This document shows positions 1-64,000 of a DNA stretch of 64,000 nucleotides, piece by piece. This DNA comes from Immundisolibacter cernigliae (GTDB lineage Bacteria; Pseudomonadota; Gammaproteobacteria; Immundisolibacterales; Immundisolibacteraceae): positions 2,170,001-2,234,000 of the forward strand of contig NZ_CP014671.1 of NCBI RefSeq assembly GCF_001697225.1, written 5' to 3'. The position numbers were made by a program, and so were the translations under genes. Numbering within the stretch: the stretch's first letter is position 1; every line of letters starts with the position of its first letter. The notes under the pieces were generated by a model. The model was given only the letters and a program-made list of their open reading frames with translations, searched no databases and was not told where the DNA came from.

Positions 1-1
1 C

Positions 2-1036
<1,035 letters not shown>

Positions 1037-1062
1037 GCCGGCCGCCGGCAGCAAGTTTCCTT

Positions 1063-1146
1063 GTGGGAGGCCCGCCCCCGGGCCGAAAGCTTGATCGGAA
1101 GATTCGCGGCGGGGCGCCGCTCCCACAACGGCGCCGCTCCCACAAC
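1063..1146. repeat. REP-like palindromic element with a 17-bp tandem duplication
   Basis: The ends are GTGGGAG and CTCCCAC in inverted orientation. Inside are two hairpins, GGCCCG/CGGGCC and GCGGCG/CGCCGC. The right-hand 17 bp (1113-1129) are repeated exactly at 1130-1146. A close copy lies at 31272-31334. It sits between guaB and guaA, so it may affect guaA expression or mRNA stability; that is inference. Confidence 0.8.
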
Positions 1147-1164
1147 CTCGCCCCTGGCCCGCCC

Positions 1165-2739
<1,575 letters not shown>

Positions 2740-2791
2740 GGGAGCCATCCTTTCCGCTTGACAGGTTCCGTATCGCGGAACATGCTTGCGC

Positions 2792-3070
2792 ATGATCCGC
2801 GCATTCGCCTGTTCCGACACCGAAGCGCTTTTCCATAGCCGGTCGGTGCCGCGATTCAGGAACATCGAGCGCGTAGCGCGACGCAAGCTGCTGCAACTGC
2901 ACGCCGCTACCGAGCTGACCAGCCTGAGGGTTCCTCCTGGCAACCAGCTCGAAGCGCTGAAAGGCGATCGCAAGGGGCAGCACAGCATCCGGATCAACGA
3001 CCAGTGGCGCCTGTGCTTCGTTTGGCAAGACGACGGAGCGCACCAGGTCGAGATCGTGGACTACCACTAG
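2792..3070 (+). CDS. higB: HigB-type toxin (RelE/ParE superfamily)
   Basis: Predicted 92-residue toxin of a type II toxin-antitoxin module; family members are ribosome-dependent mRNA interferases. The hallmark C-terminal half is present: a PPGNQLEALKGDR segment, then SIRINDQWRLCFVW and the terminal VEIVDYH. The ATG at 2792 gives the usual MI-x-F start; an in-frame TTG lies six bases upstream. The antitoxin follows after 11 bp, so toxin comes first as in higBA operons. It begins about 50 bp after guaA, at the edge of an accessory patch. Confidence 0.9.
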   Translation: MIRAFACSDTEALFHSRSVPRFRNIERVARRKLLQLHAATELTSLRVPPGNQLEALKGDRKGQHSIRINDQWRLCFVWQDDGAHQVEIVDYH

Positions 3071-3081
3071 GAGAGCAGGAC

Positions 3082-3408
3082 ATGGCGGAATTGCTGGAGG
3101 AAATCCACCCAGGCGAAATCCTGTTGGAAGAATTCATGAAGCCGATGGGCGTCACCGCGCGCCAACTAGCGGCCGACATCGATGTCTCCCCCAGCCGCAT
3201 CAGCGAACTGGTCAACGGCCGCCGCCCGATCACCGCTGACACGGCGCTGCGCCTAGGCATCTATTTCGGCATGGACGCGCGGTTCTGGATGAACCTGCAA
3301 ACGGAATACGACATGCGCGTCGCGACGCGCGAGCTGAAGGACAAGATCGCGCCGCGGATTCGGGTGCATGAGCGCGGAGCGGCGCGAACGTTCGGCTACC
3401 GTGGCTAA
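3082..3408 (+). CDS. higA: HigA-type antitoxin (XRE helix-turn-helix)
   Basis: A 108-residue antitoxin paired with the toxin just upstream. It opens with the HigA signature IHPGEILLEEFMKPMG. The helix-turn-helix runs through ARQLAADIDVSPSRISELVNGRR at about residues 28-50, and the FGMDARFWMNLQ segment follows. A good ribosome site (AGGAGAGCAGG) precedes the ATG at 3082. Family members neutralise HigB and repress their own promoter. Its TAA overlaps the ATG of the next gene (TAATG), suggesting coupled translation of a third component. Confidence 0.92.
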   Translation: MAELLEEIHPGEILLEEFMKPMGVTARQLAADIDVSPSRISELVNGRRPITADTALRLGIYFGMDARFWMNLQTEYDMRVATRELKDKIAPRIRVHERGAARTFGYRG

Positions 3409-4208
3409 TGGAATCTTGCGAAGGCGGACGGAGCCGGCGCTGCGAACGTGGCGATGAAAACCTGAACGAGTGGGAGGATCAGCTGGGTCAAATGGTGGCA
3501 AGCGTTGCGCCGCATCTTCCCGCCGACGAGATCTTGCACAGGTTGCGGGGGCCGATCCTGGCGCAGCCCGACGAGATCGCGATGCGACTGCTCACGCCGT
3601 TCACTGTGTCGCTGGTCTGCGGCGAAGTCCTCGATGCGCCTGATGTCCACGATGACACCCTGCGCCTGCTGCAGGCCGTGCTCGAACGAACGCTGGAGAA
3701 CGACGATCTGCGCCGTTCGCCATACAACGACTGGCGCATGGGCGGCTTCGACCTGCCGCGGTTGGTCAAGTCGCTGCTCTTCGTGGTCGTCGAGCACGCC
3801 CCCGGCGCCACGCGCTTCGCCAACGGCCTCTGGGATGACCTTGGCAAGGTGATGCCGCTGGTTGACCGCATGGTGCGCGCCGCCGGCTGGCACCCCCACG
3901 TCGCGCACCAATTCGTCACGCTGTGCGAACGTTCCGGTGCCGCTTACCCGGCCGACACGTTCGCCGACCAAGTGCTGGCGCAGATCGTCGATGGGCGCCT
4001 GCCCGCAGGCTGGAAGGACACCTCGTTGCCGGCAGGGATTGCGGCTCTGGTGCAGGCGCACGCCGACCGACGGCATCCGTTGCCGGCTGCTCTGGCCCGC
4101 AAGCTGCTGCAGGTGCTTGACGCGCTCGTTGATCTTGGCGACCGTCGCAGCGCCGCCCTGCAACAGAGCGAGTCCTTTCGCGGAGTCCGCCTCTCGGCGC
4201 CAGCCTGA
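3408..4208 (+). CDS. Hypothetical protein following higBA
   Basis: An uncharacterised 266-residue product that I do not recognise. The reading frame looks coding: it has a balanced, helical composition, no low-complexity runs, and conserved-looking segments such as GGFDLPRLVKSLLFVVVEHAPG and LVDRMVRAAGWHPHVAHQFVTL. No signal peptide or clear membrane helix is seen. The start is set by the TAATG overlap with higA; the first 20 residues are rich in Arg/Glu/Cys and look artificial, so a later start (for example Met29) is possible. It could be the C-terminal remnant of a larger island protein. Co-transcription with higBA is likely. Confidence 0.6.
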   Translation: MESCEGGRSRRCERGDENLNEWEDQLGQMVASVAPHLPADEILHRLRGPILAQPDEIAMRLLTPFTVSLVCGEVLDAPDVHDDTLRLLQAVLERTLENDDLRRSPYNDWRMGGFDLPRLVKSLLFVVVEHAPGATRFANGLWDDLGKVMPLVDRMVRAAGWHPHVAHQFVTLCERSGAAYPADTFADQVLAQIVDGRLPAGWKDTSLPAGIAALVQAHADRRHPLPAALARKLLQVLDALVDLGDRRSAALQQSESFRGVRLSAPA

Positions 4209-4351
4209 GGCGCTCTACGCGAGCGGGGCGCTCACCCGTCTTCGTTGTTGATCGAAAGCTCCCAGCAGCCCATCGAGGTGTTCGGTGAGGTCGGGAGGCG
4301 CAAAATTCTCGTTGCTCATGGCTTGGCCGCTCCCTTTTGGTGCCGCCCCCC

Positions 4352-4633
4352 TCAGGCGGCCTCCAGCACGCGCAGTTCGACATGTAGGCCAGCGGCGGCC
4401 ACCATGTTGACGAGCGTATCGAGGGCGAACAGGTTGATTTTCCCGCGCAGTAGATCGGACACGCGCGGCTGCGTCACGCCGAGGCGGCGGGCCGCTTCGG
4501 TTTGGGTCCAACCCTTGGCGCGGATATGCTGTTCAAGCGCCATCATCAGGACCGAACGGAGCTTCATGTTCTCCGCTTGGGCCGCCGTGTCCTCGATGGC
4601 ATCCCACACGCTGGCGAATGTTTCGTTGCTCAT
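4352..4633 (-). CDS. XRE-family antitoxin
   Basis: A 93-residue helix-turn-helix antitoxin. The DNA-binding core is GWTQTEAARRLGVTQPRVSDLLRGK at about residues 41-65, followed by LFALDTLVNMVAAAG, typical of HigA2-like partners of Gp49-type toxins. The ATG overlaps the stop of the upstream toxin by 4 bp (ATGA), so the two are translationally coupled, toxin first. It probably autoregulates the pair. It is a different family from the HigA at 3082. Confidence 0.9.
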   Translation of the reverse strand: MSNETFASVWDAIEDTAAQAENMKLRSVLMMALEQHIRAKGWTQTEAARRLGVTQPRVSDLLRGKINLFALDTLVNMVAAAGLHVELRVLEAA

Positions 4634-4959
4634 TGGTCTAGCTCCTTCACTAGATCGGCATAGCGCTTCGCGGCCATGTCCAAATCCGCCTTGCGGGTCT
4701 TTTGGGTTTTCTTCTGAAAGCAGTGAAGCACGTAGACCGCGTCGGCGAACCTGGCGACGTAGATCACCCGGAATACGCCGGCCTCATCCCGAATCCTGAT
4801 TTCCTGCACACCCTTCCCAACCGTCGCCATTGGCTTCCAGTCGGAAGGGGCCTGCCCGTTCTGCACCTTGTCGAGTTGGTAGCCCGCTTCGCGCCGTGCC
4901 GGCTCCGGGAAGGCGCGCAGGTCCTCAAGGGCGCTGCCCAGGAACTTCAGCACTTTCAC
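4630..4959 (-). CDS. Gp49-like (phage-derived) RelE/HigB-type toxin
   Basis: Predicted mRNA-interferase toxin of about 109 residues, partner of the XRE antitoxin that overlaps its end. Diagnostic segments are ARREAGYQLDKVQNG, DWKPMATVGKGVQEIRI, FRVIYVARFADAVYVLHCF and KKTQKT. The GTG at 4959 is preferred because it gives the family N-terminus VKVLKFLGS. The open frame runs on to an ATG at 5031, but those extra residues would be read through the tRNA-like fragment and resemble no toxin. No strong ribosome site is visible at the GTG. Confidence 0.88.
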   Translation of the reverse strand: MKVLKFLGSALEDLRAFPEPARREAGYQLDKVQNGQAPSDWKPMATVGKGVQEIRIRDEAGVFRVIYVARFADAVYVLHCFQKKTQKTRKADLDMAAKRYADLVKELDQ

Positions 4960-5011
4960 GGGGTGACTATGCAGAATTTTGTATAGGTCCGCAACGTGTG
5001 TTTGCGCATGG

Positions 5012-5060
5012 CTTTTGGATTGCAAATCCAAGTTTCGCGGTTCGAGTCGGCGTGAGCCAG
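5012..5060 (+). other. tRNA-Cys-like 3' fragment (anticodon arm plus T arm)
   Basis: A perfect anticodon stem TTGGA/TCCAA (5015-5019/5027-5031) encloses the 7-nt loop TTGCAAA with a GCA (Cys) anticodon at 5022-5024. A 4-nt variable region follows, then a T arm with GGTTCGAGT and a stem with one mismatch. No matching acceptor or D arm lies upstream and CCA is absent, so this is not a functional tRNA. Such 3' halves are what integrating elements leave at tRNA attachment sites, and two toxin-antitoxin modules lie beside it. Chance resemblance cannot be excluded. Confidence 0.5.
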
Positions 5061-5125
5061 CCGCTCTGATCCATGCGCCGTTGCCGCTGCGGCGGGGAGC
5101 TGTCTGCGCGGCTGACTACGGACGA

Positions 5126-6085
5126 TCAGCCGCCGGCAGGGTCCCACAAGCCGCGCATCACGGCCACGCCCTGCCCGCCGTGCTCGCGGGCGGCGCGGGC
5201 CTGCTGCGGCTGCATGCCGCCCAGCGCGAAGACCGGCAAGGCGGCGCCTTCGACCAGCGCGGCGAAACGCGCCCAGCCGAGCGCCGGCCGGTCCGGATGG
5301 CTGGCCGTGACGGCAACCGGCGACAGCACGGCAAAGTCGCAGCCGATGCGGGCCGCATGGGCGAGTTCGGTCGCGTCGTGGCAAGACGCCGCGCACCAGG
5401 CGCCGGGCGGCAGAGGGCGCTGGCCGACCGCCGCCACGGCGCGCGCCGGCAGGTGGCGGCCGGCGCCGAGTTCCGCGGCAAGTTCCGTCAGCCAATCCGC
5501 CGCACCGTGCAACAGGACCTGCATGCCGACCGGCCGGGCCCGGGCCAGCACCGCGGCGGCCAGAGCGCGGTAGGTGCCGGCGTCCAGGTCCGGGCAGCGC
5601 AGGCACAGCAGGCGCACGCCGCCGGCGATGAGGCGCTCGACGCGGCGCAGACAATCCGCCTGATCGCTGAAATCACCGCTGATGGCGTAGACGTCGGGCA
5701 GTCGCGCGGCGCTGAGCAGCGGTCCGTCGGCGGGCGGCAAGTCGGCCGGATCGATGCGCTCGGCGGGCAACCAGCGCAGCGCCTGGCCTTGCAGGCCGAG
5801 CGGTTCGCCCTGCCAGGCGGTGACCTCATAGGTATGCAGCACCACGTCCCGAGTCGGGTAGGGGTGGCGGTGGCGGATCAGCGATTGGGTGGTCACGACC
5901 TCGATGCCGAGTTCTTCGCGCAGTTCGCGGGCGAGTGCCTGTTCCGGCATTTCGCCGGGCTCGAATTTCCCGCCCGGGAATTCCCAGCAACCGGCCAGGT
6001 GGGTGCCGGCCAGACGGCGCGTGAGCAGGATTTCGCCCGCGCGGCGCAGCACGCCGACGGCGACGTGGACCAGATCGCGGCTCAT
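5126..6085 (-). CDS. Nudix hydrolase (MutT-type) fused to a thiamine-phosphate-synthase-like domain
   Basis: A 319-residue two-domain protein. Residues 1-~130 form a Nudix domain with a complete Nudix box at 39-61 (GGKFEPGE...REELGI) and the MutT-like start HVAVGVL. MutT proteins hydrolyse 8-oxo-dGTP. Residues ~140-315 resemble a ThiE/TenI barrel (DFAVLSPVAVTASHP, PVFALGGM); this fusion is common next to secA in gammaproteobacteria and the second domain's activity is uncertain. The ATG at 6085 is chosen because the frame upstream is unlike the family. It lies just downstream of argJ and secA on the same strand. Confidence 0.9.
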   Translation of the reverse strand: MSRDLVHVAVGVLRRAGEILLTRRLAGTHLAGCWEFPGGKFEPGEMPEQALARELREELGIEVVTTQSLIRHRHPYPTRDVVLHTYEVTAWQGEPLGLQGQALRWLPAERIDPADLPPADGPLLSAARLPDVYAISGDFSDQADCLRRVERLIAGGVRLLCLRCPDLDAGTYRALAAAVLARARPVGMQVLLHGAADWLTELAAELGAGRHLPARAVAAVGQRPLPPGAWCAASCHDATELAHAARIGCDFAVLSPVAVTASHPDRPALGWARFAALVEGAALPVFALGGMQPQQARAAREHGGQGVAVMRGLWDPAGG

Positions 6086-6110
6086 GGCTGCCGCACTGAA
6101 GCGCCCGCGG

Positions 6111-7327
6111 TCAGGTGCGGTACTCGGCGTTGATGCGCACGTAGTCGTAGGAGAAATCGCAGGTCCAGACGGTGGTCTGGGCGCCGCCGCGGCCAAGCTC
6201 GACGCGCACGGTGATTTCGTCCTGCGACATCACGGCCTGGCCGTGGGCCTCCGTGTAGTCGGCCGCCCGTGCGCCTTCGCGCACGATGCACACATCGCCC
6301 AGATACACGTTCACGCGCTCGATGGCCAGCGCGTCGAGGCCGGCATAACCGACGGCGGCCAGGATGCGGCCCCAGTTCGGATCGCTGGCGAAAAAGGCCG
6401 TCTTGACCAGCGGCGAACGGGCGATGGCGTAGGCGACCTGCGCGCACTCGGCGGCGTCGCGCCCGCCTTCGACGTGCACGGTGATGAACTTGGTGGCCCC
6501 CTCGCCGTCGCGCACGATGGCCTGCGCCAGCACGCGGCAGACCTCGTCCACGGCGGCCTGCAGCGCCCGTCCGGCTGGACTTGCCAGATCGTCCACCGTG
6601 ACCGGGCCCTGACCGGTGGCGATCAGCACGCAGGCGTCGTTGGTGGAGGTGTCGCCGTCCACGGTGATGCGGTTGAAGCTGCCGCCCACGGCCCCCGCCA
6701 GGCAGGCCTGCAATGCCGGCTGCGCCACGGCGGCGTCGGTGGCCACGTAGGCCAGCAGGGTCGCCATGTTCGGATGGATCATCCCCGAGCCCTTGGCGAC
6801 GCCGGTCACGGTGATCGGCCCCTGCGGGCTGGCGACGGTGACGCTGTGTCCCTTGGCCACGGTGTCGGTGGTCATGATGGCGCGGGCGGCGGCGCTCCAG
6901 CCGTCGGCATGCAGGCCGGCCAGGGCGGCAGGTAGCACGGCGCTGATGCGATTGACCGGCAACGGCTCGCCGATCACGCCGGTCGAGAACGGCAGCACGG
7001 ACTGCGCCGGGCAGTCGCCCAGGCGCGCCAGTTCGGCACAGCAGGCAGCCGCGGCAGCCAGGCCCGCGGCGCCGGTGCCCGCGTTGGCATTGCCGCTGTT
7101 GATCAGCAGGAACCGCGGCGCAGCCGCGGCCAGGTGTTGCCTGGCCAGCGTCACGGGCGCGGCGCAGAAAGCGTTTTGTGTGAATACCGCCGCCACCCGG
7201 CTGCCGGGGCGAGTTCCAGCAGAACCACGTCGTCGCGGTCCGGCTTGCGTACGCCAGCGGCAACGGCCGCCAGGCGCACGCCGGCCACGGGGGTCAGCGC
7301 GTCGGGCGCGGCGAGGTTTACGGCCAT
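6111..7327 (-). pseudogene. argJ: Bifunctional ornithine acetyltransferase/N-acetylglutamate synthase, apparent single-base frameshift
   Basis: Family function: transfers acetyl from N-acetylornithine to glutamate, recycling the acetyl group in arginine synthesis. The main frame (6111-7196) holds the autocleavage motif [14 protein letters not shown], with the nucleophilic Thr at the alpha/beta junction, and the C-terminal [10 protein letters not shown]. The expected N-terminus ([19 protein letters not shown] through [10 protein letters not shown]) is read from an ATG at 7327 in another frame. The frames meet near 7203 at GCCCCGGCAGC, where one extra G would restore [11 protein letters not shown]. 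This is either a real lesion or a sequence error; otherwise the gene looks intact. Confidence 0.85.
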
Positions 7328-7357
7328 GACGCTGCGTTTCGGACTATGCCCCGGCGC

Positions 7358-10066
<2,709 letters not shown>

Positions 10067-10076
10067 GTGGCCGGCC

Positions 10077-11006
10077 TCAGCGGGTGGCCGTGCGCAGCGG
10101 CTCGCCGGCCGCCAGCGCGCCGAGGTAATCGGCCGGATTCATGAGTCTGCCGCCACGCAGCACCTCAAGGTGCACATGCGAGCCGGTGGCGTGGCCGGTG
10201 CGGCCGACGCGAGCGATGACCTGACTGCGTTTCACTGTCTGACCTTTGGTAACCAGATTGGCCTGATTGTGGGCATACCGGGTGCGAAATCCGTTGCCGT
10301 GATCGATCTCGACCACGTTGCCGTAGCCGCTTTCCCAGCCGCTGCCGACCACCACGCCGTCCGCCATGGCCTGGATCGGCGCGCCCTGCGGGGCACGAAA
10401 ATCGATGCCGGGGTGAAACTCCCGCCGGCCGCTGAACGGGTCGCTGCGGCTGCCGAAGTACGACGACAGCTGCGCGCCGGGCACCGGCGATGGCAGGTCC
10501 GGGCCGCGCTCGACGAGGCCGGCGCCGATGACCCGGTCGAGCACCGAAAATTGCGCTGCGCGGCGATCGATCTGCCGCGACAAACCGTCCAGCTCGGCCA
10601 CGAAATCGACCACCGCGAAGGGCGGCTCGCCGGCCGGACCGCTGGTCAGCGGGGCGTCGAAATCGAAGGCATCCGGCGCCAGCCGGGCCGCTTCGCTTAC
10701 GCGCTGTCCGACCGCCTCCAGCTGCGTCAGGCGGCCCTGCAGTTCACCCAGTCGGCTGGCGAGGGCCTGGGCCTGGGCGCGTGCGCTCAGCAGGGTGTCG
10801 TCCAGCTGCGAGCGCTGCGCGCGCAGCTCGTGGCGAACGGCCTTGCGTTCGCGCAGCGCTTCGGCCAGCGGCAGGCTCGCACCCAGCGCAAAACTGCCGG
10901 CCAGGGCGCCCAGCACCAGGCCGCCGAGCGCCAGCAGGGTAGGTCCGTGCAGACTGAGGCTGCGCTGGCCGCCGGTGCGGAGCCAGTGAATGTGCAGGCT
11001 GATCAT
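10077..11006 (-). CDS. M23-family metallopeptidase (LytM domain), membrane-anchored
   Basis: Predicted peptidoglycan endopeptidase or divisome regulator of 309 residues. A single N-terminal membrane helix (about 21-47) is followed by a coiled coil (about 48-110). The LytM domain has zinc ligands His198 and Asp202 in HPGID and the HVH motif at 277-279, so it should be catalytically competent. The [12 protein letters not shown] segment is also typical. It faces the periplasm. It lies between secA and the divergent dciA gene, an arrangement seen in pseudomonads and relatives. Confidence 0.93.
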
Positions 11007-11068
11007 CGCGGAACACTATAATCCGGGCGGTCGCCAAGCCATGGGAGGCCGGACCGGGGGCAGGCATT

Positions 11069-11533
11069 ATGGGTTCCCAGCAACACCTTCACAAGCTGCT
11101 GGCGGCTGCCGGCGGACCGCTTGCGCAGCTGCTGCATGCGAGTGAGGAACACGCCAGACTGCTGGCGCAGCTCAGGCAGCGCCTGCCGCCGGACCTCGCC
11201 GCGGCATTGCGCAGTGCGGCCCTGGACCGTGGCCGTCTGCGTCTGGGTGTCAGCGGCAGCGCCTGGGCGGCGCGCCTGCGTTTCATGGCGCCGCAGCTGT
11301 GCCGGCAGCTGGCCGACTGGCCCTACGGCCCGGTCGACGCGGTGCAGGTGCACGTGGCCGCGCCGACCGGCGCGGCAGCATCGGCTGCGCCGCCGGTGCC
11401 GGTACCGCTCAGCAGCGCCAGCCGGGAACACCTCGAAACAGTGGCCAAAACCACTGCCGATCCGCGACTGGCGGCGGCGCTGCGCGCCCTCGCCGGCAGC
11501 AGTGAACAGCCGGCCGGCAGCGCCGAGGCCTGA
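11069..11533 (+). CDS. dciA: DciA-like (DUF721) protein, replicative helicase loader candidate
   Basis: A 154-residue member of the DUF721/DciA family; DciA loads the replicative helicase DnaB in bacteria lacking DnaC. Evidence is the family pattern LDRGRLRLGVSGSAWAARLRFMAPQL near residues 52-77, a short N-terminal helical part, and the location divergent from the M23 peptidase and secA, where DUF721 genes commonly sit. Residues ~93-110 are an Ala/Pro-rich linker. Its stop lies 7 bp from the end of the convergent metK gene. Confidence 0.8.
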   Translation: MGSQQHLHKLLAAAGGPLAQLLHASEEHARLLAQLRQRLPPDLAAALRSAALDRGRLRLGVSGSAWAARLRFMAPQLCRQLADWPYGPVDAVQVHVAAPTGAAASAAPPVPVPLSSASREHLETVAKTTADPRLAAALRALAGSSEQPAGSAEA

Positions 11534-11540
11534 CCGACTC

Positions 11541-12701
<1,161 letters not shown>

Positions 12702-12774
12702 GAACTGATCCCCGGCTGACGGATGAGTGATGGGGCCTCGCGGGGCCGGCATTAGAGCATAGCGCCCGGGCGCC

Positions 12775-13416
12775 TCAAAGCAGCCCGAACAGGTGGCGGT
12801 GGCGCTCGGTGATCACGGCGTCCAGCGGCACGTCCCAGGCCCGGCGCGGCAGGCCCTCGACGCGCTGGCGGTCGAAGGCAACACCGACCAGGCGCGGCCG
12901 GTGCCAACAGCCCGGGCGCAGAAAGGCGAAGCTGCGGTCGTAGTAGCCACCGCCCATGCCCAGCCGATTGCCGGCCATGTCGAAACCCACCAGCGGCAGC
13001 AGCACCAGGTCCAGCATGCGCGGCGCCAGCCATTCCCGGCGCGGGACGAGCGGCTCCGCGATACCGAAGCGGTTGCGGCGCAGCGGCGCCCCGGGCCACC
13101 AGGGCGCGAAATGCAGATGCCCATCCCGCTGCGGGCAAAGCACCGGCAGGTAGCAGGCCTTGCCGGCCACGAAGGCGCGCGCCAGAGCCGGCAGCGGGTC
13201 GATCTCGCCATCGGCCGGCCAGTAGCCGGCCACGCGCGAGGCGCGCTGAAACGCCGGCAGGGTCGATAACTTTCGGGCCACCGCGGCAGCGGCCAACCGG
13301 CGCGCGGATCGGCCGATCTGCCGGCGCCCGGCGCGCAGGCTGCGGCGCAGGGCGGGCAGGGCAACGGCCGCTGACGGGTCGTCGTCAGCGGCCGTGAAAT
13401 CAGGGGGTTCCACCAC
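12775..13416 (-). CDS. 5-formyltetrahydrofolate cyclo-ligase
   Basis: Converts 5-formyl-THF to 5,10-methenyl-THF with ATP in one-carbon metabolism. The 213-residue protein shows [25 protein letters not shown] and the ATP/substrate loop [12 protein letters not shown]. This is the ygfA homologue, and its place downstream of zapA and 6S RNA matches other gammaproteobacteria. The start is a GTG at 13416 (or GTG at 13413), which lies inside the 3' arm of 6S RNA, so the two overlap slightly. No ATG is available nearby. Confidence 0.93.
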
Positions 13417-13596
13417 TTGTGCCGTTGCGGTTCGTCACTCTTGAACCTGATGGTTCAAGGTGGAAGCAGGGGCCGGCCATCAGGCTTCCCGCTACCAGGG
13501 CGGTCCTGCACACAGGCCGGCGAACAGCTTCCAAAGCTTGCGCTTTGTGGTTCAAGAAAATGATTGATCCACTCACGAACACCGCAGTGGAACCCG
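13404..13596 (-). ncRNA. ssrS: 6S RNA
   Basis: About 193 nt between zapA and the cyclo-ligase gene, the conserved locus of 6S RNA. On the minus strand the conserved 3' element CACCTTGAACCATCAGGTTCAAG is read at about 13440-13462. The ends pair through GGGTTCCAC (13587-13595) and GTGGAACCC near 13406, giving the closed rod with a central region typical of 6S. 6S RNA binds the housekeeping RNA polymerase holoenzyme and tunes transcription in stationary phase. The ends are inferred from pairing and the promoter, not mapped. Confidence 0.85.
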
Positions 13597-13602
13597 GGCC
13601 CA

Positions 13603-13631
13603 TCATTACCCGGAATGGGGTGTTGGCTCAA
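13603..13631 (-). promoter_or_regulatory. Sigma70-type promoter of 6S RNA
   Basis: On the minus strand, TTGAGC (13626-13631) and TAATGA (13603-13608) are separated by exactly 17 bp. Initiation about 7 nt downstream falls near 13596, where the 6S closing stem begins. The promoter overlaps the 3' end of zapA. Confidence 0.7.
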
Positions 13632-13923
13632 GTGTGCGCAGGGCGGCGGTCAGGCGGCCTTCGAGCGCGCTCAGCCGTTCCAGGGCGGCCGACCGGTCCA
13701 GGCGGGTGCTGCGCTCCTGCAGCAGTTCGTTGACGACGTTGAGCGCCACCAGCACCAGCAGGCGGTCGTTGCCGACCACCCGCCCGCCGCGGCGCAGCTC
13801 CCGCAGCCGCTCGTTCAGGTAATCGGCACTGGCGAGCACCGCATCGCGCTGTTCGCCGGATGCGGCGATCACGTACTCGCGTTCGAGCACCCGCACTGCC
13901 ACGCCCCCGGTATCCCTGCTCAT
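13606..13923 (-). CDS. zapA: Cell division protein ZapA
   Basis: A 105-residue FtsZ-ring-associated protein that bundles FtsZ filaments at midcell. It shows the N-terminal beta segment VAVRVLEREYVIAASGEQRDAV and a long C-terminal coiled coil (LNERLRELRR, LLVLVALNVVNELL). Its start overlaps the stop of the upstream small coiled-coil gene by 4 bp, so the two are coupled. Downstream lie 6S RNA and the cyclo-ligase. Confidence 0.93.
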   Translation of the reverse strand: MSRDTGGVAVRVLEREYVIAASGEQRDAVLASADYLNERLRELRRGGRVVGNDRLLVLVALNVVNELLQERSTRLDRSAALERLSALEGRLTAALRTLEPTPHSG

Positions 13924-14132
13924 GGCTGCTCCATGTTCTTCAGGCGCGCGATCATGGTCTCGACCCGGCCGCGCGCGGTGTTGGCCTTGTCCATCAGTTC
14001 GGCGCGTTCGGCAAGCAGCTGGTGATGCCGGGCGCGCATGGCCCGGTACTCCAGAACGAAGCCCTCGATCCGCTGTACGGCGGCCTGCAGGCGTTCCTCC
14101 AGTGCCGCCAGCGCCTCGTCCTGCTGTGCCAT
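13920..14132 (-). CDS. Small coiled-coil protein (TIGR02449-like, ZapB-like)
   Basis: A 70-residue, almost fully helical protein (ALAALEERLQAAVQRIEGFVLEYRAMRARHHQLLAERAEL). It matches the small coiled-coil proteins encoded just before zapA in pseudomonads and relatives, thought to act in division. The ATG at 14132 is preferred; the open frame to 14228 reads through unrelated sequence. It overlaps zapA by 4 bp and diverges from pepP. Confidence 0.8.
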   Translation of the reverse strand: MAQQDEALAALEERLQAAVQRIEGFVLEYRAMRARHHQLLAERAELMDKANTARGRVETMIARLKNMEQP

Positions 14133-14290
14133 GGTCTGTGCTCCCGGGATGCCCGACGTGGACAGGGGCCGGCTATGATCTATCAAGCCGGCCGGAAAAT
14201 GCCGTGCCGGATATTCTCCGGCCAGCAAGGGCCTGGCTGCACGCGCACCGGACCCGCCCGCACCGCCATCAACCAGCCGCCAGCCACGCC

Positions 14291-15598
14291 ATGTCCCCGA
14301 AAGAATTCGCCGCCCGCCGCCGCGCCCTGATGCAGCAGATGGACGGCGGCATCGCCATCGTCCCGACCAACCCGCACCACCTGCGCAACCGCGACACGGA
14401 GTTTCCGTTTCGCCCGGATAGCGATTTCCAGTACCTGACCGGCTTTGCCGAGCCCGAGGCGGTGGCGGTGCTGATCCCGGGCCGGCCGCAGGGTGAGTAC
14501 ATCCTGTTCTGCCGCGAGCGCGACCCGGCCAAGGAAACCTGGACCGGCCGCCGCGCCGGGCCGGAAGGTGCGCGCGAGCACTTCGGCGCCGACGACGCGT
14601 TCCCGATCGCGGATCTCGACGACATCATGCCGGGCCTGCTGGAGAACCGCGGCAAGGTGTTCTACAGCCTGGGCGCGCACGGCGAGTTCGATCAGCGCGT
14701 GCTCGGCTGGGTCAACAGCCTGCGCAGCAAGAGCCGCGCCGGTGTGCACGTACCCAGCGAGTTTGTGGACCTGGGTCATCTGCTGCACGACCTGCGCCTG
14801 TTCAAGAGCGCGGCCGAGATGAAGGTGATGCGCCGCGCGGCCGACATCTCCGCCGCCGCTCACTGCCGCGCCATGCGCGTGTGCCGGCCGGGCATGTGGG
14901 AGTACCAGATCGAGGCCGAGCTGCGGCACGAGTTCATCCGCGAGGGCGCGCGCCTGCCGGCCTACGAGCCGATCGTCGGCGGCGGCGCCAACGGTTGCAT
15001 CCTGCATTACGTGGAAAACAACGCCCGCCTGAACGACGGCGAGCTGCTGCTGATCGACGCCGGCTGCGAGCTGGACTGCTACGCCGCCGACATCACGCGC
15101 ACCTTCCCCATCAACGGCCGCTTCAGCCCGGAGCAGAAGGCCCTGTACGAGATCGTGCTGGACGCCCAGTACGCCGCCATCGACAAGGTGCGCCCCGGCA
15201 ACCACTGGAACGAACCGCACGAGGCGGCGGTGGAGGTGCTGACCGCCGGCCTGCTGCGCCTGGGCATCCTCAAGGGCGAGCTCAAACAACTGATCGAGGA
15301 AGGCGCCTACCGGCCCATGTACATGCACCGCACCGGCCACTGGCTGGGCATGGACGTGCACGACGTGGGCGAGTACAAGCTCGGCGACGCCTGGCGGGTG
15401 TTCGAGCCGGGCATGGTCACCACGGTCGAGCCGGGGCTGTACATCGCTGCCGGCACGCCGGGAGTGGCAAAAAAGTGGTGGAACATCGGCATCCGCATCG
15501 AGGACAACGTGCTGGTCACCCGCCGCGGGCACGAGATCACCACCGGTGGCGTGCCCAAGACGGTGGCCGACATCGAAGCCCTGATGGCCGCCGCGTGA
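14291..15598 (+). CDS. pepP: Xaa-Pro aminopeptidase P
   Basis: Cytoplasmic metallopeptidase that removes N-terminal residues preceding proline. The 435-residue protein has the N-terminal domain (RRALMQQMDGGIAIVPTN, DSDFQYLTGF) and a C-terminal M24 pita-bread domain. Metal ligands are visible in LIDAGCELDCYAADITRTFP, GHWLGMDVHD, TVEPGLY and GIRIEDN. The ATG at 14291 gives the family start. It overlaps ubiH by 4 bp (GTGA), as in the pepP-ubiH-ubiI operon of enteric bacteria. Confidence 0.97.
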   Translation: MSPKEFAARRRALMQQMDGGIAIVPTNPHHLRNRDTEFPFRPDSDFQYLTGFAEPEAVAVLIPGRPQGEYILFCRERDPAKETWTGRRAGPEGAREHFGADDAFPIADLDDIMPGLLENRGKVFYSLGAHGEFDQRVLGWVNSLRSKSRAGVHVPSEFVDLGHLLHDLRLFKSAAEMKVMRRAADISAAAHCRAMRVCRPGMWEYQIEAELRHEFIREGARLPAYEPIVGGGANGCILHYVENNARLNDGELLLIDAGCELDCYAADITRTFPINGRFSPEQKALYEIVLDAQYAAIDKVRPGNHWNEPHEAAVEVLTAGLLRLGILKGELKQLIEEGAYRPMYMHRTGHWLGMDVHDVGEYKLGDAWRVFEPGMVTTVEPGLYIAAGTPGVAKKWWNIGIRIEDNVLVTRRGHEITTGGVPKTVADIEALMAAA

Positions 15599-16806
15599 GC
15601 ACCGACTGCGATGTGCTGATTGCCGGCGCCGGGCCGGCCGGCGCGGCGCTGGCCTGTGCGCTGGCGCCGCTGCCGCTGCGCGTGTGGCTGGTCGATGCCG
15701 CGCCGCCACCGGCGCCCGGGCAGCCGGATCGGCGCGCCCTGGCGCTGGGTCTGGGCAGCCAGCGCATCCTGCAGGGCCTTGGCGTGTGGTCGGCACTGGC
15801 GCCGCAGGCGGCGCCGATCGCGCGGCTGGAAGTCACCGAAAAAGGCTGGCCGGGCGTGACCCGTATGGCGGCGGCGGATGTCCGCGCACCGGCGCTCGGT
15901 TGGGTGGTGGGCGATCTGGTCCTGCAGCGCGCCCTGCTGGCGCGTGTCGCCGAAACTGCGGTGATGTGCCGCGCGGCGGCGGTGACCGCGCTGGCGCCGC
16001 GCGCCGGCGCGCTCGGCGTCACCCTGACCGGCCCCGATGGGGACACCGCGGTCAGCACGCGCCTGCTGGTGGCGGCCGACGGCAGCGACTCGACCGTGTG
16101 TCGGCTGGCCGGCCTGCCCCGGCGGGCGCGCCAGATTCAGGACAGCGTGCTGCTGGCGCAGCTGAGCACCGATCGGCCGCACGCCGGCACGGCGCACGAA
16201 CGCTTCGCCGCCAGCGGCCCGATGGCGCTGCTGCCCGGTGCCGGGGCGGGCGACTACACGCTGGTCTGGACTCTGCCGCACGAGCGCGCCGACGACCTGG
16301 CCGCGCTTCCGACGCAGCATCTGACGCCGATTGCGCAGGAGGCCTTCGGCTGGCGGGCCGGCAAGTTTCTTGGCCTGTCGAATCCACGCAGCGTGCGCCT
16401 GGCCGAGAGCTGGCTCGTGCAGGCGACCGGCGAGCGGGTGCTGGCCATCGGCAACGCCGCCAACACGCTGCACCCGATCGCCGCGCAGGGCTTCAACCTC
16501 GGGCTGCGCGACGTGGCGGAGGTGGCCGGGCTGCTGGCCGCAGCGGTGGCGGGCGAGGCTGATCCGGGCGCTGCCAGTCTGTTGGCGGCGTATCAGCGTG
16601 CGCGCCAGGCTGACTGGCGGCAGTTGCGGCAGGTCACCGGCTGGTTGCCGCGGCTGTTCGAGAACCCGGCCCCGCCGCTGGCGGGCGCCCGTGGTCTGGG
16701 CCTGGCGGCACTGGACCTGCTGGCCCCAGTCAAGCGGCGTTTGATGACGCGCGCCATGGGCCTGGGCGGCGCGCAAAACCGCCTGCAACGCGGCAGCTGG
16801 CCATGA
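15595..16806 (+). CDS. ubiH: 2-octaprenyl-6-methoxyphenol hydroxylase-like FAD monooxygenase (UbiH)
   Basis: FAD-dependent hydroxylase of ubiquinone synthesis, 403 residues. It has the dinucleotide fold VLIAGAGPAGAALA at the N-terminus, the middle motif LVAADGSDSTV near 160, and the second FAD motif IGNAANTLHPIAAQGFNLGLRD, where Asn replaces the usual Asp of GDAAH, as in many UbiH proteins. The GTG start at 15595 overlaps the pepP stop, and its own stop overlaps the next gene by 4 bp. UbiH is assigned by the operon order pepP-ubiH-ubiI. Confidence 0.9.
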   Translation: MSTDCDVLIAGAGPAGAALACALAPLPLRVWLVDAAPPPAPGQPDRRALALGLGSQRILQGLGVWSALAPQAAPIARLEVTEKGWPGVTRMAAADVRAPALGWVVGDLVLQRALLARVAETAVMCRAAAVTALAPRAGALGVTLTGPDGDTAVSTRLLVAADGSDSTVCRLAGLPRRARQIQDSVLLAQLSTDRPHAGTAHERFAASGPMALLPGAGAGDYTLVWTLPHERADDLAALPTQHLTPIAQEAFGWRAGKFLGLSNPRSVRLAESWLVQATGERVLAIGNAANTLHPIAAQGFNLGLRDVAEVAGLLAAAVAGEADPGAASLLAAYQRARQADWRQLRQVTGWLPRLFENPAPPLAGARGLGLAALDLLAPVKRRLMTRAMGLGGAQNRLQRGSWP

Positions 16807-17996
16807 GCGACTGCGAGGTGCTGATCGTGGGCGCCGGCATCACCGGCACCACACTGGCGCTGGCGCTGGCCGATGCGGGGGTCGCGGTCACGGTGCTGGA
16901 CCGGGAGGCGGCCCCGTCGCTGCCGGCGCCGGGACAGCCGCTCGACGTGCGCGTCAGCGCCATCCACGCCGCGGCCGTCGGCCTGCTGGAGCGCCTGGGC
17001 GCCTGGCCGCTTTTGCCTGCGGCCTGCCGGGCGCCGTTCGGCCGCATCCAGGTGTGGGACGCCGCTTCGGTTGGCAGCATCCGCTTCGACAGCGCGGAAA
17101 TCGGCCAGCCGTGGCTGGGCTCGATTACCGAGAACCGGGCCCTGGTTGCCGCGCTGCACGCGCGCCTGGCCGAGCTGCCGGCGGCGCGCGTGCTCGCCCC
17201 TGCCTTGCTGGATGACTGGGAGGTCCGGGCGGACCGGGCGATCGTGCGCCTTGGCGATGGCCGCGAACTGACGGCGCGCTTGCTGGTTGGCGCCGACGGC
17301 AGGGCCTCGCCGCTGCGCCTGCGGGCCGGGATCGGCGCCAGTGCCGACGATTTTGGGCAATGCGCCCTGGTCGCTCATGTCGCCACCGAGCGCCCGCACG
17401 CCGACACCGCCCGCCAGCGTTTCTTAGCCACCGGACCGCTGGCCTTTCTGCCGCTGGCCGATGGCCGCTGCTCGATCGTCTGGTCCACCACGCCGCCCGA
17501 GGCGCAGCGCCTGGCGGCACTGCCGGCGGGCGAGTTCATGCAGGAACTGGGGCTTGCCTTCGAGCACCGCCTGGGCGAGATCACCGCCATCGGCGAGCGG
17601 GCTGTCATCCCGCTGCGTGGGCTGGAAGCGAGCCGTTACGTCGGGCCGCGGCTGGCGCTGATCGGCGACGCGGCGCATGTGGTGCATCCGATGGCCGGTC
17701 TGGGAGCCAATCTGGGCATCGGCGACGCGGCGGCGCTGGCGCGAGTGGTGATCGCCGCCCTGCACGGCGGGCGCGATCCGGGGCTCCTCCAGACGCTGCG
17801 TCCTTACGAGCGGGCGCGGCGCAGCCAGAATCTGCCGGTGGTGCAGGCCATCGTCGGCTTGCACCGGCTGTTCACAGCGGGTGCGTCGCCGCTGCGCGCC
17901 CTGCGCGGCGCGGGGCTGCTGGCGGTGGACCGGGCAGGTCCGCTCAAGCGGCTGCTGACGACGGCGGCCTGCGGCCTGGCGGACGGGGCATTCTGA
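16803..17996 (+). CDS. ubiI: UbiI/VisC-family FAD-dependent ubiquinone hydroxylase
   Basis: A 397-residue paralogue of the preceding enzyme. It has VLIVGAGITGTTLALALADAG at the N-terminus, LLVGADGRASPLR near 160, and the canonical second FAD motif LIGDAAHVVHPMAGLGANLGIGD near 285. It is predicted to hydroxylate the ubiquinone ring at C5 or a neighbouring position; UbiI and UbiF cannot be separated by eye. It is the last gene of the pepP operon and converges on lipB 22 bp away. Confidence 0.9.
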   Translation: MSDCEVLIVGAGITGTTLALALADAGVAVTVLDREAAPSLPAPGQPLDVRVSAIHAAAVGLLERLGAWPLLPAACRAPFGRIQVWDAASVGSIRFDSAEIGQPWLGSITENRALVAALHARLAELPAARVLAPALLDDWEVRADRAIVRLGDGRELTARLLVGADGRASPLRLRAGIGASADDFGQCALVAHVATERPHADTARQRFLATGPLAFLPLADGRCSIVWSTTPPEAQRLAALPAGEFMQELGLAFEHRLGEITAIGERAVIPLRGLEASRYVGPRLALIGDAAHVVHPMAGLGANLGIGDAAALARVVIAALHGGRDPGLLQTLRPYERARRSQNLPVVQAIVGLHRLFTAGASPLRALRGAGLLAVDRAGPLKRLLTTAACGLADGAF

Positions 17997-18018
17997 TTGA
18001 GCGGGCCGACTGCACCGG

Positions 18019-18645
18019 TCAGTCGGACAGCTGCCGGCCAAGTAGCCCGGCCAAAGTGCTGGCCAGGCACTCGCCGATCCGCTGCGGGTCCGCAGCGGCC
18101 GGCGCCAGGGTGCGCAGGTCCGTGACCGCGAGCCCGGGGTAGCCACAGGGGTTGATGCGCTCGAAGGGGGTCAGGTCCATGGCCACGTTCAGGCTCAGGC
18201 CGTGGTAGCAACAAGCCCTGCGTATGCGAAGCCCCAGCGCGGCGATCTTGGCGCCCGCCACGTACACGCCCGGCGCACCGGCGCGCCGTTCACCGGCAAG
18301 GCCCAGTGGGGCAAGAAGATCGATGACCGTCTGCTCCAGCGTGGTGACCAGCGCCTTGATGCCAATGTCGGCGCGTTTCAGATCGAGCAGCGTGTACAGC
18401 ACGACTTGCCCCGGTCCGTGGTAGGTGACCTGGCCGCCGCGGTCGCAGCGCACGACCGGGATGTCGCCGGCGTCCAGCACGTGTTCGGGTTTGCCGGCCA
18501 AACCCAGCGTGAACACCGGCGGGTGCTGCACCAGCCACAGCTCGTCAGAGGTGTCCGCCTCGCGGCGGTCGGTGAAGTCCTGCATGGCGACCAGACAGGC
18601 GGCGTAATCCACCCGCCCCAGCCGGCGCAGGCGCAGCGCGCTCAC
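18019..18645 (-). CDS. lipB: Octanoyltransferase LipB
   Basis: Transfers octanoyl from acyl carrier protein to lipoyl-dependent enzymes. The 208-residue length is typical. Motifs are [19 protein letters not shown], the catalytic Lys in [12 protein letters not shown] and the catalytic Cys in [10 protein letters not shown]. The GTG start at 18645 overlaps the stop of the upstream aminotransferase by 4 bp. It is the last gene of the cell-wall operon chain, as near dacA in many proteobacteria. Confidence 0.95.
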
Positions 18646-19517
18646 TGGGCGCGCAGGTCGGCCTTGAAGGCCTGGTAGGCGTCCCACACCCGCCGCCAGA
18701 CCGGACCCGGCTGGCCGTCGCCGACCGGCGCGCCGTCGAGCTGCGTGACCGCCAGCACTTCCTTGGTGGAGCTCGACAGCCAGATCTCGTCGGCCGCCAG
18801 CAGTTCCTTCAGGCGCAGCGGCCGCTCGTCGACCCGCAGGTCGACCTGCGCCGCCAGTTCCAGTACCAGGTCGCGGGTGATGCCGTGCAGCAGCCAGTTG
18901 CTGGGCGGCGGCGTGACCACCGCGCCATCGATGACGACGAACACGTTGGCGGCGGCGCCTTCGGTGACCCAGCGCCCGCGATGCAGGATGGCTTCGTCGG
19001 CGCCGGCGTCGATGGCCTGCTGGCGCAGCATGGCCGCGCCCTGCAGCGAGATCGACTTGATCTGGCACCACTGCCAGCGGATGTCGGCCAGGCTGACGGC
19101 TTTCAGGCCCCGCTCGACCTGATTGGTCGGCACCGGCTTGAGTGCGCGCGGCATGGCGAACACGGTCGGCGGGCAGTCCGGAAAGGCATGATCGCGCGGC
19201 GCCACGCCACGGGTGACCTGCAGGTAAATGGACGCATCGCCGCCGCCGTGGCGGCTGAGCAGTTCGGTCAGGATTTCCGCCCAGCGCTGGGCCGGGTACG
19301 GGTTGGCGATGCGCGCCTCGGCCAGACTGCGCTCCAGGCGCGCGATGTGTGCGTCAAGGCGCAGGTAATGCCCGCCGTAGGCAGGGATTACCTCGTATAC
19401 GCCATCGCCGTAGATGAAGCCGCGGTCCAGCGGATGCACGCGCGCCTGCGACAGCGGCACGAAAGCGTCGTCGAAATAAACCGGAATGTCGGCCTCGTTC
19501 GGCAGCGCTGAGGCCAC
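18642..19517 (-). CDS. dat: D-amino acid aminotransferase (class IV PLP enzyme)
   Basis: PLP enzyme that interconverts D-alanine and D-glutamate, feeding peptidoglycan. The 291-residue protein shows [18 protein letters not shown], the PLP lysine in [10 protein letters not shown] near residue 148, and [10 protein letters not shown]. Its place between dacA and lipB matches pseudomonads. Branched-chain aminotransferase or aminodeoxychorismate lyase are related alternatives, but the sequence and context favour D-AAT. Confidence 0.9.
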
Positions 19518-19521
19518 CGCC

Positions 19522-20670
19522 TTACTCCTGCCACCACAGGCGGGCGGCGTCGATGGCGCGCCTGAAGATGTTGCCCTCGCCGACGTCGGCCAGCGCCACC
19601 AGCGGGCGCTCCATCAGAACCTCGTCGCCGAGCTTCACCCGCAGCGTGCCCTGCGCCGAGCCCTTGGCCACCGGTGCGGTCAGGCGCGGGGCCACTTCCA
19701 CCGAGGCGGCCAGTTCGGCGTACTTGCCGCGCGGCACGGTGATGTAGGCATCCTCGGCCAGACCGAGCGGCACCGAGCTCTCCTGCCCGCCGAACACCGG
19801 CGCGTCGGTGCGTTTCTCGCCGGCCGGATAGAGGCGGTGGGTCTCGTAGAAGCGAAAACCCCAGTTAAACAGCGCCTGCGCTTCCTGGAAGCGCGAGCGG
19901 TCGCTGGCGCTGCCCATGATGACCGCGATCAGGCGCATGTCCTCGCGCTGGGCGGAGGTCACCAGGCAGTAGCCGGCGGCCTCGGTGTAGCCGGTCTTGA
20001 GGCCATCGACGCTCTTGTCCCAGAACAACAGCCGGTTGCGGTTCGGCTGGGTGATGTTGTTCCAGGTGAAGGACTTGAGCGCGTACCAGGGGTAGTAATC
20101 GGGGAAATCGCGAATGGTGGCCGCCGCCAGGTGCGCCATGTCGAGCGGGCTGGAGTAGTGATCGTCCGCCGGCAGGCCGTGCGAGTTCACGAAATGGGTT
20201 TGCGTGAGTCCGAGCCGCTTGGCGTGGGCGTTCATCAGGTCGGCAAAGGCCGTCTCGGTGCCGGCCATGTGCTCGGCCAGCGCCAGCGTGGCGTCGTTGC
20301 CGGACTGCGTCAGCACGCCGTGCACCAGCACCTCGACCGGCACCGGCTTGGCCGGGTCGATGAAGCTGCGCGAACCGCCGGTGCGCCAGGCCTCGGCGCT
20401 GATGGTGATTTCCTCGTCCAGCTTGAGCTCGCCTTTCTTGAGCGCATCGAAGGCCACATAGGCGGTCATGATCTTGGTCAGGCTGGCCGGCGGTTGCGGC
20501 ACTTCCGGGTCCTTGGCGGTCAGTATCTGGCCGGTGTGGTAGTCGTACAGCAGGTAGCTGCGGGCCCCCAGCTGCGGGGCGCTGGGCACCGGTACCGGCG
20601 CCGCGGTGGCGGCGGCCGTCAGAAACATCAGGCCGAACGCGCGGCGGACAAGGGCATATCTGGATTGCAT
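19522..20670 (-). CDS. dacA: D-alanyl-D-alanine carboxypeptidase (PBP5/6 type)
   Basis: Periplasmic low-molecular-weight penicillin-binding protein that trims the fifth D-Ala of stem peptides. It has an N-terminal signal peptide (about 1-24), SxxK at Ser63-Lys66 (SLTKIM), SGN at 123-125 and KTG at 225-227. A C-terminal domain (PVFGGQESSVPLGLAEDAY onward) ends in a probable membrane-associating helix. The 382-residue length is normal. It ends 4 bp before the aminotransferase gene. Confidence 0.97.
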   Translation of the reverse strand: MQSRYALVRRAFGLMFLTAAATAAPVPVPSAPQLGARSYLLYDYHTGQILTAKDPEVPQPPASLTKIMTAYVAFDALKKGELKLDEEITISAEAWRTGGSRSFIDPAKPVPVEVLVHGVLTQSGNDATLALAEHMAGTETAFADLMNAHAKRLGLTQTHFVNSHGLPADDHYSSPLDMAHLAAATIRDFPDYYPWYALKSFTWNNITQPNRNRLLFWDKSVDGLKTGYTEAAGYCLVTSAQREDMRLIAVIMGSASDRSRFQEAQALFNWGFRFYETHRLYPAGEKRTDAPVFGGQESSVPLGLAEDAYITVPRGKYAELAASVEVAPRLTAPVAKGSAQGTLRVKLGDEVLMERPLVALADVGEGNIFRRAIDAARLWWQE

Positions 20671-20767
20671 GGTGACTCTTGGATAAGTGAATGGCCGCTG
20701 CCGGTGGGAGGCAACTGGCCGGCGAAAGCAGTGTTATGGATCCGGAAATCCTGACGATGTCGGTGAA

Positions 20768-21616
20768 TCAGGGCGCCGGCAGGCGCAGGGCCGACAGGCC
20801 GAGCGCCCCCAGTCGGGCGACGGTCTGTTCCACCAGCGCCTGCGGCAGCGGGCCGACCCGCACCCGGTGCAGCCAGCGATTGTCGCTGTTGGCCGGCTGC
20901 ACGCTGACCGGCGCCAGCGCCTCGCCGCGCAGGCGATTGGCCAGGCGCTGCGCGGCAACAGCCTCGCCAAAGGCGCCGACCTGCAGGTAGACCGCGTCGG
21001 TCGGCAGTGGTTGCGCGCCCGGCGATGCGCTGGCCGTGATGACCGCCGGCGCCGACGATCCGCCCGGCAGCACAGCGCGCACCTCGACCGGTCCGCTGCC
21101 GTGGCCGACCAGGCCCAGCTTGGCCGCGGCCACGTAGGACAGATCGATCAGCCGGCCGCGCCTGAACGGTCCGCGGTCGTTGATTCTAACGACCACGCTG
21201 CGGCCGTTGGCCAGATGCGTGACCCGCGCGTAGCTCGGAATCGGCAGGGTCGGGTGCGCGGCGGTCATGGCGAGCATGTCGTAACGCTCGCCGTTGGCGG
21301 TCGGGCGGCCGTCGAACTCGCGTCCGTACCAGCTGGCGATGCCGCGCGCCTGGTAGCCGGCGGCGCTGGCCAGCGGCCGGAACGCGACGCCTTCGACCTC
21401 ATACGGGCGCAGGCACGGCTGGCACAGGGCTTCGGCGCGCGGCACCGCATCGGGGATGGCGTCGATGTCCACCGCCGTGGTCGGCGGGCCGTCCTTGCGG
21501 TAGTCCGGCCCGGGCCGGCTACCGGGACCGGCGCAGCCGGCCAGAAGCAGCACCAGCAGCAGCGCCAGCCAGCCGGCGGCGGCATGGGGTTCAGGGTGAG
21601 GCCGGGTGCTGCGCAC
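20768..21616 (-). CDS. rlpA: Septal ring lytic transglycosylase RlpA, lipoprotein
   Basis: Outer-membrane lipoprotein that cleaves denuded glycan strands at the septum. The lipobox LLAGC places the acylated Cys at residue 28. A double-psi beta-barrel domain follows (GIASWYGREFDGRPTANGE, then VVVRINDRGPF). A C-terminal SPOR domain (VYLQVGAFGEAVAAQRLANRL) targets septal glycan. The start is a GTG at 21616 inside the 3' end of mltB; no closer in-frame ATG is available. 282 residues. Confidence 0.93.
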   Translation of the reverse strand: MRSTRPHPEPHAAAGWLALLLVLLLAGCAGPGSRPGPDYRKDGPPTTAVDIDAIPDAVPRAEALCQPCLRPYEVEGVAFRPLASAAGYQARGIASWYGREFDGRPTANGERYDMLAMTAAHPTLPIPSYARVTHLANGRSVVVRINDRGPFRRGRLIDLSYVAAAKLGLVGHGSGPVEVRAVLPGGSSAPAVITASASPGAQPLPTDAVYLQVGAFGEAVAAQRLANRLRGEALAPVSVQPANSDNRWLHRVRVGPLPQALVEQTVARLGALGLSALRLPAP

Positions 21617-22568
21617 CGATGGCTGCCGCCAGTTGCGTGACCGCCATCGCGTACAGCGCGCTGTGGTTGTAGCGGGTGATGGCGTAGAAATTCTGGAAGC
21701 CCAGGTGGTATTCGTCCCCCTGCTCGGCCTCCAGGCGAATCAGCGCTGCCTTGCGTGTGCCAGGCGCGGCCCCAGGGGCGCTGACGCCCCCGGCAAGCAG
21801 CTGGCTTACGGTGTGCTTCAGGGCCGGATCGGTCCCGCCCAGGCTGGCCGCGGCGGGCGTTGCCGTGGCCGCAGCGGTGATCGGCTGGCCCGCTTCCCAG
21901 CCGTGGCGGCGCAGGTAATTGGCCACGCTGCCGATGGCGTCGGCCGGGCTGCCGAGCAGGTCGCGCCGGCCGTCCTGGTCGAAATCCACCGCGTAGGCGC
22001 GGTAGCTCGACGGGATGAACTGCGGCAGACCCAGCGCGCCGGCATAGGAGCCGTTCAGGCCGGCCAGGTCCAGCCGCTCCTCGCGGCCCAGCAGCAGCAG
22101 TTCGCGCAGTTCGCGGCCAAAGAAAGCACTGCGCGGCAGGCCGGCGATGGTCAGCGTGGTCAGCGCGTCGAGCGCCCGGTAGCGACCGGTGACGGCGCCG
22201 TAACGGGTCTCCACGCCGATGATGGCGGTGATGATCGATGCCGGCACGCCGTGTTCGCGCTCGGCCCGTGCCAGCAGCGCGGCGTGCTCGTTCCAGAAGG
22301 CCACGCCGCCGTCGATGCGCTGCTGGGTCAGGAAGATCGGCCGATAGCGGTGCCAGGGCATCTTCTCGGCCGGGCGGGTGATGGCGTCGATGATGCTCTG
22401 GTGGAACTGCGTGCCCGCCAGCAGGCGCTCGACATCGGCCCGCGCGAAACCGTCCTGGCTGACCAGGGTATCGATCAGGGCCTGCAGGGGCGGATGTTCG
22501 GCCAGCGGCACGGCCGGGGCCGGCGCGGCGCTGCCCAGCGCCAGCAGCAGGGCGGCCAGGCGCCTCAT
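21591..22568 (-). CDS. mltB: Membrane-bound lytic murein transglycosylase B
   Basis: GH103 lytic transglycosylase that cleaves the MurNAc-GlcNAc bond with anhydro-muramyl formation. It has a short N-terminal signal (MRRLAALLLALGSAAPAPA), the catalytic Glu in IIGVETRYGAVTG, and the family motifs YAGALGLPQFIPSSYR and DFDQDGRRDLL. No lipobox Cys is seen, so it is probably periplasmic, not lipid-anchored. The ATG at 22568 overlaps the rodA stop by 4 bp; a GTG nine bases earlier is possible. Confidence 0.95.
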   Translation of the reverse strand: MRRLAALLLALGSAAPAPAVPLAEHPPLQALIDTLVSQDGFARADVERLLAGTQFHQSIIDAITRPAEKMPWHRYRPIFLTQQRIDGGVAFWNEHAALLARAEREHGVPASIITAIIGVETRYGAVTGRYRALDALTTLTIAGLPRSAFFGRELRELLLLGREERLDLAGLNGSYAGALGLPQFIPSSYRAYAVDFDQDGRRDLLGSPADAIGSVANYLRRHGWEAGQPITAAATATPAAASLGGTDPALKHTVSQLLAGGVSAPGAAPGTRKAALIRLEAEQGDEYHLGFQNFYAITRYNHSALYAMAVTQLAAAIGAQHPASP

Positions 22569-23662
22569 GCCGGCCACAGTTTGCGGTGGGCGCGGATGCC
22601 CATGAGCATGCCGAACCCGAGCATCAGGGTAACCATCGAAGTACCTCCATAGCTGACCAGCGGCAGCGGTACGCCGACCACCGGGAGCACGCCGCTGACC
22701 ATGCCGATATTGACCACGACATAAACGAAAAACGTGGACATCAGCCCGCCGCCCAGCAGCCGGCCAAAACCGTCGCTGGCCTGCATGGCGATGTTCATGC
22801 CGCGGCCGATGATAAAGCCGTACAGCAGCAGCAGGCCGATGGCGCCCAGCAAGCCGAATTCCTCGCCGAACACGGCGAACACGAAGTCGGTGGCGCTCTC
22901 GGGCAGGAATTGCAGGCGCGTCTGCGTGCCTTCGAGCCAGCCCTTGCCGTAGAAACCGCCCGAGCCGATGGCGATCGTGGACTGGATGATGTGGTAGCCG
23001 GTGCCCAGCGGGTCGCGCTGCGGATCGAACAGGGTCAGCACCCGCTGGCGCTGGTAGTCATGCATGCCATATAGCCACATCAGCGGTGCAGCGGCAGCCG
23101 CCAGCCCTGTGAAAAGGCCGATCACCCGCCAGCTGAGGCCGGCCAAAAACAGCACCGACAAACCCGCTGCCGCCACCAGCAGCGAGGTGCCCAGATCCGG
23201 CTGAGCGGCGATCAGCAGCACCGGCAGGAGCGCCAGCGCGGCGCTGGCGACGACATCGCGTGCGGTTGGGGGCAGCGCGCGGTCGCTCAGATACCGCGCC
23301 GCCATCATCGGCACCGCCAGCTTGGCCAGCTCGGACGGCTGGAAGCGCAGGGGCCCCAGATCCAGCCAGCGCTGCGCGCCGTGGCCGATGGCGCCAATGG
23401 CGTCCACCACGATCAGCAGAATGATCGTCAGCAGGTAGAACGGCGCTGCCAGGCGCTGCAACCAGCCGACCGGCACCTGCGCCGCGACCAACAGCAGCAG
23501 CAGCCCGATTCCCACCCGAATGCCCTGACTCCTGGCCGCCGGCAGGGACTCGCCGCCGGCGCTGTAGGCGAGCATCAGGCCGACCGAGCACAGGCCCAGC
23601 AGGCCGACCAGCAGCGCCCAATCGACGTTGACCCGCCGCCAGGCGGTGATCCAGTCGCTCAT
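22565..23662 (-). CDS. rodA: Rod-shape SEDS peptidoglycan polymerase RodA
   Basis: Multi-pass inner-membrane glycosyltransferase of the elongasome, partner of PBP2. The 365-residue protein has about ten hydrophobic helices. Conserved SEDS segments are RFQPSELAKLAVPMMAARYL, QPDLGTSLLV, FLPESATDFVFAVFGEEFG and PLPLVSYGGTSM. The ATG at 23662 overlaps the PBP2 stop by 4 bp. The open frame continues upstream inside mrdA, but that translation is a shadow. Confidence 0.97.
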   Translation of the reverse strand: MSDWITAWRRVNVDWALLVGLLGLCSVGLMLAYSAGGESLPAARSQGIRVGIGLLLLLVAAQVPVGWLQRLAAPFYLLTIILLIVVDAIGAIGHGAQRWLDLGPLRFQPSELAKLAVPMMAARYLSDRALPPTARDVVASAALALLPVLLIAAQPDLGTSLLVAAAGLSVLFLAGLSWRVIGLFTGLAAAAAPLMWLYGMHDYQRQRVLTLFDPQRDPLGTGYHIIQSTIAIGSGGFYGKGWLEGTQTRLQFLPESATDFVFAVFGEEFGLLGAIGLLLLYGFIIGRGMNIAMQASDGFGRLLGGGLMSTFFVYVVVNIGMVSGVLPVVGVPLPLVSYGGTSMVTLMLGFGMLMGIRAHRKLWPA

Positions 23663-25485
23663 GATCCGCCCGTTCGCGCCAGCCAGGCATCGAGCACCTG
23701 GCGGGCCACCGGAGCGGCGGTGCCGCTGCCCGAGCCGCCGTGCTCGACGATCACCGACAGCGCAATGCGGGGAGCTTCCAGCGGCGCGTAGGCGATGAAC
23801 AGGGCGTGATCGAGCAGGTGCCGGGCCACGTTGCGACCGCGGTCGTCGGCGCGCTGGCTCATGGCGAACACCTGCGCGGTGCCGGTCTTGCCGGCCGCGC
23901 TGTACGGTGCATCGGCGAGCGCGCGAAAGGCCGTACCGCCCGGCGCCACCACGGCATGCATGGCATCGGCAATGATCTGCCACTGCTCGGCGCTGACCTG
24001 GGACAGCCGGTCGGGTACCGCCGCCGGCTCCCCAAGGGGCGCCGGTACCAGCCGGGGAGGGGGCGTGCGGCCACGGCTGGCGATCAGTGCCGTGGCATAG
24101 GCCAGCTGCAACGGCGTGGCGGTGTTGTAACCCTGGCCGATGCCGGCGATCAGCGTCTCGCCCGGATACCAGGGCGCCTTGCGGGCACTGCGCTTCCAGG
24201 CCTGCGACGGCAGCAGGCCAGCCTGCTCGCCGGGCAGGTCGATGCCGGTGCGCGCACCCAGCCCGAAACGGCCCAGTTGCTCATGCATGCGGTCGATGCC
24301 CAGTTTCAGGGCCAGGTCGTAGAAGTACACATCGCAGGACTGCGATATCGCCCGCCGCATGTCCACGCGGCCGTGGCCGTGACGCTGCCAGCAGCGGAAG
24401 CGGTGCGCCGAATTGCCCAGCGTGTACCAGCCCGGGCACCACACGTGGTGGTCGGCGGTGGCCACCCCGCTGGCCAGTCCGGCCAGTGCCATCAGCGGCT
24501 TGATGGTCGACCCGGGCGGATAGAGCCCGCGCAGGGCGCGGTCGGTCAGGGGTCGCTCGGGATTGTTCAGCAGGCCACGGTAGTCCTCGCTGCCGATGCC
24601 ACCGACGAACAGGTTCGGATCGAAGGCCGGCTCGCTGACCATGGCCAGCACATGACCGCTGACCGGGTCCATTGCCACCACGGCGCCCGGACGCCCTGCC
24701 AGCGCGGCCTGTGCCGCCCGCTGCAGATCGACGTCCAGATCCAGTCGCAGCGGCGTTCCGGGCTGCGCGCGGATGCGATCGAGCACGCGCAGGCGCCGAC
24801 CGTGGGCGTCCACCTCCGTTTGCTGGTAGCCGACCCGGCCCTGCAGCAGCGCGTCGTAGGATTTCTCGATACCGCTCTTGCCGGTGCTGTCGGTGGCCCG
24901 CTGCTCGGCGCTGGCCTGCGCCAGTTCGGCCTCGCTGACCCGACCGACGTAACCGACCACGTGCGCGGTCAGCGCCCCCTGCGGGTAGTGGCGCGACAGG
25001 TCGCCGCGCAGTTCGACGCCGGGGAATCGATGACGGTTGGCGGCAAAGCGCGCCGCTTCGGTGTCGTCCAGATTGCGGCGCAGCAGCAAGGCCTCGAAGC
25101 GCGGACGGATGCGGCGCAGACTGGCGAAACGCTCCAGGTCGGGCTGGCGCAGGTCGATCAGGCGGCCCAGCGCCGCCAGCGTGGCGGCCGTGTCCGGCAC
25201 GTTCTCGGGGGTCAGGTACAGGCTGAAACTGGATACGTTCTGGGCCAGCAGCGTGCCGTTGCGGTCGGTGATGACGCCCCGTGCCGGCGCAATCACCTCG
25301 GCGCGGATGCTGTTGTCCTGGGACGCCGTGGCATAACGGTCGTGCTGCACGACCTGCAGGAAGCTCAGGCGGGCCAGCAGCCCGGCGCCGGCCAGGGCCA
25401 TCAACACCAGCAACAGGGTCACGCGTCGGCGAAACAGGCGCAGCTCGGCCGCCGGGTCCTTGATCGTCTGATGCCGGCGCGCCAT
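23659..25485 (-). CDS. mrdA: Penicillin-binding protein 2 (elongasome transpeptidase)
   Basis: Class B transpeptidase that cross-links peptidoglycan during lateral growth. One N-terminal membrane helix (about 22-44) is followed by the pedestal domain. In the transpeptidase domain the active-site motifs are SxxK at Ser326-Lys329 (GSTIKP), SCD at 383-385 and KTGT at 533-536. The length of 608 residues is normal. It lies 4 bp before the mreD end. Confidence 0.97.
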   Translation of the reverse strand: MARRHQTIKDPAAELRLFRRRVTLLLVLMALAGAGLLARLSFLQVVQHDRYATASQDNSIRAEVIAPARGVITDRNGTLLAQNVSSFSLYLTPENVPDTAATLAALGRLIDLRQPDLERFASLRRIRPRFEALLLRRNLDDTEAARFAANRHRFPGVELRGDLSRHYPQGALTAHVVGYVGRVSEAELAQASAEQRATDSTGKSGIEKSYDALLQGRVGYQQTEVDAHGRRLRVLDRIRAQPGTPLRLDLDVDLQRAAQAALAGRPGAVVAMDPVSGHVLAMVSEPAFDPNLFVGGIGSEDYRGLLNNPERPLTDRALRGLYPPGSTIKPLMALAGLASGVATADHHVWCPGWYTLGNSAHRFRCWQRHGHGRVDMRRAISQSCDVYFYDLALKLGIDRMHEQLGRFGLGARTGIDLPGEQAGLLPSQAWKRSARKAPWYPGETLIAGIGQGYNTATPLQLAYATALIASRGRTPPPRLVPAPLGEPAAVPDRLSQVSAEQWQIIADAMHAVVAPGGTAFRALADAPYSAAGKTGTAQVFAMSQRADDRGRNVARHLLDHALFIAYAPLEAPRIALSVIVEHGGSGSGTAAPVARQVLDAWLARTGGS

Positions 25486-25489
25486 GGCT

Positions 25490-25975
25490 TCAGCGGCTGG
25501 CGCGCCGACGCAGATCGCGCAGGGTCAAGAACAGCCAGGGCCACACCAGGGCCCCGCTGAGCGCCGGCAGGAGCATGCCCGCCGACACCGGCCTGCCGCT
25601 GCTGCCGGTAATCAGGGCCAGGATGATCTGGTGCACCGCCAGCAGTGGCACCAGCAGCAGCGCCTGCTGCCACAGCGGCAGCACGCGCAGGCGCTGATGC
25701 TGCGCCAGCACCGCCGCTGCCACCACCGCCAGCGCCAAGGCATGCTGACCCAGCGGCGCTCCGGTCAGGGCGTCTTCCAGAAGCCCGAGCGCAAAGCCGG
25801 CGGTAATGCCCAGCCGGTCGGGCTGCGCCAGACACCAATAGGCCAGTGCCAGCGTCAGCCAGGGCGGTTGCCAGGCACTTGCCCACGCCGGCACCGGCGC
25901 CGACAGCAGCAGGCCGGCCGCCAGCAGGCTGCCTGCAATGGCCCGGCTCCGGGGCTTTACGGGGGCGGTGCTCAC
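25490..25975 (-). CDS. mreD: Rod shape-determining protein MreD
   Basis: Small inner-membrane protein (161 residues) of the elongasome. It is almost wholly hydrophobic with about five helices; the FALGLLEDALTGAPLGQHALAL segment is characteristic. The GTG at 25975 overlaps the mreC stop by 4 bp and gives a normal-length protein. The order mreB-mreC-mreD-mrdA-rodA supports the call more than sequence alone. Confidence 0.93.
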   Translation of the reverse strand: MSTAPVKPRSRAIAGSLLAAGLLLSAPVPAWASAWQPPWLTLALAYWCLAQPDRLGITAGFALGLLEDALTGAPLGQHALALAVVAAAVLAQHQRLRVLPLWQQALLLVPLLAVHQIILALITGSSGRPVSAGMLLPALSGALVWPWLFLTLRDLRRRASR

Positions 25976-26853
25976 TGGCTTGGAGCGGGCGGACGGTCGC
26001 CGGTTGTTTCTGGGGCGGCGGCCGGCTGCGTGGCCGGCCACACCAGCAGGACCTCCTGGATGCGGTCCAGGCGGCCGGATGGGGTCGCCTGGACCTCGGC
26101 GAATTCGCCCTCGGCGATGCGGTTCACGCGGCTGACCGTGGCCACCGGCAGGTCCGGCGGGAACACGTCGTCCAGCCCGGAAGTGACCAGCGTGTCACCG
26201 ACCTCCAGGTCGACATGGTTGGGCAGGTACGGCAGGTCGAGCGCACCGATCGGTCCACGGCCCACGGCAATGGCCCGCACGCCGCTGCGAATCGATTTGA
26301 CCGGGATGGCATGCCGGCTGTCGGTGATCAGCAGTACCTGGGCGGTCTGTGCCGCCACATGCAGCACCTGTCCGACCACGCCGTCGGCGTCGAGCACCGG
26401 CTGGCCGGTGAACACGCCCTGCAGGGAGCCTTTGTCGATCTGAATCTGCCCGATATAGGGATCCAGGCCCACTTTGACTGTGCTGGCGATCAGCGCGCGC
26501 AGCGGCTGCGGGGTACGCGCCAGGGAATCGAGCAGCGCTTGCAGGCGCCTGTTCTCGGCCTGCAGCGCGTCAAGCGTCTGTACCCGCAGGCGCAGACGCA
26601 GATTCTCGTCGCGCAGGACGGCCGTCTGGGTACGCAGAGCGGCGCGTTCGCGCAGGTTGTCGGTGCCCCAGGCCCAGGCCCGAAAGGGCAGGTCGATGGC
26701 CTGCTGCACCGGGTGCAGCACGGTCAGCAAGGCGCTGCGCAGCGGCACCAGCCGCGGGCCGCGCTGGTCCAGAAACAGCAGCATCACTGCCGCCAGCGTT
26801 GCCAGCAGCAGGCGGAGCGCCAGCGACGGGCGGCGCCGGAACAGGCTAGGCAT
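25972..26853 (-). CDS. mreC: Rod shape-determining protein MreC
   Basis: Periplasmic scaffold of the elongasome, 293 residues. It has an N-terminal membrane helix (about 12-30), a short coiled coil (about 65-110, RAALRTQTAVLRDENLRLR) and two beta-barrel domains (DPYIGQIQIDKGSLQGVFTGQPVLD, GVRAIAVGRGPIGALDLPYLP). A Pro/Ala-rich tail ends the protein. It starts 45 bp downstream of mreB. Confidence 0.95.
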   Translation of the reverse strand: MPSLFRRRPSLALRLLLATLAAVMLLFLDQRGPRLVPLRSALLTVLHPVQQAIDLPFRAWAWGTDNLRERAALRTQTAVLRDENLRLRLRVQTLDALQAENRRLQALLDSLARTPQPLRALIASTVKVGLDPYIGQIQIDKGSLQGVFTGQPVLDADGVVGQVLHVAAQTAQVLLITDSRHAIPVKSIRSGVRAIAVGRGPIGALDLPYLPNHVDLEVGDTLVTSGLDDVFPPDLPVATVSRVNRIAEGEFAEVQATPSGRLDRIQEVLLVWPATQPAAAPETTGDRPPAPSQ

Positions 26854-26898
26854 GGGGCATGCGGCGATGCCGCGCGACCGGATCGGCCGCGCGGGAAC

Positions 26899-28336
<1,438 letters not shown>

Positions 28337-28368
28337 GCGCAGTTTACACCCCACGGCAAGCCTGACCC

Positions 28369-29820
<1,452 letters not shown>

Positions 29821-29821
29821 C

Positions 29822-31258
29822 ATGAGCGCCTGGGAAACCGTCATCGGCCTCGAAGTCCACTGCCAGCTGGCCACCCGCAGCAAACTGTTCTCGGGCGCCG
29901 CCACGGCGTTTGGAGCCGAACCGAACACGCAGGCCTGCGCCATCGACCTTGCCCTGCCGGGCGTGCTGCCGGTGCTCAATCGCGAGGCGGTGGCCATGGC
30001 CATCAAGTTTGGCCTGGCCGTCGGCGCGCAGATCGCGCCCCGCTCGGTGTTCGCGCGCAAGAATTATTTCTACCCGGACCTGCCCAAGGGCTACCAGATC
30101 AGCCAGTACGAGCTGCCGATCGTCGCCCTGGGACATCTGGACATAACGCTGCCGGACGGCACCGGCAAGCGCATCGGCATCACCCGCGCGCACCTGGAGG
30201 AAGACGCCGGCAAGTCCCTGCACGAGGACTTCCACGGCCTGACCGGGATCGACCTGAACCGCGCCGGCACGCCGCTGGTGGAGATCGTCTCCGAACCGGA
30301 GCTGTCCAGCGCCGCCGAGGCGGTGGCTTACCTGAAAAAGCTGCACGCCCTGGTGCGGTATCTGGAAATCTCCGACGCCAACATGCAGGAAGGCTCGTTC
30401 CGCTGCGACGCCAACGTGTCGGTGCGCCGGGTCGGCGACAGCAAACTGGGCACGCGGGCCGAGATCAAGAACATCAACTCGTTCCGGTTTGTGGAGCGCG
30501 CCATCGAGGTCGAGGTCGAGCGCCAGATCGAGCTGCTGGAAAGCGGCGGCCAGGTGGTGCAGGAAACCCGCCTGTACGACGCCGAGCGCAACCAGACGCG
30601 CGCCATGCGCAGCAAGGAAGAAGCCAACGACTACCGCTATTTCCCCGATCCGGACCTGCTGCCGATCGAGGTATCCGAGGCCTGGGTGGAGCACCTGCGC
30701 GCGCAATTGCCGGAACTGCCGCAGGCCCGTCAGGCGCGCTTCGTGTCGCAGTACGGCCTGTCCGATTACGACGCCGGGCTGCTGACCGCCGAGCGGGAGC
30801 TGGCCGACTACTTCGAAGCCTCACTGACCAGCGGCGCGGAACCGAAGCTCGCCGCCAACTGGATCAACGGCGAACTCGCCGCCGCCCTGAACCGCGACGA
30901 TCTGCCGATCACTGCTTCCCCGGTCAGCCCGGCCGCGCTGGGCGGATTGCTGGGGCGCATCGTGGATCAGACCATTTCGGGCAAGATCGCCAAGGACGTG
31001 TTCGCCGCCATGTGGCAGGGCGAGGGCGAGGCCGACGCCATCATCCAGGCGCGGGGCCTGAAGCAGATCACCGACACCGGCGCCATCGAGGCGGCTGTCG
31101 AGCAGGTGCTCAGCGCCAATCCAGATCAGGTCGAGCAGCTGAAAGCCGGCAAGGACAAGGTGCTCGGCTTCCTGGTCGGTCAGGTGATGAAGGCCACCGG
31201 CGGCAAGGCCAACCCGGCGCAGGTGAATGCGCTGCTGCGGTCAAAGGTCGGCGTTTAG
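29822..31258 (+). CDS. gatB: Asp-tRNA(Asn)/Glu-tRNA(Gln) amidotransferase subunit B
   Basis: Kinase/transamidase subunit that phosphorylates and amidates the mischarged tRNA. The start [15 protein letters not shown], the segments [29 protein letters not shown] and [13 protein letters not shown], and the C-terminal YqeY-like tail domain ([21 protein letters not shown]) are all typical. 478 residues. A REP-like element follows 13 bp after the stop. Confidence 0.98.
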
Positions 31259-31271
31259 CAGACCGACACCG

Positions 31272-31334
31272 GTGGGAGGCCCGCCCCGGGCCGAATGCCG
31301 ATTGGAAGGTTCGCGGCGAGGGCGCCGCTCCCAC
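31272..31334. repeat. REP-like palindromic element
   Basis: Second copy of the element at 1063: the same GTGGGAG...CTCCCAC ends and the inner hairpins GGCCCG/CGGGCC and GCGGCG/CGCCGC, with small differences in the central spacer. It lies just after gatB and before a convergent gene, a usual position for REP sequences, where it may protect mRNA ends. Confidence 0.8.
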
Positions 31335-31376
31335 GCGCCATTCATGGCTCTGCTTGGCGCCGGCGTCATGCGCCCG

Positions 31377-32003
31377 TCACCAGAACGCCCACAACTGCCC
31401 GTCCTGTTCCCGGTGCGCGAGCGCGCGCAGCGGCCGGGAGCCCTTGGCCACACACATGCCGCTGCCTAGATCGAATGCCCAGCCGTGGCGGGGGCAGGTC
31501 AAGCGCGCGCCGTCAATGGCCAGTTCCGGGATGTCGGTGCTCTGGTGTGGGCAACGGGCGTCGTAGACCATCAGCTCGGTGTCCGTTCGGTGAATGAACA
31601 CGGCGCGGCCGTCAGCCTCACGGCGCAGGCTGCCGGTGGGCGGCAGTTCGGCCAGGGGCGCCAGCGCATGCCAGTCCGGCACGTGGCCGAGCTGATCGAG
31701 GCGAAACTCCGGCAGGTCCAGCGCCAGCAGCTGGTCCACCGCCCACACGATCCGCGTCAGGCCCAGCATCGGAAAGGCCATCAGCAGGGCGTCGAGCACC
31801 TCGTCGGCGCTGGCGCCGCTGCGCAGCGCCCGCGTCAGGTACTGACGAAAGCCGCGTTCGGTCTGCGCGTGGACCTTGCTGATGAGGGAAATCAGCGCCT
31901 TGGTCTTGGGATCCAGACGCCGACCGGCCACCTTCAGGAAGGCGAAATACGGCTGCATGGCGTCCGGGCGGGCCTGGATCAGGTAATCGAGGGCTTGGCT
32001 CAT
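31377..32003 (-). CDS. Carboxymuconolactone-decarboxylase-like domain fused to a Rieske [2Fe-2S] domain
   Basis: A 208-residue two-domain protein of unknown role. Residues ~15-95 look like an AhpD/carboxymuconolactone decarboxylase fold (KTKALISLISKVHAQTERGF...GASADEVLDALLMAFPM) but lack the CxxC of AhpD. Residues ~115-208 form a Rieske ferredoxin domain with the complete cluster motif Cys151-x-His153 and Cys170-x2-His173. It could be an electron carrier tied to an oxygenase or a small redox sensor. It stands alone, divergent from the SDR gene. Confidence 0.8.
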   Translation of the reverse strand: MSQALDYLIQARPDAMQPYFAFLKVAGRRLDPKTKALISLISKVHAQTERGFRQYLTRALRSGASADEVLDALLMAFPMLGLTRIVWAVDQLLALDLPEFRLDQLGHVPDWHALAPLAELPPTGSLRREADGRAVFIHRTDTELMVYDARCPHQSTDIPELAIDGARLTCPRHGWAFDLGSGMCVAKGSRPLRALAHREQDGQLWAFW

Positions 32004-32128
32004 GTCGGGTGCTCGCGGCGACAGCGGGTAGTTCCATTATCGGGCCGCTGCTGACTCTTTTATCAATGCCCGGTGCAGTTGTTGCCTGCGGCTAAACTGG
32101 CACGGCAATCGTGATGGAGGAGATACGG

Positions 32129-32917
32129 ATGGAACTTGCGCTGCGCGGAAAGATCGCCCTTGTCACCGGCGCCAGCGCCGGCATTGGCCGGGCCATCGCC
32201 CAGGCGCTGGCGGCCGAAGGCGTACAGCTGACGCTGTGCGCGCGTGGCGAGGCGCCCCTGCGCGCCCTGGCAGACGAGCTGGAACAGCAATGCGGCATTG
32301 CCGCGCTGGCGGTGCCGGCCGATCTGTCCACCGAGGCCGGCATCGCGCAGCTGGTGGCGGCCCATACGGCGCGTTTTGGTGCCCTCGACATCCTGGTCAA
32401 CAACGCCGGTTCCATCCGCGCCGGTTCGCTGCTGAGCAAACCGGAAGCGGAGTGGCAGGAGGATTTCGCGCTCAAGTTCTGGGGCTATGTGCGCCTGACG
32501 CGCGCCGTCTGGCCGCTGCTGATGGCGCGCGGCGGCGGGCGGGTGCTGAACATCATCGGCGGCGCCGGCCGCCAGCCAAGCGCGGGTTATCTGGCCGGTG
32601 GCGCCGCCAACGCCGGCCTGATGAACCTGACCAAGGCGCTGGGCGACGAGGGCGCGCCGCACGGCATCCTGGTCAACGCCATCAACCCCGGCGCCGTGCG
32701 CACCGCCCGCTGGCAAAGCCTGATGCAGCGCCAGGCGGCCGAACGGGGCGTCACCGTGGCGCAGCTTGAAGCCGAGCAGCTGGCCCACGTGCCGCTGCGC
32801 CGCGGCGGCGAGCCGGAAGAAATCGCCTGCGTCGCGGTGTTCCTGTGCTCGGCGGGCGCCAGCTACATCACCGGCACCACGCTGCAGGTGGATGGCGGCC
32901 TGGCGCGCTGCATCTGA
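32129..32917 (+). CDS. Short-chain dehydrogenase/reductase-like protein with an altered active site
   Basis: A 262-residue Rossmann-fold protein. Cofactor motifs are present: TGASAGIGRA at 13-22 and NNAG at 91-94. The catalytic Tyr154 is present (SAGYLAGG), but the Lys expected at YxxxK is Gly158 and the upstream Ser position is not Ser. NAD(P) binding is likely, while ordinary SDR catalysis is doubtful. The ATG at 32129 is preferred because GGAGGAG lies 8 bp upstream; GTG 32111 and ATG 32114 are alternatives. The MFS gene starts 5 bp later, so they probably form an operon. Confidence 0.88.
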   Translation: MELALRGKIALVTGASAGIGRAIAQALAAEGVQLTLCARGEAPLRALADELEQQCGIAALAVPADLSTEAGIAQLVAAHTARFGALDILVNNAGSIRAGSLLSKPEAEWQEDFALKFWGYVRLTRAVWPLLMARGGGRVLNIIGGAGRQPSAGYLAGGAANAGLMNLTKALGDEGAPHGILVNAINPGAVRTARWQSLMQRQAAERGVTVAQLEAEQLAHVPLRRGGEPEEIACVAVFLCSAGASYITGTTLQVDGGLARCI

Positions 32918-32922
32918 GGCCG

Positions 32923-34323
32923 ATGGCCGGTTTTACCGACCTGTTGCGGGAGGGCCGGGCGCCGCTGACGGTGACGCTGGCTCTTGGCATCGCCCTGCAT
33001 GCCATGGACGTGTTCCTGGTCGCCACGGTCATGCCCACCGTGGTGGCCGACATCGGCGGCGTGCGCTTCTACGCCTGGGTGTCGATGCTGTACATGGTCG
33101 GCTCGATCGTGGGCGCCGCCAGCTCGGGGCCGCTGCGCAGTGCCTACGGGCCGCGTCACGCCTACGTGCTGGCCGGCGGGTTGTTTCTGGCCGGCTCGCT
33201 GGCGTGCGCGGTGGCGCCAAGCATGGAGGTGCTGCTGGCCACGCGCACCGTGCAGGGCTTCGGCGGCGGCCTGATCGTGGCTCAGTCGATGGCTCTGGTC
33301 AGCGAGCTGTACAGCGCCGAGCTGCGCAAGCTGATGCTGGCGTCCATTTCCGGCATGTGGGCGGCGGCGGCGCTGATCGGCCCGGCGCTCGGCGGCCTGT
33401 TTGCCGAGGCCGGCCTGTGGCGCGCAGCGTTTGGCGTGAACGTGCCGATCATCGCCGTGTTCAGCCTGCTGGCCGCCCGCCATCTGCCGCAGGGCTTGGC
33501 CGGGCGCGCACGCCAGCCGTTTCCGGTGGGCCGGGTCGGACTGCTGGGCGCCGGCGTGCTCAGCGTCGCGGCGGCCGGCCAGTTGGTCGGCACGCCGTTG
33601 CGCCTGGCGGTGCTGGCACTCGCGTTGCTGCTGGTCGGCAGTGCCTTTGCGCTGGACCGGCGCGGCGCCGTGCGCCTGTTTCCGCGCCGGGCGGCGTCGC
33701 TGCGGGCGCCGGTGGGCGTGGCCTACGGCCTGTTCGTGACCTCGTCCATCCTGCACACCAGCATCACGGTGTTCATGCCGCTGCTGATGCAGCAGGTCTA
33801 TCACCTGCGCCCACTGCACGCCGGCTACTTCGCCAGCCTGCTGGCGGTCGGCTGGACCGCCGCCTCGCTGACCACCGCGCGCTGGCAGGGCGCCGCCGAG
33901 CGGCGCGCCATCATCGGCGGGCCGCTGCTGATCCTGGCCATGACCGGCGTTCTTTTGGCCGGACTGGGGCAGCTTGCCGCGCCCGCGGTCGGCGTGGCGC
34001 TGGTCATGCTCGGCTTTGGCGTCGGGGCGCTGAGCATCCACCTGATCGCCTTCACCATGCAGCACGCCAGTCCCGGCGAGGAGAGCATCACCGCCGGCAG
34101 CATCCCGACCGTGCGCACGCTGGGCATTGCGTTCGGCTCGGCGTTGGCAGGCGTCATCGCCACCCTGGCCGGACTCAGCGCCCACGTCGATGCCGATGTG
34201 GTCCGGCGCGCGGTGGGCGCCGTCTATGCGGCAAGCCTGGCGGTCGCGGCGGCACAGACGATGCTGGCCTGGCGCCTGCTGCGCCTGGCGCCGGCATCGC
34301 GGGACAGGGTCGGGCAGCTATAA
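32923..34323 (+). CDS. Major facilitator superfamily transporter (drug exporter-like)
   Basis: A 466-residue multi-pass inner-membrane protein with 12-14 predicted helices. Typical features are DVFLVATVMPTVVADIGG in helix 1, the A-motif-like GPLRSAYGPRHAYVLAGG and the motif C-like IGPALGGLFAEAGLWRAAFGVNVP, which suggest an antiporter of the DHA2/EmrB type. The substrate is unknown. The ATG at 32923 follows the SDR stop with a GAGG ribosome site. Confidence 0.88.
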   Translation: MAGFTDLLREGRAPLTVTLALGIALHAMDVFLVATVMPTVVADIGGVRFYAWVSMLYMVGSIVGAASSGPLRSAYGPRHAYVLAGGLFLAGSLACAVAPSMEVLLATRTVQGFGGGLIVAQSMALVSELYSAELRKLMLASISGMWAAAALIGPALGGLFAEAGLWRAAFGVNVPIIAVFSLLAARHLPQGLAGRARQPFPVGRVGLLGAGVLSVAAAGQLVGTPLRLAVLALALLLVGSAFALDRRGAVRLFPRRAASLRAPVGVAYGLFVTSSILHTSITVFMPLLMQQVYHLRPLHAGYFASLLAVGWTAASLTTARWQGAAERRAIIGGPLLILAMTGVLLAGLGQLAAPAVGVALVMLGFGVGALSIHLIAFTMQHASPGEESITAGSIPTVRTLGIAFGSALAGVIATLAGLSAHVDADVVRRAVGAVYAASLAVAAAQTMLAWRLLRLAPASRDRVGQL

Positions 34324-34509
34324 TGCGCGGCCCTCGCCCGCAACGGGCGGGGGCTGGCGGCCCGAACGGGCGCGATGGTGGGCGACCATGCCGTTGCTGG
34401 CGGAATCCGCCGACCGGTCGCGTGGCCCGGTTCGCGGCGCTTCCAGATAGTCCTGCGCCTCGTCACCGCGACCACTTCCGCGCAGCCACCCACTCCTCAG
34501 CGCAGCTCC
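34319..34509 (+). promoter_or_regulatory. Perfect -10 box and long structured leader before the cold-shock gene
   Basis: TATAAT at 34319-34324 is followed by a GC-rich discriminator (GCGCGGCCC); the -35 is weak. A start near 34331 would give a leader of about 180 nt. It contains several strong hairpins (CCCG/CGGG near 34336, GGCGGA/TCCGCC near 34399, CGACC/GGTCG). Long structured leaders control cold-shock mRNAs such as cspA; here this is inference. Confidence 0.5.
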
Positions 34510-34848
34510 ATGAAAGGCACCGTCAAACGTTTTTACTTCCGCAAGGGTTTTGGTTTCATCGAAGGCGACCAGGGCACCGAATACTTTTTTCACTACACCG
34601 ATTTCACGGGCGACAAGGAAGTTCTGCGCCCCGGGCTGGAGGTCGACTTCGAGGCCCAGCAGGGTGACAAGGGCCCGTGCGCGGTCGCCGTGGTCCAGCC
34701 AGGCGGCAAACCGGCTGCGGCCCGCCCGCGGTCAACCCCCGCGCGCCTGCCGCCGGCGCCCCGCAACGCACGGCGCGGCCCTATCTGCCGTTCGCCGCCG
34801 GACTGGTGCTGGGAATCATCCTGGGCGCCGTGGGCCATATCTGGCTGA
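34510..34848 (+). CDS. Cold-shock-domain protein, C-terminal tail probably frameshifted
   Basis: A CspA-like RNA-binding domain fills residues 1-~65: KGTVKRFYFRKGFGFIEGD (RNP1) and EYFFHYTDF (RNP2). In the reading frame as given, the rest is an Arg/Pro/Trp-rich tail unlike a folded protein. One frame over (ending at 34859) the same DNA encodes a clear membrane helix (YLPFAAGLVLGIILGAVGHIWL). One extra base near 34730 would join the two, giving a cold-shock domain with a C-terminal membrane anchor. A short leader control region precedes it. Confidence 0.8.
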   Translation: MKGTVKRFYFRKGFGFIEGDQGTEYFFHYTDFTGDKEVLRPGLEVDFEAQQGDKGPCAVAVVQPGGKPAAARPRSTPARLPPAPRNARRGPICRSPPDWCWESSWAPWAISG

Positions 34849-34904
34849 GCGGGCTGTAGCCATCGGAAAACCGTAGCCCGGCTGCGGCGGGTGATCACCG
34901 CGTT

Positions 34905-34957
34905 GTAGGAGCCCGACTTTGCCGGGCGATCATCGCGCAGCAAAGCTGTGCTCCCAC
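34905..34957. repeat. Degenerate REP-like hairpin pair
   Basis: Bounded by GTAGGAG and CTCCCAC, with hairpins GCCCG/CGGGC and GCAGC/GCTGT. It shares the end motif of the elements at 1063 and 31272 but not their inner sequence, so it is a related or second class. It lies between the convergent cold-shock and symporter genes. Confidence 0.55.
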
Positions 34958-35004
34958 CGGGTTTTTCCCGCTGGCAGGCGCACGGAAATCCAGAATGGCT
35001 TCAT

Positions 35005-36267
35005 TCAGCGCTCCCCTGGCCGCTCCGACGCAGTTGCGCCGGAGCCGGCGCCAGCAAGGGTGGCTGTGGTCAACCGCAGCCACCGATCCAGCGCCGCCGA
35101 GCCGACCATGTCCGAGGTGGTGTTCAGCAGGGAACGCCCGCGGGCAATGATCCAGTCCACGGACAGCAGCACGGCCAGCGCCTCGGTCGGCAATCCCAGT
35201 CCACCCAGCACCAGCGTCAGCGCGACCACGCCGGCCTCCGGCACGCCGGCCACACCCATCGCGGCCACGACGCAATACAGCGCGGCGAACACCTGTGCGC
35301 CCAGGCTCATGTCGATGCCCATGGCCTGCGCCAGCGCCAGCAGCGTGAAGCCCTCGTACAGAATGATGCCGTCGTTGTTCAGATTGGTGCCGACACAGGC
35401 CGCCAGCGTCGAGGCGCGCCGCGAAATGCCCAATCGGTCCAGTGCCCGCAGTGTCAGGGGCAGTGCCACCAGGCTGCTGTTGACGCTGAACGCGTAGAGC
35501 ACCGGCTGCGCAGCCTGATTCCAGAAGCGGCGCAGCCCGATGCGCGCGTACAGCAGCAACCAGGCGCTGTAGGTGCCCAGCACATGCACTGCCATGCCCA
35601 GCAGGCACAGGGCGACGTACTGTCCAAGGCCGGTGAACGACGCCAGCCCGTGCTCGGCAGTCACCTTGGCGCTGGCGCAAAACACCGCCAGCGGGACCAG
35701 CTTGACGATCCAGATCAGCAGCGTCTCCCACACGTCCCGCAGCACCGAGACCAGCACCTCGCCCTTGTCCATCAGTGACAGGGTGTCGGCGTCCCGCGTC
35801 AGTCGCACTCGGCGCCAGGCAAAGCCGAACGCAATCGCTACCATCACCAGCGGCATGATGCTGTTGTCCACGAAGGGCTGAACAACGCTGCCGGGCAACT
35901 GCCGGGCGAGCAGGTCGCCAAGATCGATCGGCCGCAGGGTGGCTGCAGAGGCGCTGATCAAGGGCCGCAAGTACTGGCCCGGCTGCAGCGCATTGGCCAG
36001 CGCGATGCCAATGGCGATTGCCAGAGTGGCGTTGATCAACGCGATCGTCAGCAACTTCAGGAAATCCGTACCGGCCACGCGAAAGCGCAAGATCGCCTCC
36101 AGCACGGCGAAAAACACCAGTGGCGTGGCGGCTGCCTTGATCAGTTGCAGTACCCACTTTGCGACCGGCGCCAGCGCCGGTGCGCTGGCCGGATCGGCCA
36201 GTCCGAATGCCGCCCCGGCAAGCAAGGCAATGATGACGAGGCCTACGTTGCCGAGCAGCTTTTTCAT
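35005..36267 (-). CDS. Dicarboxylate/amino acid:cation symporter (DAACS family)
   Basis: A 420-residue inner-membrane transporter of the GltP/DctA type. The conserved substrate-site segments are visible: NSSLVALPLTLRALDRLG, ACVGTNLNNDGIILYEGF, AAMGVAGVPEAGVVALTLVL, and the Asp-containing DWIIARGRSLLNTTSDMVGS near the C-terminus. It probably imports acidic amino acids or C4-dicarboxylates with Na+ or H+. The ATG at 36267 starts the typical MKKLLGN. The next gene upstream is 350 bp away. Confidence 0.92.
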   Translation of the reverse strand: MKKLLGNVGLVIIALLAGAAFGLADPASAPALAPVAKWVLQLIKAAATPLVFFAVLEAILRFRVAGTDFLKLLTIALINATLAIAIGIALANALQPGQYLRPLISASAATLRPIDLGDLLARQLPGSVVQPFVDNSIMPLVMVAIAFGFAWRRVRLTRDADTLSLMDKGEVLVSVLRDVWETLLIWIVKLVPLAVFCASAKVTAEHGLASFTGLGQYVALCLLGMAVHVLGTYSAWLLLYARIGLRRFWNQAAQPVLYAFSVNSSLVALPLTLRALDRLGISRRASTLAACVGTNLNNDGIILYEGFTLLALAQAMGIDMSLGAQVFAALYCVVAAMGVAGVPEAGVVALTLVLGGLGLPTEALAVLLSVDWIIARGRSLLNTTSDMVGSAALDRWLRLTTATLAGAGSGATASERPGER

Positions 36268-36616
36268 GAAATGGCGGGGTCCGGTACGAGTTGAAGCGGC
36301 CAGGAAATTCAGGCGCCCGGCGGCCCGGCTCGGCAAGCTTGCGTTCCGTGCAAGATCCCGCCCGACACCGGCGCGGCCCGCACCGGCACCAAGCCCTGCG
36401 CAAGTTGGCCGATCTGGTCGCAGGGATTGCGCGCCGTGTGCGCCAGCGCGTCGAGCCAGAAACCGGACCCCTTGCCTTCGTGTCCTGTCTTCGGCTGGCA
36501 AGCGGCAGCAAGCCCTTGCCGTGATGAGGCCCGGCGTAGTCCGCGACGTTCTGGCGATGCGTTCTGCGGATTCCGCCGCGCACCGACTGCCGGCTGCCTG
36601 CCGGACTGGACGGGAC
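36268..36616. other. Intergenic stretch without recognisable features
   Basis: About 350 bp between the symporter and the acyl-CoA ligase genes, both on the minus strand. Short open frames occur on both strands but read as Arg/Ala/Pro-rich shadows. I see no RNA gene, repeat or clear promoter. Confidence 0.6.
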
Positions 36617-38401
36617 TCATGCCCGATACAGTGCCTCGATGACATCGCCGTACCGTTCAGCCAACTTGCCGCGCCGCGCCTTCTGGGTGGCGGTAAGCAG
36701 ACCATTGGCTTCGGTCCATTCCTCCAGCGTCAGGTGCACGCGGCGCAGCCGGGCATAGCCGGGAAAGGCGTGCAGCGCGGTCTCGACGCGTGCTAGCACG
36801 GCTTGTTCGGCGCGCGGGTCGGCCAAAGAGGTCGGAGCATCGGCATCCAGCCCGAGTTCGGCGGCAAGCTCCGCCCACGGTTTGCGATGCAGTGCCAGTA
36901 TGGCGGCCAGATACGGCCGGCCCTCGCCGACCAGCAGCGCCTGGTGGATCAGCGGGTCGAGCATCAGCGCGTGTTCGATGTCTACCGGCGGCACTTTCTC
37001 GCCGTTGGCGAGCACGATGATGTCCTTCAGGCGGCCGGTGATGTACCAGTGGCGGCCCCGCTGGGCGGCGATGTCGCCGGTGTGCAGCCAGCCGTCGGCA
37101 TCGATCACCGCGGCGCTGGCTTCGACGTCGTGCCAGTAGCCGGCCATCACGCCGGGGCTTTTGGCGAGCAGTTCGTCGCCCGCACCGAGGCGCAGTTGCA
37201 CCTCCGGCAGCGGCAGGCCGACGCTGTCCGGTCGGTTGTCATCCAGCGTGTTGACGGTGAGCACGGGGCTGGCTTCGGTCAGGCCATAGCCCTGCAGCAG
37301 CGGCAGGCCGAGGCTGATGAACAGCCGCGCCACGTCGGGCGGCAGGGCGGCGCCGCCGCAGATGGCCACGCGCAGCCGGCCACCGAGGCGATCGAGCACC
37401 GGCCGCGCCACGAGGCGGCGCAGCAGCGGCAGGGCGGCGAGCAGCGGCGTGCCGCGCGCCCGGCCCTGTGCGCGCTCGAAATCCCGCCAGCCGAGCTCGA
37501 GCGCCGCATCGAACAGCCGGCGCACCGGCCGCGGGCGCTTGGCGATGCCGTCCCGGATGGCGACGGCGCTGCGCTCGAACACGCGCGGCACGCTCACCAG
37601 CACGGTCGGGCGCACGGCCACCAGATCGTCCGCCAGGTGCTGGATGCCGCGTCCGAAGGCGACCGTGGCGCCGGCCAACAGCGGCAGGTAGTAGCCGATG
37701 GTGCGCTCGAGCGTGTGCGACAGCGGCAGGAAGGACAGGAACAAATCATCCGGCGTGACCGGCACCATGGATTCCGCCGCGGCGGCATTCCAGAGCATGT
37801 TGCGATGACTCAGCATCACGCCCTTGGGCCGGCCGGTGGTGCCGGAGGTGTAGACGATGCTGGCCAGCGCCTCGCCGTCGCTGCACTCCACCGCAAACTC
37901 GTCCTGCGCCGGCAGCCAGTGGTTCAGCGACAGCACCCGGTCGTCATCGGCCTCGCCCTGCGCCAGTACCACCCGCTGCAGGGCGCCCAGGTACCCGTGC
38001 GGCAGCAGCGCCTGCCACTGGTCGGCGCTTTCGGTCAGCAGCAGGGCGGCGCCGGAGTGCTCCAGCACGTAGGCGGCGTTGTCCGGCCGGTCGTCGCGGT
38101 AGATGGGCACGGTCACCAGGCCGAGCGCCAGTGCAGCCTGGTCGAAACACGCCCAGTCCGGGCCGTTGGGCAGCATCACCGCCACCCGCGATCCGGCCGG
38201 CAGATGCTCGTTGCGCAGCGCGGCCTGAAAACGGCCGACGCGCCGCGCGACCTCGCGCCAGCTCAGCGCCTGCCATGCGTCGCCCACGAAATGGCGGTAG
38301 GCGACACCATCCGGGCTGCGCGCCAGGCGCTCGCGCAGCAGGCCGGCGAGCGTGCCGGCCTGCTGCCAGGGGATGGCGGCGTGCGGTGCGCTGCCGGTCA
38401 C
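36617..38401 (-). CDS. AMP-dependent long-chain acyl-CoA synthetase
   Basis: Activates fatty or other carboxylic acids to CoA thioesters via an acyl-adenylate. The 594-residue protein has the P-loop YTSGTTGRPKGVM near 190, GYGLTEASPVL, the hinge ITGRLKDIIVLANGE, and a C-terminal Lys in the ATQKARRGKL segment that probably serves adenylation. It overlaps fadE by 4 bp, so the pair probably feeds beta-oxidation. The chain-length preference cannot be read from sequence. Confidence 0.93.
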   Translation of the reverse strand: MTGSAPHAAIPWQQAGTLAGLLRERLARSPDGVAYRHFVGDAWQALSWREVARRVGRFQAALRNEHLPAGSRVAVMLPNGPDWACFDQAALALGLVTVPIYRDDRPDNAAYVLEHSGAALLLTESADQWQALLPHGYLGALQRVVLAQGEADDDRVLSLNHWLPAQDEFAVECSDGEALASIVYTSGTTGRPKGVMLSHRNMLWNAAAAESMVPVTPDDLFLSFLPLSHTLERTIGYYLPLLAGATVAFGRGIQHLADDLVAVRPTVLVSVPRVFERSAVAIRDGIAKRPRPVRRLFDAALELGWRDFERAQGRARGTPLLAALPLLRRLVARPVLDRLGGRLRVAICGGAALPPDVARLFISLGLPLLQGYGLTEASPVLTVNTLDDNRPDSVGLPLPEVQLRLGAGDELLAKSPGVMAGYWHDVEASAAVIDADGWLHTGDIAAQRGRHWYITGRLKDIIVLANGEKVPPVDIEHALMLDPLIHQALLVGEGRPYLAAILALHRKPWAELAAELGLDADAPTSLADPRAEQAVLARVETALHAFPGYARLRRVHLTLEEWTEANGLLTATQKARRGKLAERYGDVIEALYRA

Positions 38402-40830
38402 GCGGTAGCGGAGCGCGCGAAGCTGTCGGCCGGGAAGGCGTCGACGGCGATGATCTCGCGCACCAGCGCCTGGTAGTCCGCCAGCACTGCCGCCTCGCCG
38501 GCGTCCAGTACGCCGGCGTCCTGCGCCTGGGCCAGCACGTCCTCGTCAGCCGACAGGGCGCCGGCCTTGAGCGCGCCGCGCAGCTTGCGCTGTGCCTGGC
38601 CGGCGAGGTCGGCCTGTTCGATGGCCAGCTCCAGCCGGCCGGTGGCCTCGGCCGGGTCGCGCGTGAGGTAAATGCCGCCCGTCAGTCGGTCGCGTGCCTC
38701 GCCCGGCGCGAGCAGCAATTCCGCCACCTGCTTGTCCAGCGCATCGTCCGGTCCGCGGGTGGGCCGGCCGGCCGGGAATATCAGCCAACGCAGCAGGCAA
38801 CCGAGCGCACGGTTCGGGTAGTTGGCGAACAGGCCATCAAAGGCGCTGGCCATGCGCGCCAGGCAATCGTCCATCGCCCAGCGCAGCAGCGGTAGATCGT
38901 CCTGCGGCTGGCCCTGCTGCGCGTGCCGCCACAGCACGGCGCTGGCCAGGTACAGCTCCGACAGCACGTCGCCCAGGCGCGCCGACAGGCGCTCGCGGCG
39001 TTTCAGATCACCGCCCACGACCAGCATGGTGATGTCCGCGGCCAGCGCAAAGGCGGCGCTCATCCAGGACAGGCGCTGCTGGTAGCGGCCGAGCGGGCCG
39101 TCGCTGGGCACCTGCGCCAGACGGCCCCGACTCAGACCCAGCCACAGGCTGCGCGCGGCGTTGCCCAGCAGGTAGGCGCCGTGCGCCAGCAGCAGCGGAT
39201 CGAAGCGCTCCAGCGCCAGGTCGGCGTCTTCCTCCTGCGCGGCCTGCATCTCGTCCAGCACGTAGGGGTGGGCGCGCACCGCGCCCTGGCCGAAGATGAT
39301 CAGGCTGCGGGTCAGGATGTTGGCGCCCTCGACCGTGATCGCCACCGGCATGATCTGGTAGTAGCGGCCCAGGAAATTGCGCGGCCCGAGCATGATGCCG
39401 CTGCCGGCCTGCACGTCCATGGCATCGCTGACCACACGCCGGCCGCGCTCGGTGAGGTGGTATTTGAGGATGGCCGTCACCACGGCTGGCCGCTCGCCCT
39501 CGTCGAGTGCGTACAGCGTCAGGCGGCGGGCCGCATCCATCTGGTAGCACTGGCCGCCAATGCGGGCCAGGGCCTCCTGCACGCCCTCGAAGCGGCCGAT
39601 CGGCAGCCCGAACTGCTCGCGCACGCGGGCATAGGCGCCGGTGTGGCGGGCGGCCACCTTGGCCACGCCGGTGGACAGCGCCGGCAGCGAGATGCCGCGG
39701 CCCTCAGACAGGCAGCTGACCAGCATCTGCCAGCCGCGGCCGATGCCGGCCTCGCCGCCGATGATCCACTCCAGCGGCGCGAACACGTCCCGGCCGTGCA
39801 GCGGGCCATTCTGGAACGGCACGTCGAGCGGCAAGTGGCGCTCGCCGCGGGTCACGCCGGGCGTGTCGGCCGGCAGCAGCAGCACCGTGATGCCACGCTC
39901 GAGCGCGCCGCCCAGCAGGCGGTCCGGATCGCGCAGCGTGAAGGCCAGACCGATCAGCGTCGCCACCGGACCCAGGGTGATGTAGCGCTTCTCGAAGCTC
40001 AGGCGCACGCCGAGCACCTCCTCGCCCGCATGCTGCCCGCGGCAGACCACGCCCACATCCGGCAGCGCCCCAGCATCCGAGCCGGCCTGCGGACCGGTCA
40101 GGGCAAAGCAGGGAATGTCCTGGCCGCTGGCCAGACGCGGCAGGTAATGATCCTTTTGCGCCTGTGTTCCGTAATGGCGGATCAACTCGGCCGGGCCTAG
40201 CGAATTGGGCACCATGACGGTGATGGCGGCGGTCACGCTGCGGCTGGCGAGCTTCATCACCACGGCCGAATGCGCGCGGTGGCTGAACCCCTTGCCGCCG
40301 AACTGCGGCGGGATGATCAGCCCGAAGAAGCCTTCCTCGCGCAGCGTCTGCCACACGGCCGGCGGCAGATCGGCATCGACGTGCGTGATGCGCCAGTCGT
40401 CCAGCTGCCCGCACAGCCGCTCGACCGGACCGTCCAGAAAGGCCTGCTCCTCGTCGCTCAGTGGCGGATCGGCAAAGCCGCCGAGCCGTTCCCAGTCCGG
40501 CTGGCCGGAGAACAGCTCGCGCTCCCACCACACGCTGCCGGCCTGCATCGCCTCGCGCTCGGTGTCCGACAGCGGCGGCAGCTGCTGGCGGTAGAAGTCC
40601 AGCACGCGCGCGGTCACATACTCGCGTCGCCAGTCATCGGCAAACAGCAGTGCGGTCACGGCCAGCCACAGCAGCCACAGCGGCAGTGCCAGCCACCACG
40701 ACAGGCCGCTGACGCTCGCCAGCAGGAGTGTGGCGCCCATGACGGCGGTGGCCGGCGTTCGCGCCAGTTGTCGATACGCCACCGCGCTGCCGACCAGCAG
40801 CAGCACCAGCAGCCACAGCACGGCGGTCAT
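38398..40830 (-). CDS. fadE: Acyl-CoA dehydrogenase FadE
   Basis: First dehydrogenation step of beta-oxidation in gammaproteobacteria. The 810-residue length matches FadE with its extra N-terminal membrane segment (LWLLVLLLVGSAVAYRQ) and C-terminal DUF1974 domain. Core acyl-CoA dehydrogenase motifs are FALTGPQAGSDAGALPD, EKRYITLGPVATLIGLAF, and the DVQAGSGIMLGPRNFLGRYYQ region. It overlaps the downstream ligase gene and diverges from the isochorismatase-like gene. Confidence 0.96.
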   Translation of the reverse strand: MTAVLWLLVLLLVGSAVAYRQLARTPATAVMGATLLLASVSGLSWWLALPLWLLWLAVTALLFADDWRREYVTARVLDFYRQQLPPLSDTEREAMQAGSVWWERELFSGQPDWERLGGFADPPLSDEEQAFLDGPVERLCGQLDDWRITHVDADLPPAVWQTLREEGFFGLIIPPQFGGKGFSHRAHSAVVMKLASRSVTAAITVMVPNSLGPAELIRHYGTQAQKDHYLPRLASGQDIPCFALTGPQAGSDAGALPDVGVVCRGQHAGEEVLGVRLSFEKRYITLGPVATLIGLAFTLRDPDRLLGGALERGITVLLLPADTPGVTRGERHLPLDVPFQNGPLHGRDVFAPLEWIIGGEAGIGRGWQMLVSCLSEGRGISLPALSTGVAKVAARHTGAYARVREQFGLPIGRFEGVQEALARIGGQCYQMDAARRLTLYALDEGERPAVVTAILKYHLTERGRRVVSDAMDVQAGSGIMLGPRNFLGRYYQIMPVAITVEGANILTRSLIIFGQGAVRAHPYVLDEMQAAQEEDADLALERFDPLLLAHGAYLLGNAARSLWLGLSRGRLAQVPSDGPLGRYQQRLSWMSAAFALAADITMLVVGGDLKRRERLSARLGDVLSELYLASAVLWRHAQQGQPQDDLPLLRWAMDDCLARMASAFDGLFANYPNRALGCLLRWLIFPAGRPTRGPDDALDKQVAELLLAPGEARDRLTGGIYLTRDPAEATGRLELAIEQADLAGQAQRKLRGALKAGALSADEDVLAQAQDAGVLDAGEAAVLADYQALVREIIAVDAFPADSFARSATA

Positions 40831-40925
40831 TGGCCGCCTCGTGTTGATTGCCGGGCCGGGGTGCGACCCCTACAATCCGATCGACCGTTCAGGTGAGCAA
40901 GCCAACCACAGGCCACGGAAAATCC

Positions 40926-41537
40926 ATGACCCTCAGCATCGACAAGTCCAAGACCGCCCTGCTGGTCATGGACGTGCAAAACGACATCACGCATCCGGAT
41001 TCCCCCATGGCACAGCAACTGGGCTTCGCCGGCATGATCCAGCAGACCGGCATGCTCAACAAGCTGCGCGGCCTGATGGACGCCTGCCGGCAGAAAGGCG
41101 TGCCGGTGATCCACGTGCTGATCGATCTTGAGGGCGGCGTGCAGCCGCGCATGCCGCACCGCGGCGCGTTCTTCCAAATGGTCGGCGGCGGCAAGGTGTG
41201 CAAGCGCGGCACCTGGGGCGGCGATCCGGCCGAACAGGTCAAGCCGCTGCCGGGCGAGAGCGTGGTCTACAAGTGCATCTTCAGCGCCTTCGTGAGTTCC
41301 GGCCTGCAGGAGCTGCTCGACGGCCGCGGCATCACGGACCTGATTCTGAGCGGCGTCAGCACCGACGCGGTGGTTGAATCCACAGCCTGGGACGCCAACG
41401 ACCGCGGCTACAGCAACATCCTGGCCGAGGACTGCTGCGTGTGCGGCTCGCAGGAGGCGCACGAGATCAGCGTGCGGCGCATGGCCGGGCGCCTGGACAT
41501 TGCGACCGCCGACCAGATCATCGCCGCGCTGGGCTGA
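40926..41537 (+). CDS. Isochorismatase-like family protein lacking the cysteine nucleophile
   Basis: A 203-residue alpha/beta protein of the cysteine hydrolase superfamily. Asp16 (ALLVMDVQND) and Lys116 (VVYKCIFSAF) of the usual triad are present, but the Cys of GVxTNxCVE is Val149 (SGVSTDAVVE). True isochorismatases also lack this Cys, so amidase activity is unlikely and vinyl-ether hydrolysis or another role is possible. The next gene, 77 bp downstream, is a Rieske oxygenase alpha subunit, suggesting a shared catabolic role. Confidence 0.85.
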   Translation: MTLSIDKSKTALLVMDVQNDITHPDSPMAQQLGFAGMIQQTGMLNKLRGLMDACRQKGVPVIHVLIDLEGGVQPRMPHRGAFFQMVGGGKVCKRGTWGGDPAEQVKPLPGESVVYKCIFSAFVSSGLQELLDGRGITDLILSGVSTDAVVESTAWDANDRGYSNILAEDCCVCGSQEAHEISVRRMAGRLDIATADQIIAALG

Positions 41538-41614
41538 GCGCCGGCCGCGTCAGCAAACTTCACCCGCCAGAGGCCGGCACAGACCGGCCCGGCCTTTGCA
41601 ACGAGGAGTGGAAC

Positions 41615-42949
41615 ATGGACCAGATCACCGACCGCGACGGCCTGAAACTCGCCGAACTGCTCGACTGCGTGCAGGACGCCCCGGACCAGGGTCGCTTCGA
41701 GGTGGCGCGGCGCATCTTTGCCGACCCGGCCATCTTCGAACTCGAAATGCGCAACATCTTCGAGTCGACCTGGGTCTACCTGGCCCACGAGAGCCAGATC
41801 CCGAACGCCAACGACTTCGTGGCCGCCCGCATTGGCCGCAAGCCGGTGCTGGTCACGCGCGGCGAGGACGGGCAGGTCCATGCATTCCTGAACAGCTGCT
41901 CGCACCGCGGCGCGGAGCTGACCAGCAGCAAGCGCGGCAACAAGCGCACCCTGACCTGCCCCTACCACGGCTGGGTATACGACAGCAGCGGCCACTGCGT
42001 GAACGTGGATGCCCAGCCGCGCGGCGGCTACACGGACTACTTCACCGGCCTGTCGCACGATCTGGCCAAGGTCAAGGTCGGCGTGTACCGCGGCTTCGTG
42101 TTCGGCAGCCTGAACGAAGCTGTGGAGCCGCTTGCGCAATACCTGGGCGGCTCGGCGGCAGTCATCGACGCCATGGCCGACCAATCCCCGGACGGCCTGG
42201 AGCTGATCCGCGGCGGCATCCGCTACACCTGCCGCGCCAACTGGAAGATGCAGCTGGAGAACATCGACGGCTATCACTTCTTTCCGGTGCACACCAGCTA
42301 CATCGGGCTGATCCTGGAGCGGCAAAAGAAAGCCACCAACGCCCTCAAGACCATCGACCCGACACAGATGGCCAGCCTGCCTGGCGGCAGCTACCAGTTC
42401 GAGAACGGTCACAGCATGGACTGGGGCCTGATGCCCAACGGCGACGACCGGCCGCTGGGCTTCCAGCGCGAGCGCATCACGCGCCAGTTCGGCCCCGACA
42501 AGGCGCGCTGGATGATCGACGCCGTGCGCAACCTGGTGGTGTTCCCGAACCTGCTGCTGATGGACCAGTCATCCTCGACGGTGCGCATCGTGCACCCGCT
42601 GTCGGTCGATCAGACCCTGATTGAGGTGTACTGCGTGGCGCCCAAGGGTGAGCCAAAAGCCGCGCGCGAACGGCGGCTGCGCCAGTTCGAGGACTTCCTG
42701 GGGCCGGCGGGCCTGGCCACGCCGGACGATCAGGCGGTGATGGAAGCCTGCCAGCGTGGCTTCATGGCCTCACGCCGGCCGTATCTGCAGGGGCATTTTC
42801 GCGGCATGACGCATGTGACCGCCGGTGCCGACGACAACGCCCGCGCAATAGGGCTTGCGCCGCAGTTCAGCGGCAGCGACATCGACGATGAGACCTTCAC
42901 CCACACCCAGTACCGGCAGTGGCTGCGCCTGATGACGCAGGCGGACTGA
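41615..42949 (+). CDS. Rieske non-heme iron aromatic-ring dioxygenase, alpha subunit
   Basis: A 444-residue oxygenase component. The Rieske cluster ligands are Cys95-His97 and Cys115-His118 (CSHRG, CPYHGW). The mononuclear iron site is His221 and His226 with bridging Asp218 (ENIDGYHFFPVH). It resembles benzoate/anthranilate-type alpha subunits. No beta subunit, ferredoxin or reductase gene adjoins it, so it is an orphan that must borrow partners or act as an alpha-only oxygenase. The ATG at 41615 is preceded by ACGAGGAGT. Substrate unknown. Confidence 0.92.
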   Translation: MDQITDRDGLKLAELLDCVQDAPDQGRFEVARRIFADPAIFELEMRNIFESTWVYLAHESQIPNANDFVAARIGRKPVLVTRGEDGQVHAFLNSCSHRGAELTSSKRGNKRTLTCPYHGWVYDSSGHCVNVDAQPRGGYTDYFTGLSHDLAKVKVGVYRGFVFGSLNEAVEPLAQYLGGSAAVIDAMADQSPDGLELIRGGIRYTCRANWKMQLENIDGYHFFPVHTSYIGLILERQKKATNALKTIDPTQMASLPGGSYQFENGHSMDWGLMPNGDDRPLGFQRERITRQFGPDKARWMIDAVRNLVVFPNLLLMDQSSSTVRIVHPLSVDQTLIEVYCVAPKGEPKAARERRLRQFEDFLGPAGLATPDDQAVMEACQRGFMASRRPYLQGHFRGMTHVTAGADDNARAIGLAPQFSGSDIDDETFTHTQYRQWLRLMTQAD

Positions 42950-42971
42950 TCGGCCCGGCGCGTATCGTGAA

Positions 42972-43730
42972 TCAGGATCCGGCGGTCTTGAGGGTTCCTG
43001 TCAGGCGGCGGTAGCGGTCCAGGTCCGCTTCGAAGCGGGCCCGCACGGCCAGTTGTTCGGCCCGCGTCCGCTCGGCGGCCTGCTCCTGACCGGCCAAATC
43101 GGCCGCCGTCCGGGCGCGGGCCTGCACCAGCGAATCCGGCGGTTGGCGACCGGCCGCGATGTGCTCCTGAGCTGTCGCGTCCATCTGCGCAAGGTTCCGG
43201 CGCAGATGGCCGATGGTGTTGTCGGCGGTGCGCAGGATAAGGTCCAGGCTCTCCAGCTTCATGTCACGCAGATGCGCCAGGTCGGTCTCGTCCGCGTAGG
43301 TTTCCAGCAGCATCCGGTCGCGGTTTCGCCGCTCGGCGATGTCTCGTTGCCGCGCCTGTTCGGCCCTGCTGTTGGCCGCTTCGGCCACGGCTGCCGTGCG
43401 GCGCTCGACGGCCTGCCGGGCCAGTTGCTCGGCACTGGGCGCCGGCGGGATCACGTTCAGCCGCTTCAGGCTGCGACTGTCCAGAACCTCATAACCGGCC
43501 TGTGCCTGGCCGGGCGGCAGATTGGTGCCGATGTGCATCACCCCGCGCTCGTCGCGGTAGCGGAAAAGGCGCCCTGCATCGACGGCCTGCGCGTTTGTGC
43601 ACAAGACAGCCAGCAGCAGCCATGCGATCCCGCGTACTTCAGCTCGAGCCGTAGCGGGCCCGGTAGGCGCGGATGTCTGCAGCCGCTGCGTGTTGCGAAT
43701 CTTCTTCAAGAAATTGCACCAGTTGCTCAA
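42972..43730 (-). CDS. DUF4124-like exported protein, paralogue 1
   Basis: A periplasmic-looking protein with the hydrophobic stretch [15 protein letters not shown], then a DUF4124-like segment ([30 protein letters not shown]) and a long Arg/Ala/Glu-rich coiled coil. It is a clear paralogue of the gene at 44444. The start is unclear: the only upstream ATG (43730) puts about 30 residues inside pyrE in another frame, and no ATG, GTG or TTG precedes the signal-like stretch closely. The true start or a small lesion there is unresolved. Function unknown. Confidence 0.7.
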
Positions 43731-44280
43731 GCCCTGCCACCGCGATCACCGGCACGCCGTGGCGCGCCGTTACCTCGGCCACTGCCGAACGCTCACCCTG
43801 ACCGCGCTCCTGCCGGTCGAGCGCCACCAGTACCGTTGCCAGCTCGGCCCCGGCGGCGCCAATCAGGCCCGCCGAGTGCTGCACCGACAGGCCCGACGAA
43901 ATCACGTCATCCACCACCACCACCCGGCCGACCAGGGGTGCACCGACGATCACGCCGCCCTCGCCATGGTCCTTGGCCTCCTTGCGATCGAACGCAAAGG
44001 GCACATCCCGGCCATGCTCGCCGGCCAGCGCGATGGCTGTGGCCGCCACCAGCGGAATGCCCTTGTAGGCGGGCCCGAACAGCATGTCGAAGGCCACCCC
44101 CGAGCGCACCAGCGCCGCCGCGTAGAAACCGCCCAGGCGGCGCAGGCTCGCGCCACTGTTGAACAGTCCTGCGTTAAAGAAATACGGACTGTTTCGGCCA
44201 GACTTTAGGATGAACTGCCCAAATTTCAGTACGCCGCTGCCGATGGCGAACTGGAAAAACTCGCGCTGATAAGCTTCCAC
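43639..44280 (-). CDS. pyrE: Orotate phosphoribosyltransferase
   Basis: Forms OMP from orotate and PRPP in pyrimidine synthesis. The 213-residue protein begins [22 protein letters not shown], has [18 protein letters not shown] and [11 protein letters not shown], and the PRPP-binding motif [11 protein letters not shown]. The start is a GTG at 44280 preceded by AGAAAGG. Its upstream region contains G+C-rich hairpins but no leader I can call an attenuator. Confidence 0.97.
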
Positions 44281-44443
44281 TTGATCTTTACCTTTCTATA
44301 ACAATTAGTTGAAGTTTCGCTCCCGCCCGCATGGCGGGGCCGGACAGCCTTGCCCCGGACGAAAAAATCCACCGGGCCGCCACCGAGCAGAAGCACTGCG
44401 TAAGTGAACGCCGGGGCGTCAGCGCTTTTCGCGCCAGCCGCGC

Positions 44444-45151
44444 TCAGCGCGCCCCCATCAGCAGGCGGTAACGGTTCAGATCGGACTCGAACGTGTCGCG
44501 AATCGCTGCCTGGTCGTTGTGAATGCGTTCAGCCGCCCGTTCCTGTTCGGCAAGATCAGCCGCCGTCCTGGCACGCGCCTCGAGCAAGTCAGCTGGTGGT
44601 ACCCGACCTGCAGCCTCGTGCTCGACGACCGTCGCGTCCATCTGGGCCAGGTTGCCGCGCAGGTGGCCGACGGTTTGCTCAACCGAGCGCAGGATCAGGG
44701 CCATCGTTTCCAGCTTGGTGTTGCGCAGGCGGATCAGCTCCGCCTCGCTGGCGTAGGTCTGCAACAGCATCTGGTCCCGGTACCTCTGCTGGGCGGCGTC
44801 GCGTTGCCGAGCCTGCGCGCTGCGCTGCGCGGCTGCCTGCGCAGCCGCCGCATCGCGCCGACGCCGCTCCTGCTCGGCCAGTTCCTGCGGGCTGGGCGCG
44901 GGCGTGATGACCGCCAGCGTCTTGAGCGTGCGCCGGTCGAGCACCTCGTAACCGGACTGCGCCTGGCCGGGCGGAAGCACGCTTTCGACATGCAAAACCC
45001 CGCGCGCGTCGTAGTAGCGATACACGCGCAACGGCTCCGCTGCTTGCGCAGCGCTCCAAATCCCTGCCAAAAGCACCCCCATCGCACACGGCAGCCGGTA
45101 CCGCCCGGCGCCCCGGCCGGACCACCCCAGCTGCCGCGGCTCCCCTCGCAC
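44444..45151 (-). CDS. DUF4124-like exported protein, paralogue 2
   Basis: A 235-residue paralogue of the gene at 42972. It shares the YRYYDARGVLHVESVLPPGQAQ / GYEVLDRRTLK region, the coiled coil and the QMDAT...[16 protein letters not shown] segment. A signal peptide ending IWSAAQA is read from either GTG 45151 (chosen) or ATG 45082. Its function is unknown; DUF4124 proteins are periplasmic and often carry coiled coils. The two copies bracket pyrE on the same strand. Confidence 0.75.
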   Translation of the reverse strand: MRGEPRQLGWSGRGAGRYRLPCAMGVLLAGIWSAAQAAEPLRVYRYYDARGVLHVESVLPPGQAQSGYEVLDRRTLKTLAVITPAPSPQELAEQERRRRDAAAAQAAAQRSAQARQRDAAQQRYRDQMLLQTYASEAELIRLRNTKLETMALILRSVEQTVGHLRGNLAQMDATVVEHEAAGRVPPADLLEARARTAADLAEQERAAERIHNDQAAIRDTFESDLNRYRLLMGAR

Positions 45152-45470
45152 GTTGTCAGTCCCGGTCAAGGCCTTACACCCCCTGAACAAACTGCGCCGC
45201 AGCCGGTGCGCAGGCGGCGCTCCCGCCCGCGTGATCAGCCACCCATCCGAAAGCGCCCCGTGCACCACCTCATTCCACCAACCCGGGGTTGTACAACATT
45301 ACAACGAGCGCACGCCCGCCGCTCGACATCGATTTCCAGCCAAGCCCGCTGGACATCGTGGGTTGCACGCGGCCCAAGCCTGCGGCCGACCAGGCCCACG
45401 CTGCTAGACTGCCGCCCTCGATTTTCCTGCCACAAACAGTGCCTTGGCTGCGGTGCCAGGCCAAACACAC

Positions 45471-46253
45471 ATGCCCCTGAAAATCATCACCCTGAACGTG
45501 AACGGCATTCGTTCGGCCTGGCGCAAGGGCCTGGCGGACTTTCTGGCGCGCGAGCAGGCCGACCTGGTGTGCCTGCAGGAAACCCGGGTCCAGCACCCGC
45601 AATTGACCGAGGAAATGCGGGCGCCGCACCTTTGCCAGAGCTTTTTCCACCATGCCACGAAGCCCGGCTACAGCGGTGTTGCCATATACACCCGACGCGC
45701 CCCGGACCGGGTGGTCGAGGGCCTGGGCTGGCCGGACTTCGACGCCGAGGGGCGCTGGTTGCAGGTCGATTACGGGAAGCTGAGCGTGGTGTCGCTGTAC
45801 CTGCCGTCGGGCTCCAGCAGCGAGGCACGCCAGCAGATCAAATTCGGCGTCATGGAGCGCCTGACGCCGCACCTGAAGCAGATGCTGGCCGACGGGCGCG
45901 AGTGGATCATCTGCGGCGACATCAACATCGCCCACCGGAACATCGACATCAAGAACTGGCGCGGCAACCAGAAAAACTCCGGCTTCCTGCCCGAGGAGCG
46001 CGCCTGGCTCGATGTGCTGTTCGGCGACATCGGCTGGGTGGACGCGTTTCGCGTCGTCAACCAGGAGGCCGAGCAATACACCTGGTGGTCCAACCGCGGC
46101 CAGGCCTGGGCCAGGAACGTAGGCTGGCGGATCGACTACCAGATCGTCTCGCCCGGCCTGCGGGACACGGTGCTCGGTGCGCGCATCCACAAGGACGAGC
46201 GCTTCTCGGACCATGCGCCGCTGATCATGGAGTACGCCATCGACCTGCCCTGA
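45471..46253 (+). CDS. xthA: Exodeoxyribonuclease III (AP endonuclease family)
   Basis: A 260-residue DNA-repair nuclease. Catalytic positions are filled: Asn in LNVNGIR, Glu37 (QETR), Tyr109 (SLYLPSG), Asp149 and Asn151 (GDINIAH), and Asp247-His248 (SDHAPL). In pseudomonads the catabolite-control protein Crc belongs to this family and neighbours pyrE, so Crc is the alternative name; the intact active site favours a nuclease. It diverges from the DUF4124 gene. Confidence 0.92.
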   Translation: MPLKIITLNVNGIRSAWRKGLADFLAREQADLVCLQETRVQHPQLTEEMRAPHLCQSFFHHATKPGYSGVAIYTRRAPDRVVEGLGWPDFDAEGRWLQVDYGKLSVVSLYLPSGSSSEARQQIKFGVMERLTPHLKQMLADGREWIICGDINIAHRNIDIKNWRGNQKNSGFLPEERAWLDVLFGDIGWVDAFRVVNQEAEQYTWWSNRGQAWARNVGWRIDYQIVSPGLRDTVLGARIHKDERFSDHAPLIMEYAIDLP

Positions 46254-46312
46254 AGGGCGCCGGCGCCGGTGGCACACTGGCGCCGGCCTGATCAGCGCGG
46301 AGGAAGCCTTCG

Positions 46313-47527
46313 ATGACGTTCGCACGCAGCCTGGGCACAGTCCGCGCCCATCTGACGCAACTGAACCGCCAACCGCTCAGCCGCGCGGCGCTGACCATCG
46401 TGCTGCTGCTCGATGCGTTCGTGCTCAGTTCGATCTTCGACGGCCTGGCCCGGCACACCGCGCAGCTCACGCAGCCGGACGAGACGGTGCCGGCTCGCTG
46501 TCGCGACATCGTGCTCGACCGGCAATGGACGCCCGCCGGGCGATTGGAGCAGCTCGGCGAGGTGGTGAACGCGCACACGGCGGCATCCGTCTGGCAGGCA
46601 CAGGCGTCCCGCGCAAGCCCGCATCCGGTGTGTGCGCCCGTGGTCGGGGCGGTCGATGCCGTGCTGGCGGACGGCGCACTGGCCAAGCGATTCGACGATG
46701 CACGTGCGCTGCGTCGCCAAAGTACCGACCTGCGCACGCAGATCGAGCGCCTGAAGGGCAGCTACGACACGGCGTTGCTGGAGAAGATAGCCGGGGCCGA
46801 GGCGCCGACGCGCGCCGACACGCTGGGCCGCGAGCTGGCGGCCAAGACCGGCGCGCTCGACGAGGCGACCGGCCGCCTGACGCAGCTCGAAGCCGCCATC
46901 GGGCGCGAGGCCCCCGTACAGGCGCTGTGGCAGCGCATCGACGCCGTGCAGGCCGCCGACCGCGAGCGCCTGCGCGCCGATCTGCTGCAGCTCGAAACCT
47001 GGTACCCGGTGCGACGCCTGGGCTGGGAGCTGCTGTTCCTGGCGCCGCTGCTGGGGCTTTTCTATGCCTGGAACGCCGCCAGCATCCGCCGCGGCCGGGC
47101 GGTGCAGACACTGGTGTCCGCGCACCTGCTGGTGGTGGCGTTCATTCCGGTGCTGTGCAAGCTGCTGCAACTGGTCTACGACGTCCTGCCGCGGCACTTT
47201 TTGCGCCAGTTGATGACGCTGCTGGAATCGGCGCACCTCGTCGCACTGTGGAACTACCTGGCGATTGCGATGGCCGTCGCCGCCAGTCTGGCGCTGATCT
47301 ACGTGGTACAGAACAAGTTGTTCGCGCGCGACAAGCTGCTCGCCCGGCGCATCGCCCGCGGCCAGTGTCAGGATTGCGGCCTGGCGCTGCCGCCGGACAG
47401 CGCCTTTTGCCCGGCCTGCGGCTTCGGGCAATTCGTGCCCTGCCCACACTGCGGGCAGGCGACCCACGTACACGGCCGCTTTTGCCGCGAGTGCGGGCAG
47501 GCGATGGGTCGGGAATCAACCCAATAG
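46313..47527 (+). CDS. Membrane protein with coiled coil and C-terminal double zinc ribbon
   Basis: A 404-residue protein of unknown function. One hydrophobic helix lies near residues 25-45, then a soluble part with a coiled coil (about 135-235). Three hydrophobic segments follow (about 238-258, 262-285, 305-328). The C-terminal ~50 residues carry four CxxC pairs (CQDCG, CPACG, CPHCG, CRECG), the double zinc-ribbon pattern. The ribbon would lie in the cytoplasm. Its 3' end overlaps the convergent gltS by 12 bp. Confidence 0.75.
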   Translation: MTFARSLGTVRAHLTQLNRQPLSRAALTIVLLLDAFVLSSIFDGLARHTAQLTQPDETVPARCRDIVLDRQWTPAGRLEQLGEVVNAHTAASVWQAQASRASPHPVCAPVVGAVDAVLADGALAKRFDDARALRRQSTDLRTQIERLKGSYDTALLEKIAGAEAPTRADTLGRELAAKTGALDEATGRLTQLEAAIGREAPVQALWQRIDAVQAADRERLRADLLQLETWYPVRRLGWELLFLAPLLGLFYAWNAASIRRGRAVQTLVSAHLLVVAFIPVLCKLLQLVYDVLPRHFLRQLMTLLESAHLVALWNYLAIAMAVAASLALIYVVQNKLFARDKLLARRIARGQCQDCGLALPPDSAFCPACGFGQFVPCPHCGQATHVHGRFCRECGQAMGRESTQ

Positions 47528-48685
47528 GTTCAGGAACGCCGTAATCAGCAGCGCGTTCACGAAGTCGATGAAGAACGCGCCCACCAGCGGCACCACCAGA
47601 AAGGCCCGCGGCGCCGGGCCGTAGCGGTCGGTCAGAGCCTGCATGTTGGCCACCGCGTTGGCGGTGGTGCCCATCATGAAGCCGTAGAAACCGCCGGCCA
47701 TCACGGCGGCGTCGAAATCCCGCCCCATCAGCCGAAACACCCACTGGCACAGCAGCACCAGCAGCGCCGCCTGCGCCACCAGCAGCGCCAGCAGCGGCAG
47801 CGCCAGATCGACCAGCTCCCACAGCCGCAGCGTCATCAGCGCCATGGCGATGAACAGCGACAGCGCCACTGCGCCCAGATCCTCCATAGCCTGTACCGGC
47901 ACGTGCAACAGCGGCTGATGGTCCCCGATGTTGCGCAGCACGGCCGCCGCCAGCATGGCGCCGATGTAGGCCGGCAGGGTGACGCCCAGCGCGGTGAAAC
48001 CGCCCGCCAGATAGCCGCCGACCCACATCGCCAGCAGGATCAGGATCATCGTGCGCAGCAGCGGCGCGGCGGTGTCGGTCGCGTGTTCCGGGGATGCGGG
48101 CACCGCCGCGGGCACCGCACGCGCGCCGGTCGAGTGCAGCCCCCGGCGGGCGATGATGCGCCCGGCCACCGGGCCACCGAACAGGCCGCCCATGACGATG
48201 CCGCTCATGGCGGCCGTGATCGCCACCACCGTGGCGCCGCTGACGCCGGCCTGCTCGAACAGCGGCGCGAACGCCAGGCCCGTCGCCGGGCCACCGGTGA
48301 GCGTGACCGAACCGGCCAGCACGCCCAGCAGCGGCGGCAGACCCATCGCCAGCGCCAGGCTCGCCCCGAGCAGGTTCTGCAGCAGCGCGGCGACGGTGGC
48401 GATGGCCAGGAACCACGCCACCTGCACGCCGCCCACCCGCAGCAGGCGCAGGCTGGCGCCAAAGCCGATGGTGGTGAAAAAGGCGATCATCAGCGGCGCC
48501 TGCAGCGTGGTGTCGAAGCGCACCAGATCCTGCCCGTCCCGGCGCAGCAGGCTGACGATGACCGCCACCAGCAGCCCGCCCAGCACCGGCGCCGGCAGGT
48601 CGTAGCGCGCCAGCACCGGCACCCAGCGCCGCAGTCCCTGGCCGACCGCCACCGCCAGCGCCGCCAGCGCCAGCGTCTCGATCAT
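47516..48685 (-). CDS. gltS: Sodium/glutamate symporter GltS
   Basis: Inner-membrane glutamate:Na+ symporter of the ESS family, 389 residues, about ten helices. Family features are FFTTIGFGASLRLLRVGG, the GSVTLTGGPATGLAFAP loop, AAMSGIVMGGLFGGP and MMGTTANAVANMQALTDRYG, which includes the second GGG/TxTx region. The ATG at 48685 is preferred over a TTG at 48700. It starts just downstream of the amidohydrolase, with which it probably forms a pair for recovery of acyl-amino acids. Confidence 0.93.
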   Translation of the reverse strand: MIETLALAALAVAVGQGLRRWVPVLARYDLPAPVLGGLLVAVIVSLLRRDGQDLVRFDTTLQAPLMIAFFTTIGFGASLRLLRVGGVQVAWFLAIATVAALLQNLLGASLALAMGLPPLLGVLAGSVTLTGGPATGLAFAPLFEQAGVSGATVVAITAAMSGIVMGGLFGGPVAGRIIARRGLHSTGARAVPAAVPASPEHATDTAAPLLRTMILILLAMWVGGYLAGGFTALGVTLPAYIGAMLAAAVLRNIGDHQPLLHVPVQAMEDLGAVALSLFIAMALMTLRLWELVDLALPLLALLVAQAALLVLLCQWVFRLMGRDFDAAVMAGGFYGFMMGTTANAVANMQALTDRYGPAPRAFLVVPLVGAFFIDFVNALLITAFLNLLG

Positions 48686-48703
48686 GCCAAGGGCAAACAA
48701 GCC

Positions 48704-50380
48704 TCAGGCCGCCTGCAGGTGTGCGCCGGCACGCGTGGCGCTGACGTCGCCGTTGCGCATCAGCAGCTGGCCGTTGACGACCGTGGCGGCGATGCCGCGC
48801 GCGTCCGACACCAGCCGCCGCCGCCCGCCGGGCAGGTCGAACACCGCCCGCGCCAGGCGGTCCGAGCCAACCGTGGCCGGGTCGAACACGGCGATGTCTG
48901 CCTTCAGCCCGGTCGCGATGCGCCCACGGTCGGCGATGCCGAACACCCGCGCCGGGTCGCCGGTCAGGCGCTGCACGGCGTACTCCAGACTCATGGCCTT
49001 GCGCTCGCGCACCCAGGTGCCCAGCAGCCAGGTGGCGTAGCCGACATCGCAGATCTGGTCCACGTGCGCGCCGCCGTCGGAGGCGCCGATCAGCGTGCGC
49101 GGGTCATTGATGAGCCTGGCCACCACGTCCAGATCGATGTTCGAGATCGTGTACAGAAAGCGCGCGCCGAGCTCGTCTTCCAGCGCGATGTCCAGGAACG
49201 TGTCCAGCCCATCGGCGCCGCGCTCGGCGGCGATGTCGGCCACCGTGCGGCCGACCAGCGCGTTCAAGGCCGGGGCGTTGACCTGCTGCAGTTCGAGCCG
49301 CGTCCAGTCGCTCGAAAAAGCCCCCGGCTGCGCCAGTTCGGCGCGCAGCGTGTCGCGGAAATGGCGGTCGCGGTAAGCCGCCGCCAGCCGGGCGTTGTCG
49401 GTGTTGAACAGCGGCGCGAAGGTCTTGCGGTCGGCAAAGATGAACGGGTTGGTCATCTCCAGCTGCGTCAGAAACGGCCGGCACGACACCTGCGGCACGG
49501 CGCCCATGCGCGTCAGCCAGTCGGTTTCCTCCAGTGTCTGCAGGGCGCGCTCGGGATTGCCGACCGGCACCAACAGGAAGGTCCAGGTCAGCGGGCGCTG
49601 GCTTTCCTCCAGCAGGAAGCGCAGCAAGTCCTGCTGCTCGGCGCTCAGCGCGCCGCCGACGCCGCCCATGGCGATCTGGATGGTGCCGCGGCGAAGATCG
49701 CGCAGCACGTTGCACAGGGCCTTGAGCTCGTCGCGGCTGGCCAGGCGGGCGGCCAGCGGTTTGCCGCCGTGGCCGATGTGCTGCGCCAGCACGGTGGTGC
49801 TGAAGCCCAGCGCCCCGGCGTCCATGGCGGCGCGCAGGTGATCGGCCATCACGCGGATCTCGGCCGCATTCGCGCCGCGCTCGCCGGACTGCTCGCCCAT
49901 CGCGTAATGGCGCAGCGCCGCCAGCGGCAGCAGGAAACCGGCATTGAGGCCGATGCCGCCGCCGGTCACGGCGTCCATGAACTGCGGAAAGGTCTCCCAC
50001 TGCCAGCGGATGCCACTGCGCAGCACCTCGGCCGGCATGGCCTCCACGTTCACCAGGTCCATCATCGCCATCTCGCGCGCCGCCGGTCGGCACGGCGCAA
50101 TGCCGACCCCGCAGTTGCCCATCACCACCGAGGTCACGCCGTGCCAGGCGCTGCTGGTCAGCACCGGATCCCAGCACCACTGCGCGTCGTAATGCGTGTG
50201 CGGGTCGATGAAGCCGGGCGACACCACCAGGCCGCTGGCGTCGAGCGTCTCGCGGGCGCCGCCAAGTTCGCTGCCGACGGCAACGATGCGGTCGCCCTGG
50301 ATCGCCACATCGGCGTGCCGGGCCGGGGCGCCGGTGCCGTCGACGACGCTGCCGCCGCGGATCAGAAGGTCGTGATTCAT
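48704..50380 (-). CDS. N-acyl-D-amino-acid deacylase / D-aminoacylase-like amidohydrolase
   Basis: A 558-residue metal-dependent amidohydrolase. The metal-binding HxH is in PGFIDPHTHYDAQWCWDP, with the D-aminoacylase signature GVTSVVMGNCGVGIAPCRP. The C-terminal Asp is in LIGASDGGAHVDQICD. It probably deacylates N-acyl-D-amino acids or a related cyclic amide. Co-directional gltS follows after 18 bp, fitting uptake of the released amino acid. Confidence 0.88.
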   Translation of the reverse strand: MNHDLLIRGGSVVDGTGAPARHADVAIQGDRIVAVGSELGGARETLDASGLVVSPGFIDPHTHYDAQWCWDPVLTSSAWHGVTSVVMGNCGVGIAPCRPAAREMAMMDLVNVEAMPAEVLRSGIRWQWETFPQFMDAVTGGGIGLNAGFLLPLAALRHYAMGEQSGERGANAAEIRVMADHLRAAMDAGALGFSTTVLAQHIGHGGKPLAARLASRDELKALCNVLRDLRRGTIQIAMGGVGGALSAEQQDLLRFLLEESQRPLTWTFLLVPVGNPERALQTLEETDWLTRMGAVPQVSCRPFLTQLEMTNPFIFADRKTFAPLFNTDNARLAAAYRDRHFRDTLRAELAQPGAFSSDWTRLELQQVNAPALNALVGRTVADIAAERGADGLDTFLDIALEDELGARFLYTISNIDLDVVARLINDPRTLIGASDGGAHVDQICDVGYATWLLGTWVRERKAMSLEYAVQRLTGDPARVFGIADRGRIATGLKADIAVFDPATVGSDRLARAVFDLPGGRRRLVSDARGIAATVVNGQLLMRNGDVSATRAGAHLQAA

Positions 50381-50604
50381 GGGGGTTCTCCTCGCCGGTA
50401 TGTTTGTAGTCGGTACGGTGGGGCGAGCCGGAGCATCCGTGTAGCGGCGGGCCGGTGGCCATCATTCCGCCCGCCGACCGGGCGGTCAAGGCGCTTGAGC
50501 GCCTGCGGCCGGGGCAACGGGATGTCCCCGCGAAAGACCTGTCCATCTTTGCCAATGATTGATATTTTTGAGCCATCTGGAACCGATCGCAGGACACATC
50601 CGCC

Positions 50605-50862
50605 ATGGGCATGAACGTCAACCTCACGCCGCACCTGGAAGATTGGGTGCGCAGCAAGGTCGCCTCAGGCTTGTACAACTCGGCCAGCGAGGTGGTGCGC
50701 GACGCGCTGCGGCTGCTGGAGGAGCAGGATCAGATGCGCACCCTGCGCCTCGATCAGTTGCGCGCAGAAATCCAGCGGGGACTGGACAGCGGCCCCGCCG
50801 AGCCATGGGATGCGCAGGCCCTGAAGCGGCAACTTGCCGCCGGTAAGACCCCAGACGAATGA
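50605..50862 (+). CDS. ParD-like antitoxin
   Basis: An 85-residue antitoxin with the ribbon-helix-helix start MNVNLTPHLEDWVRSKVASGLYNSASEVVRDALRLLEE (CC2985/ParD type) and a flexible acidic tail that would wrap the toxin. It overlaps the ParE toxin gene by 4 bp. It begins an accessory run of toxin-antitoxin pairs on the plus strand. Confidence 0.92.
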   Translation: MGMNVNLTPHLEDWVRSKVASGLYNSASEVVRDALRLLEEQDQMRTLRLDQLRAEIQRGLDSGPAEPWDAQALKRQLAAGKTPDE

Positions 50863-51158
50863 GCCGGATCCTGCGTCGCCGCCAGGCGGCGGCGGATATT
50901 GCCGACATCTGGCGGCACATCGCCCAGGACAAGCCCGCGGCCGCTGACCGGTGGATCGATGACCTCGACCAGCAGTTCGGCCTGCTGGCGCGACAACCCC
51001 TGATGGGCCGCGAGCGCGGCGAAATAGCCGTTGACGTGCGCAGCTTTCCGTTCGGGCGCTACGTCATTTTTTACGTCCCGCTTGCAGATGGCATCGACGT
51101 TTTGCGTGTGTTGCACTCGTCGATGGACATCGAAGCCCGATTCGATCGTGGCCCGTAG
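50859..51158 (+). CDS. ParE-like toxin
   Basis: A 99-residue RelE/ParE-superfamily toxin. The pattern ILRRRQAAADIADIWRHIA, PLMGRERGEIAVDVRSFPFGRYVIFY and IDVLRVLHSSMDI is that of ParE, whose members target DNA gyrase. It is translationally coupled to the antitoxin upstream. No sign of truncation. Confidence 0.93.
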   Translation: MSRILRRRQAAADIADIWRHIAQDKPAAADRWIDDLDQQFGLLARQPLMGRERGEIAVDVRSFPFGRYVIFYVPLADGIDVLRVLHSSMDIEARFDRGP

Positions 51159-51296
51159 GCGTTGTGAATCGGCGTTGTTCGATACTCGTTGGGCACCCAG
51201 TGCGACCGGGATGAATGCGCACGGACTGCGAAGGTGTTGAGCGCCGCACCCACCGGCGCGACACTGCAAGCCACCACGACAACGAGGAGCGCCGCC

Positions 51297-52001
51297 ATGA
51301 CCGACAGCCACCCGATCGTCATCGAGTTCTTTCACGACTGCCTTTCGGCCTGGTGCTACAAGGCCTCCGAGCGCCTGCGCGCGTTCGCCGCCGAGCACCC
51401 GGACGTGCAGATGGTGCAGCGCTGCTTTCCGCTGGCGGTGTCGCCGATGCTGTTCAACCGCCAGCTCTATGCCGACAAGCGCGAGGCCAAGCGCGACGTG
51501 GTGATGGTGCACTGGGCCGACGCGCGTGCCTTCGAGCCGGACCCGCGCATCGACTGCGAGCTGATGATGACGCGCGATTTCGACTACCCCTACTCGCTGC
51601 CGAACCAGCTGGGCGCCAAGGCAGCCGAAATGCAGGGCGGCCAGCGCGCGCACTGGGACTTTTTCGATCGCGTGCAGCGTGCGCACCTGACCGAGTGCCG
51701 CAACATCGCCGACTACGCCGTGCTGCGCGAGTGCGCCGAGGACATCGGCCTGGACGGCGAGCGCTGGCTGCACGACGTGTTCGGCGAGCATGCCCGCACG
51801 CTGCTGGCGGACGACATCGAGCGTGCCGCCCGCTACGGCATCCTGCGCATTCCGGCGCTGGTGGCCGACGGCCGCCACGTGCTGGGTGGCATCCCGCGCT
51901 CGACGCTCGGCCACTGCCTGCGCGAGGAAGGCATCGAAACCTTCTACGAGGACATCAAGCGGCGGCGCATGCTGGGGTATGGGCTGCCGCCGGCGGAGTG
52001 A
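51297..52001 (+). CDS. DsbA-like (FrnE-type) thioredoxin-fold protein with altered redox motif
   Basis: A 234-residue cytoplasmic thioredoxin-fold protein without signal peptide. Where relatives have CPWC, this protein has S17-A-W-C20, so only the second Cys remains; another Cys lies at position 15 (DCLSAWCYKA). The cis-Pro loop LRIPALVADG is present near residue 190. Disulfide exchange by the standard mechanism is unlikely; glutathione-transferase-like activity is possible. It lies between the ParDE and MazEF modules. Confidence 0.85.
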   Translation: MTDSHPIVIEFFHDCLSAWCYKASERLRAFAAEHPDVQMVQRCFPLAVSPMLFNRQLYADKREAKRDVVMVHWADARAFEPDPRIDCELMMTRDFDYPYSLPNQLGAKAAEMQGGQRAHWDFFDRVQRAHLTECRNIADYAVLRECAEDIGLDGERWLHDVFGEHARTLLADDIERAARYGILRIPALVADGRHVLGGIPRSTLGHCLREEGIETFYEDIKRRRMLGYGLPPAE

Positions 52002-52107
52002 GGGCAGGGACCTGGTCTTTCATGCGGCATCGGTGCTGCTGCCAGGCGCCAATCCGCCTTCGAGTAGCTGCAATGAGGCTGTGCTCCCTCGCCACGGGCG
52101 ACGCGCC

Positions 52108-52347
52108 ATGCAAACCGAAATCAAAAAATGGGGCAACAGCGCCGTGGTCCGGCTGCCGGCGCCGATGCTGTCCGAGCTTGGCCTCACGGTGGGCTTGCGC
52201 ATCGAGCTGAAACACGAAAACGGCCGTCTGGTCATCGAGCCGGTCCGCCCCGTGCGCGAGGGCTGGTTTGCCGCGCCGGTTGCCGCGGACGAAGACGCCT
52301 TCGCCACCCTCCGGCCGGACGAAGGGGATGACGAATGGGTGTGGTGA
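52108..52347 (+). CDS. MazE-like antitoxin (AbrB fold)
   Basis: A 79-residue antitoxin with the swapped-hairpin DNA-binding domain IKKWGNSAVVRLPAPMLSELG at the N-terminus and an acidic C-terminal tail (FATLRPDEGDDEWVW) for toxin binding. It overlaps the MazF gene by 13 bp. Confidence 0.92.
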   Translation: MQTEIKKWGNSAVVRLPAPMLSELGLTVGLRIELKHENGRLVIEPVRPVREGWFAAPVAADEDAFATLRPDEGDDEWVW

Positions 52348-52649
52348 GGCGCGGCGAGGTCTATTGGGTCAACCTCGACCCGACCGTCGGCATCGAAATC
52401 CGCAAGACTCGACCCGGCCTGGTGATCTCGCCCGACGACATGAACGCCGCCCTGCCGCGCGTCATCGTGGCGCCACTGACCAGCAAGGCACACCCGCTCG
52501 GCTGCCGTCCCACGGTGGAATTCGGCGGCAAGCAGGCGCGCATCCTGCTCGACCAGCTTCGCGCCATCGACAAACGCCGGCTCGGCGGCCGCGTGGGCAG
52601 CATCGACCTTGCGTTGTGGCATCCGGTGCTGGTGGAGATGCTGGCATGA
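52335..52649 (+). CDS. MazF-like endoribonuclease toxin
   Basis: A 104-residue toxin. MazF features are RRGEVYWVNLDPTVGIEIRK, TRPGLVISPDDMN, VIVAPLTSK and ARILLDQLRAIDKRRLGG. It cleaves single-stranded RNA at short motifs; the cut site cannot be read from sequence. The length and all core motifs are normal, so it looks functional. Confidence 0.93.
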   Translation: MGVVRRGEVYWVNLDPTVGIEIRKTRPGLVISPDDMNAALPRVIVAPLTSKAHPLGCRPTVEFGGKQARILLDQLRAIDKRRLGGRVGSIDLALWHPVLVEMLA

Positions 52650-52849
52650 ACAGGTCCGGGCCAGCTCGGGGAGCGTGCGCAATCGTGTGCGCCCTGGGAA
52701 TACTGGGGAGGGAGCGCAATGCGCAGCGCCTATTGCACTCTGTCCGGGCTGGGGTCAGCAACCCGATCATCCCGGATTCCGCTACGCTACATCCAGGCTA
52801 CGCTTCGCTGGTACGAACAGGCCCCGCGCAACGCAGCGAGGTATCCGGC

Positions 52850-53680
52850 ATGAGTACCGTCACGATCTACCACAACCCGACCTGCGGCACGTCGCGCAAC
52901 ACGCTAGCGCTGATCCGCGCCAGCGGCATCGAGCCCACGGTCATCGAGTACCTGAAGACGCCGCCCGACCGCGAGACCTTGAAGGCGCTGATCGCGCGGA
53001 TGGGCATGGGCGTGCGGGATGTGTTGCGCATCAAGGGCACGCCCTACAAGGAACTGGGCCTGGATGCCGCGCATTGGAGCGACGACCAGTTGATCGATCA
53101 GATGCTGGCGTACCCGATCCTCATCAATCGGCCCATCGTGGTGTCGCGCTCGGGCGTGCGCCTGTGCCGCCCCTCGGACATGGTGATCGAACTGCTGCCG
53201 CAACGACCGGCGGGCGAGATCCGCAAGGAGGATGGCACGCCGCTGCTGGTGGATACGCCGATCGCCGGCAGCGACCTGGACCTCGCCCTGGCTTTGCAAG
53301 AGGCCGTGCTTCCCACGGACGACCTGGCCGAACCAGGGCGCAGCTTCTTCGCCTATGCCACGGTGTCCGGCGAGTGCGTGGGCTACGGCGGCTTCGAGCG
53401 CATGGGCCGGGACGTGCTCGTGCGCTCCCTGGTGGTGCTGCCACACGCACGCCATCGCGGCATCGGCGGCGGAATGCTCGCACTGCTGTTGCGCCGTGCC
53501 TTCGACGAGGGCGGGCGCGACGCCTGGTTGCTGACCACGACGGCTGCGCCGTTCTTCGAGCGGGCGGGCTTCAGGCCAATCGAGCGCAGCGCCGCACCGG
53601 CGGCCATCCTTGCCACACGGCAGGCCGCAAGCCTGTGTCCTTCGAGCGCCGTGTTGCTTGGACGTCGAATGTCACTGTGA
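52850..53680 (+). CDS. Arsenate-reductase (ArsC)-like domain fused to a GNAT acetyltransferase
   Basis: A 276-residue fusion. Residues 1-~117 are a glutaredoxin-type ArsC with the catalytic Cys12 in NPTCGTSRN, the ArsC-type segment PILINRPIVVS and the conserved Arg regions. Residues ~135-276 form a GNAT domain (VRSLVVLPHARHRGIGGGMLALL, PFFERAGF) like ArsN, which is linked to arsenic or arsinothricin resistance. The ATG at 52850 has GCGAGG as ribosome site. No arsR or arsB gene is in the window. Its stop TGA is directly followed by the structured segment. Confidence 0.88.
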   Translation: MSTVTIYHNPTCGTSRNTLALIRASGIEPTVIEYLKTPPDRETLKALIARMGMGVRDVLRIKGTPYKELGLDAAHWSDDQLIDQMLAYPILINRPIVVSRSGVRLCRPSDMVIELLPQRPAGEIRKEDGTPLLVDTPIAGSDLDLALALQEAVLPTDDLAEPGRSFFAYATVSGECVGYGGFERMGRDVLVRSLVVLPHARHRGIGGGMLALLLRRAFDEGGRDAWLLTTTAAPFFERAGFRPIERSAAPAAILATRQAASLCPSSAVLLGRRMSL

Positions 53681-54250
53681 TGTGCCCTCGCAAGGGCATC
53701 CCGGAACACAGAGGTGCATCAGTGAATTGACGAATCGCCGAAGGCCACGCGGGCCTTCGGCTGGAGAGGAAGGAAAACCACCTGTGGGCTGCGTCAGCAC
53801 AGGCCGTCGTCAAAGCCGTTCGCTGCGTCAGCAATCGCACCCGGCCCGTTTCGTGGCTGGGGCCGGAAACCTCTGGCATGCATCCACACACAAAGGGAGC
53901 CCGATGTTTCGCCGGCGGGCACCGGCCGGAATACCCTCGGCCCAAGGGGCCTCCTCACGGCTCGCGCGACGGCAAGGCGTCAGGAAGCCCCTCTGGCCGA
54001 GGCAAGGCACACCGATCAAGGGAATGGCGGCGGACGCGATTCGTGGAGCAATGACCTTCTCGCCCCGTCGCCCGATGGTGGGCAGACAGGGCGCGCACGC
54101 CGTTGCAGAAGGAGACGCGCGCTGGGGAGTCCCGCCACACGCGGGACGTTTGAACTTGATGACCCGACCACCGGCCGTACGCGGACGGGCGTCACCCGCC
54201 GTTGAGGCGTGAAAGGAAAATCCTTACCATGGGAAAACCTTCGTATCGGG
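53681..54250 (+). ncRNA. Candidate large structured non-coding RNA, class unknown
   Basis: About 570 bp between two plus-strand genes with no credible protein frame but dense perfect inverted repeats. Examples are TGCCCT/AGGGCA (53683-53698), GCCGAAGGCC/GGCCTTCGGC (53737-53761), CCTGTG/CACAGG (53781-53803), CCGGCCC/GGGCCGG (53841-53866) and GTCCCGC/GCGGGAC (54129-54147). CCTCGGCC (53935) pairs with GGCCGAGG (53995) around a nested GGGGC/GCCCC. GCTGCGTCAGCA occurs twice (53788, 53822). The plus strand is favoured because unpaired stretches are A-rich. An ORF-less mobile RNA of the HEARO/omega-RNA or group II intron type is possible; I cannot assign a family. Confidence 0.5.
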
Positions 54251-54259
54251 AGCCCGCTC

Positions 54260-54478
54260 ATGATCAGCAGCAAACTGACCAGCAAAGCGCAGACGACCAT
54301 CCCGCAACCCGTTCGTGTTGCCCTGCACCTGGAGCCAGGCGACGAATTGGTCTACGAGATTGATGATCAGCGCGTGATTCTTACCAAGGCCAAAACCAGC
54401 GACAGGGCTGACGATCCATTCCGCACGTTTCAGGAGTGGAGCACCGAAGCGGACGCGAAGGCTTATGCCGACCTTTAG
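54260..54478 (+). CDS. AbrB-family antitoxin
   Basis: A 72-residue antitoxin with the AbrB/MazE core SSKLTSKAQTTIPQPVRVALHLEPGDEL, where the segment up to VR is the DNA-binding loop. The C-terminal tail (PFRTFQEWSTEADAKAY) should bind the toxin. The ATG at 54260 is preferred; the frame upstream reads through the structured segment. It overlaps the toxin gene by 14 bp. Confidence 0.9.
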   Translation: MISSKLTSKAQTTIPQPVRVALHLEPGDELVYEIDDQRVILTKAKTSDRADDPFRTFQEWSTEADAKAYADL

Positions 54479-54815
54479 GCAGGGCGACGTCATCAAGGTG
54501 CCGTTTCCGTACACGGACCGCTCCACCCGGCAGTCCAGGCCAGCACTGGTGGTGTCGGCCGGCAGCCTCGAAGAGGCCCACGGACTGCTGTGGGTGGTCA
54601 TGATCACCAGCGCTCAGAACCGGGGATGGCCGGGCGACGTGCCGGTGGGCAATCTTGCGGCAGCCGGCCTACCGGTGCCGTCCGTGATCCGGGCCGCGAA
54701 AATCGCCACCATCGAAGCGACGGACGCGTCCAGGTTGGGTACTGTGGCCCCCGCGGTATTCCGACGGGTGGCCCAATGTCTGGCCAATCAGCTTGGTCTG
54801 GACGCCCGACCGTGA
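54465..54815 (+). CDS. PemK/MazF-like toxin
   Basis: A 116-residue toxin of the MazF/PemK superfamily. RQGDVIKVPFPYTD at the N-terminus and SRPALVVSAGSLEE match the ChpB/PemK type; VIRAAKIATIE is the central strand. It is a different subfamily from the MazF at 52335, so the two pairs are not recent duplicates. Confidence 0.88.
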   Translation: MPTFRQGDVIKVPFPYTDRSTRQSRPALVVSAGSLEEAHGLLWVVMITSAQNRGWPGDVPVGNLAAAGLPVPSVIRAAKIATIEATDASRLGTVAPAVFRRVAQCLANQLGLDARP

Positions 54816-54923
54816 CGGGGAGCGCACGCGTCCGAGCGGCACAGGGCTGCGATAACGCGTTGGGCGTCATAAGGCGGGCGCGTGGGCCTTTTGCATGAGA
54901 CCACGTATTGACGGGACAAGACA

Positions 54924-56480
54924 CTAGCCCTCCCCCAGCCACTGCACCCGGTACAGGTCGCGGCGGCGGTCCAGGTAATTGCGCACCGAGCCCTCGTTCT
55001 GCAGCATCTGCAGCTTGTCCAGATCGACGTCGACGATCAGCGTCATCTCGGTATTGGGCGTGGTCTCGGCCATGATGGCGTCGTGCGGGAAGGAGAAGTC
55101 CGACGGCGAGAACACCGCCGTCTGGCTGTACTGGATGTCCACGCTGTCCACCTGGGGCAGGTTGCCGATGCTGCCGCCGATGGCGACGTAGCACTCGTTC
55201 TCGATGGCCCGTGCCTGGGCGCAGCGGCGCACCCGCAGATAGCCGTTCTTGGTGTCGGTCCAGAACGGCACGAACAGGATCTGCATCTCCTGGTCGCCGA
55301 GCAGGCGCGCCAGTTCCGGGAACTCCACGTCGTAGCAGATCAGCACGCCGATGCGCCCGAAGTCGGTGTCGAACGCGGTCAGCCGGTTGCCGCCTTCCAT
55401 GGCCCAGTCACGCTTCTCGTGCGGCGTCGGGTGCAGCTTGTACTGGGTGTCGACGGAGCCATCGCGGCGGCACAGGTAGGCCACGTTGTACAGCTCGCCA
55501 TCCTCGAGCAGCGGCATCGAGCCGGCGATGATGTTGATGTTGTAGCTGACCGCCAGGCGCTGGATGTCGTCGCGGATGCGTGGCGTGAACTGGGCCAGGA
55601 AGCGGATCGCCTCGGCCGGGTTGCGGTGCTCGGCCAGGCCCATCAGCGGCGCGTTGAAGAACTCCGGAAACAGGGCGATGTCGCAGCGGTAGTCCGACAG
55701 CGCGTCGACGAAATACTCGACCTGCTTGACCAGTCCCTCGACGCTGTGCATCTCGCGCATCTGCCACTGCACGCAGCCGATGCGCGCCACCGTCTTGCGC
55801 GCGCCGAACAGCTTCGAGTCCTTCGGCTCGTAGTAGATGTTGAACCACTCCAGCAGCGTGGCGTAGCCCTGCGATTCCTTGTCCTCCGGCAGGTAGCCCT
55901 TGAGCACCCGCTTGACCTCGAAATCGTTGGCCAGCTGGAAGCTCAGGATCGGGTCATAGACCTCGCGCCGGCGCACCGCCTCGATGTACTCCTGCGGCGT
56001 CATGTGCTCGGCTTGGTCGCGGTAGTTGGGGATGCGCCCGCCGGCGATGATGGCGCGCAGGTTCAGGTTCTTGCACAGCTCCTTGCGCGCCTCGTACAGG
56101 CGCCGGCCCAGACGCAGGTTGCGGTAGTCCGGGTCGACGAACACGTCAACGCCGTACAGCACGTCGCCGTTCGGGTCGTGCGTGGTCAGGTAGGCGTTGC
56201 CGGTGATCTCGTCGTAGGTGTGTTCGTCGCCGAACTTGTCGTAGTCGACGATCACCGAGAACGCCGCCGCCACCGCCACGCCGTTGTCCTCGATGCAGAT
56301 CTGCCCCTCCGGAAAGGTCTTGAGCATGGCCTGGTACTTCTTGCGCGGCCAGGCGCCGCCCATGCCCGGGTAGACCCGGTCCATGATCTTCTTGATGGCC
56401 GGGTAGTCATCCGCCACGAGATTGCGCAGGCGCAGCTTGATGTCGGCGCCGGCCAAGGCGGCGTTGGTGTCGTCAGTCAT
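54924..56480 (-). CDS. GNAT acetyltransferase fused to a nitrilase-superfamily hydrolase
   Basis: A 518-residue two-domain protein. Residues ~10-215 are a GNAT-like domain (LRNLVADDYPAIKKIMDRVYPG, FVDPDYRNLRLGRRLYEARKEL). Residues ~225-510 are a carbon-nitrogen hydrolase with the Glu-Lys-Cys triad in LFPEFFN, KLHPTPHEKR and ICYDVEFPE. This fusion is a known, widely conserved architecture with uncertain substrate. The ATG at 56480 is chosen; it starts 37 bp from the MFS gene end on the same strand. Confidence 0.9.
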   Translation of the reverse strand: MTDDTNAALAGADIKLRLRNLVADDYPAIKKIMDRVYPGMGGAWPRKKYQAMLKTFPEGQICIEDNGVAVAAAFSVIVDYDKFGDEHTYDEITGNAYLTTHDPNGDVLYGVDVFVDPDYRNLRLGRRLYEARKELCKNLNLRAIIAGGRIPNYRDQAEHMTPQEYIEAVRRREVYDPILSFQLANDFEVKRVLKGYLPEDKESQGYATLLEWFNIYYEPKDSKLFGARKTVARIGCVQWQMREMHSVEGLVKQVEYFVDALSDYRCDIALFPEFFNAPLMGLAEHRNPAEAIRFLAQFTPRIRDDIQRLAVSYNINIIAGSMPLLEDGELYNVAYLCRRDGSVDTQYKLHPTPHEKRDWAMEGGNRLTAFDTDFGRIGVLICYDVEFPELARLLGDQEMQILFVPFWTDTKNGYLRVRRCAQARAIENECYVAIGGSIGNLPQVDSVDIQYSQTAVFSPSDFSFPHDAIMAETTPNTEMTLIVDVDLDKLQMLQNEGSVRNYLDRRRDLYRVQWLGEG

Positions 56481-56517
56481 TCGGATATTTGCCAGATTGG
56501 GGAGTGGATCGCTTCGC

Positions 56518-57783
56518 TCAGGATACCGGCGCGCCGGCGTCGTGCCCCGACTCCGGGCCGGCCGGCTGATCGGCTGCCAGCATTTCCAGCGCCTCCTGCG
56601 AGGTGCGCACCAGTGGCACGAAGTGCGCCGGCGCATCGACGATGCGGTCCACCCGCTGGCGGATTTGCCACAGCGCAAAGGCCGCCAGCAGCACATGCAT
56701 GAGCAGAAAATGCAGTGGCAACGCGGCCGCTCCGAGCAGCGACATGGCAGCACCGACCAGCAGCGGGCCGAGCGCCGCGCCGGCGCCGTGCACCAGCAGC
56801 AGCGCCGCATTGCCGGCCAGAATCTGCTCGGCGTGCAGGTGGTCGATCAGATGCGCGACGGCGATCGGATAGACCGAAAACGCCGCGCCACCGAACAGGA
56901 ATGCCGCCACCAGCAACAGCACCGGATGCGCCCCGGCCAGCAGCAGAGCCACGGCCGCCACGGCTGTCGCGCCGGCCACCCACAGCAGGGTGCGCCGCCG
57001 GTCACCGCCGTCCGAGAAATGACCGATCGGCCATTGCAGCGTCATGCCCCCTACGATGGCGGTGGTCATGAAGTCGGCCACCAGTGTCGGGTCGGCGCCG
57101 AGCCGGCGCACATATACGGCGGCCATGCCCCAGAAGCCGCCCATCGCCAGCCCCGACAGCAGCGCGGCGGCAGCCGCCACCGGCGCGGCCCGCCAGCACG
57201 TGCGCGGCGACATGGCCTTGAACGCCGGCACACCGGGCGGCGCCAGGCGCGTCACCATCACCGGCATGGCCGACACGCAAACGAAAATCGCCGCCAGTGC
57301 GAACAGAACGAAGCCGGCCGGCGAACCGAGCGTCAGCAACTGTTGGCCGAATGCCAGCGCGCCGAGGTTGCACACCATGTATGCCGCGAATACCTTGCCG
57401 CGCTGCGCCGGTTCGGCCTGGCCGTTGAGCCAGCTCTCGATGGTGATGTACAGGCCGACCAGCGCCATGCCGGTGATGACGCGCAGGGCGATCCACAGCG
57501 GTGCGTAGATGAGCAGCACATGTCCCAGCGCACAGGCGGCAACCGCGGCGGTGAAAAAGGCGAATGCCCGCACATGGCCGATGCGCGCCACCAGCTGCGG
57601 ACACAAATAGGTACCGACCAGGAAACCGCCGAAATAACTCGAACCGAACAGGCCGAGCGTGGTGTCATCGAAACCTTCCAGCGCGCCGCGCAGCGGCAGC
57701 AGCGTGTTCAGCAGACCTACGCCGAGCAACAGCAGCACCGTGCCGCCGAGCAGGGCGGTCAGTTTCAGAAGCATCGCAAGCAT
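56518..57783 (-). CDS. MFS transporter, YcaD-like
   Basis: A 421-residue inner-membrane protein with about 12 hydrophobic helices. YcaD-like features are LLNTLLPLRGALEGFDDTTLGLFGSSYFGGFLVG, GLYITIESWLNGQAEPAQRGKVFAAYM and GGAAFSVYPIAVAHLIDHL. The substrate is unknown. It may be co-transcribed with the GNAT-nitrilase gene 37 bp downstream. Confidence 0.88.
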   Translation of the reverse strand: MLAMLLKLTALLGGTVLLLLGVGLLNTLLPLRGALEGFDDTTLGLFGSSYFGGFLVGTYLCPQLVARIGHVRAFAFFTAAVAACALGHVLLIYAPLWIALRVITGMALVGLYITIESWLNGQAEPAQRGKVFAAYMVCNLGALAFGQQLLTLGSPAGFVLFALAAIFVCVSAMPVMVTRLAPPGVPAFKAMSPRTCWRAAPVAAAAALLSGLAMGGFWGMAAVYVRRLGADPTLVADFMTTAIVGGMTLQWPIGHFSDGGDRRRTLLWVAGATAVAAVALLLAGAHPVLLLVAAFLFGGAAFSVYPIAVAHLIDHLHAEQILAGNAALLLVHGAGAALGPLLVGAAMSLLGAAALPLHFLLMHVLLAAFALWQIRQRVDRIVDAPAHFVPLVRTSQEALEMLAADQPAGPESGHDAGAPVS

Positions 57784-57911
57784 GGGCTAACCCGATTGCA
57801 GCGTCTTTTGGGGGCGTTGCTGGCATGCGGCGGTGCCGGTCCGGCCTGATACGGCGCTGGCAACAGTCCGGCCGGGCAGACCGCCGTTAACCGAGACGAA
57901 ATGTCTGACCG

Positions 57912-58175
57912 GTGGTGTCGTCCACCGGTTCCACAACCCCTGCCGCCACGGAGGCGTCTAACCTGAATGACGACGCGTTTATCAACGATACGGCTAGCAA
58001 CAATTCCGCCAACCCGGCATTCCAGGACATTCTGCACCGTGGTGTCGAAGGCATCGTGCTGATCGATGGCGCGCGCCTGGCCGGCCTGATGATCGACCAC
58101 GAGGTCGGCATCACCTCGCGCACGCTCAGGATCCCGAAGATCGACAGCGACCATTTCGAGGACGAGGCTGTTTGA
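57912..58175 (+). pseudogene. Remnant of an Mrr-type restriction endonuclease (C-terminal end)
   Basis: An 87-residue open frame starting with GTG. Only the last ~45 residues are recognisable: VEGIVLIDGARLAGLMIDHEVGI and KIDSDHFEDE match the C-terminus of Mrr-family endonucleases, which cut modified DNA. The catalytic D/E-QxK part is absent and the first ~42 residues are unrelated and Asn/Ser/Thr-rich, so this is probably a decayed fragment. The gene's lower GC and different composition compared with its neighbours suggest transfer. Confidence 0.65.
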
Positions 58176-58298
58176 CGCCACGGCTGCAGCGTGCGGTCGG
58201 TCTGAGCGCCCAGCGTCTTTGCCGCAACCACCCTGGCCGGCTACCATCGGCGCCCTTTGCGCGCCCCCGGCCCGCCCCACACTTTAGGCAGTTGCTTC

Positions 58299-58898
58299 AT
58301 GACGTCGACGCCACCCATCAAGATCAAGCCGTTGCCGGCGCTGATTTTTTCCTCACGCTGGCTGCAATTGCCGCTGTATCTGGGCCTGATTGCCGCGCAG
58401 GGCGTGTACGTGGTGCTGTTTCTGAAGGAGTTGTGGCATCTGATCCACGGCGCCGTTTCGCTGAGCGAGCAGGAAATCATGCTGATCGTGCTCGGGCTGA
58501 TCGACGTGGTGATGATTTCCAACCTGCTGATCATGGTGATCGTGGGCGGCTACGAGACCTTTGTGTCGCGACTGGGCATCGAGGGCCACCAGGATCAACC
58601 CGAATGGCTCTCGCACGTCAATGCCACGGTGCTGAAGGTGAAGCTGGCGCTGGCGATCATCGGCATTTCGTCGATTCATCTGCTCAAGACCTTCATCGAA
58701 GCCGGCACGCTGGGCGCCCTGCCGCTGTGCGCGACGGCTGCCGCCGGTGTGCGATGCACCGCCCTCACCGAGGGCGCGATCATGTGGCAGACCATCATCC
58801 ACGTGGTTTTCATTCTGTCGGCGCTGGGTATCGCCTGGACCGACTGGGTGATGGGCTCGTCCAGCGCGCTGAACGCGAAAAATCGCCAGGCTCACTGA
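58299..58898 (+). CDS. YqhA/UPF0114 (TIGR00645) family membrane protein
   Basis: A 199-residue inner-membrane protein of unknown function with four hydrophobic helices (about 23-45, 62-88, 118-135, 165-188). Characteristic segments are GLIDVVMISNLLIMVIVGGYETFVSRL, LKVKLALAIIGISSIHLLKTFI and TIIHVVFILSALGIAWTDW. The ATG at 58299 gives the family start. Confidence 0.92.
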   Translation: MTSTPPIKIKPLPALIFSSRWLQLPLYLGLIAAQGVYVVLFLKELWHLIHGAVSLSEQEIMLIVLGLIDVVMISNLLIMVIVGGYETFVSRLGIEGHQDQPEWLSHVNATVLKVKLALAIIGISSIHLLKTFIEAGTLGALPLCATAAAGVRCTALTEGAIMWQTIIHVVFILSALGIAWTDWVMGSSSALNAKNRQAH

Positions 58899-58920
58899 GC
58901 CTGCGGCGCGGCAACACAGG

Positions 58921-58939
58921 GCGGCCGGATGCTGGCCGC
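58921..58939 (+). terminator. Weak hairpin terminator after the YqhA gene
   Basis: GCGGCC (58921) pairs with GGCCGC (58934) around a 7-nt loop, followed by GTTTAG. The short T tract makes it a weak candidate. It lies 22 bp after the stop. Confidence 0.3.
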
Positions 58940-59048
58940 GTTTAGTGCTCAGGGCGAAAAGGCCCGGGCGCCGAATGTTCCTGTTCAGCGCACGCCACGG
59001 CGGGATTTGCAGCGGGACCGGTGAGACTTCCGGTACGCGCGGGGCCTG

Positions 59049-60185
59049 TCAGGCGCCGGCCATTGCGGCGGCAGGCGCTGCTTCCACCTCATCGAGCCAA
59101 TCCGGCCACCCGGCCTTGCGGTTGGCCTCTCGGGCAATCTGCTGCTCCTGGGGGCTGGCGAAGCGCAAATCCCAGTCCTTGAGCAGCGGCTTGGCAATGC
59201 GCGCGAACCACAGCGGCGGGATGAAGGCGCTGACCGCGCACACGAACAGGTTAGGCATCTGCGGCGCATCCGGGTGTGGCACCAGCTGGTCGAAGCGCAG
59301 GTCGGGGTCGATGTGGTGATCGACGTGGGTGGTGATCTCGTAGCCGATGGTGCGGTCGATCCAGGTCAGGTGGTTCCAGGTGTGGTGCAGCCGGGTCGGT
59401 GAACCGGGCACGCGCACCAGGCCGTAGTGCTGGATGTAGTTGAGCGCCTCCAGGAAGAACTTGCTGCTGATCTGCGCCAGCAAGGTCAGCGCGCCGGCCA
59501 GCGGGCCGCCGTACAGGCCCACCGCCAGCGGGATCGACAGCAGCAACGCGAATTCCCAGAATAAAAAATTGCGCGGCGACCACAGCCCGGCGCCGGTGAC
59601 ATCGCGCCGCTTGCGGGTGGCGACCAGCAGTTCCTCGAAATTGCGTTTGGTGCAGCGCCACATGAACGGATACACGCTGGTGCCACGCGGGGCGTAGTCG
59701 GCGTCCGCTTCGGTATCGAAATGGATGTGGTGCGTGTACAGGTGCGGAATGTCGCGGTGGGCATCGGCAAATATGGCGCTGATGAATTTGGCCAGGCCGC
59801 GCGAGAGCCAGTCCTTGCGGTGCATGAGCTCGTGCGCCACCGGCACGTTCGGAACCGCATTCAGCCACACCAGCGAGGCGACCGCGCCGGCCAGCACCAG
59901 CACCGTCGGCACGGTGCCCTGAACGCCAAGCCCGGCCTGCATCCGCCAGGCAAAGGCGGCATACAGCGCCATCATCAGCACGCAGTGAAGGTACAGCGGG
60001 GCATCCGCCAGGCGCGGGTACCGAAAGCGACGCAGGGAATGATCCGGCCGCGACACGGCGTCTAGCCCGGCCAGCACGAAGAACGTGCCCACGCCGGCCC
60101 ACATCCACCAGCCGCCCAGCACAAAGCCCGCCACGCCGGCCAGCACCACCAGGGAGCACAGGTAATAACGCAGGTAATCGGTCAC
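59049..60185 (-). CDS. AlkB/XylM-type membrane diiron monooxygenase
   Basis: A 378-residue integral-membrane hydroxylase with four or more hydrophobic helices. It has the histidine boxes HELMH (118-122), HRDIPHLYTHHIH (143-155) and HVDHH near 312, plus the substrate-pocket signature NYIQHYGL. Relatives oxidise alkanes (AlkB) or aromatic methyl groups (XylM, CymA) with rubredoxin or ferredoxin electrons. Being last in an operon with two Rieske dioxygenase pairs suggests attack on alkylated aromatics or cyclic hydrocarbons; this is inference. A rubredoxin gene is not in the window. Confidence 0.93.
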   Translation of the reverse strand: MTDYLRYYLCSLVVLAGVAGFVLGGWWMWAGVGTFFVLAGLDAVSRPDHSLRRFRYPRLADAPLYLHCVLMMALYAAFAWRMQAGLGVQGTVPTVLVLAGAVASLVWLNAVPNVPVAHELMHRKDWLSRGLAKFISAIFADAHRDIPHLYTHHIHFDTEADADYAPRGTSVYPFMWRCTKRNFEELLVATRKRRDVTGAGLWSPRNFLFWEFALLLSIPLAVGLYGGPLAGALTLLAQISSKFFLEALNYIQHYGLVRVPGSPTRLHHTWNHLTWIDRTIGYEITTHVDHHIDPDLRFDQLVPHPDAPQMPNLFVCAVSAFIPPLWFARIAKPLLKDWDLRFASPQEQQIAREANRKAGWPDWLDEVEAAPAAAMAGA

Positions 60186-60197
60186 GGCGGGTGCCTC

Positions 60198-60740
60198 TCA
60201 GGGAAATACGTTCAGGCTCTTGCTCATGAAGATGTTTTGCTGCGCGGTCAGCAGACGCCGGGCGATGCGCAGTTGCCCGTCCACACGCCGCAGCAGGTCC
60301 TCGCGCAGGCAGTAGAGCGTGTGCTCCTCGTCCTCGTTCATGTTGCGGTACACGACTGAGATGGAATGCACGCGGTATTGGTCCGGATCATCCGTGTGCT
60401 CGACCTCCACGTTGTGCACCAGGTGCGCGGTGCGCGTGGCCGGGTCTTCGGTCCAGCAGGTGCCGGTTTCCAGGCGCGCGATGCGCTTTTCCAGATGCTC
60501 GAGATGGTCGTTGTAGTAGGCGCTGTGCAGCACGGACGGCGCGCGCTCGTCCCGCTGGTAGCGCTGCACGCGGGCCGGCATCCAGTAGTGGATGTCGGGC
60601 GCCAGCAGCGCCAGCCAGGCGCGGTAGTCCTGGCGGTCCTTCAGGCGCGCTTCGCGGTAGTAGAACTGCTGGACTTCGCTGATCAGCTCCAATGAGGGCG
60701 GCTGCGCGGCCGCCTGCACGTCCCTGGCGATTGCGTTCAT
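60198..60740 (-). CDS. Aromatic-ring dioxygenase beta subunit (pair 2)
   Basis: A 180-residue SnoaL-fold structural subunit that assembles with alpha as an alpha3beta3 hexamer. It shows FYYREARLKDRQDYRAWLALLAPDIHYWMP, the RTAHLVHNVEVE middle part and the usual tail LLTAQQNIFMSKSLNVFP. It begins 14 bp downstream of the interrupted alpha gene and ends 12 bp before the monooxygenase start, so the order is conserved and tight. Its intact state suggests the alpha gene should also be intact. Confidence 0.93.
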   Translation of the reverse strand: MNAIARDVQAAAQPPSLELISEVQQFYYREARLKDRQDYRAWLALLAPDIHYWMPARVQRYQRDERAPSVLHSAYYNDHLEHLEKRIARLETGTCWTEDPATRTAHLVHNVEVEHTDDPDQYRVHSISVVYRNMNEDEEHTLYCLREDLLRRVDGQLRIARRLLTAQQNIFMSKSLNVFP

Positions 60741-60754
60741 GGGCGGTCTCCGGG

Positions 60755-62094
60755 TCAGGCGGTGGGCCGGCCGGCGTAGCGCGGCGCGTAACGCTGCGGC
60801 ACGTCGGACCAGGATTTGGCGTTCATGAGGTCCGCCCAGCGCTGGTAGAACAGGCGCTGGTTGGCGTCGTTGAACTGGCCCTCGTGGACGATGCCCGGCA
60901 GTTCCGGGTGCTCGATCTGGCGGCTCTTGCCGCAGCCGTAGTGCAGCTTCTCGTGCCGGCTGACCCAGCCGCGGTTGGTGCGGGTGTTGCCCTCCCAGTT
61001 CTCGCCGTCGTCCATCTCCAGCGTGCCGGCGGGGTTGAAGGTCAAGTTGCAGCCGATGTTGATGGCCTGCTTCACGGACTCGGGGCGTTCTTGTTCACGA
61101 CGGTCCAGATGCGCAGCTCAAGCTTGCGCGGGCCGCGCGGCAGCCACATGCGAAAGGTGTGGATGCCGGGCAGGAAGGTCATGTTCGGGAACATGGCGGC
61201 CGAGGCCAGCGAGCCGAACAGGCGCGCGCGCAGTTCGCCAAGGCGCTGCGCGATCTTCGGCTTGAGCGCCGCGTAGTAGTCGGTGACTTCCTGCGAACCG
61301 AGGATGGCGATGTCGCCGAATCCTTCGAGCGCGAACTCCCAGCCGTGGCCGTTGACGCTGGCGTGATAGGTGTCTTTCGGGTCGTAGGCCGGGAACGGCC
61401 CACCCATCATGGCGCGACCACCCGCGTCGTGCGTCCACCAGGCGTGGTAGGCGTCGCCGATGAAGTTCTCGACGCCGAACTTCCAGTTGGCGTTGGCGTA
61501 GGACTTGATGGTGCCGGGCAGGAACTCGATGCCGCCCTCGTCGTTGTCCAGGAACGCGTCCAGGTACCAGCGGTAGTCGCCGAGGTACTCCTCCAGACCG
61601 GGCGCCTGCGGGTCGAAGGTGGCGAAGATCATGCCCTTGTAGGTTTCGACCCGCGCCTGGCGCGGCCCCCAGGCGGCCTTGTCGATGTCGCCGGCGTCGT
61701 AGGCTTCGCGCTCGCTGGGCAGGCCGGTCAGTTCGCCGGCCGTGCTGAAGGCCCAGCCGTGGTAGTTGCAGGTGAAGCGGCGCGCGTTGCCCTCGTCGGC
61801 AAAGCAGATCTTGTTGCCGCGGTGCGTGCATGCGTTCAGGTACACGTATACCTTGCCGTCGGCGTGGCGGGACACGATCACGCCGTCCTCGCCGATGTAG
61901 GTGGTCACGAAATCGCCACTGTTGGGCAGCTGCGAGTCGTGCGCCACGAACTGCCAGCAGCGCGCGAAGATGGCCTCCAGCTCACGCTCGTAGATGGCCT
62001 CGTCCCAGAAGATGCGCCGGTCGACCCAGCCGGCGTCGACGTTCACATAACGGAAATAGTCCTGCGGCGGCTGTGCCTGCTCGTGGGGTCTCAT
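60755..62094 (-). pseudogene. Aromatic-ring dioxygenase alpha subunit (pair 2), apparent single-base frameshift
   Basis: Two abutting frames encode one alpha subunit. The first (61072-62094, 340 aa) has the Rieske ligands Cys89/His91 and Cys109/His112, and the iron ligands His217 and His222 with Asp214. The second (60755-61075) supplies the C-terminal part: GCNLTFNPAGTLEMDDGENW and ERLFYQRW-type tail (QRLFYQRWADLM). The frames meet at about 61080-61087 in GCCCCGAGTCC, where one extra base gives NAPESVKQAIN. A GTG/TGA overlap at the joint could instead allow split subunits, but no such split is known to me. The strong ribosome site GAGGAGGAGGCGCCC precedes the ATG. Confidence 0.88.
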
Positions 62095-62113
62095 GGGCGC
62101 CTCCTCCTCGTCG

Positions 62114-62641
62114 TTAGAAAAACACGTTCAGATTGCTGTCGATCACCACCGGGTGGTCAAAGCCGATCAGCCGCCTCACCAGGCGCCAGCCGCCTCCTTC
62201 CAGGCGCCACAGGTCGGTACGAGCGGCGGTCAGGCGCCGCTGCTGGGCGTCCATGCGGCTGCGGTGCACCTCGATCACGGAATGGACCGTGGCCTCGCCG
62301 TCGGTTTGCGCCCGATAAATCTCGACGTTGCTGACGATGCGCCGTACCCGGTTGCGCGGGTCCTCGGCCCACACCAGGCCCGATTCCAGGCGCTGCACGC
62401 GCAGACCAAGGCGGCCCTTGTCGTCGTCGAACACGTAGCCGGCCCCCCCGGCCAGGGCGGCGCTGCGGTCGGCCCGAAAGCGGCGTGCCGTCAGCGGCAT
62501 CCGGTAATGCACGTCATCGGCCAGCAGGTCCAGCCAGTCGGCAAAGCGTTCCTCGTCCAGCAGGCGGGCTTCGCGGTACAGCGTCTGCGTCAGCGCCAGG
62601 TGCTGGTCGATGGACAGCAGGGCGTGCGTTTCAGCCGACAT
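62114..62641 (-). CDS. Aromatic-ring dioxygenase beta subunit (pair 1)
   Basis: A 175-residue SnoaL-fold beta subunit. Segments are LYREARLLDEERFADWLDLLADDVHYRMP, RNRVRRIVSNVEIYRAQ and the tail VVIDSNLNVFF. The ATG at 62641 overlaps the end of the upstream alpha gene by 11 bp, so they are coupled. It is only moderately similar to the beta subunit at 60198, so the two pairs are old paralogues, not a recent copy. Confidence 0.93.
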   Translation of the reverse strand: MSAETHALLSIDQHLALTQTLYREARLLDEERFADWLDLLADDVHYRMPLTARRFRADRSAALAGGAGYVFDDDKGRLGLRVQRLESGLVWAEDPRNRVRRIVSNVEIYRAQTDGEATVHSVIEVHRSRMDAQQRRLTAARTDLWRLEGGGWRLVRRLIGFDHPVVIDSNLNVFF

Positions 62642-63986
62642 GGGCCAGGTCCTTCGCATCCTGCAGGGAATTGAGGTTGTACTGGGGCACCGCGCGCCAG
62701 TCGGCGGCCGCCATGTGCTCCTGCCAGCGGCGGTAGAAGTAGCGCTGGTTGTGCTCGCTGACCACACCGACGGCGATGTCGCCCGGCAGGCCGGGACGCG
62801 CACCGCTGCGGCCCTGCGCCATGTTGGTGTGAACGTCCAACTGACGGGTGCGCCAGCCGCGGGACTGCTCGGTGCAGGCGGCCAGGTTGTCGCCGTCGTC
62901 GTTGTCGAACAGGCCGGCCGGGCCGAAGGTGAGCAGCTGGTTGTCCAGAATGCGCTGCTTGATGTCGGCCGGCATGGCGTTCTCGACCATGGCCCAGGTC
63001 CACTGCTCGATGCGTCCGGGCCCCTTGGGGTGGTAGACGCGCAGCCAGTTCAGGCCCGGCAGGAACTGCAAATTGGGGAACACGGTCAGGTTCAGCTGCG
63101 AGCCCCACAGCTTTTCGCCACGCAGGCGGCCCAGGCGCTCGATGGCGGTCGGCCGGTTCTGTTCCAGGTAGCGCAGGATGCCGGCGTTGTCCGGGTAAAA
63201 GCTGTAGCCGGATACGCCGTCCACCGTGGCCAGTACTGAGTGGCCGTTCAGGCCTGCAATCGACAGGCCGCCTTCCAGCTCCACGCTGGCGTTGCCGACC
63301 GTGAAGCCCGAAAAATCCATGCTCTGCACGGCCTTCATGGCACCGGCGTGGGCCCAGCCGAGGTGATAGCCGTCGCCGCAGACGTTCTCGACCGGCAGCT
63401 TCCAATTGGTCATCAGCTCGACTTTCTGCGTCTCACCGATCAGCGCCGAGCCGCCGGGCTGAGCATCGAGCCAGACGTCCAGGTACCACTTCATGTCCCC
63501 CAGATAGTCGGCCAGGCTGGGCGCGTTTCTGTCGAAACAGCCAAACACCAGGCCCTTGTAGGAGGCGACCTGATCGACCTCGACCAGACCGAAGCGGGAT
63601 TTGTCGATTTCGCTGAAGTAGGCGTCCTTCTCCAGCGGCACGTTGACCAGTGCGCCGTCGGTGCCGAAGGCCCAGCCGTGGTAATTGCAGGCAAAGGCCT
63701 TGGCGTTGCCGCGGTCGGCCCGGCACAGGCGGTTGCCGCGGTGCGTGCAGGTGTTCAGGAAGGCCTTGATCGAGCGGTCCTTCTGGCGCACCACCAGCAC
63801 GTCGTCCTCACCCATGAAGGTGCGAAAGAAGTCGCCCGGCTGCGGGATCTGCGACTCATGAACCAGAAACAGCCAGCAGCGGCCAAAGATGCGCTCCAGC
63901 TCCTGCTCGTAGACGGCAGGATCGGCGTACATCTGGCGGCGCTGCATGGCGCCCGCCGCCGATACCAGACCAGCGTAATCGGTCAT
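62631..63986 (-). CDS. Aromatic-ring dioxygenase alpha subunit (pair 1)
   Basis: A complete 451-residue alpha subunit. The Rieske ligands are Cys80/His82 (CTHRG) and Cys100/His103 (CNYHGW). The mononuclear iron site is His208 and His213 with Asp205 (ENVCGDGYHLGWAH), and a third acidic ligand probably lies in LFDNDDGDN. Naphthalene/biphenyl/PAH-type dioxygenases are the nearest relatives by layout; the substrate cannot be read. AGGAGGAG precedes the ATG at 63986, close to the window end, and makes it the first visible gene of the operon. Confidence 0.95.
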   Translation of the reverse strand: MTDYAGLVSAAGAMQRRQMYADPAVYEQELERIFGRCWLFLVHESQIPQPGDFFRTFMGEDDVLVVRQKDRSIKAFLNTCTHRGNRLCRADRGNAKAFACNYHGWAFGTDGALVNVPLEKDAYFSEIDKSRFGLVEVDQVASYKGLVFGCFDRNAPSLADYLGDMKWYLDVWLDAQPGGSALIGETQKVELMTNWKLPVENVCGDGYHLGWAHAGAMKAVQSMDFSGFTVGNASVELEGGLSIAGLNGHSVLATVDGVSGYSFYPDNAGILRYLEQNRPTAIERLGRLRGEKLWGSQLNLTVFPNLQFLPGLNWLRVYHPKGPGRIEQWTWAMVENAMPADIKQRILDNQLLTFGPAGLFDNDDGDNLAACTEQSRGWRTRQLDVHTNMAQGRSGARPGLPGDIAVGVVSEHNQRYFYRRWQEHMAAADWRAVPQYNLNSLQDAKDLAHVG

Positions 63987-64000
63987 TCGTGACTCCTCCT

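Follow-up and report, generated by a model that had tools for sequence, protein, structure and literature searches.

A gene of 208 codons in Immundisolibacter cernigliae joins a carboxymuconolactone decarboxylase (CMD)-like domain to a Rieske domain, and the question it raises is what two such folds do together in one small protein. The gene lies in the 64,000-nucleotide stretch of this genome that we analysed (hereafter the window), which also encodes oxygenases. A preliminary description, made from the sequence letters, had proposed that the fusion could be a dedicated ferredoxin or a redox sensor for one of those oxygenases. The gene, its parts and its immediate neighbours are as follows.

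31377..32003, minus strand: CMD-Rieske fusion gene, 208 amino acids, ATG start (open reading frame, Pfam, AlphaFold2 model)
31734..31967, minus strand: CMD domain (PF02627), residues 13-90 (Pfam), within a conserved helical half that spans residues 1-96
31839..31862, minus strand: position of the AhpD CxxCxxxH motif, here T48...G51...Q54-Y55 (HMMER alignments to 1vke, 1p8c and 2af7)
31446..31673, minus strand: Rieske domain (PF00355), residues 111-186, with a beta fold that runs to residue 207 (Pfam, AlphaFold2 model, fold matches)
31485..31553, minus strand: [2Fe-2S] ligand stretch C151-P-H153 ... C170-P-R-H173, invariant in 34 of 34 members and at least 95% conserved in 62 sequences
28369..31258, plus strand: gatA and gatB, convergent neighbours outside the system (gatB by Pfam, gatA named from sequence)
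32111..32917, plus strand: SDR-family dehydrogenase, divergent neighbour, not recurrent elsewhere (Pfam, neighbourhood comparison)

An MFS gene also lies on the divergent, SDR side of the fusion. Elsewhere in the window we noted a ring-hydroxylating alpha subunit that is apparently split in two (60755-62094, minus strand): 61072-62094 covers the Rieske domain and some of the catalytic domain, the C-terminus of the adjacent alpha subunit is matched at 40% by 60755-61075, and a beta subunit lies alongside at 60198-60740. Three toxins of toxin-antitoxin type, HigB-like, ParE and PemK/MazF-like by Pfam, were found at 2786-3070, 50859-51158 and 52335-52649, respectively.

Domain architecture and conserved residues

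Both domains were matched above their Pfam cut-offs, the Rieske domain at E 9e-13 and the CMD domain at E 4e-6 (27.2 bits vs a cut-off of 23), and all 34 aligned family members matched both models, CMD at E 0.01 or better. From the fusion sequence alone AlphaFold produced a low-confidence model (pLDDT 55), and we used instead an AlphaFold2 model built with the 34-sequence family alignment, which has a mean pLDDT of 92.1 and consists of helices over residues 3-95, a short linker and a beta fold. The reading frame is not a chance one, since an orthologue of 96% identity is present in the genus and the start and length are near-constant across divergent relatives; the start position is kept in full-length relatives and, two truncated or read-through cases aside, the length is usually 207-215 amino acids, reaching 229 in some members of one family of genomes (f109, discussed below). 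No export signal or hydrophobic N-terminus is visible in the protein sequence, which would place the protein in the cytoplasm. Scanning for promoters and terminators around the gene gave nothing useful.

The complete C-terminal Rieske motif that the preliminary description had read at C151/H153 and C170/H173 is correctly positioned and invariant in the 34 aligned members, as is an additional cysteine, C184, in the same half. The structures that aligned best with this half by VIA-align were stand-alone Rieske ferredoxins (2qpz, Z 14.6; 1vm9, Z 13.9). Ferredoxins are its nearest match in fold and rank among its top matches in sequence. For the CMD half, residues 6-101 aligned with the gamma-CMD 2af7 at Z 10.7 and an rmsd of 6.0, so that this structural match is only a loose one, and profile matches were obtained to 2q0t, 7y4r, 1vke and 2af7. 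Since the Rieske half fills the top Foldseek rows and the VIA list, where the CMD half appears only via 2af7 in row 50, it is chiefly Pfam and the profile search that underpin the CMD assignment. With that qualification, the AhpD-like N-terminal domain that had been proposed was borne out by the Pfam match and by structure prediction, the model having a helical N-terminal half with 2af7 among its fold matches.

The same domain had been said to lack CxxC, and this was also confirmed. In HMMER alignments the Cys, Cys and His of the CxxCxxxH protein 1vke fall on T48, G51 and Y55, and the residue of 2af7 at the Y55 position is His; both AhpD cysteines and the PcaC-type His have thus been lost from the fusion, which has an invariant Gln-Tyr in their place. 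Absence of CxxC is ordinary for PcaC-type proteins but absence of the His is not, and CMD proteins encoded elsewhere in the Immundisolibacter genome retain CxxCxxxH or LKxH. In a set of 62 sequences, conservation reaches 95% or more at eight residues of the CMD half: R12, D31, K43, G51, Q54, Y55, E68 and D71. This half is the better conserved of the two, with a mean majority-residue share of 0.77 vs 0.63 for the Rieske half in clade 1 and 0.90 vs 0.65 in clade 2 (these figures and the tree described below exclude loci L080 and L081, from genomes G077 and G206).

Distribution and phylogeny of the family

The fusion was present in 7 of 56 relatives and in 35 of 369 gammaproteobacterial genomes, with the window's genome counted wherever it falls within the sample. 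Three genomes with Rieske-only rows (G229, G257 and G307) were dropped from an initial 38 to give the latter figure, and two (G077 and G206) were kept although they aligned over the CMD part alone, since G206 lies at a contig end and G077 aligned over residues 1-208 in another search. A sample of the phylum yielded 43 carriers among 398 genomes, 40 of them in one other class (hereafter the second class), where the fusion is found in 40 of 48 genomes and in 25 of the 27 good ones. We take this class to be the Magnetococcia, with Magnetococcus marinus MC-1 as a member, and presume it to be sulfur-oxidising. Family f109 had the fusion in 30 of 299 genomes and is probably burkholderial, judging from its synteny with the named Rubrivivax and Leptothrix loci and its place beside them in the tree; the contigs of named genomes held eight full-length loci among nine, from Rubrivivax, Leptothrix, Aquabacterium and unclassified Burkholderiales. 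In two f109 loci the two domains were matched separately, divided by a spacer in one (G988:C7:118036-118722) and lying in different frames in the other (G798:C9:285-906).

Nearly all carriers have a single copy. When the CMD half was used to search 274 genomes, matches were returned in 27, every one a carrier of the fusion, and the CMD half was never found without its Rieske half. The tree separated the two classes with full support; one branch sets off the second class, and another the burkholderial group, from the rest. The window's own family does not come out as one group, its two genera being apart, which may reflect transfer or a long-branch effect. No relative of the fusion was detected on plasmids at E 1e-15, and of seven matches on viral contigs six covered the Rieske part only and one covered residues 52-186 at 23% identity.

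The window's protein reached no NCBIfam model above cut-off, and the open-licence literature that we searched, the SoeABC and sulfur context included, yielded no description of a CMD-Rieske fusion as judged on titles and the beginnings of abstracts. The combination had been called unusual, with the proviso that it might prove common and of known role. At about 10% of the sampled Gammaproteobacteria it is indeed uncommon, and we found no account of its role, but it is a recurrent family rather than a one-off. We conclude that it is an old, conserved and uncharacterised family of redox proteins with a fixed CMD-Rieske union: two textbook folds that together form a family of their own, carried by about a tenth of the Gammaproteobacteria sampled and by most of the second-class genomes sampled.

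Gene neighbourhoods and candidate roles

For comparison of neighbourhoods, genes were called by a G+C-position heuristic, the errors of which fall mostly in low-GC loci. Burkholderial loci show a recurrent order on one strand: MopB molybdoenzyme, 4Fe-4S subunit, DmsC-type anchor, TauE/SafE (or SulP), small membrane protein, USP, fusion and FadL-type porin, to which some add an SQR-like flavoprotein. We scored as sulfur markers the molybdoenzyme, FeS subunit, DmsC anchor, TauE, SulP, SQR-like protein, rhodanese and SoxA/B/X. Within the stretch fetched, 22 of the 29 burkholderial loci had at least one marker, one of them (L170) solely through a weak 26% FeS match, and 19 had at least two; of the seven without a marker, two come from a short contig or from the vicinity of a contig end. 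By marker, the counts were 13 for the molybdoenzyme, 17 for the FeS subunit (two of these matches being weak, at 26-30%, and on the other side), 15 for TauE, 5 for SulP, 6 for the SQR-like protein and 3 for SoxB/A/X, while the non-sulfur neighbours USP and FadL were present in 14 and 21 loci. The family names of the sulfur-island neighbours are backed by Pfam or NCBIfam. The molybdoenzyme itself fell below every curated cut-off (best model PhsA, 240 of 694 bits), and its subunit make-up suggests that it is SoeABC-like, SoeABC being the name that we assume for this cluster.

Outside the burkholderial group a sulfur marker was near the fusion in only 3 of 55 loci, none of the three in the second class. 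In these three the marker was SoxB, within 4 kb of the fusion; the genomes (G238, G316 and G089) are gammaproteobacterial and belong to two families. Across the 369 Gammaproteobacteria SoxB was not enriched in carriers (16/35 vs 135/334 non-carriers; Fisher P 0.59), and it had no match in the window's genome at E 1e-50. The burkholderial loci belong to related lineages, so the sulfur island may reflect few independent events. A sulfur role is therefore well linked in the burkholderial group and unproven elsewhere.

On the strength of the gene's place in these islands, we tentatively favor an auxiliary role for the protein, in electron transfer or redox response, in the oxidation of reduced sulfur (sulfite, sulfide or sulfane), by a putative mechanism. 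Electrons would be passed on by the Rieske half, and the CMD half would form a core that is specific to the partner and probably oligomeric; where the fusion stands alone, as in the window's genome, the same protein would act in trans. Support comes from the near-constant architecture and start, from a CMD half that never occurs alone and is the better conserved, and from the presence of the fusion in 40 of 48 genomes of the class that we presume to be sulfur-oxidising. A fuller version can be drawn, in which a cytoplasmic electron-transfer protein of sulfite or sulfane-sulfur oxidation forms a CMD oligomer with a Gln-Tyr site, its Rieske clusters draw electrons from or regulate SoeABC/SQR-type dehydrogenases, a membrane-anchored two-cysteine protein is the alternative partner in some lineages, and the gene is a core gene of magnetotactic cocci; in all this detail we consider it decidedly unlikely. 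The burkholderial neighbourhood nonetheless provides a testable sulfur-oxidation lead for a protein that would otherwise be annotated as a stray ferredoxin or decarboxylase.

Alternatively, the protein may be a redox or oxidative-stress sensor or adaptor, with the Rieske cluster as reporter of the redox state and the CMD oligomer relaying the signal to a partner such as the USP, a membrane-anchored protein or a Na/H exchanger. A USP gene precedes the fusion in the 14 burkholderial loci counted above, and NAD/FAD reductase and rubrerythrin-like genes lie directly upstream in two loci from one family of the second class (L127 and L130; Pfam for L127 only). Ten carriers encode a small membrane-anchored protein immediately upstream; its gene either overlaps the fusion by 4 or 8 bases or stops no more than about 100 bases short of it.

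Immediately before the fusion gene: candidate membrane-anchored partner, in loci L073, L075, L054, L062, L059, L076, L078, L063, L080 and L081

From its sequence this candidate partner has about 146-214 amino acids, a single hydrophobic helix at its N-terminus and a domain that contains two invariant cysteines; the two members that we scanned matched no Pfam family. Among 75 genomes (40 carriers and 35 non-carriers), a profile of the partner picked out these 10 and no others, a count that could miss distant copies since the profile was built from the same loci, and the partner was not found in the window's genome. Against a sensor or adaptor, no single partner is common to all lineages and the fusion protein has no DNA-binding or kinase domain, and we regard this role as doubtful.

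It is unlikely, in our estimation, that the protein is itself an enzyme, with a CMD pocket (K43, T48, Q54, Y55 and others) that binds a small substrate and a Rieske cluster that supplies or removes electrons. The greater conservation of the CMD half speaks for catalysis, as do its many polar invariants (R12, D31, K43, Q54, Y55, E68 and D71), a number beyond what a scaffold for oligomerisation would apparently require. However, that half retains neither a metal nor a cysteine active site, and Rieske clusters elsewhere are not known to act on the substrate themselves.

There remains the proposal that the fusion serves one or several ring-hydroxylating oxygenases encoded in this genome as their dedicated ferredoxin. 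In its Rieske half the protein is similar to oxygenase ferredoxins, and the genome has 78 Rieske matches at E 1e-6 in 3.24 Mb, which is very many for its size and in keeping with the 21 xylX copies given for I. cernigliae in one report (PMC9535955). The only Rieske matches within the window were the fusion gene and three alpha subunits, so that the oxygenases were rightly said to have no ferredoxin of their own there, as far as Rieske-type ferredoxins are concerned. However, other short Rieske frames of the genome (122-153 amino acids) could be stand-alone ferredoxins, the oxygenase genes found in the window lie at least 9.4 kb from the fusion (41441 onward and 61072 onward), its direct neighbours being gatAB and the SDR gene, and no oxygenase was present among the identified recurrent neighbour clusters. 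We also examined 21 carriers chosen for low Rieske counts from a total of 36, the others having more Rieske matches. In three (G304, G335 and G392) the fusion was the sole PF00355 match at E 0.001, and 15 of the 21 had no other Rieske frame of 300 amino acids or more. The remaining frames in these genomes were mostly of about 105-130 amino acids, or of about 195-280 with partial matches, which by size we label ferredoxin/NirD and bc1-Rieske, respectively. With carriers that have no other Rieske protein and no visible linkage to oxygenases, the distribution disfavors this reading, which we consider highly improbable; nor does anything tie the protein to an oxygenase as its redox sensor.

Comparison with known systems

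SoeABC-like sulfite-oxidising and Sox clusters are related to the fusion by gene position, since in burkholderial relatives the gene lies inside or beside such a cluster, whereas in most other lineages these genes are absent from the fetched neighbourhood. With AhpD (5dik) the protein shares a fold superfamily and a weak profile match (E 0.0018), but it has neither CxxC nor the His after it, which rules out AhpD chemistry. It is like PcaC and the CMD family (2af7, 2q0t) in its CMD fold, PF02627 match and LDxKTRxL stretch, and differs in that the conserved His is replaced by Tyr and a Rieske domain is attached; only 2 of 34 members matched the PcaC model TIGR02425 (best E 0.0024), and we do not assign the family to PcaC. 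Unlike the Rieske-type ferredoxins that serve dioxygenases and monooxygenases (2qpz, 5bok and T4moC, 1vm9), the fusion carries a CMD domain and the invariant extra C184, has no visible linkage to oxygenases and occurs in genomes with no other Rieske protein. It nevertheless shares with them the CxH...CxxH ligands and the beta fold of about 100 residues (Z 13.9-14.6), and with both ligands and fold in place its C-terminal half is predicted to be a [2Fe-2S] electron-transfer domain.
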